From: Neckera pumila
Taxonomy: Eukaryota; Streptophyta; Bryopsida; Hypnales; Neckeraceae
DNA length: 64,000 nucleotides
Assembly: GCA_963969595.1 (NCBI GenBank)
Contig: OZ018410.1
Span: 28,090,913 to 28,154,912 of the forward strand
Direction of reading: 5' to 3'
The translations under genes and the position numbers were made by a program. Positions 1-64,000 of this stretch are shown here, piece by piece. The notes under the pieces were generated by a model. The model did not search any database, was not told the origin of the DNA, and was given only the letters and a program-made list of their open reading frames with translations. Each line of letters begins with the position of its first letter. The stretch's first letter is position 1.

Positions 1-1487
1 CTTCTAATAATTAGTAGGACCAAGACAGGTTTGACACATAACATTTGAGAGGTTATTACATTAAGGGATGGTTCATTTGCATTCATGACATTTGTCTGCA
101 GCCCAAGCCGGGACCGGCAATCAATATTACTTTAGAGAGGTTTGTTACTTAGAGAGTGCTGCTTATTAGAAGTTCTACTGTAATACTAACTGCAGTGTAG
201 TGTGTAGTGATTTGTCAACAGATGTGTAGGGACGCCAACTCCAAGGACTTCAAAAAAAACATCATACATCTACCACTCAGAATGCTTATTTCCCATGCAC
301 TACCGTCTTCAGCATCAAGCACAGTTCATACTCAGAATGTGCACGAAATGAGCATTGACTTTCATTTTGACAGCCCAAGAGAGAAACGCAAACACTACAG
401 TAGTTCATACAACGTCAACTGCAAATCTCTTCTGCATCATGGATACGTTCCATTATCACCTGGGTAGATTTACAGGAACAAAAATGTAAGCATGAGTAGA
501 AATCCGCATTATTCATGCATGAATGATTTGAATGAGAAAAATGGGGGTAATACCCTCTTTGTAAGAGCAAGCTCTTGCTTGCATGTCATAAGTCAGATTC
601 GTAAGCCACATTGGTAAATAATAACAAATGATTTCATGTAAATCTTTACTTATACAACGTTATTCTTACACTAAATGGGTAAAATAAAATTCGCAATCTA
701 CCTGCTCAATTCAAGCTATCCTCAAAATAATGTTTGATAGTGAGCAAGTCACTTTTATCAAAGTCCACGCCGTCCTGTGAATACCAACCACGGGAAACGA
801 AATGCGGTAGCTTAGCTATGCAATAAATTGGATCCATACTTTCTTCAAGACGCGGGATTATGAGGCTAATTAGTTTACCTGAACAGTAGCGGTGTTCAGA
901 GAGCTGATGAAGTAGTTCTAGATCTCCAAACCAATGAGGGAGCAGGTTCGGGTTTCTCTATGATGGCTACCCAAAGCTTGGACGAATGTAGTCCATCATT
1001 GCTTGCTCGCTGTAAACAACACCCATCTATAATTGGCTACAGAGAACTCACAGTTTCCAAAAATGCAGCTTGGGATTTGTTTTCTTTTTCTGCAAAACAC
1101 CAGTGGAATTGCTATTAACGGACAGATGGCAACACCCTACTACCCGTACTGAAAAATGCAAGCAAAGCCAAACGATTGAAATAGAAAGTTAGAAAGTCCG
1201 AGCTAAAAATAGAAAGTTCACTTTCGAAGTTAACAGTCACTTTTAGTCACTTTAAAAATATACTTCAATTCAAAAATGGAAGATATGAAATGTTCTTTCC
1301 ATCGGTACATTTGTTACTTCCCTTGAAACTTCATAAATGATTTCAATTCAACCACTACAGATCAGAAAGAGGTCACTCTTGGCCATTTCGGCAATTAGGG
1401 GATAACAGAGACAAGAAAATCAGAAGATATATCAAGCCTTCTGGGATTGAACCAGCCTATGCAAGTACAACAGACAAACATCTTCCT
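1..1487. other. Non-coding stretch downstream of the SEC14-like gene
   Basis: No coding exon is recognised on either strand. The part next to 1488 should hold the 3' UTR and polyadenylation region of the minus-strand SEC14-like gene. The rest is moderately AT-rich unique-looking sequence with no obvious repeat. Confidence 0.4.
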
Positions 1488-4400
1488 TCACAACATCCTT
1501 ACCATCTTGCCGTAATCTTTCAACTCATTCTTAAGCTGCTCCAGCTCATTCGTAAATTGCTCCTGCTTCGCCAAGACTTCCTTGTACTTCTGAGTTGGCA
1601 TTCATCCAAAGTATTATCAGAGCTTTTGAAAGAGAAAACCCTCCAACCACATAACAAAAACAAAACGCTCAGACCAAAATAACAATGGTCATCGAAATAT
1701 AATAATGGGAGAAGAAATAGGCGATGAGTAAGGTAGGAACCTTCTTTGTTTCGGCTAGATCTGCTTCAAGAGCTTTGATCCTCTCTGCAGAAGGATCCTG
1801 TAAAGGTGTTCTAGCAGCTGCAGTACATGTAGAAGATAATATGCCAAACTCCTCCTCAAGCCTTCCCACACGGCTAGAAATAATACATGTTGATCTTGCA
1901 AATTCATCTGTTCTCAGCCAGACCCTTGAATCCTTCTCTTGCGGCTTCCAGGACGCTAGCCGGTAAGGCCGGGAAAAATAATCCAGAAAGGCCAAGAACA
2001 AAGACCACAACACGGACAACGATTGTGTGATTGTCATCCACACCGGCCCAACATTCCCTGCAGTTCGATCGAATTTGACATCAATCTGGGTCGCAGACAC
2101 TCAAATTCTCATCACAAGCTTTCAATCGAACTTTCCGGACCGCAATCCAGGTCCAAGATAGATAAGAGCAAAAAGGTTACTAAAGGTTGAACATAGGCGG
2201 CAATAGAATGATTGAATTACCGGAAGATGTTGGACCCTCGGCTGCCATCTTCATCTCAGATCCACTGGTAATACCTCTACTGACTAACTTCTGTGACCAG
2301 CAAACCAATAAACACTTCAATCAGCAATAAATATAGTCAAAATATATATTAATAAACGAATAAATCGAAATGCTATCACAGGAACCATATTGAAATATTC
2401 AAATGTAGATGTAATCGATTTCTGGCAAGCTCGCATACTTTTTCTCTAACAGGAGATACCATGTTCTCAGGGTGAATCACACTCTTCTCAGTTCCTGAAT
2501 CTGCAGTAGACTCTTCCTGTTCTCCAACATCATAACCAATTTCCTGCAAAAATAAAAGCGACTGGAATGTAGTTTTTGAAAGGCAGCGCAGCATAAAGAA
2601 CTTATTAACATTCGAATGGCGTCTTGAGTATGAAGTCAGAAGGAATAGTGGGATAGTGGGCGAGATTTCTCATTTAGTTTAAAAAAAAATTACCCGCTTT
2701 ATGTCCTCATAGCGATAGGAATCGTCAAAATCCGTTGCAGAGGACACACTATCTCTTGCACCTTTCCCCTGTGCAGCTACTAGTACCTGCAGATACATCA
2801 CAGAGTATGCTCTATGTAGTCCCCGTGAACAAATGCAAAGAGCCAGATACGCATCTATTGTAAACTCCTGCTTTGGAAACTGGCTAGATTTGCTCACTTG
2901 ATCATTCTCGCTCTATAGAAAATTTAAACAGGATATCGTCCTTTCATTCCTTATGAACAGTATCAAGTGTAACTGAAAAAAGGTTATGTCAATTTACCTT
3001 CAGAACATCAGGATCCCGCCAAGGGCCCATGTCAGACTGCATACACCCACCTTCTACTGGGCATGTGCAAACCCCACCAAGAAATTCTGGCAAATTACTG
3101 TTACAACCAAGAGCTTCGACAGTGAATTGAACGATCTCTATAAATACGTCAACGTAGTACATACTAAGAAGAAAACATGGAATACTGTAGACAAAACACA
3201 CAGAGACTTCGTGATAATCATGGAAGGCATTGAACTAAAAGCACACAAGTCACTTATTTAAGTCAATGCCTCTTAAGGGAATGTCTCATTGAAACTGTTG
3301 GGGTCTAGTACCTGGCGTCTATAATCTCAAGTAGTTTCTTCTGATAGTTGTTACCAATGACCTGCCAAAACACAATTTCAGAATGATAGACTTGTAGGTT
3401 TAATTTAAAGTCATTCTCACCTCCAGCAAAAACATAGTTAGCCCACAGAGACCACCTCCAGATTGATGAGGACAAGATGAAAGCATCATCTATTCATAAT
3501 AAGGACCTAGAATACTGGATGCTGGAGTATACATGTATTTTTGCTGCTGTGTTAGGATCCAAGAAGCCCTTGATAGTGCTCCAAAGAATTTTGAAGCCTG
3601 GTCCTGCATTGACGATGAACAATCGTGCCAACGTCTGCAGTGCAACCAAAAATCACTCAGCAAATTGTAGAACATGATTGCTCACCTAAAGCTCTCACTT
3701 CAATCCAAAATGCAAAAATACCTCGGGGTAGTTGTCGTTGTCAACTCTCTGAAGAGCAACAATCAGGTCTCGCGCAGGCTTAGAGAAATTCTTCAAGCCC
3801 TGTATTTCAGAAACGAAGAATTAACGAGGTAAAATATGTCGGAATTTGCATCAGCATAAGTGATAACATAATTGAAGAAAGACAGCTAAAAATATTACCA
3901 CTCCCGCTACATCAAGAATGGTGGTGGTGGTGTCAATATGCTGGTTTGCTGCAACAGAGCAAGCTGGGAACTTCAAGTTCAGCAGCTTCTCAAATTCCTG
4001 TACATGATATTTCAGATACCTATCAAGCGTAGTCACTTCCATCAAGCCGTGGGCATGGATTTTGCCAATTCTCTCAATATACACAGGTCTGCCCTCTTTG
4101 TCCACCCCATGATACCCTTGAGGATAATAGTTCCTCACTTTGTCAATTTCTGTAAAGTTGAAGTCCTGAATAAACAAAACACAGGCGGTCATTGAAGGCT
4201 GTGAAATGCAGTATAGACAATTGAAGCTTCTTAAATACATCAGACAAAGGATATATATCACACAAGTTATAAGTACACAGTATCAACATTGAAAATCATC
4301 CACTCCCCTTAAGAAAACACCGAGTACGGTAGTCTGCTAACACTCGCAGTATCACAGACTTTGTGCAGTTGACCATGAGATGGCCGCCCTCAAGGACTAG

Positions 4401-5546
4401 ATGCGAGAAATACGAGAAATATATCAGTCTATATTATACTTACACTCGCCAGCTAATACACCCCATGTCATTCCGAACATCAACCTACTATCTATATTAG
4501 ATTAAGTTTAGTCAAATCACGGGCAATTCCAACCAATGGATTCAACTAATCAAAACTACAACTGAATGAATGCAAACGATGTATATGTACCAAGAGTTCT
4601 CAAACCCACTGTGCAACTCCTTCATTCAGTACAGAAGAAAGAAAGACGTCATTGAATCAATTAGGATACAAACCTCTTCGATCGAATCCGTCTCAAATTC
4701 CTTTCGCCAAGCTAACATATTTCTCCACATTTCTGCTGTCTTCTTGACGTCATATTTCCTTGCCTTTGAAAATCTATGCACAACGGGAAAATTTCACATA
4801 ACCATAAAGCATCATACTAAGATGCCGACAACGGCAAGTACTCAAAGAGTCGAGGAACATTAGATGGAATCCAACCAGAAAATTCAATACATGAGGACGT
4901 TGAAAAAAGCTGAAAAATCAAATAGGCGAGAACTAAGATTAAGTGTCCGTATAGTTTCCATATCCTTCAACTAATACTACCTATGGCACCAGAATATGTG
5001 CAGGATGGTATGCATTTCAGGATATATGCAAGATGATATGCCAATATATGACTCATGAGGTACGAACCTCAATAGAACGCGGTAATCATCATGCTGCTCA
5101 GGCAGAAGATTTTTGGCAATAAGCTCTCGGCGTAGTTCTTCGACAGCCTGTTGCTCCTTTGCATCTCGAACATCCGCAATCGGGAGAGACAACTTTTTCG
5201 ATCGGTTCAAGCCAGCACACCGCCGTCTTTTCAGAGAATCACGAAATTTCGTGGTAGCAATAATGGCACGAATAGCTCCAAATTTTGCTTTACCGCAGCC
5301 GCCTTGCGACTCGTCATCATCATTGGACTCAGCATTATCGTTGGAGGATAATTTGTAGTCTGCATGTATACCCCGATTTCCATTCGATTCTAAAAGCCCA
5401 CGGAAAAGTTCATCAGTTACAACAGCAGTCCCCTATCCACTTTTCATAATTGAAACATCTACGGTTCACAGAGATAACTAAGTCCCCTCCGCATGAGTAC
5501 CAACAAGGGTTGCTTTAACAACCAATAGTCCTGAAGGTCGTGACAT
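1488..5546 (-). CDS. SEC14-like phosphatidylinositol transfer protein (SFH family)
   Basis: The protein should bind and present phosphatidylinositol and phosphatidylcholine at membranes. Thirteen coding exons join in phase with GT..AG introns: 5546-5523, 5432-5068, 4773-4674, 4165-3899, 3799-3722, 3634-3533, 3361-3312, 3097-2998, 2786-2694, 2543-2439, 2290-2221, 2099-1741 and 1589-1488 (TGA 1490-1488). They give about 604 residues, normal for plant SFH proteins. Residues 50-80 hold the basic [19 protein letters not shown] stretch. The CRAL-TRIO N-terminal region starts near 95 ([18 protein letters not shown]). The lipid-binding domain spans about 164-362 and contains [50 protein letters not shown] and [18 protein letters not shown] hydrophobic segment near 475-495 and a C-terminal coiled coil follow. 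The start MSRPSGLL resembles the family's MSGPLDR start. It is inferred, because the frame stays open further upstream. Confidence 0.9.
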
Positions 5547-6013
5547 CTGCTGTTTATCCGTGCCAATAAAAGTATGGGCGGAAAAGATAACAACCTTGAC
5601 TTTGGGCCCCCATGGCGATCGTGTCACAACTACCTCCGGTCCAGGCTCCAAGTAAAGTCCGCAGCAATACTTTTCCAGAAAATAACGCTCTTGCAAAGCT
5701 TCACGTCCGTAACGTTCGCATAGGTCCTGATCACATAAAAATATTAGTAGGTAAAGTGTAATAGTTATTCTCCTGATCCAGAAATTATTCACAAAATCCT
5801 GCTAAGATCGGGCACATCGTTGAATGAATAAGTTCCAGAGATGTAAGACATGCAGGTAGGTTTTATATCGTATTCAAAACGTTAAGCGTCTCATGTCACA
5901 TGCTTTGAACTCGTACAACTTCTTTTGTGATCGCGGTACTCCGCAAGACGATGGGAACTGCATGTTTCCAGAAATCAGGGGAAGAGTCGCAAAAGAGAGA
6001 AGAAACAGTAAAA

Positions 6014-6530
6014 GAAACACATCAGCGCTAGTTATCAGGAGAATTAGATAGGAAACGCAGAGTAACACAAGCGCGCGAATCACGTACATTACGATACACG
6101 TTTCTTACCAGTTGGAACAAATCTACCAAATAAGAAACTCAATGCTCAAGAAAATTCAGATATCTCCGGAGACAATCGCGAAAAGAAATTTAAAAAACAC
6201 TCCTGTTTCCAACCTCCAGCCACTCCTCACCGAATTTCCACATCACAACCAAGACAACAATAACAGCAGCAAAATGCTTAATCCAACAATTAAAAGTATG
6301 AGTCACAAGAACGGAGATCTACGAAAAGAAAAACATCAGCGCTAGTTTTCAGGAGCATTAGGAACGACACGCCGCAAATCACGTACATCACGATACGCTA
6401 TTTCTTGCCAATTTGGAATTTACCTATCGAATAAGAAAACTCCACGTTAAACAAAATTCACCGTCTCCGGAGGCAAACGCGGAATGAAAAACAAAAAAAC
6501 AAAGTCCTACTGTCTCGAACCTCGCCGCAT
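6014..6530. repeat. Tandem duplication in the SEC14-like gene leader
   Basis: Two diverged copies of about 200 bp begin at about 6014 and 6328. Shared landmarks in order are CATCAGCGCTAGTT, CAGGAG, AATCACGTACAT, ACGATAC and CTCCGGAG. The offset is about 314 bp. It looks like a local duplication of leader sequence. Confidence 0.7.
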
Positions 6531-6875
6531 TTCCATATCAACACCAAAACTATAATAACAACAACACGTCAACCTCCCTTACCGACGATGCAAACTACGC
6601 CAATCGATCCCCGCTCCCTCGCTACATTCTCAAAACCCCGAACAACACAAATAGCACTAACTCTAACACCAAAACGCAAGCCTCGTCCGCGACGCAAACG
6701 CCCGAAACCAAACCGCGTTTTCGCACAATGCTAATCCTACGCGACTCCGCTGAAATCAACAAAAAACACCTGCACAATCACAACGGCGACATGCAAATGC
6801 ACAAAACCAAATCTCACCGTCTCCAACTTCGCAGCGGGCAAGATCGTGCGGCGACATGGCTAAGTAAAAGAGAAG

Positions 6876-6930
6876 TTTCTCTCTCTCTCTCTTTCTCTCT
6901 CTGTGTCTCTGTGTCTCTGTCTCTCTTTCC
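6876..6930. repeat. TC/TG pyrimidine microsatellite
   Basis: A run of TCTCTC with interspersed TGTG, oriented as a GA-rich tract on the strand of the SEC14-like gene. Such tracts are common in plant core promoters and 5' UTRs. Confidence 0.85.
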
Positions 6931-7915
6931 AGCAATCATGCAAGACAACTAGCGAGTAAAGCGCAAGCCAATAATCGTGGTCTTTCTCACCTCGATCAAG
7001 GACGGATGGAAGAAGCCCGTTAAAGGCACCGACGGATGGTGAACTGCGCAGGCTACGTGTGCCGCATCGCCATGGTCCGCGGCTGGCTGGGAGTGTGTGA
7101 GAGCTTTAGCTTAGTGGGAAGATGGGCTCCTGACGGAGCTGGAGTATGTGATTGTGTTCGAATGTGCTCTTTACTACTGCAGTAGAACAGTAAGTTATGA
7201 GGACTGGCAAATAATGTAAGGCGCCGTTATGAAAGAACAAAAAAAAAGCCTGCCTGCCTGCCGGTCAGAATGGTTGCGGTTTCTTGGTGTGACGACGGAC
7301 TGCACTGCCGCGCGCTTGCGGCCGGCGCGGCATCTGGTTGGTAGGGAAGGGGCAGGTTGACGAGGAGAACGGCGTTGAAGACCGACATGCGTCTGGGGAA
7401 CTGACCCCGGCCTGACCACTCAAGACAAGTGGGACACTCATTTTCTGAGGGTCTAGTTTGGGGGTCTTAAATTTTCTTTATTTTGGTCACTGGATTGGCA
7501 TTGGAATCCTTGACCCAAATCTGAACCTCCGTCAGAAAACAATTGAGGAGCCTTTTGGGTTCATTCATGGTAGACTAACCCTTTAACTCCTAAAAGACCA
7601 TTGTCCCCTTGAGGGACAATTGAAAATTTTGGGCAGGTATCTATGTGCTGAAATTTTTCCTGTTTTTTTTTTAAAAAAATTAATTTTTTTTTTCAAGATA
7701 GAAAAATTGATTAGCTTTGTGGGAATGTAATTTTTTTTCAATCGGGGTCTAGGAACAAAAGTTATGCTCAAAAGATTTTCAAAAATTTGAATTTTTCTTT
7801 TTGAATTTTTTCTCATAGATTATATTTTTGTCTACATGAAAAGCTTTGACTTATTCCATTTGGATTTGTTATGAAAAAGTTATGGACAATCTTGTTTTGG
7901 GGGCAATTAGAGCAT

Positions 7916-8684
7916 CATCATACTACTAAAATCACAACTCCCTCTGTAATATCACAAATGCTACCTTTAATAATAGGGGCTTGTGCTTGCTATGCTACAC
8001 ATTTTAGTAAAATTTTGATATATTTAAAGGTAGCATTTGTGATATTACAGAGGGAGTTGTATCACATATTAGTAAAATTTTGATATATTTGAATAGAATG
8101 CATGATAATGATTTCAATAAGTCTTTGAAATAATTAATTTTAATATTTTGTAAAAATACTTTCGATCATGCATACATAAAAATAATATTTCCACACAATA
8201 TTATGTTATAGAAGTAGAGTAGTAGTTTGCAATCACCTCTGTAATATCACTTTTACAGCTTTTATGATTTCAAAATTCTATTGCTACTACCAAATGATTT
8301 GAGAAATTTATTCAATTGAAGCAATTTTGGATTTCACAACAATTAAGTTGTTCATGAAGTTTTTGAAATTTACAAGTTTTTCTTTTCAATTCATCAAGTT
8401 TTTGGGTTGCCATTGTTCGTAAGAATTGAGTCAACTTTTGAATGCATTACAATAAATGTATATCTTTTACAGTATTCACCATTGCATATATTTCATTCAG
8501 TATTCAATAAATTTCTATTGTAGATTTCAATATATGCTTACATATAAACAAAATTATACATAGATTTTAGTAATTTTTATTTGAAGATTTATTGAAATTT
8601 TTGTTCTGCATTTTATCTAATACATAAAAATTCTAATAAAATTCTAATGATGAATGCGTAGTGTAGCAAGCGCCAACCACTAGT
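7916..8684. mobile_element. Insertion nested in the family B element
   Basis: This segment has no counterpart in the uninterrupted copy (60302-61223). It contains a perfect 37-bp inverted repeat (7934-7970 and 8024-8060). A weaker inverted similarity exists between GCTTGTGCTTGCTATGCTACAC (near 7979) and GTGTAGCAAGCGCCAACCACTAGT (ending near 8684), which may mark the true ends. Exact borders and any target duplication are unresolved. Confidence 0.5.
7934..8060. repeat. Perfect 37-bp inverted repeat with a 53-bp loop
   Basis: The left arm 7934-7970 and right arm 8024-8060 are exact reverse complements, with a core CTCCCTCTGTAATATCACAA. A third partial match (CACCTCTGTAATATCAC) lies near 8236. 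The loop sequence TTTTAGTAAAATTTTGATAT recurs just after the right arm. Confidence 0.95.
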
Positions 8685-8907
8685 CTTCTTGAAAAAATAA
8701 CATGTAGGATTCATTTCTGAATGTAAGTTTACAGTTTTTCAAGAAAAAAAGTTCCACAGTCATGGTTTAGTTTGCTTGCTACAACAATCTCACTATTGGG
8801 ATTAGTTCATTTTAATTCCATTTTAGAGATATTAATAATTTAGATTTTCCTTCTATCTTGTATCTACTTCTACATAACAATTTTAAGAACTATGAAATTA
8901 AGCTTAA

Positions 8908-9600
8908 CCCCTAAAGGCCCAAGGCCTTTTTTCAGCAAAAAACACACTCAAAATTGCCATTTCTCTAGCAAAGAGTTAAAAAATTTTGAATATTATTTTT
9001 TTGCACATCTAACCATAGGAATTTATACCTAACTAGCATTAGAGGAGTTTGGGGGGCCTTGAAAGATTGTTTCAGGCTCATTCTCCAGTCTGCCCAGATT
9101 TAGGGAACAAAATATGGGCGTGTCAGATTTTTTTTTCTTAAAAAAATAATAAACAAATAATTTCTTTTACCAAAATATAATTTTAGCAAATATATTTTTT
9201 TTTTTTTTTCAAAAATGACGTTTGGCCACGTCAGCCTGGCCATTTGGCAGCATTCCAGCATTCCTGCAGAGTTCCCACAATCCGGGAACTCGCAGTCTCT
9301 CAGGAGGCCCAAAACTCTTCTAATGTTTAAGAATGTGTGGGAATTTTATTAGAATTTTTGACCGCATAGATTGCAAGATATCTGCGTTTAAAGTGAAAAA
9401 AAACAAATTTTTCAATACATTGTGGAACTGGATTTTTAAACTTTGAACATTTTTAACTTCAATTTTTGTACTACAGAGTTTTGAGCTTTAAATCTCTATA
9501 GTGGAGAATTGAGTTGAGAGTCTTGCAAAAAAAACTAAATTTAAAAGACTTAATTTTCATTATTAAAAATTCATTCCTATCCTAATTTATTGAACATTGC
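8908..9600 (+). mobile_element. TTAA-flanked element, family B, 5' half
   Basis: It starts CCCCTAAAGGCCCAAGG directly after TTAA (8904-8907) and aligns with the left half of the copy at 60302 (shared CTCAAAATTGCCA, ATCTAAC-ATAGGA, GAGTTGAGA). It is interrupted by a MITE at 9037-9325. The right half is not found after about 9600. Confidence 0.65.
9037..9325. mobile_element. MITE, CATTAGATGA family, copy 1
   Basis: It begins CATTAGAGGAGTTTGGGGGG and ends CTTCTAATG, with inverted ends. The internal sequence holds a T-rich run and GGCCACGTCAGCC, also found in the copy at 50234. It interrupts a family B element. Aligning both flanks to the intact copy at 60302 leaves no duplicated bases. Confidence 0.75.
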
Positions 9601-12200
9601 ACTAATTTATTAATTTTTTCCTACTTTAGAGTGTCTACCACTATATTTGTGTCCTAGTTTTTATTTTAACTCTACTAATTAGTTTCATGTTTTTTTGTAT
9701 TTGTGGTTCATCACTAATGCAAATTCCTACTCATAGTATTTGTTACTATGTATGATTTTGACCAATGCTTTGTTTCATGTCATTTTGATAAATATTGCAA
9801 AAGTTAGAAGGAATTTTTTTGATTTCAATGTAAAAATGGAAAGCAAAAAATATATTCTAAAAAAACATTAATTATATTTTGGGGGATTTTATAGACTAAC
9901 ACCTAACCAAAAAACATTTGAACCATTAAATGATAAACAATGAAGGTAAAAAAAACATATGAAGTCCTCTTTTGCTCTCAGTTTTGAAAATTTCAAATAG
10001 AGTTAAAAATAAAGGATATGAAATGTTTACTAAAACATTTTCACCATTGTGATTAACAATTCTCAAATTTTTCCAAAATTCAAATATTTATATCTTTCAT
10101 TCAATGATACTTCTACTTTACAGCTTTTTTTTAAATGACTGTGAAAGTTTTTTGCTTAACTTCATTTACATATGTATTATTCCTACTACTAAGTCCTATC
10201 TCACAATTTCACCCAATTTTTCTTAATTTTACTAATTTTTAATTGTGACCCAATATGGTGATTCACATACAACACTACCCCCACTCTAAGATATCAACCT
10301 CCATACATTTGTTATACATACGGCTCATTTATAACACCAAGAGAAGTCCCCACTAGTTCTAATATTTTACTCCCTAGTTCTAATATTTTACTCCTGCTCC
10401 ATCTACATACTAATATCTCTAATGAATCATCTCACATTTTTTAGATAACCTTAACTCCATTTATCTCATCAATACACACATCAAACATCCATTTGTTCAA
10501 ATAAACCACCTAAACAAAACCATATTCAACTCCACAATTCAACTATTACAATTTTGTAATTTTCCTCTAACTATCACAAAAATTGAAGCGCAGCCAAACT
10601 AACAAACAAGGACTGAAAAAGCAAATAACCTTGCCAAATCAAAAAATTTAAAGGAGCTTTGCTCACTACAACATGCATGAATACAAACATGCCCATACTA
10701 CAACTTTTTTAGAGATGATGCATGAAAAGAAAAATGAAGCCACGAGAGGGTTATTTTAGGGTCGTTTTCCAAGCTGTGAACCAATGGATTGCTGGTCAAA
10801 ATATTAAAAAAATTAAAATTAAAACATTATTATTTAAAAATTATTAATTTTAAAAATAATAAAATAACATTATTTTGTGAAAAGAATGTTAAAATCTTAA
10901 TTAAATAATATTATTTGATGTGGCAGGGCCTACGCCACATCAACAATCTATGTGCTTTAGATATTTAACCACAACAAAGCTTCCGACCTTGGGAGCATGC
11001 AGAGAACTTACAACACTTTTGAAGCTTCATTTTCTTTCTAATGGTCTTCCTTACAACCAATACCATATAAATGTCCAGTTCTCTTTCATAACATCTACAT
11101 CCCAAAATTAGAAATTTTCTCTCATGCACTACTTGCACAACAATTACCAAGCATTGAAAAATAGACAAATAATCCTAAAATCAATAACCAATTACCTAAA
11201 TAATAAATTCTAGACTAACCCCTCTATTTTGAATGCCCAAATCATGCATCTTCAGTCTCAATTTTCAATATAGACAATACATGGAACAAGCTTGTAAACA
11301 CCTATTTTGGCCGACATAATACCCATGTTCTTTATGCACACTCTGCAATTTATAACAAATAGAAATATAGATACACGTTCTTCTATATTGCACCCATTCA
11401 AATATCAAAGCAATATAAACCAAAGATAATCATTTGGAGCACACTATCATACAATAATTATACCCTTGTCACTATCATATTTCTATTAATTATACATGTG
11501 ACGCCCGCTTATGCCTTGATGTACTTTGCCTCCAAAATGGTCCCCGAACTACCCCGTCACAACAACACAAAATTCAATTTATCAAAATTTTCATATTCCA
11601 ATGATAGATTTTCTTTAGACTTTAATACAGAATTAGACATTTCTGCACTTGGCTAAGTGTAATGATCGTATGCAAAACTATTTACAAAAAATGTGTTATC
11701 AAAAACTTGAGTACCTTCCAGATTTTCAAGAAATCCATTTTTTAATTTCATCATGCAATACTATCACTTCAAACGCACACTCTCTATGAGGATGCAATTT
11801 TAGTTCTTCCAAGAGAAATACAAGTCCAACACATTTTATTTCTTCCTATCTATCATTTGTTTTGGTCTCGTGTATTAATCTTTTTGCTTTGTACATTGCA
11901 ATTACATGAGTGTTATAATATTTAAATGTGTACACCATGTGTACAGCAATATTCACTACAATTTTTGGAATATTTATTTATAAATCCAATATGACATTGA
12001 AGGTTCAGCAACTACCTTCACATTTTTAAATTACGTGCTCACACCAATCAAAAACCATACAATCATTTGAATATCTTCATAGACTTTCAAAACTAATACA
12101 CAAGATCTATACACTCACACACCTTATTCTACCATTACAAGTACTACTATGTCTCTTATAACGACCCTGTTTCATCCGGTGTCTCCAACACTCATGCAGA
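9601..12200. other. AT-rich intergenic DNA
   Basis: No gene was recognised. The sequence is AT-rich with frequent homopolymer runs. A short inverted pair GATGTGGCAGGGCC / GGCCTACGCCACATC near 10917-10940 suggests one more small MITE remnant, but its ends could not be paired. Confidence 0.35.
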
Positions 12201-12245
12201 TAATTGCACCAAATCTTCTCTTTCTCCTCTACTAGTTGCCTCCGC

Positions 12246-14095
12246 TTATTTGTGTGCACTTGGTCCACCGATTGGACTCATTGGAGGCGGTGAGGTATAC
12301 TGCAACGCCGTATCCACCATGGCACTTGCAACAGGCGTTGTCACTTCCTCTGATAAGGTTGGCGACAGAAAAGGTCCTTCCAAGATGGAAATCATCCGTT
12401 GATAAATGTAATGTAGTCCTTCATTTGTCTGAGAGAATCGAACGTTGTCCCTATTATGATAACATCCATCACCATCCGGGACAAAGCTCATTTGATCCAA
12501 TTGGCTGAATGCTGACAACGCTGACATTGACTTCGTTCGTGTTGTTGTATCTGCACTTTCTCCCACGCCTCCTTCAATTTGTTCCGGTTCCACGTTGTCC
12601 ATCTCATCAATTTCTTCTGTAACAACAAAATCCGGATCTTGTTCCACTTCCATCAAGTCTGCTTGGTCCCCACGGGCGTCACTGACTGCATTAATGTCAC
12701 AAGAACCTAAACTTTGGCCAGCATTTGGTAATCTGTCAGAGTGTGTTCGCTCGGCATCACTCTCATCTTCATTTGTTGATGAGGCTCCCGAATCAACTGC
12801 TACAGCTTTCCCTTTCCGCCTTCCCCGTTTAGTCACTTGAAGTCTCTTCTTCATTAGAGGAGTCCCTGAATGACCGCGGTAGTCTTTCAACTCTACCACG
12901 TGGCACACCTCCATCTGTTTCAGAAACATCGGGACTAGGCAAGCTCTCTTCTGTAGTCAACACTTGTGAGGGTCTGCGTTCGACAGCCATACTTACACTG
13001 TTTACCATCACCAACTTCTCTCCATACATCGATTGCAAACTGTCGTATACAAATTGCGTTTTGATCGACACACCTTCCATGATGATAACATCATTGTCCA
13101 CATATCCTGTCTCCAAAATTCCTAGCACTGCCATCGTTATGCCCAATATTACCAACCCCAATTCCGCGGCAGATACATTTGTACCAATCTTTTCAACTCC
13201 ATTGGTGTCCTCTCAAACTTGTCTTGCGCTCGAGGCATCACTTCTGTACTCCAAAACTCTTGAAATATAACATGTAAGCCGTCCGTACTGCTAGGAAGGC
13301 TTTCCATGAATCCACTTTCCTTGGGATAATTCATGATGATGACAATGCCACTAACGGGTTGTACACCGTGCTGTCGTTGCTTGCCATCACGTAGATCATG
13401 TATGTATGGGGACATTGTTTCTGCATGAAATATTCAGGAACCTTGGAGCACGTGGCAACTCTCTGGCAACGCCATCCTCGACTCTATCGCTTCGTCAAAA
13501 GATACGCCTGACGAAAAAAGAAACACGACATTTTAACAAAAAATGCAAGACATCCAGTTCTTGAGTTGCTGCACAACTTTGCTGTAATCTTTGTTCGACC
13601 ATGGGATGTCCTCCCCTTGCAAACCTCTACATCTACAATCAAAAATCCATAAACATGGTTTGCCAAGTTCAATGTATTCTTCCTCAAAGAACCCTTCTCT
13701 ACATCTCACGTGAAATGAAGCTTCACGCTCTTTGTATTGCACTACAGAGACTGCAACTTACCAATTTCAACGAGCATTTGATACATCCTCAACGTCTCAA
13801 CCGTATCCCGCATAACCTTTGCGACCCGTTCGGATATCCATAAAATGTTGCCTAACGAAAGTTGGGACAACATTCTCTAAACTGCTGAGCATTTGAACCG
13901 TCGTCACTACAGGAAAACACCACAAGGTCTTTGTGTCATTATCCAATGTTTTCCCCATCAAGATGAACTGCCTTCCTCCTAAATTTCCATACTTGCTTGC
14001 ATCGATGGAGAAGAAATCATCCATGGATGATGGATTTTCATCCCCTGTTTCTACCATAAGAAACCGAATTTGGTTTCTGATCGCATAGGGAAACT
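12246..14095 (-). pseudogene. 3' part of a decayed coding region split by the 12-kb element
   Basis: Coding-like blocks lie on the minus strand: 14095-13800 (contains MDDFFSIDASKYGNLGGRQF and HFMDIRTGRKG), 13742-13533 (CREGFFEEEYIELGKPCLW), 13415-13149 (VSGIVIIMNYPKESGFMESL), 13161-12829 and 12929-12246. The last is a 227-residue acidic, low-complexity tail rich in E, D, S and T. The blocks are in different frames; introns and frameshifts cannot be told apart. The family is not recognised. The sequence looks like transposon-derived or captured coding DNA. Its upstream part resumes beyond the inserted element at 26241-27570, so the two pieces belonged to one gene. Confidence 0.6.
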
Positions 14096-14101
14096 TAGTA
14101 G

Positions 14102-14165
14102 TGTGAGCGGAGAGCGGAGAGCGGAGAGCAGAGAGCGGAGAGCAGAGAGCAGAGTTTGGAAAGCA
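14102..14165 (+). repeat. Left terminal inverted repeat of the 12-kb element
   Basis: About nine units of GCGGAGA or GCAGAGA in tandem. The array is the inverted counterpart of 26174-26234. Unit drift (GCGGAGA, GCAGAGA) is present in both arms. Confidence 0.85.
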
Positions 14166-14199
14166 GAGAATCAAATTTTTGTAATCAATTTTGACAAAA

Positions 14200-14390
14200 A
14201 GAGTGCCTATTACCGTGGAATCTAGAATTATTTTAAGCCAAATTTGTTAAAAGGGTACCCCAATTTTGTGGAATTTCAAAAAACATTTCACGAGATTTTT
14301 TAAAAGATACCCCAATACCGTGGATCTTCGAAAAATATTTCTCAAGATTTTAGGAAATGCACCCCAATTTTGTGGAATTCTTACATCTAA
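14200..14390 (+). repeat. Left subterminal repeats of the 12-kb element
   Basis: Four short repeats of the form ACC(CCAATT)TTGTGGAAT or TACCGTGGAAT start near 14211, 14259, 14307 and 14359, about 50 bp apart. The inverse form ATTCCACGGT-ATAGGTCA occurs twice near the right end (about 25932 and 26048). Subterminal repeats of this sort are typical transposase-binding sites; that role is inferred. Confidence 0.65.
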
Positions 14391-14651
14391 TTAAATCTAG
14401 TAGCAAATAAAACCTTAAAGGCGTGGTACACTGAATTTCTAATTAAAGACTTTGTAAAATTGGTTTTAGGTAGTGTAAATATGCAATTAGGGCTGACGTC
14501 ATCAAAAGAGGCTTACAATCAAACAAAAATCCAAGAAAAAATCCAAGGAGACTTGCAAGGATACATGTAAATATAACCAAAACCCAACTCATATAAAATC
14601 CAAATGAATATAAAGCATAGGAATTTAGGTCATGAAATCCAAAAAGCTCCA

Positions 14652-17600
14652 TCAACGGCTAGAACTACCACTATCCTCGCCTTGCTTCGCCTCTAGATCT
14701 ATGTAATCCAAGACACGCTTATTGAAACTACGTGCACGAGGAGGGGGTGGTGATAGTGCCTCCGCAAATTGATGCGCAATTCCACTAGCATATGAAGAGA
14801 GCTCAAATGCCTTAGGAGGACTTGCAAACATGTCCGTAGTGAGGACATGAATCGGACTCTCCCTTGGAACTCTGAACAGTCAAGAAAAATAAATAAATAA
14901 GTAGAAAAAAGAAACAAAGAATGGAGAAGAAGAAATTGCAAACAAACAAAGAAAAATGCAAAAAACAAACTTACGCACAGAGCAAATCCAAGTTGCGCTT
15001 TGCCATCTTCTGAGGAGGCGGAGCAAAAACGGACCCTCGCGGTCGGGCAACCTGACGAGGAGTAGTCTCTGGGTCAGGGTCTCGCATGGAGAGGAGGATG
15101 GCGTCGAAGATGTCCAAATCCGCCTCAAGAGCCACAATATGGCGCTGAAGTGCACGGCACGCAATAATGGAACCACCTAAATCATTTAGAATCAAATTGT
15201 GAGAAGTTGTAATACAAAAAAATAAAGTAGTGGGAAGAGGAAGATTGAAAATCAAAGAGGTTGAAAACAAACCTAGACCACATTGCCAATCCATCACAAT
15301 GTCATCCTTGTCGGTGAGGGCAGAAAAAAGGATGGAATAAAACTCGTGACGTTTCTCACGAGCACCTCTCCAGGGCATGCCATCCTCCCTTATAGCCTGA
15401 TTCTTCTCATCCGTGAAACTGTTGAGCCAACCATCCCTCTGGAGGTTGTAACCCATCTTATCAAAAGCTGTGTTCCGTATCTTAAGAACAGAATTAACCC
15501 GAACTAACACTTTCATGAAGAACTTGCGAGTCTGAAAAAATGAACTCAAATGTGTTAGTATCCATAAATCCACAAAACTCAATTGAATTTGAGATAGAGT
15601 AGAGGGAGAAAAACTTACTACTCCGGTAGGAACCATGGGCGACTGAAGGTCCAGGTCATTCATGCCAAACCAATCTTCAGCCACGTAGAAGTTCATAGTG
15701 TGTGCCCAGTTGTGGATATCCCTCGATATATCAGGATTAGCAGCATGAGTGAAGACAAGAATGCCGTTGTCATGGAGGTTGGCATCTGCAAAGGCAAATA
15801 GAACCTCAAAGTATGAAGTAGACCGCCTGTTCCAAGTTGGAACATCATCTAAGGAGGTAGAGATCCGTGGCACACGCAAGTTCTTGGGCACATCTGCAAA
15901 GAGAAGATCGATGCCCGTGTGAACCTTTTCCTTGGCATTGGATCGAATACGACCTGCTCCAACCTACACAGAGAAATCATTGTGAAAACTTGAAGAAATA
16001 AGAGAAATTAAATCTTAGAAATAAGAATGAATGCAATGGAAAGAGAAATTGTATATAAACCTTAGTTAGGAACTCTTGAATGCGAGTGTAGGCTGAATGG
16101 CGAATTCCGTTGTTCATAAGCTGTTCAATGACATCCACCATGTCCACATTCTCAATCGGGGTGAGCGTAGAAGGCTTCTCTGAGGAAGTGGCTGAAGTAT
16201 CTGGTGCAATTGCCTTTCGCTTTCGCGGCTCAAAGGGGATGGTGATGTCGCTTTGAGAAGGAGCGGGGGCTGGGTTGGCAGGAGCAATGGAAGGGGTGAA
16301 GGATGGAGTAGAGGAGGGAGCAACGGAGGGACTTCCAGCGACTGTAGTGTCGGGAGCAGAAGAAGGAGGTGCTGAACCCTTGGAAGCAGAGCGAAGGGAC
16401 CTACGGGGTTGAGAAGGCTGGGTACCTGAGGCTGTGCCAACTAACTTGCCCTTTCTGCCCTTGGACACGTTTACTGGCTTAGTCGCCTTCTCCTTCCCTT
16501 TCTCCGTCGTCTCCGTTGGTAGAAGCTCCAAGTCAGAAGGATGATCAAGCACCGGAGTTGTAGCAATCAATGAAGAGTGAAGTGCTACCTCAGAGAGGGG
16601 GATAAAACCCCTAGAACAATTAATATACCAACCACAAGCCTTGAGATGGGGATCTAGGTACTTGGCAACCTGTGTCTCCGTATACATGAATTGGGTAGAC
16701 TCCAAATTCACCCAGTCTTCCAAGTAAGGTGGTAGAAACGATGTAGAAAAAGCTTGCTTGGGAACAAGTTCTTGGAAGATGTACTTGAAATATAAGGCAA
16801 AGATTAGTAAGTGAAAAGTAGAAAGAGGATACGAATAGCAAAGAAAAGGTGCAAGATGGATGCAAACCTGTAAATCACACGTTGTACAATCTGGCGACCA
16901 TCAAACTCATTTAGGTCAGAGGCTTTGAAGAATCTTGGATCTGCATTATCGTCAAAGAACTGCTCAAAGGCTGTGTCCAATAGAAAGATCCTCCAGCGGT
17001 CAACAAACTCCGCAGGCCGTAATATACCCACGGAGACATTCCAATGAATGGGTCGAGTAAAGCTTGACTCCATGGAAGCAAATTCCTCTACCACAGCATG
17101 CTCTAGCTGCATTACCTCAAGTAGAAAGTAAGAATTCCAAAGTCAAAATGGTACAAAACAAATTGAAGAAGGGGAGAGTAGTTAGAAAATGGACCTGAGC
17201 CCAAAAAGACGCTTTGTTTAGCCAAATTTCAAGAACCTTCTCCTTAAGAGGCACTATGGAGGGGAACTTGTTACCGCCACAAACAGTAGGGGAGGAATTC
17301 CACCACCGGAGCCAGGCCGTCTTGAAGCGAGGTTGGACGTTAGCTGTGGCAATCTTATGGAGCTTTTCAATTGTCATGTCGGGGACGGTGTTGGTGGAGA
17401 AGTGCCGATCAATCTAGAGACAAGATCCATGGTTAAAAATATGAAAAGGAATGTTGAAGTGGAATGCGACAAAATTGAATAAGAGAAAAGGGAGAGGATA
17501 ACCTCGTCAAAGAATGCTGGCTCGTGATGCGAGTTTGCTACGGCAATGTACTTCTCAAAGCTCTTTATACGAATAGACTTTCTAGCCTTCTCTTCTGCTG

Positions 17601-20600
17601 AGGTCATGGCCTTCCAAATACCCACAGCAGTCCTCTGATTCACTGGTGTTGCATCCTTGTAAGCTAGAGCGGCAACATCAACAGCAGCCGAGATTTCCTT
17701 CTGGTGAGTAGAAATGTTAGCCCATGCAAATTGCAAGAGTAACAACCAATAAGAAAAGCAAATAGATGAAGGATTACCTTGTAGAGGAAGGAAACGAAGA
17801 CGTCCATCGTGAGAGGATACCATGTGGAAACCTTCGACTTGGCGGTAGCACATGCCTGATAATCGTCCTTGGAAATCAAGTCCGCAAATGCCTCCAAAGG
17901 CAAGGCACCAAAAGTGCGGATGCGAAGGAGTTTTGCTGGCACGCTAGACTTGACGTGGTCGTTTTTAGTTGACCTATGCAAAAGATTGGCACGCGTAAAG
18001 CAAACAAAATTTGAAGGTGACAAAATCATGAAGAAACCAAAAAGGGGGCAGAACTTACCAGTTAACATCGTTCATGGCGTTCATGAGAACACCACTGTTC
18101 TTTCGCGCATCCAAGGCAATGCAGTGCGGAGAAATATGCCAGGACTCCTCCGTAGGATGAAACTTATTAATATGGCGGTACCAAGCTGTGAGACGATGGT
18201 TGCCCTCCCAAACAAAGAGCATCTTGCCAACCATATGAGCAAGGTCATCATCTTGCGCCATGAGTGAGTCGAACGGCTCACTAGTAGTCTTCCAGAGTGG
18301 ACTCCACCTAGTGACGATATCCTCGGTGACGTCGACAACCTCGTCCTTGTTGTTGTAGATCGACACGTAAAGGACGCGGTCACCATCACGGTAGCCAGTG
18401 ACAAATTCATTCTCCAATCGTTGAACATCAACCTCATTAATTGGACGCACAAGAGGCAAGGCATGCATTTGGCAAAGGGGAATGCAAAGGCGGGACTTAT
18501 TTGTGGGCCGAATTCGAAGGCGATTAATAACTGTAGTTGAGTCGGCCTTCTGCTGCGCTTGAAGTTGATTCTCTTCTATGTCGGGATCAGCCTTCTCCTC
18601 TGGTTCGGCATAACGTAGTAGCGGAGTTGGAGACTAAAACCAACACAAGGTTTATTATTGAGCAGATCAAATACCAGAACAATTAAATAATCAAATACGC
18701 AATGTTTATAAATGGAGTTTGAGTACAATGATTCTAGATGCAAATGCATATAGAAAGAATAGCATGCTATTCAAAATTGGATGTACATTAAGGAGCACTA
18801 ATAGTAAACAATGTGATGGATAGAGATCCATCACTGAATCAAGGAGCATACAAGTGCAGAAACTAAATGGGTATAATTCCAAACCAATTACCTCTTGTCC
18901 CCCAGTAGCAATGTCATTGGTCATTGCTACAGATGTTGGCATAGGTGGCTCCTGAGCTAAGACAGCTTGAGACAAAACAATCTCCAAAGGTTGCAAAAGG
19001 TCCATCACTCCAGACTCCTGTCAAAAGGAGGCATGAATTAGAATAGAGATACACACTAGTGGAGAACCCGGCGGAACCGCGGGGTTCATTAAGAGTGTCT
19101 CAAATGGAATTGAAAAACTAGTATTTTCATTGAAATGGCAACAGCAACTTTGAAAAAAGGCAAAATTACAAAAAAAAGTTGGAATTTCCTAATACTCTTT
19201 GTAGTCCACTTAGAATTGATCTACAATAGAACAAATAAGCACAAAACTATTGAAAATGAACAAAAAAAAGCAAGATAGGGCAGCCCAAAGGAACCTTGTG
19301 AAAACTTAAGGTTTTTGAAAGAGTAATCAGAATTCAAAAATTAAAAACAAATGAAGAAAGGGCATGGCCTGCCGGAACCCCGCGGTTCTGCCGTGTTCCT
19401 CCAAATGGTGCCCGAATCCATTGTGCATACAAATGAAACCCTAAGTGCAAGGAATCCTAAATTCTGTTTGCGGTATATGTGGGAAGTAAGCTTGGTTGTC
19501 ACTATGCGTAGCCAAATTAGACAAACCCGCGGATCCGCGAGGTTCCTCCAATTAATGCCTCAACCAACTACAAACATGATTGAACACATGAAACCCTAAC
19601 TGCAAAGAATTTAAAAATTGCTTGCATTCAAAAAACTCTGCACTGTAGCCCCTGAAAAGCTGTAATGCAGCGTTTGTTAGCAATCAATACTGCTCGGCCG
19701 ATTGTAAGCACGGCCAACAGTGGCACTTGTAAGCACCGCGCGGCCTGAAAATTGTGCGGCCAACAGTATGCACGGCTGAATTGGTTGAATCCCGCGATTC
19801 CGCGGGGTTCCCCTAGGTGGTGCCGCAACCTTTCCTAAAACCCTAACTGTGAGTCATTGCAAAACTGCGCTTCTGTAGAATTACAGCATGAAGGAAGGCG
19901 CCTCAAAAAACACCCGCATGCAAGCTAAACCCGAACTGCACAGCACAAATTTTCAAAGCAAAGAAGTTCGGACTAACCTCTAGAGCCGCGCACAAAGCAT
20001 TGCCGCTTGATTCCACAGCAACGCCATCCGTCTCTCCATCGCTCGCCATTGTTCTCCGTTGATAAAAAATGCCCTTCTTTGCTACTCGTCTCCCTTCTTC
20101 TACGTCGTCTTCATTCTCTTCCTCTCCTTCCTGTCCATCCACTTCATCCATCTTTTCATCCTCTGTCTACAAAAACAGCCCAAAATAGCAATTTTTTCTT
20201 TAGCAATTTTACCAAAAACTTACTATATTTAGTAAATTTTTCTTCGCCCCATAGTCTCCCCGAGGAGACGTCGAGACAGTTGGGGAAATTTTTTCCAAAA
20301 CTAAAGGAAAACGGGGTTGACAGGTCATAAGTTTGGCCACTTAGGATAGAGACCGTGACAAAGGGATAAATAAGTTATCCACCGTAGGTATCACAGCCTA
20401 TTTTTACCTGAAATTGATCCTATTGCGTTGTGACGGGGGGCCCGTCACAACACAACATGTCGTGATGTCACGATAGACCACCTTGCCTTCACCTCCACTC
20501 ATGCATGCATAAGATCAAATGGATAAGAATTCCACTTCTATAAATAAAATTGAAGAAGGAGGACCGGTGGAGGTAACCCGGCAGAACCGCGGGGTTTCCT

Positions 20601-21199
20601 CACCTTGCCCTCCACGGCTCTAGTAACCCTAATGAACTCTATGCGTGACTAGTGCAAAGCTGTGCAAAGACTTACATTACAACCGCGAAGCCACGGATAG
20701 CACCCATGGAGTTGCAAATTGCAATCGTGAAGCGCATGAGGAATAGAAGCCCGTACGCAACAAAGGAAACCCGCGCATTCACTAAAATTAAAAAAACCAA
20801 TAATGCCATTGGCTAATATAACAATTGAGTTCAACTTACCATGTTGACAAAGTCCTCCCTTCTTTCTTCATTTGAATCAGTCTGGTTTGAATTGGTACGC
20901 TGCTCGCTCTCAGCCATTGCTGGTGAGGGTGAACTTCTGCTCTTCACTTCTTCCTGGATCGGTACAAGGTTAAGAACCCGAATCATACACCTTGCTCTCC
21001 AAGCACCACCTACTTCCTCCTCAACTGGCTTGCGTAAGTCTGAAGGTGACCCTCGTCCCTCTATGCTCAATAGCTCCTTCTTTTTCAACTTGTTTCGCCT
21101 CTTCTGCTTCGAGTTGGTAAAAGTCGTGCCGCCTCTTCTTTTCTTGCGCTTCCGCGTTGGATCAATCGCAGAGACTATATTGTGGCCTGATTCCTTCAT
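14652..21199 (-). CDS. DNA N4/N6-methylase-like protein encoded by the 12-kb element
   Basis: Thirteen exons: 21199-20840, 20166-19978, 19017-18892, 18633-18059, 17973-17778, 17700-17503, 17413-17195, 17115-16868, 16783-16061, 15963-15619, 15531-15273, 15176-14975 and 14871-14652 (TGA 14654-14652). All junctions keep phase except the one after 16868, where the donor is uncertain by a few bases. The product is about 1,285 residues. The N-terminus is basic then acidic (KRKKRR, EEENEDDVEE). A middle region has no recognised domain. A P/S/T-rich linker follows near 800-890. From about 944 the order is that of beta-class N4/N6 methylases: a motif IV position IDLLFADVPKNL, then a helix/strand core, then a motif I position MDWQCGLGGSIIAC..R..VALEAD. 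The usual (D/N/S)PP(Y/W) reads DVPK, so activity is doubtful. No in-frame stop was found, unlike its partner gene. Confidence 0.75.
19065..20600. repeat. Five copies of a GC-rich quasi-palindrome in introns of the methylase-like gene
   Basis: Copies lie at 19065-19087, 19371-19397, 19524-19549, 19788-19813 and 20575-20600. Each has an AACCC(C)GCGG..CCGCGGGGTTCC pattern. Several are followed by TCC, then TGGTGCC-CAACC and (A)AACCCTAA-TGCAA, so the unit is part of a diverged repeat of about 150 bp. Four copies sit in intron 2 and one in intron 1. The GC content stands out against the AT-rich element. Confidence 0.8.
20426..20450. repeat. Perfect 11-bp inverted repeat with a GGG loop
   Basis: GTTGTGACGGG, three G, then CCCGTCACAAC, in intron 1 of the methylase-like gene. 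A related TGACG / CGTCA core follows in the next 30 bp (CGTGATGTCACG). It could be a protein-binding site; function is not known. Confidence 0.7.
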
Positions 21200-21922
21200 G
21201 TGTGCGTCTTGCCAACCCTACAATGCCCGCACACCACCCCTGCACTCTCACAACATCAAACGCCTCTCACAAAAGATGATCCCTCACTAAACTTTTTTTG
21301 TCTACATAATGCTACTGCATGCGGTTTAGGGTTTTCCGGTGTCTAATAGCTGTACATTATAACATCACCATTAAGAAGATATTAAACCAATTATAAATTA
21401 GGCTATTAAACGGTGTCCTCCAAAAAACAATTGGCGTCTGCAAGATTTTCTTCTAGATTGACCGAGCTCTTGATTACTCTGTTCCACTATTAATATGGCA
21501 ACTATTCCAATTGTAGGGCAAGATTGTCTGTCATTGCAGAAAGTTCATGATGTATTTGGTGCCTCCGCTCTAATTCAAGAAATTGGTGTTCATCAATTCT
21601 ACCTAACTATTAAAGCTACCTGCTTTAGATGATGCCAACGGCTTATTAATGACTGTGCCATCTACAATATTTCTAATTCCTTCTAATTCTTTGTCAGAAT
21701 CATAATTATTATGGGATCTATCAATAGTGAATGATCAATTATTCATAGATAATTCAAAATGCTTAAACTCTGAGTTGCTCTTCCCTATTGCCTCTCATTG
21801 CAAACCTTTAATTTCTTTCTCATTGTTGGTCATCAAACTCTCCTTCTATCTATTTGCTTTCTTGTGATTATTGATGGCATTGCCCTCTGTAGTCTATGCT
21901 TAGCTTTTCCTTCTCTTTGTCA
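21200..21922. promoter_or_regulatory. Shared divergent promoter of the 12-kb element
   Basis: These 720 bp separate the start codons of the minus-strand methylase-like gene (21199) and the plus-strand transposase (21923). No other gene fits here, so both promoters must lie in it. The arrangement would allow joint expression of the two element genes. No specific motif can be assigned with confidence. Confidence 0.6.
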
Positions 21923-24900
21923 ATGGCTTCATCTTCCATTGTTTCTGCAATGGCTGAGATGGCTGAGCTCCGTGCGCATGGCCTTGGAGTCTCCATTCTC
22001 ATTCCTATAGGTGAAGATGGATTTGCATCAGTCTCCGCCCTTCACCTTAGCATCAGATTCTCTTTTCAGGTGAATACCATTTGGGTTGAACGTGAGATTT
22101 TTGATCCTGCTACATCTTTGCTTTCCGTAACCATGCGTGAGAATTTTAGGCTTGCCAAAAATGGATCAATGGTCTGGGAGTTGGGCGCTGGCAAGTATAG
22201 GGTCTATGGGCTCACTGAATCTCAAATGGGGGTAACGACTGAAATCCTTACCCCATTCCAATCGTCTACTTACACGTTGAACACCCCTCCGTTAGTGAGA
22301 GTTAAGAGTGAGCCTGGTGTGCAGCTAATCATTGATCTATCTGATTCCTCCAATGAAGATGCACTCACTCACCCTACTCCTCTTGTGAATCCTATTTGTT
22401 TGTCCAAGACTCCCACATTTGTCACCCCGTCTCTCTTTTGCCCTGAACCTTCAAATCCTCAAGTACCCTCTTCATCCAAATCTTCTAATTGCATTGTTCA
22501 ATGTCTACGTAGACTAGGTTCTATGCCCGGTAGTAAAAACATCCTCAAGAAGTTAGATTACGATAGATTGAAAATTGAAGAAGTCAATTACCTTCCCCCA
22601 CGTTTTGATGGTACTCAAATGTTTGTCCTTCCTCCGGTTGGAGCCTCGTCTTCTCATACCAAAGCCAAATCCATGGAGGGCATGGACAAGCGATATGATG
22701 GCCATGTCTGGACCAAGACTCAAACCACCAACATTAGCAACAACCTTGGTCTTGTATTCCGCTCATCAACTTGCGTTGGCCACCTTCAGTGCCAGAATCA
22801 AAACTGCGACTACCTTCAACGTACTCATTGAACCTCCACGGTGAACGATACCGACTTCCAAGGCTTTACCAAGGATCTCTTTGCCATTGATGGTCCCCCG
22901 CCAACCAACTCCACTCTTGTCTGCAGGATTTGCAAGGAGCCACCCAAGTGCCTTGAACTTTGCGATGCTAAGATCTTCTACGTCCACAGTAAAGACTCTT
23001 CTCAGCGAGGTTGCATTCATATCGGCACCCATTGGCACCCCGTCAAGGTTGGTGATTGCAGAGATAGCCGCAAGCGCATCGATAGACTTATTGAGGAGCA
23101 CGTTGAGAGGATGCCCCAAGCCACGCATAGCAAAATTGTCCTTGAGGCCAGCAAAGAACTTGTAGGTGAGTTCCTCCTTTGTGATGATAATGATGCACAT
23201 CAACTTCTTTCATTAGAAGAACTAGAGCCCGTCTTTGATCGCTGCAAGGAGTTGAATTCTCCTCACCTCCGCAATAAGGTTACGACCTTCAAGTACATGC
23301 GTAGATTAGGAGTCATGGATGGCATTGCTAAACTTAGGGGAGTTAGCACTTGGGCCTACGTTCAGCGGAATCAATTTCCAGGCCAAGGTAATGAAGCGGA
23401 TAAAGTCTTCGTCTTCAAGATGTCCGAGGTTGGACCCGGTAGTGGAGTCGATTTGGTTCATCGCATGCAACCAGGTGGAGATCTTGAGCATGCGTGGATC
23501 ATGTTTGATCATGTCAAGCGCGTCTCCAAATGGACCACCTTGGCCTGCCATATCTACGATGGGACGTACCAACGCATCATGACCATTGCTTGTTGTGACT
23601 TCCAATCTGAAGACAAAGATGCTCAAATGCTTTTTTGGCATAACCTCAACCATGTCATGGCTCGGCACGGAATCCCAAAGCCATACTTCAAAGGATTCAT
23701 GGCGGATAGTGCACAAGCCAATTGGAATGCCTTGCGCATCGTCTACGGCTCCGGAAATCCCAAGGTTCCCATCGAAGGGCGCGAGAGGACGTGCTACTTC
23801 CACTGGACCCAATCCTTAGAGAAGCACACCAAGCTATATATCAAGCACGACTTGCAAGACCAACACAAGCGTCTTTGCCTCCAGTACCGCGACGCCTCGT
23901 CTATGCTGGAGGCAGACACAAGGTACCTTGCTATCAAAGCATGGTGGGCATCATCAAATTGCACCTCTGAGGATGGATTAAGGCATCTTCAGCTTTAGTT
24001 GGCCTTTTGGCACTTCCGCTATCGACAATGGGGTGGCTTCATGGAACTGGTATGTTTGTTGACTTATCAGTTATCACTTGATGTTTTACTCTTTACTTCT
24101 TTCCTAACCTTCTCAGTTTTTTATGCAACCTTTATTTTGTACAGGAGAAAATCATGATGGCTGAGGGTTTTGCAGAGATGCCTAATTGCAACCTTGCCGA
24201 ATCCATTCACAACAAATGGCTTCAAGCGTCCGGCAACAAGGGTGGCGATCTCTATGTGGCAACTGTAGACGATTATGTTCGAGCATTCCTCCAAGTTGTG
24301 GCTTACCATCAATTTCTGAAAGGTGGCGTTGGCGGAGATGGCCCTAGCAAAGAAGAACTCAAGCTTAGATGCGCTCAACGTTGGGCTCAGCGAACTGGCG
24401 ATCCGCTGGTGCTGCAAAAGGTTCTCCTTGACATGCCCGGCAGTGACAGATTCTGCACACGCAATCCACACCTCGAAGGCGGCGAGGTCTTCGGATCACA
24501 GAAGCGCAAACCTGACACTCCTATTGGAGCCGATGAAGATTCTCACCGCCCCGACACTGTCAATTTCTCTCGCCCGCATGTTAGTCAGAGAAATATAAGA
24601 TCTCATCCTACACCTCTACCTACAATTGTCGAGGAGTCCTCCCTGTTTGTGCAAGAGGTGGCGCCTCCTTCACCTATTGGATTGGATGTCCGTCGCATCA
24701 CAGCCATTCAAGAATCTAAAGTTGACGAGAAGCTGTGGCATATTGCTCGCCTTCCTTGTAATTCTGGAAAGTCTTGTTGGGCTATGCACGCTGTCACTAA
24801 GAAGAAATGTACTGCCAAAATCGTCTCCAATGGCAAGAGCACCCCTGCTCCAACCTACTCCGGATTTTGGAACCATTACTCATTTACAAGACCAAGACCC

Positions 24901-25602
24901 AAGAAGTTCTTCTTCTGCTCAGACGACATTGAGCGTTGTGTGAAAGGCTCGCGTCGCAAGTGGGTGGACAATTTCTCTGCAGACCAGGAAAGACCTCCAA
25001 TTCCTTCCGTGTGGCCTGTGAAGCTTGGCACTAACCTCACTCGCCCGGAGATCTTGAAGCTCGAGAATGCCGGCTTCCAATTGCTACAGAAAGAGCGCAT
25101 AACTCCAACACGACTATTCAACAACTCTGCTCCTCCCCTCGACCTCTCCGGTGTGGATGTTCCACCGAATCCTGACTTTTACCCTGTTTCAAGGCAATCT
25201 AAGTCTATGCGACACTCCATCCACGTACCATCAGCAAAGCAGATGCAGATGGTCGCATCCGCTCATGCAATGCAAAGAACCATCTTGAAGGTAACAATGA
25301 TTCCTCGCCCTAGATTTGGATGTGTTATCAATTTGCAGTCCAAACCTGCTCCAACACAATCAATTTACCAACTTACAGTGAGCTCCCTCCCTGATTGCAC
25401 TTGCCCGGCCTTCAAAGACATGATTACCAAATTTAGCCGCAAACAACATTTGTTTCTACATTGTAAGCATTTATACTTTTTGTTTGTCAAGGTCTCTAAT
25501 TTAGATCCAGAAGTGAACTTGTTCATTCATACCCCAACCTTTAGCTTCAATGAGGTTAAACTCATTCTTGAAGGGGGCCTATTGACACATTCTACCATCT
25601 AG
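21923..25602 (+). pseudogene. MULE-type transposase with N-terminal zinc finger and SWIM finger, two nonsense codons
   Basis: Two exons, 21923-24049 and 24145-25602, join in phase (donor CTG|GTATGT, acceptor TACAG|GAG) for about 1,194 codons. The frame is cut by TGA at 22829-22831 and TAG at 23996-23998. A Cys/His-rich finger of WRKY-GCM type spans the first stop (STCVGHLQCQNQNCDY, then LVCRICKEPPKC). The DDE core follows: HIYDGTYQ, then GFMADSAQANWNALRIVYG, a TCYFHW Cys/His pair, and NCNLAESIHNKW after the intron with the likely catalytic E. Near the C-terminus a SWIM motif reads PDCTCPAF..LHCKHLYF (CxC..CxH). In a MULE this enzyme would cut and rejoin the element ends. The stops imply that this copy is no longer autonomous unless they are read through. 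Confidence 0.85.
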
Positions 25603-26173
25603 ACTCATTGCCAGCCTAGGATTACTTTATCTTCATATGAATGTAGTCATTTGTTGACCTCACAGGTTTTTGCTATCTACTCCCTTGAGAAAAAAAATTT
25701 CGTATTTTATGATTTTTATTCACCACAAGTCACTGGATTACTATAATTGTTGCCATGTGTTTCTCACATTTTCTCACTCTACATGCTAATCTGTAAACCT
25801 TCCAAATACACCAATCTCTTTAATTCCTTCTTGACTTCATCCTCCGCATAAGTTCAATTTTGCGTTTCCCAAGTCTCCAATTAAATCACAAGTTTACAAA
25901 TTCAGACCTTCATTGTGTTTTAGGCCATCAAATTCCACGGTGATAGGTCACAAAAATTAATTCTTTTGAGTTTTTTGGGCCTTAAACTAAATCAAAAGTT
26001 TGGAAATTTAGAAATTTTAGATGCCCATTGATTTTTTTTGCCCTCTAATTCCACGGTAATAGGTCATAAAATTTTTACTAATTCAAGGAAAACCTTGAAT
26101 ATTCTTTAGAATATTCGAATCTATCAATAATAAAATCTAAAAATAATAAAAAAATAACATTTTTTTTTCTTTT

Positions 26174-26234
26174 AGGCCACTCTTTGCTCTCCGCTCTCTG
26201 CTCACCGCTCTCCGCTCTTTGCTCACCGCTCACA
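26174..26234 (-). repeat. Right terminal inverted repeat of the 12-kb element
   Basis: Tandem units of TCTCCGC, TCTCTGC and TCACCGC run to CGCTCACA at 26234. This mirrors the left array at 14102-14165. It is followed at once by TAGTAG (26235-26240). Confidence 0.85.
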
Positions 26235-26240
26235 TAGTAG

Positions 26241-27570
26241 TGTCGTCCATAGTATCGCTGCAAAGCGCACTTTCCATTCACCACATCCTTCGCAGCCATC
26301 TGTTGAACCACACGTACATAGTTTTCCATAGAGATTCTACTCAAGGGTCTCCACCAGGTCTTTTCCATCTTCTTCCTCTTTGGGTTTCCATCCACTGTGA
26401 CATCAAGATTCCGATCTATAGCCATCTTCTTCCACTTATTTTTTGCCTTTTTGCTGAAAAATAGTTTTCTGTCCTCATTATCTTTATTTACCTGCACGAT
26501 GGCCTTATAGAACTCCTCGTCTTCATTTCAAGCATGCCGTGTATAATCCACCATCTTCTTTGACAACTCCCCCAACAATACATGCTTTGATAAGTTCTGA
26601 CTCAAAGGTAACGCACTCGCTGCCATTGTCAACGCTTTCACTCTGTGTGCATCGTCAACCCAACTCGTCCCATATCAGCAACCCGTTTTGCACGATCGGC
26701 AATCCTTCCAGCATCCACATTGGCTACTACAATATGTAACCTATACATTCTTCCTCCCGAGCGAATTTTTGGTTGTCTTGATTCAGAATCCGCTTTTGTG
26801 ATTGTAGTTGGAGCTCTCTCTTCACCTTCACTTGGAAGAGGAGGAAAAATTGGTGGTTCACGTGGTCCAAGAATTTGAGCTACAGTCCTGCCCAATTGTA
26901 GCGGTTCCTACTCAATATTCAGAGGTTCAAATGCTGGTAGCACTGGTTTGCTCCCTTGGTTTAGTACCTCTTCTTGCCTTTCAATTCCATCATCACCGGT
27001 AGATTGAATGCCAACATCAGTAGTCGCAAATTGGAGATGCTGATGATGTGCCCTCGGTGTGCTAGAAACACCCTGCTCATCTGCATCAGTTTCTAATCCC
27101 ACTTCAACATCAGCTCGCTTGCAACTTCGTTCATCCAATGAAACCCAATTCGGATTTATTGGCGCAGCAAGATTTTGATATATTGCATTTGAGTCTTCTG
27201 GATCTCTAGGTGCAGGTTGCTCTCGAGCAACATCTGGATTCATCCTTCGTACTTTTTCAAGGCTACGAATCTTCAGGTATTGATGACGTAATTTGCGTAC
27301 TTGTTCAGGGGTCATCTTTATGAATTTTTGAACTGCTCCCTCTTGTTTCACCTGCAATTCATGAGGCACTTTCTTCCAATGCAAAGCCACGGCTTTCAAG
27401 CTCTGCATTGGAGTGAGACATAAAAGGAGCTCTGGTGGAACAAGAGCCATCATGGATATCTTCTGGAGTTTGTACTTCTCCAAAGTTGTTTCCGTAGTGG
27501 TCACTGACACCGTCAATCTTCCATCAGCGGTGCCCATGAGGCCTTCGATGACTCCATGTGAGGTCCCCAC
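26241..27570 (-). pseudogene. 5' part of the decayed coding region split by the 12-kb element
   Basis: On the minus strand, 27570-26908 encodes 220 residues (contains MTPEQVRKLRHQYLKIRSLE and PINPNWVSLDERSCKR) and ends in an in-frame TAG. The same frame continues to 26638 (RMYRLHIVVANVDAGRIADR) and ends in TGA. A third block (about 26520-26241) in another frame is lysine-rich (KLFFSKKAKNKWKKM, then TWWRPLSRISMENYVRVVQQ) and runs up to the insertion site. At the junction, GRHYY on this side should adjoin KFPYAIRNQIRFLMVE on the other (14095 downward), but the frames differ by one base. The gene was probably already decayed, or was shifted at insertion. The family is not recognised. Confidence 0.6.
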
Positions 27571-27599
27571 TACAGACCAGTAACACTATTCGTCAATTA

Positions 27600-30540
27600 G
27601 AAAATCAGTGATCCACAAAGAAGACCTCTTACTATTGTCTGCTACAATCCACCATCTATGCTCCAACCACTTTGAATTCATCTCAGTGCCATAATGTCCT
27701 GAAAATCAAAGTTCAACAACATCTTTACATTCATGGACAATCTCAGAAGTTTTAAAATACATTAGAAGAACTTGAAGACACGTTTATATTTGAATCTATT
27801 GTGAAAACACAATAGTGTTGTCGTGAATTTCTAAATTGATCAACAAGGACACAAAGCTCCCAACTTTACTAAATGTAAGTAATCAAAGAACTAGAAATAC
27901 TTGCTAACTTTCTCTCCACCTACTATCCAATCCCATATTTATGCATACGATTGTTTTTCAACAAGACTTGTTCTATTTTTACTAATAAGTACCTGTAGCT
28001 TCCTTGAAGCTTGTACTATACTTACAATCCTGACTCTCCCGTGCTATTGACATATAAAAACATAATATATGTCATTTCCAAAGAATAGAACGTACTTGCC
28101 TTCACTATTATCTTCAATTACTGGTTTGTGGACAATTCAACAAACTCTTAACATTACAATACTTCAAAGTAGAAGTTCAATTTCAATTTTTAAAAACTAC
28201 CAATCGGGCTTCAAGTTCCTCAAATCCATTGCATTCCTAATACTATAGTATGCACATGTGCGATTCTAAGAAGCGTTAGACCTACATTGCAACAATGTTT
28301 TCTAGTCCAATCAAATTGCATGAAAAAACTAATGCCTGTTTGCTTTTAATGCTTTCGGCATTGTTGGTGGCCAAACAAAATGTTCAAGCACATGACGGAC
28401 ATTACATTGGAATTTCTACTCAAATTTTTTTTAAAACCACACAAACTCAAACTAAGTGATATGCATTCCACCAAAAACTTTAAGATAACAATAACATTGA
28501 TATTAAGAACTAATGTATCAGCACCTTCTCCGACATGTCCACTACAAAGGACTGCATTCTAAAGTACTCATAGACAAAGTCATAAATGTCCGCATCTTTG
28601 AAACTCTTCTTCCAAAAAATGCATAAATACTCCTAAAAACTTAATAACTGAAACTTCTACGTTTGTTGGGTACTTGTCCACTATGAAGGACTTCAAGTTC
28701 CCAATTTCAAAACCTAATTAGATGACGCCATTGCTGTCACTTAGTTCGAATGTGCTCGTTATCCAAAACTTCACTATATTGTACAAGCCCTCAACATAGG
28801 AGGTTTAGATAAAACTTCTTGCTATACATTGTTGCACCTACATTTTATTTACATACAAAGTTTGCAATACAAACACGTCACTACTATAATGTGCAATACA
28901 TTGTAGATGCTCCTATTATTTGAATTCTTTGGTTTTATAGTGAAATTATATATTGGTTACCAAAAACATAAGGTTCATGAGATGGTTTCGTTTAATGCAA
29001 TCATTCTTATAGGACAAACGCTAGAACCTACCCTAAAATGTGAATTCAAATTCAAGCAAAATCACAAAGAATTTCAACTTCAATGTTTTCTTATAATACA
29101 TAGTTCCACTTGGCACACTTCTTTGGCTACAATAAAGACATCATTTTTTTCTATTGAAGTGAAAGATCCCACAGCTACGTAACTGAAATAGTAGAAGATC
29201 TAAAATTATTGCAGGTTTTAAATGCAATGAAAAATTTATAGGACTCTGTAAAAAGAAGAAGAACGAATGCATCACAACATCTACTACATCAAATATGAAC
29301 ATCTGATCTTAGAAATTCAATTCCACTAGTTTGTTGACTGACAATAAAGAAAATATGTACTCTAGTATTCTTATAAATGTCATTGTCGCTTTTCATCATA
29401 ACAACTTCATCCACAAACACAATATAATTCATTATATTAATATTCAACAATTTGTTACCATTGTGTGCATATGAAGTTTTTAATAATAACAAATTTATTT
29501 TAAACATGAAAGACAACTATGCTTGAGCTGCTCTAATGCATTTTTAAATTTCATAGGCATTCAAATTTTTGTAATTTTTCCATGAATCCTAATTCAATAA
29601 GAACTGAAATAGTTCAAATAATGAGAGGAGAACCAATAGATCATAATGTGCATGTGCACCGGAAACTATTCACAAACTTTTCTTCTTTCGGTTCTTCTAT
29701 ATATGTTTTTAACATCTGACTTGTAGGACTTCTAAGTTTACAAAGACACGATTTCATTGGTCTAAACTCATATGCTCTTTATAGCAACAAAGCAAAGACC
29801 TTTAAAAAAAAAATTCAGCATATAATGCTATGATTAATGAATTTCAAAAGTCCCCTTCCATCTTCTTCTCCGTTGATCAAATTCTAAGGGTTCAATTCGG
29901 AAACTTCATTTCGATTTGTCATACTCTTCAAAGTCATAGTAATAACGTTGTCATTCTATAATCCATTCACTTTTGGAATTCTTTCTAAATAAACATTCAA
30001 CAGTGGCTATAAGCATGAATGCATAGACTACACAGACATTTGCATATATGCAACATATAAACAATAAGCTCAAAGGAATGAAGATGACATAAGCATGTGA
30101 AAGTCCATTCTAAAAAAAATATAATGCTAGTTGAAATGAGCACATATAGGGAAAAATACTTGATGTGGATGTTGTTCTTAGTCTTCACTCTACATAAGAT
30201 CTCGCACCTTTCTAGACCATGCGTCACCACAACAAGTTTATACGCTATGCATCTTCTGCTCTCCTTCAGATATCTGCCACAACCGGATGCACTATCAACA
30301 TCTTCAACATTCCTTTACCTTTCTCGCTGTATCCTTCAAAGTGTAAGGCAAAAACTGTTTCTAAACAATGAATTTCCTTCATAGAATATTACAACCTTCA
30401 CCTTGCTAACTAGGCAAACTAATCTTTCTAAGAACAAGGATATTACTCCAAGTTGAGAGTAAGGATTAAAAACTAATTACAACATGGCCAGCACTAGTAG
30501 AGAGGTACACAATTCAAAAGATATAAGTTAAGTTTGCTAG
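27600..30540. other. AT-rich intergenic DNA
   Basis: No coding region or clear repeat is recognised here. Short open frames lack any family resemblance and have the composition of the surrounding DNA. Confidence 0.35.
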
Positions 30541-31040
30541 TCTTACAACAATTCTGTGATGCGAATTTGAGGTGCTGCATTAAGTGTACATGTTTCATTT
30601 TTAAATAATAAAGATGTTTACTCGTTTTTTTACTAATAATCACATGGCAATGCTCAAAGATGTGAAATTTTTTTTTAATCATTTTCTTGTGTACATAGAT
30701 TAGAAAACATTATCTTTGCGGACATAGACAATTACAATCAATTATTCATGAAGGTACTTCTTCTCTCATTGAATTCTTCATTAGAAATCACTTTCCAGTT
30801 ACTCTTACAGAAATTTTGAGAAACAAATCTAAGGTGCTACACTAATTATACATTATCATTTTTAACTAATAAATATATTACATATCTTTTTCCTAATAGT
30901 CACATGGCAATGCTCAGAGACCATATAATATTGTTTTAAATTTGTTATTCTATGTACATAAACATGAAAACATCATCTCCGCGGACATAGACAATTATGA
31001 TCAATTTTTCATGAAGGTACTTCTTAAATCATTGAACAAG
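30541..31040. repeat. Diverged tandem duplication, offset about 260 bp
   Basis: Copies at about 30541-30780 and 30801-31040 share CACATGGCAATGCTCA (30641 and 30901), then GCGGACATAGACAATTA and CATGAAGGTACTTCTT in the same order and spacing. Divergence suggests an old event. Confidence 0.8.
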
Positions 31041-31249
31041 AATAAACTACATTTAGGTATGATAGGAAATTTGAAGCTCAAAAAATATATCCACTCATAA
31101 TTGTAATTTAGATTCCTAACGTCTCGTGATTAAAATATTAGCTTATTCTTTTTTGGAACTACACTTCAATTTCCCTAGGTATTAAGAGTCCACTTAAATA
31201 TTGCCAATAGAATACAAAAATTGAGGACAAATACTTGATGCAAATTATA

Positions 31250-31345
31250 TGGGGGCTCGCAGTTTAGAAGCAACCACTTCTGCTAAACGATTATAAAGCT
31301 CCTTGTCTATGTTGTTGGCCTACGACACGTGTATTTCTCTGAAGA
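31250..31345 (-). pseudogene. Exon-like fragment
   Basis: On the minus strand, an acceptor-like ATGTCACAG precedes a frame reading FFREIHVS, a TAG stop, then ANNIDKELYNRLAEVVASKL. The helix-forming, coding-like composition stands out from the AT-rich surroundings. The parent gene is not recognised and no adjoining exon was found. Confidence 0.25.
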
Positions 31346-32639
31346 AACCTGTGACATAAAAAATAAATGTCATTAACGTCGATTATTCTTCATACCTGAA
31401 GATTTTGTAACAAATTCTTGATTGTGTCATTTCCTAGTGACAAGGTTATTTGCCACATTAAATTGTTAGAATCTCATTATTGTCCTACTTGCAGAATTGC
31501 CTTCTAAAATGACAACCATTTTTCATTTCCAATGTTTGAAGAGCACTCTCTACAAAGTAATAGGATAACATTTGAAACTCTGAAGGGTTGAGTGCAAACA
31601 CAATTACAAAGCACTATACCAACAAAAACAATGTAATGCAGAAAGTATTATATGCTAGTGTTCAAGCAATCATGTTTTGCCCCTATTATGGTGAGGAGAT
31701 TAGCCAAGGGAAAAAGCATCTTCCTTTATAATTCTTAATAAAGACATGATTATGACAAGATGGGTTATTCTCGCCTAGTTACTATAAAAAATCATACTAA
31801 GAATATAAAATTATACTTAGGATAATCTCATCCAATCATTGTTGCTATTCGCTTACACTTCAATTACCTTGAAATGCCTAGCATAGAAAGATAACTTCCA
31901 AATGTATAACATGTATTTTGATTATTTACAATGTCTACTTTAGTGAAGCTACTTTAGTGAAGCTACTATTTGGTTGAAAGTGATACCCCGTCTTAAAAAA
32001 TGTTCATGAGTAGTTGCTTCTAATCAATTCAAACCTTCTTGAAAGAGTAAGAACAGTTAATTTAAAACAAAAATGAAAAGCAAAGAAAATTTTCATTAAA
32101 TTAACGCAATTCCTTCTCAGTGTTCACAATCAATCAAGGTCTCATTATTGTTGCAGTCATTGTTTAAATTTAATAATTCTATGGATTTGTCTACGGATTT
32201 TGATATGATTGGATATTGAGAAATTAAAGCATAGAATAATATAGCTAAAAAAAAAAAAAAAAGCGAGAATGAAGTCCCCTACACTTATTTATGAGATACA
32301 GTATAAGAAACTGACAAGAATAAACTGCATTTTAAGATTTCGAACTACCAACCTCCAAATGCTGTCCAGACTATTGCTACTTCACTTAGGATTTCTTAGA
32401 GTATTTCATGTGAAGTTGCTTGAGAGTTGGCAGTCAATCCGCTTTGTGGTTTTGCCCGGAAGCAGTTAACGTGGATTCATGGACTTTGAACCAGATCTTT
32501 TTTCAGTGATATTAGCGAGAAGTATTTTGTGAATTTTAGGTGGTGAATATGATATCATCTAAGCATACACAATTGCTACTCCACATTATTAGTCTCCAAT
32601 TCTATTATTATAAACGCTTTGAAAATTTTGCTAGAGTTC

Positions 32640-33423
32640 AACAAATAGAAGCTGAGGAGCAGATTGCAAACACTGGGACTGGGAATTTCTCTTGGGCAAT
32701 TTCGTTTTTTGGTTCGGGTGTACATTGACTAGGATTCTCATTTTCACAATCCTTTATGCATTAAAACTAAATTACTTATTTTCTCATAATCTTGACACTA
32801 TAGTCAAATAAATTTTGTCAGGTACTTTGTGCAGGACTGGCAGAGGCTTAAACTGCCTAATACTACGTCGAAGCTGACAGGTAAGCCCCTTCTAGCTCCA
32901 TATTGTCATTTTCATGGTCCCTAAATTTCCTAATTTCATTTCCAAAAAAATCCTACTAACACGTGCATTAGTATCCTTTCTACATTAATTGTGAATGAGC
33001 TACAGCAACTACCAGCAACTTCGAAGAAAATAGGCTGGACACCAAGTTGACTGCTGCGCACTGCTTTCCTAATAACGGCAACAAAGTTGCTGCACAGCGA
33101 AGAGAACATCCAAACTCAGTAAATGTGGTATGTCTCTCACCTCTGTATATGCCAACAACTTTACTTCTGCACTCACTCTGTGTTGCATATAAAGACTACT
33201 AAAACTTTACTTCTGCGCTCACTCTTTGCTACTACCGTTCTACTTGGCTTCTATATTTGCAGGATTGAGCTCTCCTAGAGATGGCTGCTTTGACGAAGCA
33301 GGGGAGCGAGCAACTCTAGAATCAATGCGTTCCGGAGACAGCGAGCCAGTTGTGGCGATTGTTACGTACACGGAAGAAATCAAATCCAACTCACAAATGG
33401 AACAAATTACTGCATTTTGCTAG
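32640..33423 (+). CDS. Possible small multi-exon gene or gene remnant, unidentified
   Basis: Several blocks look like exons with good splice sites: 32640-32728 (VQQIEAEEQIANTGTGNFSW, then a stop), about 32822-32879 (YFVQDWQRLKLPNTTSKLT, donor GACAG|GTAAGC), 33007-33128 (acceptor CTACAG; FEENRLDTKLTAAHCFPNNG; donor GTG|GTATGT) and 33265-33423 (acceptor TTTGCAG; SSPRDGCFDEAGERATLES, then VVAIVTYTEEIKSNSQMEQ and a stop). The second and third blocks join in phase, but the last junction is out of phase by one base as modelled. It may be a real gene with a misplaced border, a transposon fragment, or a pseudogene. No family was recognised. Confidence 0.3.
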
Positions 33424-33569
33424 CGATTTTCCAACCCTCCTATCAATGCCAATTTCTTGGTATGGCCAGAAGTTCCTCCAATTGAGTTTCTTAGTTAGTA
33501 GATGTCTAGAGCAAATTTTGTAAAACTCTCTGAACCTCATCTGATTTCACCCACTCTTCCCCATTTAGA

Positions 33570-33730
33570 TTCCTGTGACCATGCCCTGGACCCCTGCCTC
33601 TCCCTCGTCCATTCTCACCCTAGTATGACGCTCTACACCCCGCTGAGACTCCGGTGACCATGCCCTGGATCCTTGCCTCTTCCTCACCTAGGCTCACCCT
33701 AGCCATACACTCCCGCTGTACACGCGATTA
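33570..33730. repeat. Tandem duplication, unit 79 bp
   Basis: The sequence TGACCATGCCCTGGA recurs at 33576 and 33655, each followed by CC-TGCCTCT-CCTC and CTCACCCTAG. This GC-rich block stands out from the AT-rich flanks. Confidence 0.75.
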
Positions 33731-34526
33731 TGAGCCGAATACAATTAAGGCTTCTAATAGCAGTACCTGTAGATCCTAATTGACAGGTGCGATGCTTAGG
33801 CCCTAATTTGTTTTTGTTTTTTAAAATGAACACCTTCACTAGAATTCATTCAAGCAACGGGCATTCAGAGTTCAACGTGCATTCCAGAGCTTCTCAATTG
33901 CAAATTTCAAGTAACCGGAGCTTTGAAATATTAGACCTGTATAGATCTAAGGTTTCAGTTGAATCAAGAAAGTGGCTTAGCACTTGACATTTTGCTAAAT
34001 TGACAAAGCATTGGTCGTTTGCTATTATTTGTCTGACGATTTGAACAATTTTGCATACTACAGTTGACCTAGACTAGACTGATTCTGGGAGCCGAATCCT
34101 GTGTCAAGACAAGTCGTTCGACCTACAACTAAACATGGATGTTGGAGTTTAATGGAGCCTTAAAAACAAAACTCACCTTCAACCACAAGGAGCTCCACTT
34201 CAAGTGAGCAAGGTTTTCATTCTAGAGCACCGTCATCCTCTGCAATTCCAGCTTCCAACCTGTCAACTCAATGAACAACAAACTGAAGTCACGGCATCTT
34301 GAAACACACAAAAAACAGAAGGGAGGCAGTCAATAGTGGCAGAGGAGAGGAGCGCTTTGATGACCGTGCAGAGTAATTTACAACCAAGAAGACCAAGGAG
34401 CGAGAGGCGAAGGTGAAAGGGAGCGCCACGTGGAGTGCGTCAGCAACAACGACCTAATAAAGGGGAGACACAAGGCAAAGAAGGTAAAAGTAAAAAAAAC
34501 TTACCTCCGTTACTCCGTTTACATGG

Positions 34527-34740
34527 GAAGTTCTAGTCCCCTTCCCGTTGAACAGTATTTGCTGTCATACCTCGCGAGCGCGCGTGGAGGGTATGACAGC
34601 AAATACTGTTCACTTGAACCCTAAATAGAAAATGCAAACATAGGCATGCGCATGAGAAGTTCTAGTCCCCTTCTCGTTGAACAGTATTTGCTGTCATACC
34701 CTCCGCACGTGCAAAGGGTATGACAGCAAATACTGTTCAC
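34527..34740. repeat. Two tandem hairpins with perfect 23-bp arms
   Basis: Each unit of 129 bp holds AAGTTCTAGTCCCCTT followed by a hairpin. In unit 1 the arms are 34549-34571 and 34590-34612 (18-nt loop). In unit 2 the arms are 34678-34700 and 34717-34739 (16-nt loop). The arm core TGTCATACC / GGTATGACA and all 23 bases match exactly within and between units, while the loops differ. Both units end in CCCTAAATAGA-AATGCAA. Confidence 0.95.
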
Positions 34741-35181
34741 GTCAGCCCTAAATAGAGAATGCAATCTTGAATGCAATCATGTAGTCTTCGTTGAGAGGGA
34801 AAAAACAAGAATTGAAAGAACATGAAGAGAGAAAGCGAACCTGCATAGATCGATCAAACACATCGACGCATCAGCTAAAGCACCAATGGTTCGTCCCGAA
34901 ATTTGTTTCCGCTTTTTTTCGCTTTTGCGAACTGCGCAGGAAACTTGAAATCTTGTCTAGAACCCCAACGTGAGCGCAATTGCGACGTGCGACCAGTTGC
35001 CAAGTAGTACCTAAGGCATGTGAAGCTCTAATTATCAGAAACAACAGTCGCTTGAAGTAATCGAAGTAGACTCTTCATTGTCGAGGGAGAAAATTATGAA
35101 GCTAGAGCATTAGGTTTCTGAAATTCCGCCCCAACGGGATTCCATCCTCATTTTGCGATTTCCATCCAGGTCGAAATTTAA

Positions 35182-36106
35182 CCCCTAAAGTTTCATGACT
35201 ATGTAATCACCAAAAACGCTCCAAAACTGCCATTTCTAATACAACTACCAAATTTTTGGAAAAAAAACAATTTTTGACACATGCAACCGTAGGATCTTGT
35301 AGTATGATATTTTGAAAACATGTGGTAAAAATTTCAGAAAATTCCACCGTGTGGATCATAAGATATAAGCATTCAAAGTCTTGAAAACCATTTTTTCAAT
35401 CCTGCGAAAAACCGGGCAGCTGCACTTTGCAAGCTCACTTTTCAATTAAAAATTGCCGATAAAGGTGGTGCTTCTTTAAATTCAGTTTCCTAAACAAGTT
35501 GTCTATATGCTTGAAAATTTTCACATCATTTGGAATTGTACAACATATAGGAAAAAAATAGTAAGTAGAAAGAAGTAGAAAATGACTCAAAATACTAAAT
35601 TGTTAAAAATTTAATCATAGAATTAAAAGATGCCAATTCCAACGGTTGTAATGTTGTAATAATCAATCTACATCCTAAAATTTTATTTTTTTCCAAAAAT
35701 ATTGAAAATTGAGTTAAATTAACGACTTTAAAGTTTTCTTTAGAGTAGAGAATCCATAACTACCCGCAAACCAAAAAACCTCATAACTTTTGACTCATTG
35801 ATTGAAATGGAGTGACTCAAAGCTTTTTAAGTATATATAAATGTAGAGAACCAATTTCAAAAAAAAAATTCCGGAAAAAATGATTTTTTCTGATCTGCCT
35901 AAACTGCCCGGTTACGAAAAAAAGTAACATATCAAGTCACAACTTTTGACTCGTATTTCAAAATGTCATGAAACTTGGTACACACGAAGATATTCCTCGC
36001 CCCCACCTTCTATTAAAATTTCAGCCTCAAATATGGATATCTCTAGTCACACGTACCTGCCCAAAATTTCTATACGGCCCAAAAACGCATGTTGGTCCTT
36101 TAGGGG
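35182..36106 (+). mobile_element. TTAA-flanked element, family A, full-length copy
   Basis: Left end CCCCTAAAGTTTCATGAC and right end GTTGGTCCTTTAGGGG are imperfect inverted repeats. TTAA flanks both sides (35178-35181 and 36107-36110). The 925 bp are AT-rich without a long reading frame, so the element is non-autonomous. Near-identical sequence reappears in reverse at 63519-64000 and more diverged at 51319-52235. Confidence 0.8.
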
Positions 36107-36610
36107 TTAACAGAAGTCATCTAAGTCTTCATGCAATGAAATCCATCTAAGTTGTGATCCAATGACATTCATCCCACTCGTGATTCAGTTAAATTCATCC
36201 ACCTCAAAATTCAATGAAACCATGCATCTCGTAATTCAATCAAATTCATCCAACTTGTAATTCAATGAAATTCATCTAGCCTGTAAGTGAATGGAAATTG
36301 CCATTTATAATAAGGTAATTGCACCTTAAATCGCACAGTGACGCAATTTGGCTTCATTAAATATGGTTTTTATTATTATTATTATTTTTTGTGGGGTCCC
36401 ATTGGTAGTCAAAAGGGGATTCTAGATTCTCTTAGAATGCAATTTTTGGACACCGTGTGAATAAATTACAAATCTCCAAAATGTTGAGAATAGGTGTACC
36501 CAAAAGCAATCATAGAGTCATATGAACAGCAGGAGTACATTTTAGGCAAGAATATCCACTGTATGCTTTTAGGAACCGTGCGATTTTAGGTGTAGTTACC
36601 TTACAAGTAC

Positions 36611-37370
36611 CTTATTTTTTAAATTAATTTTTAAATTGACACATGTGATTGTAGGATTTTGTAGAACATTACATTTTGTGAACATTTGTTTAGAATTTTG
36701 GAAATTTTCAACGTGTGTATTGCAAAATAGAAGCATTCAAAGTCTTTGAAATCTTTTTTATGGCCTTGCCCAAAAAAAAGCACCGGCATATCTCAAACTC
36801 ACTTTTTTATACAAAAAAATACAAAATGATGCTGCTTCTTTCGATTATATTTTTGCCCTCAAATTCAAAGTTGTTTAGAATTCAATTATAGAATTGAACA
36901 ATGCCAATCCCAATTGCCGCAATATTAGAATAAACAATCTACATCCTATGATTTTATTTATTTTTTTAAATATTAAAACTTGAGTAAGATAATGGATTTC
37001 AAAGTTTATTTTAGAGTAGAGAATTCTTGACTGCCCGGCAACAAAAATTTCTCATAACCTTAGACTCATTTATTGAAAGGGAATTATTCAAACCCATGCA
37101 TGTGTATATAAATCTTATAAATGGTCTTTCAATTGATATCTACAGAAAAATTGTTTTTTTAAGTTGTGCACAGAGTGCCCAATTTGAAAAACAAACTACA
37201 CATTAGCCCTTAACATTAGACTCATATTTCCAAATGACATGAAATTTAGTGCATATGAAAGATATTCCTCAAGTTCCATCATGTTCTATTAGTTCAACCT
37301 AAAATACGCAAATCTTTTGCCTGCCCAAAATTTCTATGTTGCTGAAAATTGTGGACTGGTCCTTTAGGGG
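36611..37370 (+). mobile_element. TTAA-flanked element, family A, diverged or truncated copy
   Basis: It ends GGTCCTTTAGGGG followed by TTAA (37371-37374). The interior matches family A in order (ACATG-GATTGTAGGATTTTGTAG, AATCTACATCCTATGATTTTATTT, CTCATAACCTTAGACTCATT). The left terminus is not recognisable. Confidence 0.55.
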
Positions 37371-37374
37371 TTAA

Positions 37375-40300
37375 GTGTACATCCCAAAAAACCAAATGGG
37401 GCTTCATTCAATGCCTGAAGCTCTTTTAATATATTATCATCCAAAACGCTTGAAGATTGACATTTAGAATACATGTGTGTAAAATGAAGAGAAATAAAAT
37501 TTTAGGCACATGCAATTGTAGGGTCGTAGAGTACGTGACAAAATTGAAAGGTTTACTAGAACAATTCCCAAATTTCCAACATGTGCACTTGTAAAATATA
37601 AGCTTCCCAATTACATAAATCCTTTTTTGTGTCCTACAAAGAACATGGCAAATGATTTTAAGAAGGTTCCATTTGCCATAAAAAAAGGTCCGTGTTTACT
37701 TGGTGTTTTTTCTCTTTATTCATTCTTGAAAGCAAGTTCAATACTTGTTTAGAAAAAAGAGTAGCACTTAGTATTGTAAACATATAAGAAAAAATAATGA
37801 GTACAAAATTGTAGAGAATGCTTGAAAATAATAAATAGTGAAGAATGTGGATATTTCATGAAAGCTTGCGAATCCTTGTGGTTGTAAGTATATACTGTAG
37901 AACTTACATTCTTGAGTACTGTCTTTTGGTTGAACATTGAAAATGGAGTTAAAGGAAGGAATTCAAAATGAATATATTTAGAAGAAAACACATAAATAAG
38001 GGCTCAAATGAAGACTCATTACTCTCATCTCACTGATCAGAAAGGAATAATTGAAGCCTTTCTTCATGTATAGGAATTTGTAAGCCCGATAACACTTTCT
38101 TTTTTCCTCTGATTTGCCTAGACTGCCGTGTTCATGAAATGAAAATATTGCCTAGCATGCAAATAATATTGTAACTATAGAGTAAATATCTTGAAAATTC
38201 TTTTATTTTTTCAAACCGTGTCTCTACATTTGGTTAACATTTTAATGGAAAGAAAGGATTCCATTTGTTGTGATTTCCCTTGAATCGCCCTATTTCCAGA
38301 AAATGCAATTTGGTCCATTAGTAATTAATGAGTGTTTGCTGAGCACAGTGATTGCTATAGGTTAATACCTTCTTATGGAGCATGTTTGCAATGTGTTGTT
38401 AAACTTGTGCCAAATCAACTAGAATTTTATTTGTTGTTAAGTTTAGATATATTTACTATTTGAATTTCACGCTTTAAAGGGTCCTAGGATAAAACATTTG
38501 GCAAGATAGTTTGTTTTATTTGAATATATTGTTTTATAACCTTAAAAGTACTTGTTGTTCCATTAATTTTTCAAAGTGGATGGGGGTGGTCAATTGTCAT
38601 AGTAACTTTTTGTATGAAAATTTAAAGTATAGAATCTTTGAATTCTCAATGTTACGCAAGTAGACCAAATGTTATGTGGTTATGGTCCAGCGATGTCAAT
38701 GTCTGTAAAGGTAGAAAATAGCAATAGGTTTCCTTGAATACCATTTTTAAATCTATAAAAGCCTAGATGAAATGTTATTTCATTGAAAGTCGTTAATGGA
38801 GTTTGTCAAACCAAAAATTAATTAGTAGACTTCAAAAACAATCATTCAAATTTTTTTTTTCCATTATACTGTTGTAGTTGACATGGGAAGAATAGATTCA
38901 TTCTATTTGCAGTAATGACACAAATGTTGTGGACACTCTTATTCTTTGTGAATGGATGCAGTGTTTTGGAACAACAAAAAGTTGGAATAATGTTTGCATT
39001 GAATTCTCGGAAGTCTATTTGAATGCCGAGTTGCATGAGTTTGTCTAAAAAACCAATAACAAATGTCACTAGAGAGATCAGTGATATTAAATGTATTCTT
39101 CTATCAAAGAATGAACTAGTTTAAGAATTGCTACGATGTGCAGAGTATTTAAGACGCTTTCTATGAATTTAAACAAGAAGGTGTAACTGAGTCTTTGTCT
39201 GGGGTGAACATCAAAATTAAATGATGGTGAAGCATTATATTTACATCTCCATTGTAATCAAATTTTAATCGCGTTACAATGTAAGTGCAGTTCTCTTTAG
39301 GCTTTGTAACCAGGGTGTTTGAAAGCACAGTGAAAGCCGCTGTTTGCATTTGAATGACATAGTCAACAAAGATAGTAATGCTGGATGAGCAACTAAACAA
39401 TTTGTTATTGAATGTCAAATGAATAGAATTCATGGCACTGCCTCGTATTGGAAAGTTGATTAGCAATATAACTCCGGACAATGTAGAAACTCAGTGCCAT
39501 ATCTTCTTTAGTAGAAAAGAAAGATTTTATGAGTACTACATTATGTATAATGAACTATACATTGAGACCTCCTAAACCTATGAATTTAGATGTGTAGAAC
39601 TCCGAATGCCCAAGCATGTCCAAGTGTGTTTTGACTAAGGGAAAAAATAATGGTCTCATAGTAATCTTTAGTGAAGCAACTTTATGTTTGAAAAATATAA
39701 TATACTGTACATCATAGAAGCATTGCCTGTCATCTATTCACAACCATTTTGAGTGCATACTTGCATAGCAGTTATGAGATTATAACCAAAAAAAAGAACA
39801 TTTTTTTTTTAGAATAGGGCCTCTCCCACAATTTGAAATGAATTTAATTTAACTGTAAGCAACAATACTATGCACAAGTGATGTTTCCACAAGCTTATAA
39901 ATGTGATTGTCAGGTAATTAGAAAAAAATGTGTAGAAAACAAGATTTTTAAATTTTATTTTATAATAATAGAGGTGCTTGTCAAATGTGGAGAAGTGGAG
40001 TTGATGTCAATTCTTTATAATTATGAGGAATAAATTATATAGAGCATTGAACGGATGAGTATGGCAAAGAATTTTTTATTTTTATTTGTAATAGTCTTTC
40101 AAGTATCAATATTGAGTATTACGGAAAAACCATTGAGTGCTTCTTTCCGTAGAGGAAGAACAAGTTTTTTTTGAATCAATTGTTTTCTCCTTTCTTAATT
40201 GAAATTTTTGGATTTTATAAAAAGACACTTTTACAAAAGCTAATGCCGAGCTTGTTTTAAATTGTTTTTGCTTCTTGTATTGCAATTGGGTCCCCAAGTG

Positions 40301-41300
40301 TGAAGAAAATTAAGAAATTTAAGTTTTGCTACTTTCTGTCAACTGTTGAAGATGAGCATAAAATTTTATGGATTTACGGGAAATGGCACAAGTAATGCAT
40401 ATGCAAAAGTCGTTCAGTATATTTCTACAAGTTTTTTAAGTGCATGTTTGATTATTAATTTTCTACATGTACAAGAGTTGAAGCTTTTGTGGTTCCAAAT
40501 ACGTGGAAGCTTGCATTCACATCAAAGAGAAGACTGAGATGGAGAACATGACATTCAATTTAACAAGTCTGTTGCTATATAGTATAATTAGTAGGGAGTG
40601 AAATTGTGAATGAATGGAAACATTTTTCTCAGAGTCATATGTGTTCAATAACATATGAATATAAAGTTTGTACAATACCAATTTTGGAATGAATGAATAG
40701 AAACTTGAACATTATTTTGCATTTTTTTAATTGCTATACAGCTCTGAGAATCTTGAAGAAAGCATTGGGCATTTAGAGATTACCAATTAAGATGTGTGGA
40801 CTTCTTGTTTTTAATTTTCACACAATAGTATATAGAAGGAAGGAGACTTTGTCGTCTATGTAGAAATATGTTAAAGCATATATACAAGAAATTGGAAGAA
40901 TATGGTAATCTGTGCATGTCTACAAGGAAGTTGGTAATGTGAAAGGTTTCATGAGAATTGAAATGATGTCCTTATTGGGAAGTACATAAACAAGAGTGTA
41001 GTGAGCGTGGTTTCAGAGAAGGTCATTGAAGATTCATAAAGTAAGCAATCGATGAACTTGTGCGTATTTATAGTGTTCGAAGTTGCAGTGAAAGTACTAT
41101 GCATTTAGTTGGTTTTAGAATTTTGTAGAATACATTGTAAGTTATAGGTGCAATATACTATGATTTTGAAGAATGTGTATAGTGAATAAGTTGCACAAAT
41201 TTGTCAAAGGAAAGGAATGGGAAAAAGAAAAGGATCAAACTTAGAAGGTTTTTGGTGTTTTTGTTTGAAGAATTTGACTTTGTTAACCTCCTCCTGTTTT
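37375..41300. other. AT-rich intergenic DNA
   Basis: No gene or clear repeat was recognised apart from scattered similarity to the TTAA-flanked families (for example CATTTAGAATAC and GGCACATGCAATTGTAGGGTC at 37456-37524). Short frames appear to be chance. Confidence 0.3.
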
Positions 41301-41330
41301 TTTAGGATTTTCGGCAAGGGGGGAGGGGGG

Positions 41331-41342
41331 GTGTATAAAAAT
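41331..41342 (+). promoter_or_regulatory. Candidate TATA box of the DUF7869-like gene
   Basis: GTGTATAAAAATT follows a G-rich run (GGGGGGAGGGGGGG) about 110 bp upstream of the first ATG at 41448. Position and sequence fit a plant TATA element. Confidence 0.4.
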
Positions 41343-41447
41343 TATTTTGTGAATAGAATTACACGAGGGGTACAATTTTGCAAAGGTATTGAAGTTCCGA
41401 AGTTTTGAAAAAAATATTTAACTGTAATGTACCAGTGACGAAAGAAA

Positions 41448-44400
41448 ATGGTGGCGGAAGCATTTGGAAGTCTAGTGGTTTTCAATGCCGTGGGCACTAC
41501 GGTGGTTGCAACAGAGCAAAGAAGCATAGGGGAGAGATTGGCGCGTGTGGTACGGGGAAGACTTTTTGAACAAGAAGATCCTGCACCTGCGGCTAGAGAA
41601 CCACAGTCTACCAATGGCATGCTTCAACTTCTTGGGGATGAAGGATGTATTGTGGGAGTTGGCGTGCTGGATAGCAATTTTGCATGTGGTGATGAACTTC
41701 ACCACATGAACTTACGTCCTTTTGAAACTGCGGTTCTTATAACACGTGCTGTACAAAAAACAAAATGGGTTGGGGAGTTGGTTGGAAAAACTATGGGTGA
41801 TTGTGTAGGTAAGGTTATACGTTGGCGTCGTGCTTCAATTCATTATGCACTCCCCTCCGAGGTGAGAACGACAACAAGAACTGCAAGGGAGGGGCAAAAT
41901 TTCTCTTTTCCACTGGTCTCTGCACCGGTGTTTGATTTTCATGACGTGGATGACAACCCAAGCACATCCAATTTCACGCCATTAAGTCAAGGTGGAGGAA
42001 GCACACTTGAAAGAAGTTCTCCTATGACACAAGGCTCTGAAGCCAATACAGCGGATTTCACAAGAAGTGAAGGATTACCTGAGAATGCTTCAAGGAGGAG
42101 GTATTCAATGGCAAATTGAAGGGCGAGGGTGAGAACTCCAAGGGAGAGGGGAGAGCCTGCTAGTCAGAAAGTTACTCTTAACAGTGTTATGTGTGTGAAG
42201 GAGAAAGGAGCATGCAAACGCAATTGTTTGCGTGATGTAGATGCAAAATATGTATTGGACCAACGATATATGGCATGGGGGCAGAAGTACAAGGCACATG
42301 CTACTTAAATAATGCAAATGCTTAATGCCTTTTACACTCGCACGAAGGGTCCGACGAGAGACAAGTACGTGACAAAAATGGCACAGTCGTATGCAATGCA
42401 TGCTACGCCGCGGCGTTGGGTTATTCTCAGAGGCGTTTGAAGCAATTGAAGACAGCACATGCTGTATATGGCTGAGTGGCAGCCGTTCATGGAAACAGGT
42501 GTCAGCAGAGGGAAAGTGCAAAAATGTCAGCAGCTAGGGAAAGCCTCAACGTTTTTTTCAACGAATTAGGATGTCAGCAACCCCATCGATCGATTCACAG
42601 GAAAATGGACAATGCGAAGCTACCATTGATCCTGTTGCCAATGAAAATGAGCAAGTTGGATGTTTTCCAATATGTGAACAAAGAAGTGAAGAAACTAGTG
42701 GACGGGTCAGAGTGGTCAATGACCTCGTTTCGTCAACTATGGCGGAAGGAATTTCCGCATGTGCAAATCCCACCATTCTCTTGATTCTCGAAGTGCTAGC
42801 ATTGTTGGAAGTATAAGTGTGGAATGGAATCCACAACAAATGCCGTAGCAAAGGTGAAGATAAAAGAGTTGTATGTGTTGCACATTCGATATCAAATGGA
42901 AGAGAGGCGAGATTATTGGTTGTTCAAGAGGTCCGCGATGATCACTCCGGACTTTTTCATGTGTTTGATTGTGGACATATGGATCAAAATACAACCATGA
43001 TACCAAAGATGAGGCAGACTGTGAAGAACATCGAATCTCGATTTGTGAAGACTCATTTGTGTAGTGTACTTGTACATGGTATTGGCTTGTATTCAGACGT
43101 GTGGATAGATACTCACCACAAGCATGATAGCAATCAAGTCGTAACGCCGGTGATAAACATATATGCGACGTGAAGCGAAGGAAGGGGTCATTGCCACCGA
43201 CGTTGAGGATTCAAGCGGATAATACTACAAGGGAGAACAAAAACGCTTAAGCGTTTGCCATGTGCGCTGCACTAGCTGGGCTTGGTTTCTTCAAGGAAGT
43301 GCATCTTTGTTTTTTGATAGTGGGCCACACACATGAAGACATCGATCAGAGATTCAGTGTGATTTTGAATATATTGAAGAGGAGAGACATAGACACTTTA
43401 ACAGAGATATTGCAGCTGATAGAGAAGGAAATGTCGTACAGAGAGGCTTTGGTGAGTGCTCGCAAGCTTGAGCACGTTCGCAATTGGAAGGCATTTATCA
43501 CACCTCATTTGCTACGAGGAAGGGAATCACTGACGGGCATCACATTTCCACACCATATGAGGTTTTACGTGGAAAATGGGTTGGTTCATGTGCAACACAA
43601 GCATTTTTGCACAGACGAGTAGGGCCCAACGAGTGGGCATTTGTGTCTGAACTCACTACTGAGCGTAGCAGAGAAACCGGACCTCGCAGAGTTGTTTGCA
43701 GCTAATCAGAGGGAATTGAAAGCATTGGATGAGTTCATTGCTTACAAGAAGAAGATGATAGAGAGAGGCTTCAACCTGATCAGGAACATGGAAGTGGTGG
43801 ACGAAATAGAATAATTCAAGGATTATTTGGAAGAATTCCCACAACAAAATAGAGAAGGCGTCCGTGATTTACCATTTTGGCCCAGCAATGTCTTGAACAA
43901 GAACATAGACAATGGAATTGTTCCTGATGTGGAAGGAGGTACAATTTCAAGTGCAATTGCTAATGAGGATGGAAATAGAACGGAGAGTGCAGCCGTTAAT
44001 AGGATTATGGCGACAATGCCAAATCCTGAGAGGAAGGGGTATTTCGGACCTCGCAGAGATAGACCTGCACAAGCAACATCACAAAGAGTGACTGGGGGGA
44101 GGATTCGAGGCAGAAGGAATGAAGTTATACCAGAGCTACGACAAGATGTAGAGGAAGATCTGTTTCCTCCATTCAATCCAGAGAATGACGTTGTTGTAGG
44201 ACAGTACGTAGCCCTTACCGTAGAACTAGCGGAAGTAAGAGGAAGAGTACCCTTTTTTTTAGGAAAGGTGCTAGAATTTGGTCAAGGGACGTGGGCCTCC
44301 AAGATGAAAGTCCTGTGGTATTGGCCTACTATGAGACCTGGAGCACATGATGAAGCAGGTAGTAACCGAGTGAGGTATATGAACTGTATGGAATCAATGT

Positions 44401-44483
44401 GGGAACCGTCTGGTGAAATGTTGGGCTGGACCAAGAAAGAAGCCGCTATATATTCATGGACGGATGTTCCTCGTCGAACGTAG
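41448..44483 (+). pseudogene. Decayed DUF7869-type transposon-related gene
   Basis: Reading frames succeed each other along the plus strand. 41448-42119 has an N-terminal domain (GCIVGVGVLDSNFACGDEL, then VGKTMGDCVGKVIRWRRA). 42476-42784 contains SFRQLWRKEFPHVQIPPFS; TGA and TAG stops follow at 42782-42799. In the same frame come FSKC, a Cys/His segment and MEERRDYW. 42850-43172 has MDQNTTMIPKMRQ and LVHGIGLYSDVWIDTHHKH. About 43190-43622 holds the family hallmark QADNTTRENKN, an in-frame TAA at 43248-43250, then FLIVGHTHEDIDQRFS. 43827-44483 is a C-terminal region with VGQYVALTVELAEVRGRVPF and MKVLWYWPTMRPG. The HxHxxxDQ-type signature and order fit DUF7869 proteins, which occur in repeated plant genes. 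At least three stops and two frame changes make it non-functional. Confidence 0.7.
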
Positions 44484-44499
44484 ATGACGAACGTTTGCA

Positions 44500-45480
44500 T
44501 AATGATTTGAATATAGATTAGTGAAGTATGATATTATGCAGTGTTTTTTGACCTTGTAGTTGTAGGTATGTAGAAGTACTTGAGTGTGAAGCACAAAGTA
44601 ATGTGTCTTAAAAATAGTGTGGAGTGAAAAGTGTGAAAGGTTTTCATGAAGTAATTATAAAAATGGAGTGTTTGACAACTTTTTTCCAAGCAATTTCTCC
44701 TACTAAGAGCTTTGATGTTTTCAATAATCCCTCCTCCCCTCAACATTTGAGACTATCCATTTTAGATGCCGTACTAGCCAAGTGCAATGTCGCACCCCCC
44801 AAGTGCAAGAATGTCTAATTTGGTGTTCAATTTGTGGCATAAAAGCTCAATAAATAACATTCACTCATTACCAACACTCAGAACCTAGGTTGGAATACAC
44901 AACTATTAATGGTAATTTTGTAGGTCCTTGTTGTACATTTCATACGCCATCCATCACTCACTTCATCAACATCTTGAAATCTCCATTTTGGATATTCAAA
45001 ATACACTTTCTAAGATTAATAATATAGTCATTAAATATGCTATTTACTATACATACAAAAGCTTGAAAACAATCAAGCATTCTCTAATATAAATGAATTA
45101 TTCAAAAACAAAGAATATTCTTCATACCACCTCTAGCTCTACTCTAATCCTACGCTTGTCACAACCTCTTTTGAAAAATCCTAAGAAATTACCCAACTTT
45201 CAACCTACTTCCACTCTCTTCTCAAATTAAAATTAGTTAGTATAGAATCTCCCTTTTTACAAAGGTACATAGTCCAGCCTCTTTTTGACTAGCTTTTTAG
45301 AGCCCAATATGGGACCGTAAACAAACAGACTCTTCATGCACGCCAACTACTTAGAGTAGTTGGAGTTATTTCTCTCTCTATTTATTAAGAACACTTACTT
45401 TGAGTACTGCAAAAAGTCGCAATTGAATAGCATTGTTTATATCAGTGATGTCACACATACGCAAAATGAGCTCATCATAT
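44500..45480. other. AT-rich intergenic DNA
   Basis: No gene or repeat was recognised between the DUF7869-like remnant and the foldback at 45483. Confidence 0.35.
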
Positions 45481-45482
45481 AA

Positions 45483-45637
45483 GGTACACTATCCCCATTC
45501 CAATTCAAATGGGAGCAAGCCCATTGTAGACAAAATTACTTTAGTGGTATACATTTCAGAATTTGAATGCACATCAATAATATAATTTTGCCCACAATGG
45601 GCTTACTTCCAATTGGCCTGGAATGGGATAGTTTACC
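45483..45637. mobile_element. Foldback MITE, about 155 bp
   Basis: Imperfect inverted arms of about 50 bp. The left arm starts GGTACACTATCCCCATTCC and the right arm ends GGAATGGGATAGTTTACC. Both contain AGCCCATTGT / ACAATGGGCT. The centre is AT-rich. Confidence 0.75.
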
Positions 45638-45907
45638 AATTCAAAAATCCAATTCCTCTATAACTTCTAATATATAGCCTCTATAAGATTCCAAATATCT
45701 AATTTGGGGACATAGTTTAAAACTTATACTTTAGCGTTATAGGCAATAGTGTCGGTTTCCAATAGTCATTAGAAATATAATACGATGGTAGACAACAACT
45801 TCAACATTGTCATGTACATTGAATGGGGGCTAGATGAATACCTCAAGAATTTTGCTTTCATTGCTCATTAAACGTCACTTAAAATGTCACATTCTGATAT
45901 AAATATA

Positions 45908-46925
45908 ATCCCTAAAGGACTAGATGTTTTCAAGAGAAATTGAAAAGAACTATCATTTTTGATGCATTAACCAAAATTGAATTTTTTCTTAAACTTCAAC
46001 CATAAAAAGGGGAATAGACCATTATGGTAATGTATGGAGAAACTTTTGGTCTATTCATCAACATATATTACAAGATTATAACATTTGAGGAGAGCGAATA
46101 ACTTTTCTTCAACACTGCCAAGTAGGGTTAGAAGAATTTTACATCTTGCTAGGTACATACACAAAACTTTAGAAGCAAAAAAGTTGTACTTTAGTCTAAT
46201 CACCCTGCAATGGGAAGAAGTCAAGTAAACTAGCAATATATTTACTATTTTTGATGATTTTTTGTGTGCTAAGGATTGTTTTTCGAAACAAAGCATGAAA
46301 TTATAGAATCAAAAATTTAGACTATGTGAAAATATTTCAAAAACCAATTCCACCAAATTCTTTCAAAGTAAAAAGAAAAATGTTTTGTTAGACCTTGCCT
46401 AATTGAAATACTAGATCACCAATAGTAAAGTTTGACTCTTCTTGGAGTGAATATTGCAAAAGGTATAGTTTTACTTGCATATATGCCAAATAATAGAAAT
46501 AGATGTAGAATTTTGCATAAGCTGTTGAAACTATTGCTAAATTCTCTAGAAGAGTATAATTTTTGATTTGGACACACAATTGCTTTTTTGGTGATCTTTG
46601 TTTTATAAAAAACCAAAGTTTTTTTGGCATCAATGTGAACAGGTTTTAGATGACAACAACCCATGTTTTAATGTCAACAATGATGTCCATTGATGTTACA
46701 TTGGCCATCATTGTTGACATGAAAACACGTTATTTTTTTTGACGTCACCTAAAATCCATTCATTTAAATGTCAATTGTTATATTGAACGTCACTTTAAAC
46801 AAGGTTTTCTTATAGTGCTGCAAATAAGGTGAATATCCCCATTTTATAAATTCTTGGCCTTCATTACTACCAATTCAAATTTCACTTGTACCTTGAAAAG
46901 ACATCACTTGGTCCTTAGAGGCTTA
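45908..46925 (+). mobile_element. Probable diverged TTAA-type element
   Basis: The left end reads TAATCCCTAAAGGACTAG and the right end TTGGTCCTTAGAGGCTTAA. Both are degraded versions of the family termini, about 1 kb apart. A smaller foldback at 46641-46755 is nested inside. Both TTAA sites appear mutated. Confidence 0.45.
46641..46755. mobile_element. Small foldback element
   Basis: Inverted arms TTTTAGATGACAACAACCCATG... and ...CGTTATTTTTTTTGACGTCACCTAAAA enclose a nearly perfect AATGTCAACAATGATG / CATCATTGTTGACAT pair. It is about 115 bp and non-coding. Confidence 0.75.
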
Positions 46926-46929
46926 AATA

Positions 46930-48400
46930 ACATGTGAGTGGCATCTAGAATGGGAAGAATTATGGGATTTTTTTAGTTTCCTTTGAGATCTTAGATTGCT
47001 ACATATGGCATACTATTCATTTGAAGACATTTAGACATTTAGATTTTCTTTCTTTTCATCATGAAACTCCATTGTTTATTAAGAAAATAATTAATTTTGC
47101 ACTAGAAGGAAACCAACCCTTGCTTTCAATTTGCAATATCTTTTTTAACAATGTTTAATTCTTTAACATAAGTGAATAGAAAATTATGTTATATTTTTGT
47201 TAAACAACATTATGAAAAGTGGATGGATAAGTTTTGACTACAACATATTCATGTTTCCTCCAAACAATACATGTTTGTATGAATTGGCTTGTTTATATGG
47301 AATTAAAGCATGAGAGTATTATCATCAAAAATCCAAAATCACATAAAATTGTCAAAAGAAAAAATCTAAATTAGGATATTATGTGTTCAAAACACTTTTA
47401 AATACCTACACTTAGGATTTAAATTTTTTTGACCAATATCCAAATTCAGTACTTTATGACTTTTTGCATGCGATTTTTAATGCAGTTCTTATAATATTGT
47501 AATACTCTCAAGCTTTAATCCCATGCGGAAAAAATGTCATTTTTACTACTTTAAAGGATTGGACTGGAGATGTTGGTCTCACTTTATTATTCTTTTTTAT
47601 TCTCTCTATTAATAAATTTATTTTTCATTCCTAATCTTGTAACATAAAATAGAAGTGTCTCTCCCCTCTCCTACAACACTCCCATCCACCTTACCTCAAT
47701 TATATCTTTTAGTTGTTTTTTAAAGATAAAATGGTAGAAAATGGTCACTGTTGGTATCAAGAATTTTCTAAAGAAAAAACATTCAAACAATGACAGCTAT
47801 AAACGTATTTAACATCTTAATTCTTTAATGACAAGAGAGTAATCCAAATTTTCCAAATTGTAAAGATTTATTATAAATAGATTAATTATAATTTTGAAAT
47901 AAACAATGTATAAAAAGATCTATAGATTACATCCATATTTGAATCAACTACTACATTATCTAATATTTTCAAAAAAATCTTTATCATTTATAAGATCTAT
48001 AAACTCCAAGTAGACAATTATTTTTTCCATTGCATAGTGATTGGTGTATTGATTTTGAGTTTCAAAATCAATGAAAATTAGAGGGTTTAGAATTTAGTGT
48101 GCATCTTTTATTATAATGTATACGCTTATCAATATATCCAAAATCAGAAATTGAATCCACATTTTGAAAAAACTTATATATGCACCTTGCATTACTATGA
48201 CTATGATTCGGTATCAATGTTTGCTACATCCTAAAACATGAAGAAATTATCAAAATTTTGAAAAAAATAAATTCAACAATCTCCATAAGGTATTTTGTAT
48301 TCTAAAAATATACATTGGATGGAAAAAAATTGAAAAAAGTTTTGAAATGCAATTTTATAATCTAAAAGATGAACTTTGTTTAGGCAACTAAGGCAAATAG
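46930..48400. other. AT-rich intergenic DNA
   Basis: No gene was recognised and no repeat ends were identified. Confidence 0.3.
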
Positions 48401-49134
48401 ACAAAAATTGGCCAAGAATTTTTTTTTAATTTTAATGAAATTTTTTAAGTTTTTTCTCATAGAAAATATTTTTGTCTACATCAAGCTTTGGTTTATTTAT
48501 TTGGATTAGTAGTGTGAAAATTATGGAGGTTTTTATTTTGTGGAAAATCATTGCATCTTTTTGAGAAAATAACATATTTGATTCATTTTTTGACACCATT
48601 TTTACCATTTTCAAAAGAATAAAGATTCACAAGGTTTTGTCTATTTTCTAAGACAATCTTATCATTGGAATTAGTGAATTTCAGTTCCATCTTAAAGCTA
48701 TTAACTATTTCATTTTTCCTTCATTTTTATACTATTTCTACTTAATACGTAGTAGTATTTAAAAGACTGCAAATCAGGTCTTTTTTTAAAGACATTTTTT
48801 CCTAGATTTTCAAAGCAATTCTCCACCCCTAGGCAAGATTTTTTGCCTCAAAAGTTTGTAGTGCAATATTCAAAATTAAGAGGATTCAAGGTCTTATAAT
48901 CTAGTTAAGCAAGGTGCCAAAAAGAAAAATTCTTCACTTTAAACACAAATATCTTGCAATTTATGTAATCCAAGTTTTAAAATTTTTTTTTACACATTTC
49001 TATATTGATTTAGTGCAAAAATTTATGATTAAATTTGCAAAATTAAATAAATTCAAAGTTTTTTGTTCTTTGCAGTAGAAATGGTAGTTTGGAATGGTTT
49101 TGGATGAAAAAATGCCCTTGGGACTTTAGAGGTT
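48400..49134 (-). mobile_element. TTAA-type element, family B relative, reversed
   Basis: The interior aligns in reverse with the copy at 60302-61223 (CATAGAAAATATTTTTGTCTACAT, TTGGATTAGT, CTTATCATTGGAATTAGTGAA). The right end reads CCCTTGGGACTTTAGAGGTTAA, a mutated terminus. The left border is not clear. Confidence 0.5.
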
Positions 49135-49388
49135 AAGCACCACGGTTGCTACTATGTGAACCTAGAATCATAAGCACATTAACATAGGAGTCTATACATC
49201 TATGTTATAGGTGGCTATATTATAGAAACCTTTTATGATTATAGAATACCTATGTTTTAAAAACCTATATTATAGGTGTTTATACTATAAGTACTTTCAA
49301 TGGCGAAGAGTACCTGCTTATATATATTGTATGCTTAAGGTTTGTAGGCTAGCATTTCCATGTTCACATGCTAGCATCATTGGATTAA

Positions 49389-49791
49389 CCCCTAAAGGAC
49401 CAAACACCGTTTTTTTGGCAACATAGTGATTTTGGGCAGCTCACCACGAACGGAGTTTTTATTTTCTATCTTTGAAAATTTTGTACAACATCTGCCCAAG
49501 AGGTAGCTTTAAGATGAAACAATTTTCATAACTTTTGACTACAAGATTAAAAACTTATTGCATGATATGTAATTTTTGTTACTCAGCGGGCAGCCCGGGC
49601 AGCTCAAAAAACTTATCATACAATAACTTTTTAACTGTGAAGTCAAAAGTTATGAAAATTGTTGGACCTTAAAGCTACTTCTTGGACACATGTTGTATGA
49701 AATTTTCAAAGAAAAAGAATAAAAACTCCGTTCGTAGTGAGCTGCCCAAAATTGCTATGTTACCAAAAAACGGTGTTTGGTCCTTTAGGGG
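49389..49791. mobile_element. 403-bp TTAA-flanked foldback MITE
   Basis: CCCCTAAAGGACCAAACACC at the left and its exact inverse at the right are flanked by TTAA (49385-49388 and 49792-49795). The arms pair over about 185 bp with few mismatches, leaving a small centre around GGGCAGCCCGGGCAGC. The intact TTAA pair and low arm divergence suggest recent insertion. It has no coding capacity. Confidence 0.9.
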
Positions 49792-50233
49792 TTAAGCACC
49801 TTGCACAAGTAGTTGAGATGGTCAATAACAGGTATTTACTCAAGTCTGTTGCTTGTATATTTCAAAACAAAAAACTTCAATATTTTTTTGGACATTTTTT
49901 AAAAAGTTAATAATTTCTAAGTTTGTATGCAATCCAAAATTTTCAGATTTTGTTGTTCCTCGTTTGTTGTTGAAATGATCAATTATGTAACTTTAGGGTC
50001 TTTTATAAGTACCATGATCTTTTGGGTCTTTCAAAAATTGTTATAATTAATTGAAAAATTAGTTTTTTTTCAATAAATTTTAGAAATGTTGAAGTGCAAC
50101 CAATTCGAATAATCTTACAAATTTTCTTTGCAGCCCAATTTCAACAAAAAGGCTATTAATTTTGGGAAGCTCCAGCATGTTCAAAAAACAGCAAATTTCA
50201 AAACTACAAATTGAATTGGAATTTTATTGAAGA

Positions 50234-50358
50234 CATTAGATGATATTTGGGGGTCTTGGAGGGCTGTTTTAGGCCTGTTCCCTGATCTGCCCAAATTCAG
50301 TGAATGTTGGTACGGGTGTGTCAGAATTTTTTTTCCAAAAAATAAATAAATAAAATTA

Positions 50359-50414
<56 letters not shown>

Positions 50415-50580
50415 AAAATATCATTTCAAGCAGAATTTTTTTTTTTTTTTTTTTTTCAAAAAATGACGTGGCAGTCGCTTGACCACGTCAGCCAGCTGCT
50501 ACTGCGTTCCCACAGTCTGGGAACGCAGCAGACAGTAGGGGAACTTAGAGCCCTCCAAGACCCTCGAATCTCATCTAATG
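50234..50580. mobile_element. MITE, CATTAGATGA family, copy 2
   Basis: Begins CATTAGATGATATTTGGGGG and ends CGAATCTCATCTAATG. The inner inverted pair GTCTTGGAGGGCT / AGCCCTCCAAGAC extends the terminal repeat to about 33 bp. The middle holds a TA microsatellite and a poly-T run, then GACCACGTCAGCC. Confidence 0.85.
50360..50410. repeat. TA dinucleotide microsatellite
   Basis: An uninterrupted run of about 24 TA units inside MITE copy 2. A poly-T run (about 20 T) follows near 50436. Confidence 0.95.
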
Positions 50581-51318
50581 ATACTTGAACATCATAACAA
50601 ATGTATACATATAAGATTTAAAATCATACAACCTCCTAAAGTCTTCATTATCTTAGCCAAAATTGTTAGGTCCAAAATTTTTTAAGATTATTGAACTTGG
50701 ATTTACAAGTAAGACACTTATATAAAATGGTTTTTCAAGTTTAAGAAAATTGAAGTTTTTGAAGTTAAATCAAATTTATCAGTGAAAAGAACTTTCAATA
50801 GAAATACTTTTTTTCAAAATTCTTTATTAAGTGGAATAAAAATTCTTTTGAAAAATTTTGGTCAGAATTTCACAAATTCAAAATTTTCATTGATTGAAAT
50901 ATTATAGACTTAAATATGACTCTAAATGTTTGTGGTTCTTATAAATTATTCCAAAATTCTCTAATTTTGTTTTGAAAAATAATATACAAATATTTTATAT
51001 ACTTTTCAAATTTTCCACTATTTTTTGGAGATTTTTGGAGTAAATTATAAAATTTATAAATATTTGGAGTCATATTTTAGTCAATAATATTTTAGACAAT
51101 AAAATGTTAAAATTCATAAAATCTCTATCAGAAAATTCCCAAAATAGTTCACATTCCACTTATAAAAGAGCATTTAAAAAAATTTCTTCTATTGAATTTT
51201 TTTTCAGAATATACATTTGATCAAATTATAAAAAATTAAAACTTTGTTTCAATCATTTTGAAAAGTCATTTTATGCATTTATGTTACTTGTACCACAACA
51301 TGTCCAAATTTTACTGAA

Positions 51319-52235
51319 CCCCTAAAGTTCCATCACTAAATTTTCACCAAAAACGTTCAAAAATTGCCGTTTTTAGTACAAGTATCAAATTTTGAATTTT
51401 TTTTCCACATATACAACCATAGGATCTTGTAGTATGCTAACTTGAGAACATGTAGTAGAAACTTCAAAAATTTCTAGTGCATGGATTGCAAGATATAAGC
51501 ATTCAAATTAACTGAAATCAATTTTTTGGCTCTATAAATAACAGTGCAGCTGCACTTCACAAGGTCACATTTGTATGGAAAAATGTCCAAAATGGTGGTG
51601 CTTCTTTGAATTCTTTTACCTAGATAAGTTGGCCACATGCTTGAAAATTTTTACATCATTTGGAATTGTACAGCATATAGGAAAAAAATAGTAAGTAGAC
51701 AGTAGTAGAGAATGATTCAAAATATTAAATTTTTAAGAATTTAATTATGAAACTGAAAAATGCCAATCTCATTAGCGACAATATTGTGATAAATAATCTA
51801 CATCTTATGATTTTGTTTTTTTCAAAAAATATTGAAAATTGAGTAAAATAAACAACTTCAAACTTTATTTTTGAGTAGAAAATCCATAATTGCCTGCAAA
51901 CAAAAACTCCTCATAACTTTTGACTCATTGATCAAAATGGAATGATTTTAAGCTTTCCACGTATATATAATTCTATAAAACTAATTTTCAAATTTTTGTT
52001 TCTAAAAAAAAAGATTTTTTTAATCTGCCCGGACTGCCTATTTACCAAAAAATAACATATTAGGCCATAACTTTTGATTCATATTTTCAAATGTCATGAA
52101 ATTTAGTGCAGATAAAAAATATTCTTTGTCTCTGCCTTCTATTAAAATTTGGGCCAAAAATATGGAAATCTTTAGTCACATGTATCTGCCCAAAATTTCT
52201 ATATAGCCAAAAAATGCATGTTGGTCGTTTAGGGG
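51319..52235 (+). mobile_element. TTAA-flanked element, family A, second copy
   Basis: It aligns along its full length with 35182-36106: CCCCTAAAGTTCCATCAC at the left, CATGTTGGTCGTTTAGGGG at the right. The right flank is TTAA (52236-52239). The left flank TGAA (51315-51318) is a one-base variant. Non-coding. Confidence 0.8.
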
Positions 52236-52589
52236 TTAAAATATCTAATTCTTTAATTAGCTACTATGGCAAGTTTTGTAAGTATATTAAACCAATTTTG
52301 AAACCACTGTTATTTATCTTTTACTTGTGCCTAAAACTAGATTTTTAGGTATTTTAAAATTAATTTTCAAAAATTTGTAGGAATATGGCCACCAAACTTG
52401 GCCTACTCAAATTTTCCATCTAAGTTTGAAAGGCCCTCAATTTCCTTGTCCCTCACCCTTGCTCACCAATTACAACCCTTAAATAGGCAAGTGACTATTC
52501 ATCAAGTAGAATAAAGGATGAACCAACTAAACTTAGGATAAACACAATGATTTCAAGGGTTACTAGTGTGTCCTGTGCCGTTGCCATAA

Positions 52590-53345
52590 TCAAAATAAAA
52601 GTAAAAGTATTTTTTTAGTTTTTTAATTCATTAAAACTTTGAAAATCAATGTCTTTCACATCGTAGGTCCAAATGCTGCAAAACAAAGTCTGTCCACCCC
52701 TCCTGACAGAGAACTTTGCAAGGGTACCAAGAACACGATTGGTGGATGCACGGTCTAAGATATCTCACTGTAACTAACAAAACAAACAACTTGACTTAAG
52801 GTATAGACATGGACTAGTATGCCTAGTGCTATTGCCACAATCCATTAGATGAAATTTGAGGGCAACGAAGGGCTATTTCAATCCTGTTCCCCTCGTTTGG
52901 GAATTGCTATACAACGTCAGAATATTTTAATAATAAAAAAATTCAAATTAGAATAGTTAGAATTAATTAAAAAATAAAAAAAATAAAAAACTAATATATG
53001 AAGTGGCACTACTTGTGCTAGATTAGATTGTTGATTTGGCAGCGCTTCCTAAGTTCCCACATCTTGGGAACTCGCGGGCTTCCAAAGGCCTCACATGTCC
53101 TCTAATGAAAATAAAAGTATAATTTTCTATTTTTTTAACTCATAAAAATTTCAAAATTCAATATTTTTCACACCGTGACTCGGGATACTATGAAACAAAG
53201 CTCGTGCACCCCTTCTCATAGAGCCCATTCCGATGATACCAAGATCGCAGCCAAGGGACACACAATCCAAGAGATCTCAACGTAACAAACAAAATAAACA
53301 AAACAAAGCAAACAAACAACTGACTTAAGGTATTGATTCTTGGAC
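52590..53345. repeat. Local duplication, copies about 52590-52842 and 53108-53345
   Basis: Both copies carry AAAATAAAAGTA, then T-rich sequence, CAATxTxTTTCACA, a segment with CACCCCTyCT, and ACTTAAGGTAT in the same order. A MITE (52843-53107) separates them. The sequence just before each copy (GTGCCGTTGCCATAATC and GTGCTATTGCCACAATC) is also shared. Confidence 0.65.
52843..53107. mobile_element. MITE, CATTAGATGA family, copy 3
   Basis: Begins CATTAGATGAAATTTGAGGG and ends ACATGTCCTCTAATG. It lies exactly between CCACAATC and AAAATAAAAG. These two are directly joined in the unoccupied duplicate near 52580, so the insertion gained no extra flanking bases. Confidence 0.8.
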
Positions 53346-53357
53346 ATGCTAGGTTTA

Positions 53358-53540
53358 AATGTCAAGATAATATTGTGAAGGACCCAAGATAATATTGTGA
53401 AGGATCCCATAGCACTTTTCATCCACATTTGAAGAGCATCGCGCATAAGGGTTGCCATGCTCTACCGAGTTGGAATTAGGTGCCTCTACCTTATTTCTCC
53501 CTTTGGTGATCCTTGGTGATCCTTGGTGATCCTTGATGGG
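53358..53540. repeat. Short tandem repeats
   Basis: AAGATAATATTGTGAAGGA is duplicated in tandem near 53365-53405. TTGGTGATCC occurs three times in tandem near 53505-53535. Both are small slippage-type repeats. Confidence 0.85.
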
Positions 53541-53899
53541 CCACCCATCTCCGCCCACAATCAATCGTCCAATGCCACAACTGGGAACCATCTTCTTTGC
53601 GTGGAGGTGTGCCCCAAGGGCACCAAGTGTAACTTCCATGAGGACCCTGTCTACACGACTCAAGAAAACCCACGCTATTCGAAAAAGATTCATTTCCAAC
53701 AATAAAGAAATACACCGAGTAAGTTAAGTTAATTTCTCTCCACCAAGTCACGGTACTGTACTGTAATGGAGCCACGGACAAGGACGGACAGAAAACGTCC
53801 AAGTGGGGCCCACTCCCCGTCCACGTCATGATTCCATCTATCTCAGGAACGGCTGACAAGTAAAGGAGCCATCCTGTTGGATCCCTCCTGCCTGCCACG

Positions 53900-56235
53900 T
53901 CCCTATTCCATCTTCCAAGTCTCGTCCTTTTTCGCCCACGTAAGCTTATTCATCCATCCATCCCGCAGTTGCCTCCGTCCCTCCCCAGACCCGTGCCGCT
54001 GCTGCTAGTGCAGTGTGCTCCTGGCTCGCCATAGCCATCACCTTCTGTGCAAGCTTTGGCCTGCTCGCCACGCCATGGCACCGCCGATCCTGTTCCCTTT
54101 GCGTGTGCTCAGGAATTCAGATCCTCCGTCGCTTTGAGCTGGTCTCAGTGAGGTAAATTTCTGTCGTATGAAATTGTAGAATTTTCGTTCTCGGCGGTGT
54201 TCTGCTAGGGTTTTTTTCTCTCTCGGTTCGATCGAGAGTCGCGGACGGACTCGCTACAGGTTCGTGTCGTGTCGTGTCGTGTCGTGGCATTTCACGTCTT
54301 CGTTTCTGTTCCGGTTCGGATCTTTTTTGGTGTGTATAATGGAAGCGATCGCCCGGGGATTCGATTCGTTTGAGTCGATTTTTGGACTTTTCAAAGGGAT
54401 TTTTAGTCGCCTGCGCACTCTGCGTACTCGGTTGTGGAGGAGAAATCATTGAGAGTGCAGACAGACGGACGGACGGACGGTAATGCAGAGATGACAGGTT
54501 ATCCAGGTGCTGTGGAGTGTCGGAAATGGTGCGTGCGGAGTGATTCTTGACGCTTGTGTCAGTCGTCTTTCCAGTTTCCATTTGTGTGGTCGTTCACGTC
54601 TGTATTGTGCGGTTCGCGTGGAAATGCTTAGTCGATGAAGGTTGTGGCGGATTGTGTGAATCGATTGCTGGTTGAATTCGTTGGAGAGTTTCTGTTTTGG
54701 AGTTCTTTGAATCGACTCTGTTCGTAATTTTCACTGTACGTTGTAGTTCACATGTTCGGGGTGGCGAATTACTCTCTTGTTGCGGCCTCATGATTCTATG
54801 TTTTCGATGTGCATACTGAAAAGTAGTTCTTCAGCAGCTCTATGCAACTCTTTTTGTCAGACTCTATTACTGCAAGACGCGCTACTCTCTATCTGCTGTA
54901 GTTTCTTGTCAAGAAAACAGTTTACTGAGGGGCTTTGGAAAGTGAGCTGCGAACTTTACCCAGAATCGGCAACTGGCTCCACTTTACGACCTGAACAAAT
55001 ATCCCTTTTGACATTTTGAATTGTCATGTTGTTTTGGAGCTTCAAACCGTTTCAGGCAATCCGGATTTCCTTCAAGCGCCGACAGCTTGTCGGTAGTTTC
55101 AGCTTTTCAGTATTTGCGAAAGTGGATCATCTGCGCGGATACTCATGTTTCTTTTGGCCGAGTTAGTTCGGGGTTTCTATGAACTTTGATTGCCCTGGCT
55201 TCGGTCTTTTTATTTTAGACCGTTTAAGTTTTCGTTGTAAGTCGGGTTATTAGGTGAACATTACGCCTTTAGGGTTCACACTTGGTTTTACGACTGTCAG
55301 GTGCTCAACGTCTCTTCTTAAGCAATCAGAAAGGCTAAATTCTTTAATTGAACCGGTTGCTGAGAGTATGGTCCGACCTTGACTGTCTCCTTCTGGCGCT
55401 TGCTCTTGCTGTTATCTCTAACTTTTGATTGCAAATTACATCTATTCTCATCTTCCATCGACTTTCATAACAGAATTTGTTTCGACACAAGACACAAGAA
55501 AATCTGGTGAGGGTACATAGAGATAAAGTTTATTGGAACTTCATTCAATGTTATTACCGCGATAGATATGCTGTCTTTCGTTGAACGTGATCGTCTTCTG
55601 CAGTAATTTTATACGAGATCGAGTCTTCACTTCTAACTGCACCTACCTTCGACGACTAGACATGATTTTAGACGCGGAAAGATTTGGCAGTTGCAAATAT
55701 TGTACTTGAGCTTGGTGTTCTTTAGTGAGACGGATCTTTGTACATTTGGGATATCCAAGCGGTTTAGATTTGGAACTAGGTCTTTTCACCTGATTTGAAA
55801 ATTCAATTTTAGGCCTACAAGCGGAGACAGTGTTTTGAACCTTTTGATAGAAGTCTGGTAGTTGATTATTCTAAAACCCTAAACCCTGGTTGTTTAACTG
55901 GTTATTCAGCGTGTTGCTTCTTATTGTGTTGCTAATGCATTTTGCTTCTGCCTTTGATTTCTTTCATGCTGTACATATCCTTGCACAGGAAGTCGCTTTA
56001 TTGCTCTGCATTGGGAGAAATTTTCTTTTCCTCTATACGTGGATATTATAGCTTGGTGTGAGTATTTTACTGATGAGGACGTTTTCTGACACTGTAGGTG
56101 AGGTGATGAGTGTTGGATCGCTACAGAAAATTGGGTATCAAAGGAGACGAGGAAACGGTTCGCATTTGCAGGAAGGCTTTGTTCGCGGTTTTTGTTACTC
56201 ATGAACTTTGGGGAAGGCTCAAATAAAGTTGCAAG
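53900..56235 (+). promoter_or_regulatory. Promoter and long spliced leader of the LPEAT2-like gene
   Basis: The sequence changes from AT-rich to GC-rich at about 53750. A good donor (GTGAG|GTAAATT) at 54153 and acceptors at about 56098 (CACTGTAG) and 56171 (TTTGCAG) suggest a non-coding first exon near 54000-54152 and a leader intron of about 2 kb. Microsatellites GTGTC (54262-54287) and GACG (54460-54480) lie just after the putative donor. The transcription start is not determined. Confidence 0.5.
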
Positions 56236-58662
56236 ATGAATTGTGATCAGCGGAAGAGACAGGCTGCAGGAACTTTGGGGCACCCCCCAGAAATACGTCT
56301 AAATGAGACTTTTAATCCATATTGCAATGACAGCCAATTTGGTGGAGTGTTCGAGATACTTAAAACTGTGCTCTTGTTGCCGGTGATGGTGGTGCGGGTT
56401 TTAGTTTTTGTGACTACACTTATTTTAGCATACTTGCTTACCAAATTAGCGCTGTTCAGAGCCAAGAATGTGTTGACAAGTCCGTTTCCTCAATGGCGTC
56501 GGTCACTGATGATACCAGTTCGCCTATGTGCTCGGGTGAACCTTTTTGCTTGTGGATTTCAGTGGGTTCATTTGAAAGGAAGGCCTGCTCCACGTCACGA
56601 GGCTCCCATTCTCGTGAGTAATCACGTGACATTCGCGGATGGACTGTTCCTTTTCTTCAAGCATCTGCCAGTTATAGTCACAGCTTATGAGAACCTGAAT
56701 TTGCCAATTGCTGGATCTATTATTAAGGCCATGCAGGCAATTGCTGTTGACCGAGTATCAAGTGCATCCCGTCACCATGCATCCGGCGCAATCAAGCGGA
56801 AAGCTATGTGTAACGACTGGAGTCATATAATGCTTTTTCCTGAGGCCACGACCACGAATGGAAAACTCCTCACGTCCTTTAAAGCGGGGGCCTTTACGCC
56901 CGGTTACCCTGTCCAACCGATTGTTATTCGATATCCACATGTGAATGTGGACCCATGCTGGGTTGCAGAGGGACCTGTTATCTACTGGCTTCTTTTCCGC
57001 CTTATGACCCAGTTCCATAACTTCATGTCGGTATGTTCTTCCCCTATGCTATTTAATGATCTTCTTTTCATTCACTATTACTTCAATCGCCAGATCCACA
57101 CCCTTTTTCATCGTTTGTTGACAACAAACTGATCTTATCAAATGTCCATTTCACTAAATATTCCCTTAGTCTTCATAGTATTCCAGAGCACAGGTTAGTA
57201 TAAGTCGAGCTTTAATAGGTTAGTTCTTGTGAATTAATGAAATGTATTTTTTTAACGATCTTCTCCTGTGAAGAAACGCAGTTGAATGTTGGTGTTGGGG
57301 TCGTTTATTCGAAAGGGTTGTTTCTGTGCATTCTGGTCATGTTTGGTGTACAGCGGCACATAATTAGTTGTAATTAATCGGTCTTGTCTGCAGGTTGAGT
57401 ATCTTCCGGTGATGTATCCTACTTTGGCAGAAACAAGAAACCCTTTTCTTTTCGCAGAACGGGTGCGCCTTACCATGGCACGAGCAATGAACACTTCTGT
57501 GACGCAGCACACATATGAGGATGCTGCCCTGGCGATGGAAGCAGTAAGGTTGAATATTGACAGTGGATCCGCCCTTCTTGAGTTTGGGGAGTTTAAGAAG
57601 ATCGCTCCATTCACAGTCAAGGAGGCTAAGCGATGTTTGAACAAATTCGTGATCATGGACTGCTCGAAAAGGTTGGTACCGGATGGTGCTACCTTACATA
57701 TTGGCAGATTCGATGGCGTATGATTGTCGCCAACACGTGCTTCAACTTCAATTGCATGCTTGACAGCATTGTTGTTGACTCGCTTGAGGACGGGATATTT
57801 GGGTTGTAAGTTCTGACAGGGATGGTACCGCAATTGTTGCAGGGGTGCTGTCACTTACAAGGACTATATCAAATCGGTAAACTTGCCTGATTGTTCCCTT
57901 TTACAGCAGGTGTTCCGGTACTTTGATCGCACAAACAGTGGTCACATCAATTTTCGTCAGGTGCTTCATCTTTCTGAATATTGGAATTCTATTGTACCGT
58001 CTTGCTCTGTAACGACAATGCTTGATATGTAAACAGTATGGTATTCGGTGTCTGTGTTTGGTTTCGCGTTCAGTTGGAAACGTTTTGATCATATTATCTG
58101 TAGGGCACATTACGTATTCTTGATTGGTTCACAGAATGACGAGAGGGTTGTCTTTGTTCCGGTACGACTGTATGATATGTCAGCGCTTATACTCAAAATC
58201 AGTTCTGACATGTTTTGCATGCTGTTATGACGGGGCAGTACGCTGCAGGAATTGCTTTCATTGGCAATCATCCAAGATTCAATGAAGCTGTTGAAGCAAC
58301 TTACAGCTTTTGTGGTGGTGGAGGAGATGATTTGCCAGATGAAGCCATATTGCTGAGGAGCTTGCGTGCACTCGTTCCATCAGTTTCAAAACAACAGGTC
58401 CGATTTTGTTTTAGGTTGTTCTAACATGGCGCAATGCCTGATTTGCCAGTAAACGCGTGAAGGAAAGTATCTACAGTTGTACATATGTATCCGTGCTAAG
58501 CAGATCTGTGTCTCAACTGTTGTGCGGCAGGTTCACTTGCTTTTCGATAAACTTGACGTAAAGAAGGGTGGAATACTTAGGCGAGCTGACTTTGCTAGCT
58601 ATTGCGACGACAACCCTGATTTCCTACTCATTTTTTTGATTGGGAAGCCCAGTCTACTTTGA
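56236..58662 (+). CDS. Lysophospholipid acyltransferase with EF-hands (LPEAT2-type)
   Basis: The enzyme should re-acylate lysophosphatidylethanolamine, and perhaps other lysophospholipids, with acyl-CoA at endomembranes. Five exons join in phase: 56236-57030, 57394-57671, 57843-57960, 58239-58397 and 58531-58662 (TGA 58660-58662). They give 493 residues against about 540 for Arabidopsis LPEAT2. A hydrophobic segment covers about 40-73. Acyltransferase motif I is NHVTFADG (H130, D135). The motif III position reads FPEATTTNGK (201-210), where Ala replaces the usual Gly of PEGT. GYPVQPIVIRYP (223-234) fits motif IV. The C-terminal part has EF-hand loops at about 386-397 (DRTNSGHINF) and 456-467 (DKLDVKKGGI), with a degenerate one between them. 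The family is clear; substrate preference is inferred. Confidence 0.9.
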
Positions 58663-60301
58663 TCGGAGCTTTTGGACAATGATGCAACAGCAGCAATGCG
58701 GACAAAGCAGGAGAAGAGAATTGGTAGATTGATGTTAGCCTGCACCATTCTAGATCGATTAATGGATTTCTTTTGTGCTGTAGTTGTACAATCATTATTA
58801 ATGACCGAAAGGTGGTTACTAGTGTATAGACGTGTAGATCCTACTACGATAGTAAGGATATGTAGTCGTCCGTTGAATACTCGGGCATTTTTGAGTGGAT
58901 GTGCGCAGGTCATTATATTTAGTGTTTAAAGAGACATGGTAGATACAGTAGCTCTTAGGAAGCTCAAAATTGCGGTACTTCTCAGTTCGTCTCAATGCGC
59001 TCTCTTCACTTCGCTTGGACTGTGACCTTCAGTCTTTGTCCTCCTGAGTTCATGTTTATTTTCAACTTGCCTAATTGGTATGTAATCCCAAATGTACATT
59101 GAAACTGAAACTTTTTGCCCTCACACAACAGCGTGGAGCACTTAAAGGACCAAATGTGAATTTTGGAGGTTTTCATATTTCAACCTTCATATATTTTATT
59201 TTGTTCTGTAAATCCAGTGTTTGATCTGATTAAAGATTTGACTTAGCTTCATAAGGATGCAAAAGGTTTAGGAGGGTAGATTTAGGAGGGTAGGAGTCAC
59301 TCCATTGAAACATTGAATGTATTTGTTTCTTAGAAATGAAAAATGAAAAAATAAAATGCAAGACACAACATGGTGTGAAGTGATTTTTACCTTTGTTTAA
59401 ATTATAAATCTCTTATTGTGTAACTTTCAATGATTGAATGGATTAAGATTGAGTTTGTAAGGTTCACAAAATATGCAGTTCAAAAAAATTCCATAAATCT
59501 TTCACACTTTTAGGACATCAATGGAGGTGAAAACTCAAGTAAAGGTTGAGAAACAAGGAATGACTTAAGGATTAGCACTTAAAAATGGGTCTTTTCTCAA
59601 GTTTTGCAATAATTTCACCACACAAAATATGAACTATTTGGACATCCTACATGATGAACATGTTTTGAATGTAGTGAAGATTAAAACATGTCAATGCAAT
59701 CCCAATTTCATACAAGACTACCCTAGAATCCTAGATATTGCAACAACAATAAATCTCATAGAAGCATCTTTGATTGTGATACACCCTCAAGTACCTCATT
59801 TCTTTCAAGTTACATAAAGTAAAACCATCCTGGCTCCATTACTATCGTCTTTCAAAATAGAACCTATTCCCTTAGTACTCACAAAGTTAGAGCATAAGCT
59901 AATACACTTCTATAAAGGATGTTGTTTTTGATAATTTAGTATCGGCAAAAACTGCCAAAAAGAATGTTGAAAAGAATGTTGGGAAACATGACCAAAACTC
60001 AAATATGAAAACTCCGAATTTTCTTTAGGCTATTCATCCTTAGCCGATTTGTCTGCCCATAATTTTTGGATTGTTCAAGATGCCCAATCCTGCCTAAGTG
60101 ACCTAAAGCAACTAATACGCAAGTGAAGGGACATGAATCCCTTACCTCATGGTTGGTGGTAGGAATTCTTAGTATCTTATACCATGTGTGAAATTAAAGA
60201 TTTTTTTGTTGTTTATATGAGATGATGTATCTCTTTAGCACTTTTTGCATTGCTAATCTCCTTTTTCAAGGGGATATGATCTCTCAAAAAATTTTAGTTA
60301 A
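58663..60301. other. 3' UTR of the LPEAT2-like gene and intergenic DNA
   Basis: The first few hundred bases probably hold the 3' UTR. The remainder is AT-rich without a recognised gene. CTTAAAGGACCAAATGTG near 59139 resembles a damaged end of the TTAA elements. Confidence 0.4.
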
Positions 60302-61223
60302 ACCCTAAAGTTCCAAGGCATTTTCTATCAAAAACAACTCAAAATTGCCAGTTTTGCTACATTCATATAAGAAAAGGAAAAAAGTAACTTTTTTTAGAAT
60401 CTAACTATAGGATATTGTACTTAACTTATCTCAGATCATGTGGTAAAAATTTCATAAAGTTTGACTGTACAGATTAGAAGATATGAATGTTCAAAGTTGG
60501 AAAATTTTGATTTTTCCAACGCTGACTTGCAATTTCAGATGACTTTGACCGCCATTTGTAAAAAAAAATTGCACTATAGACTTTGAATTTAATTTCTTTT
60601 ATATTGAATAATTGAGTTGAGAATATAGGGAATTTTTTTTTTTAAAATGCACTTTATTTTCATTCTTTAAAAAATTATTAAGTAGAAGTAGGTCCGAGAT
60701 TGAAAGAAAAATTTAAATTGTCAATAGCTCTAAGATGGGATTAAAATACTATAATTCGAATGGTGAGATTGTCTTAGCAAGAAAATTCAGCCTTGTCAAA
60801 CAATTTTTTTTGAAAAATTGTGAAAATTACATTCAAAAATGACTCCTACAAGTTATTTTTTCAAGAAGATGCTCTAATTGCCCAAAAAATAAGATTGTCC
60901 ATAACTTTCACATAACAAATCCAAATGGAATGAATTAAAGCTTCCCGTATAGATAAAAATACAATCTATAAGAAAAAAAAATTAAAAAATTAAATTTTTT
61001 TTTTTGTATCAGAAGATTTTGCCCGCCGCATTGAAAGAAAATGACCTTTTGTGCCATAACTTTTGCTCCTAGGCACCAATTGAAATCAAAGTTATATTGC
61101 CATAAAGCTAATGTGTTTTACTATCTTCACAAAAAGTTTCAAAAAATAATGATGAATATTGAAGCCATAGTAGCCTGCCCAAAATCCATTTTGTCCCTCG
61201 AGGGGACAATGGGACTTTAGGGG
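60302..61223 (+). mobile_element. TTAA-flanked element, family B, complete copy
   Basis: Left end ACCCTAAAGTTCCAAGG follows TTAA (60298-60301). The right end CAATGGGACTTTAGGG precedes TTAA (61224-61227). An inner palindrome TTGTCCCTCGAGGGGACAA lies just inside the right end. The 922 bp have no long reading frame. This is the reference copy for family B. Confidence 0.8.
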
Positions 61224-61229
61224 TTAATT

Positions 61230-62530
61230 TTCCTTGAAAGGCAAGAAGATGCAGAATTAAATCCAAGTCCTCATTTATATTTGTGGACCTTTGTGGAATT
61301 AGATATGAATTTTCAAAGTGAAATACATTTTTTTACATTTTTTTACATTTTTTTACACTATTTTTGGCACACTTTTCAACACTCTTTTCATTACTTTCTC
61401 CAACATTCTTTTTGACATTCTTTTTGATAACACAAATTTCCAACACTTTTCTCAACACTAAAATGTCAAAAAGTTTAACATTGATTTCAACACTTTAGTG
61501 TCAAATAAAGTGCCAAAATGTTTTGAAATTTATGACATCTCATTTTTATACACTTTTGTATAGAAAATGGTGTCAAAAAAAAGAATTCTAAACATCTTTT
61601 TTTGGTAGTGATATTGGAGGAAATGATGCAATTGACAAATTTGCCATCTTTGGAAGCACCAAAGAACAGTGACTTTCAAAAGTAGACTATGAACATGCTT
61701 ATCCCACTCCATATTACTTATATTAAACTAAAATGATTGGCCTTTCTTTGAGTGAACCTCTTCCAAAGGTTATATACAATTCTTTCAAACATATATAAAG
61801 AAACAAGCGGAATTATAGCCGATGTAGAATTCACATAAAAATTCTGAATGTATCAACATATGGATTGACAATAAAGACATTGACAACTCCTTCTCTAATA
61901 TCTTCTAGGACAATCCCGATATATTAAATGTATAAATTACGAACCTCTTCAAAGATTGATATAGCCAATACATGGAACAAACATGTAAAAACTAATTTTG
62001 GCCTTTACCAAATATCCAAATATCACATGTCTTTTCTACAACACAAACCAACCACACATGGATCCATGTGTTCTCCTCATTGCACCTGCCTACAAATAAA
62101 AACATTCCGCATAAAATGCCATAACAAAGTAGTTCAAGCAATCTACAAACTCATTCTATTCTACTAAACTTCTAGATGTGCCCTACTCACAACCACCGGA
62201 AACTTTGAAAACAAACCATAAGAACCTATGTACATGGTTACACCTATGTACCTATCCATCCAATGCACCTTGCACTTCCTTTGTAAATCTATACCTTGGT
62301 TCTTCTTATACATTCAAACTAACTTATACAACCAACCACTACTAACTACATTGTCTACACAATATAAAATTCAATTCATGTGCCACAGTGACATGTTCTC
62401 TCGTGATTCCATAAATTTCAAAACCACAAAATATTGAACACTAATTGACAATATACAAAAAAATAGATGGAACATCCATCTACCTACAGTCTTAATAGCA
62501 AGAGCCCATGCCCTAGCACCACGCACACAC
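61230..62530. other. AT-rich intergenic DNA with simple repeats
   Basis: ACATTTTTTT repeats occur near 61325-61356, followed by a cluster of CAACACTTT / CAACATTCTTTTT-like words to about 61500. No gene was recognised. Confidence 0.4.
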
Positions 62531-62829
62531 CATTAGATGACATTTGAGGCTTCTAAGAGACTGTGAGTTATCTTGCATTTCCAAACTGCAAGAACGTAAA
62601 GATAGCTGTTGGCTGATGTGGCCGAGGCTGTGCCATAACATTTTTTTAAGAATAAATAAATAAATTGTTTTATTTTATTTTAAATCTTAAAATGATATTT
62701 GAGAGAAGTTTTTATTTTTTTTCATTTTTTTACTTAAAAAAAGAAAAATCTAATAGCCCATACCGACTGTTCGTAGAATTGGGCCAGATTTGGAAATGGC
62801 CTGAAACGGCCTTCAAATGTCATCTAATG
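62531..62829. mobile_element. MITE, CATTAGATGA family, copy 4
   Basis: Begins CATTAGATGACATTTGAGG and ends CTTCAAATGTCATCTAATG, a near-perfect terminal inverted repeat. The interior has GATGTGGC and T-rich runs as in the other copies. Confidence 0.85.
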
Positions 62830-62944
62830 CAATACTCCAAAAACTCCATAAACAACCATAAAAAATAAATAAAAAGTAAAAAAATAATAAAACCTGACGT
62901 GGCACTAACATGGCACCAGTATTGCTATAGCAGATGCTAAATTA

Positions 62945-63000
62945 TATTTATTTATTTATTTTTTATTTTTATTTATTTTTATTTATTTTTCTTTTCTTTT
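62945..63000. repeat. ATTT-type microsatellite
   Basis: A run of TTTA and TTTTTA units ending in CTTTTCTTTTCC. Confidence 0.85.
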
Positions 63001-63518
63001 CCTCTTTAATTGCACCGGGGGCATTCAAAACTTGCGGCCTTCTTGAAGCCTAATATTTTTCCTAATGCTAAAAAAAGTACATAGTAAAATAGATACCAAA
63101 TTCTGCCATAGTTCGTTTTGCACCATCTACTAAGTCTCCTAGAAGAAACAAAAGGATGCAAAAGAGCCACTATACCTCTCCAAACTACCCCAAGTTCTTT
63201 TGAAACAACCAATGGAATTTGCAATATCTTTTGCTTCAAAGGTGGCGTTTAAGGGGAGTCAAGTGGCATAGGTAGGTACCAACTATGGTTTCAACTTTGA
63301 AGATTCATAGAATATTGTGCAGGCATCTAAAAATATGAAACAACTTGAATTGGATTTCTCTCAAGGAAGTTAACAATTTCATATCAAATTTTCATCATTT
63401 TGACCACCAAGCTATCTGGGGCCAAAAAAGATTGGTTTTAGGTGTACGTAGCTTATGAATGTCACTTGTCATGACTCCTCACAATCAAATGTCAAATACA
63501 AGATGAACAAACTCTTAA

Positions 63519-64000
63519 CCCCTAAAGGACCAACATGCGTTTTTTGGCCGTATAGAAATTTTGGGCAGGTACGTGTGACTAGAGATATCCATATTTGAAG
63601 TTGAAATTTTAATAGAAGGTGGGGGCGAGGAATATCTTCATGTGTACCAAGTTTCATGACATTTCAAAATACGAGTCAAAAGTTGTGACCTGATATGTTA
63701 CTTTTTTTCGTAACCGGGCAGTTTGGGCAGATCAGAAAAAATCATTTTTTCCGCAATTTTTTTTTGAAATTGGTTCTCTACATTTATATATATACTTAAA
63801 AAGCTTTGAGTCACTCCATTTCAATCAATGAGTCAAAAGTTATGAGGTTTTTTGGTTTGTGGGCAGTTATGGATTCTCTACTCTAAAAAAAACTTTAAAG
63901 TCCTTTATTTAACTCAATTTTCAATATTTTTGGAAAAAAAAAAATCCTAGGATGTAGATTGATTATTAAAACATTACAACCGTTGGGATTGGCATTTTTA
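63519..64000 (-). mobile_element. TTAA-flanked element, family A, reversed, cut by the window end
   Basis: CCCCTAAAGGACCAACATGCG follows TTAA (63515-63518). The sequence is a close reverse complement of the right half of 35182-36106, the closest pair of family A copies in the window. Its other end lies beyond 64000. Confidence 0.8.

Follow-up and report, generated by a model that had tools for sequence, protein, structure and literature searches.

Genes for ParB-methylase proteins have already been described in algal transposons, both in green and red algae and in the Ectocarpus element Sola1-1_Ec32 (accessible portions of PMC12477816). In Arabidopsis, the targets of the VANC protein are repeats in the introns of VANC21 and VANB21 and upstream of VANA21 (accessible portions of PMC5735166), and cytosine methyltransferase genes are carried by retrotransposons of charophytes and dinoflagellates (accessible portions of PMC5890265). 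Here we analysed a 64,000-nucleotide stretch of Neckera pumila DNA (the window) and found in it a decayed DNA transposon of the IS256/Mutator type with two genes, one copy of a family that has multiplied recently. The second gene lies within the transposon on the strand opposite the transposase, as the ParB-methylase accessory genes do.

Extent and termini of the element

The limits of the element were set from the left ends of 20 copies and the right ends of 19 other copies. Its outer ends are GGGAAACTTAGTAG (at 14088) and AGTAGTGTCGTCC (at 26248), so that the limits of 14102 and 26234 given by the sequence-only reading had to be moved outwards. The inverted terminal heptamer arrays that it described are present, as arms of 58 nt each (14102-14159 and 26177-26234) with 83% complementarity. 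The TAGTAG repeat was discarded as a target duplication, since in the copies read it sits within the element ends; the real duplication is 10 bp long. Of 20 copies checked, 18 are flanked by it with no more than one mismatch, and it was absent around the window copy and one other (L027). Together with the terminal inverted repeats and a predicted transposase of the RNase H-like DDE type, this duplication, which falls in the 8-11 bp range of MULEs, bears out the assignment to that class.

Table 1. Coordinates of the features of the element within the window
Feature	Position	Strand	Remarks
Whole element	14088..26248		12,161 bp, termini common to copies
Left terminus	14088..14159	+	GGGAAACTTAGTAGTGTGAGCGG plus heptamer array, GAGCGGA-like
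Right terminus	26177..26248	+	inverted heptamer array, then CATAGTAGTGTCGTCC end
Second gene	14652..21199	-	13 exons, 1283 aa (family model), ATG 21199, stop 14652
Second gene, exons 1-7	21199-20840, 20166-19978, 19017-18892, 18633-18059, 17973-17778, 17700-17503, 17413-17195	-	
Second gene, exons 8-13	17106-16868, 16784-16061, 15963-15619, 15531-15273, 15176-14975, 14871-14652	-	
GNHR-motif domain (exon 4)	18059..18633	-	ParB-like by motif only
Beta-class methylase-like domain	14975..15963	-	exons 10-12
Imperfect 24-bp palindromes GAACCCCGCGGWWCCGCGGGGTTC	19064..20597		introns 1 and 2 of second gene
Intergenic spacer	21200..21922		723 bp between two presumed start codons
Transposase gene	21923..25602	+	start codon presumed, at about 21923; exon 21923-24049, single intron 24050-24144, exon 24145-25602
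Transposase core	22832..23995	+	RNase H-like predicted fold

The two genes of the element

Based on its predicted fold, the transposase is assigned to the RNase H-like DDE type of the IS256/Mutator kind. In a search for Pfam MULE models, no family was matched at E <= 1 by three pieces of the window, or at E <= 5 by the proteins P0001, P0005, P0013 and P0048. By eye, we spotted a CxC...CxH pattern in exon 2 and in L001, which may correspond to a C-terminal SWIM zinc finger. L001, the one hit among the genome contigs searched, is a 4.1-kb contig that is filed under a cyanobacterial MAG and carries a transposase alone; it is taken to be a contaminant.

As the sequence-only reading had proposed, the second gene has 13 exons and is transcribed divergently from a spacer shared with the transposase. 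All 12 of its introns follow the GT...AG rule. The exon 8/9 junction was fixed from 19 other copies; the shifted junction of the initial gene model was dropped, as all 19 use a different acceptor. The deviant exon-9 acceptor of the window copy and two in-frame stops in its transposase (22829-22831 and 23996-23998) show that this copy is damaged. Of the young copies fetched, not one had open reading frames for both genes.

Conservation of the gene pair

We searched the genome from which the window comes (339.5 Mb) and found 29 young transposase copies, 97-100% identical, across ten contigs, and the element is therefore more than a chance arrangement. In each of the 29, the second gene adjoins the transposase in divergent orientation, with a gap of 5203-5231 bp, which is the recurrence that the sequence-only reading had named as support. 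Conversely, a transposase partner is present at all 33 places of the second gene, so that in the young family its homologues are not simply single-copy host genes.

The pairing extends to distant relatives. Among the transposase rows listed (from 693 transposase and 450 exon-4 candidates), 40 of 74 distant ones were paired divergently, against a random mean of 0.27 and a maximum of 2 in 500; the count rises to 49 when the methylase exon is also considered. These pairs cover 48-62% transposase identity. At one distant locus, L054, exons 4, 7, 9, 10, 11 and 12 were found in order and divergent to the transposase. Termini with the transposase only, which would have spoken against a resident second gene, did not occur in the young family; among the rows scored, 25 of the 74 distant transposases and old fragments at C11:8835770-8841400 and C6:13919161 are without a partner. 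The gene pair is a stable unit across deep divergence.

Both genes are under purifying selection. Between subfamilies, dN/dS of the transposase was 0.286-0.291, compared with a baseline of 0.61-0.66 among decaying copies, and that of the second gene was 0.315 and 0.328, with a baseline of 0.55-0.58. By part, the values for the second gene were 0.20-0.21 in exon 4, 0.17-0.24 in exons 5-8 and 0.26-0.32 in exons 10-12. Capture of host genes is common in Mutator-like elements (accessible portions of PMC6446971 and PMC12477816), and the second gene might in principle be such a Pack-MULE-style passenger. We rejected this explanation as highly improbable, given the transposase partner at every place of the second gene, the persistence of divergent pairing among distant relatives and the purifying selection; nor was a single-copy host homologue present among the matches listed (best 150 per protein search). 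Since relatives retain the same pair, the second gene appears to be a functional component of the element rather than something carried along by accident, in agreement with the earlier view of it as a resident component.

Domains of the second protein

When the full-length second protein was used as a query, none of 7988 candidates was homologous, because the metagenomic relatives are called exon by exon. With exons 10-11 as the query, 144 of 214 candidates were metagenomic homologues, of which the best 120 were used downstream; viral contigs yielded none. A search of the genome with exon 4 returned at least 150 matches. The GNHR motif of this exon was found in the window copy and in four of four distant loci examined, and we judged it by eye to be presumably ParB-like; the domain had no HMM match and no PDB match.

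The order of motifs in exons 10-12 is that of beta-class methylases, as first noticed in the sequence-only reading, with a motif IV-like ADVPKNL in exon 10 ahead of a motif I-like DWQCGLGG...RHIVALEAD (SAM site) spanning exons 11-12. Matches to methylases were weak but convergent, and covered the motif I region only (best E 0.0029-0.0037). The adenine methyltransferases M1.HpyAVI (E 0.0037; 0.0064) and CcrM (0.0031) were among them. Profile A3 had no match in PDB, and no methylase family was found for four of five homologues tried. Taken together, the motifs suggest that the accessory protein joins a GNHR (ParB-like) domain to a beta-class methylase-like domain.

The catalytic motif IV of N6-adenine and N4-cytosine methyltransferases is (D/N/S)PP(Y/F/W). 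We found D[V/I]PE or close variants in 70 of 70 homologues and the canonical DPP[Y/F/W] in none; at L054 the motif reads DVPE. This makes catalysis doubtful. An active N6-adenine or N4-cytosine methyltransferase, which would write a permissive mark on the element, is accordingly unlikely in our judgement, even with the resemblance of its motif I region to adenine enzymes and the proposal that similar ParB-methylase proteins modify their own transposon (accessible portions of PMC12477816).

Palindromes and possible functions

The GAACCCCGCGGWWCCGCGGGGTTC sites start at 19064, 19375, 19522, 19787 and 20574, with a weak overlapping match at 19365, and thus sit mid-element, away from the ends. Because the consensus was derived from the very sites being counted, its control (0.2 expected) is flattering. 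An unbiased count gave clusters of no more than 2 at L056, at L057 (4 in total) and in the spacer of the window copy, and 0 at L055; the density inside the element (8) was about equal to that in the rest of the window (29 in 51.8 kb). Locus L054 has nine copies of a different palindrome ahead of exon 4. Among the loci examined, arrays are strong in the window family and L054 only. Two family palindromes were noted, GAACCCCGCGGWWCCGCGGGGTTC in the window family and GGTCTCTCGGGCCCGAGAGACC in another.

By analogy with VANC, we hold it an evenly balanced proposition that the accessory protein binds its own element and protects or marks it against silencing. The two genes would fire divergently from the shared spacer, yielding the transposase and the accessory protein. 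The latter would recognise its own element, perhaps via the palindromic repeats in introns and spacer, and would either methylate the DNA or occupy it by its methylase-like module. Host silencing would thereby be kept off, making transposase expression possible. The protein would then act as VANC of Arabidopsis VANDAL does, with no kinship to VANC implied.

A role in transposition itself seems rather unlikely, although less so than catalysis. The protein could be a structural partner of the transposase at termini or palindromes, or methylation could time transposition to replication, as Dam methylation does for some bacterial elements. The strict pairing and selection as strong as that on the transposase suit an obligatory partner, and the non-canonical motif IV suits a structural part. 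However, the distant transposases without a partner among the rows scored and the central position of the palindromes argue against it.

The anti-silencing proposal can be taken further, to a reading that we consider improbable. A plant IS256/Mutator-like lineage would be run by a two-gene module, in which a ParB-like/methylase-fold protein without the usual catalytic motif accompanies the transposase, reads family-specific parS-like spacer palindromes, spreads and shields its own element from silencing. If true, the protein and its palindromes would have evolved together within each family, and the VANC strategy would have been invented a second time, from bacterial partition and modification parts.

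Comparison with known systems

Like Sola1-1_Ec32 and the algal ParB-methylase systems, as far as the accessible portions of PMC12477816 describe them, the present element is a large DNA transposon with a frequently broken transposase and an accessory protein of about 1100-1300 aa, encoded on the strand opposite the transposase and carrying ParB-like and N4/N6 methyltransferase-like domains. It differs from Sola1-1_Ec32, in a comparison by description and not by sequence, in its IS256/Mutator-like instead of Sola1 transposase, its non-canonical motif IV and its host genome. With the Arabidopsis VANDAL elements it shares a Mutator-type element with a non-transposase gene, and repeated motifs in the accessory-gene introns and between genes that vary by family. 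In the accessible portions of PMC5735166, however, VANC is not described as methylase-like, and anti-silencing is shown for VANC while it is proposed for the present protein. The charophyte and dinoflagellate retrotransposons also carry a DNA methyltransferase gene, but theirs encode C5-cytosine enzymes (accessible portions of PMC5890265). MuDR/Mutator elements share the terminal inverted repeats, 8-11 bp duplications, DDE transposase and sometimes an antisense second ORF, whereas the accessible portions of PMC6446971, table included, list no methyltransferase (the word does not occur).

In our literature search, mostly of openly readable texts, no Mutator-like element equipped with a gene of this kind was seen. 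Most accessory genes found in large transposons are unexplained; the present one has been kept, as shown by its strict pairing in many families and purifying selection. The dozens of families present in a single genome make it directly testable whether transposons carry DNA-marking or anti-silencing proteins of their own, and whether 6mA or 4mC plays a part in plants. What is new here is a ParB-methylase-type accessory gene, of a kind previously reported in algal transposons, in an IS256/Mutator-like lineage.

The transposon family

Searching the 339.5-Mb genome (18 contigs) with the transposase stretch 22000-24000, we found, on contigs C1-C10, at least 29 copies that are 97-100% identical (the window copy among them), and with diverged pieces counted at least 41 matches, 40 of the 251 candidates having been scored. 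The copies compared, 20 at their left halves and 19 at their right ends, share a left end, GGGAAACTTAGTAGTGTGAG, and a right end, AGTAGTGT[C/T][A/G]TCC, and these define the element. The sequence-only reading had recognized the element but set its limits too narrowly, at 14102-26234; its TAGTAG repeat is present, inside both ends. Allowing for one mismatch, a 10-bp duplication was recognized on the flanks of 18 of the 20 copies; it is exact in 16 and carries the mismatch in L015 and L020. The two exceptions are the window copy and L027, which may lack it through rearrangement. Because the window copy has no target duplication, its junction with the flanks is not readable as a simple insertion. 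Minus-strand open frames abut the element on both sides, as though it had landed within a different coding gene or element.

Features of the window (window positions)
Feature	Position	Strand	Remark
Element	14088-26248		shared ends
Second gene	14652-21199	-	13 exons
Exon 4	18059-18633	-	GNHR-motif domain
Exons 10-12	14975-15963	-	methylase-like domain
Exon 8 end/exon 9 start	16868/16784	-	as in 19 of 19 other copies
Transposase gene	21923-25602	+	two stops
Flanking open frames	12249-14087; 26249-27585	-	abut element
Telobox-like AAACCCTA, three copies	19436; 19591; 19838		intron 2, inside larger direct repeats
Tandem repeat	34522-34764		127 bp, 1.9 copies
Tandem repeat	36134-36299		26 bp, 6.4 copies
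Open frame	56227-57129	+	putative; acyltransferase-like by eye

A conserved divergent gene pair

A search with the second gene's methylase end (14975-16783), in which all 34 candidates were scored, found 34 matches at 33 places. This end accompanies all 29 young transposase copies listed, in divergent orientation and at a gap of 5203-5231 bp, so the side-by-side pair does recur. A transposase partner is present at all 33 places (one 14.5 kb away), which argues against methylase homologues being only single-copy host genes. The other alternative, that further copies carry the transposase only, fails for the 29 young copies but may apply to some diverged pieces: no partner match was found for C11:8835770-8841400 and C6:13919161 (88-91%), nor, in the methylase-end search, for three matches at 68-69% DNA identity. 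For one of the latter, C1:44314413, protein searches place matches to exon 4 and exon 10 at a distance of about 7-10 kb in divergent orientation; the scored matches include none for C1:28276790 or C8:23624502.

Protein searches of the genome yielded at least 150 matches for exon 4 (150 of 450 candidates scored), at least 150 for exon 10 (332 candidates) and at least 106 for the transposase core (693 candidates). Among the matches listed, exon 4 lies within 15 kb and divergent in 31 of 32 transposase matches of at least 86% identity. The other 74 stand at 48-62%, except three fragments at 83-84%; a listed exon-4 match lies no more than 15 kb from 42 of these 74 and is divergent in 41 of the cases. 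Forty of the 41 partners are distant exon-4 matches, whereas 500 random placements gave 0.27 on average and never more than 2. Counting exon 10 within 20 kb gives 49 of 74, the random control being for exon 4 only, and 25 have no exon-4 or exon-10 partner among scored matches. An exon-10 match follows within 7 kb downstream for 62 of 118 distant exon-4 matches, among those listed, and at distant locus L054 exons 4, 7, 9, 10, 11 and 12 occur in order (33-61% identity).

Both domains form very large families genome-wide (450 and 332 first-look candidates), with many open frames. In one uniform group the open frames are 222 and 136 aa long and separated by about 2.42 kb; most of its members lack a transposase partner in the scored matches, and the group may belong to another element. 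The same kind of transposase occurs in CADCWO010000080.1 (L001), filed under a desert-crust cyanobacterial MAG and probably eukaryotic contamination.

Identity of the second protein

Exons 10-12 gave weak but repeated matches to methyltransferases over motif I, including CcrM (E 0.0031), a phage methyltransferase family (E 0.0048) and Pfam N6_N4_Mtase (0.033, under the Pfam cut-off). The adenine methyltransferase M1.HpyAVI (entry name DpnA) matched at E 0.097 with the window query, 0.0037 with homologue P0145 and 0.0064 with a spliced profile. No PDB match came from profile A3, which contains read-through introns; Pfam found no methylase family in 115 members, and a methylase match came from only one of the five homologues tried. 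Motif IV reads FAD[V/I]PENL, or nearly so, in all 70 homologues examined, and DPP[Y/F/W] in none. The protein is therefore methylase-like, of doubtful activity, and is not to be classed with the canonical N6/N4 enzymes. In homologues P0138, P0145 and P0159, exon 11 runs into exon 12 without an intron.

The exon 4 GNHR motif is present at all four distant loci (L054-L057). We take it to resemble that of ParB; HMM searches of exon 4 gave no support for a ParB-like label.

Decay and selection

The second gene was modelled with 13 exons, as first proposed. With the exon 8/9 junction of the 19 other copies, from which the window copy differs at the exon-9 acceptor, the protein has 1283 aa. In projected frame the window copy and L013 show no internal stop in the gene; the other 18 of the 20 copies carry stops or frameshifts. 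The transposase is open up to 25500 in two of eight copies examined (L006, L007), and both genes open together were seen in none of the fetched copies. The copy states therefore indicate that the family amplified recently and is now decaying.

Since the NG86 method takes no account of transition bias, the comparison with decay pairs is what counts. Against subfamily comparators L051 and L052, L013 gave dN/dS of 0.315 and 0.328 for the second gene, 0.21 and 0.20 for exon 4, 0.17 and 0.24 for exons 5-8, and 0.26 and 0.32 for exons 10-12; exons 1-3, 9 and 13 gave 0.43-0.52, and introns diverge by 21%. Decay-only pairs (window-L013, window-L017, L051-L052) gave 0.55-0.58. For the transposase, comparison with L053 gave 0.286-0.302, and pairs of young copies gave 0.61-0.66. 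Both genes thus fall below the decay values and were under selection in the lines that transposed.

Palindromes

A 24-bp palindrome occurs five times, imperfectly, in the first two introns of the second gene; an unprompted repeat search also detected it. Each of the 20 young copies has 6-7 hits to it, counting weak ones, and L051 and L052 have 6 and 5. At L054 an unrelated palindrome, GGTCTCTCGGGCCCGAGAGACC, occurs nine times before exon 4, partly in a 285-bp tandem array; the largest cluster in shuffled controls of this region averages 0.2. L056 has two palindromes with a similar core, L057 two repeated palindromes and two others, and L055 none. Under a stricter unbiased count the biggest cluster in the window spacer comprised just 2, and palindrome density is not higher inside the element than outside. 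Of five families, two have clear palindrome arrays, which may be linked to the second protein.

Comparison with known systems

The ParB-methylase accessory proteins of algal transposons (PMC12477816) are the same kind of partner as the second protein, whereas the element here belongs to another transposase lineage. According to PMC5735166, VANC is a transposon-borne anti-silencing protein; the repeats it targets lie within introns of its own element and upstream of the element's genes. By analogy it is the best model for how the second protein may work.
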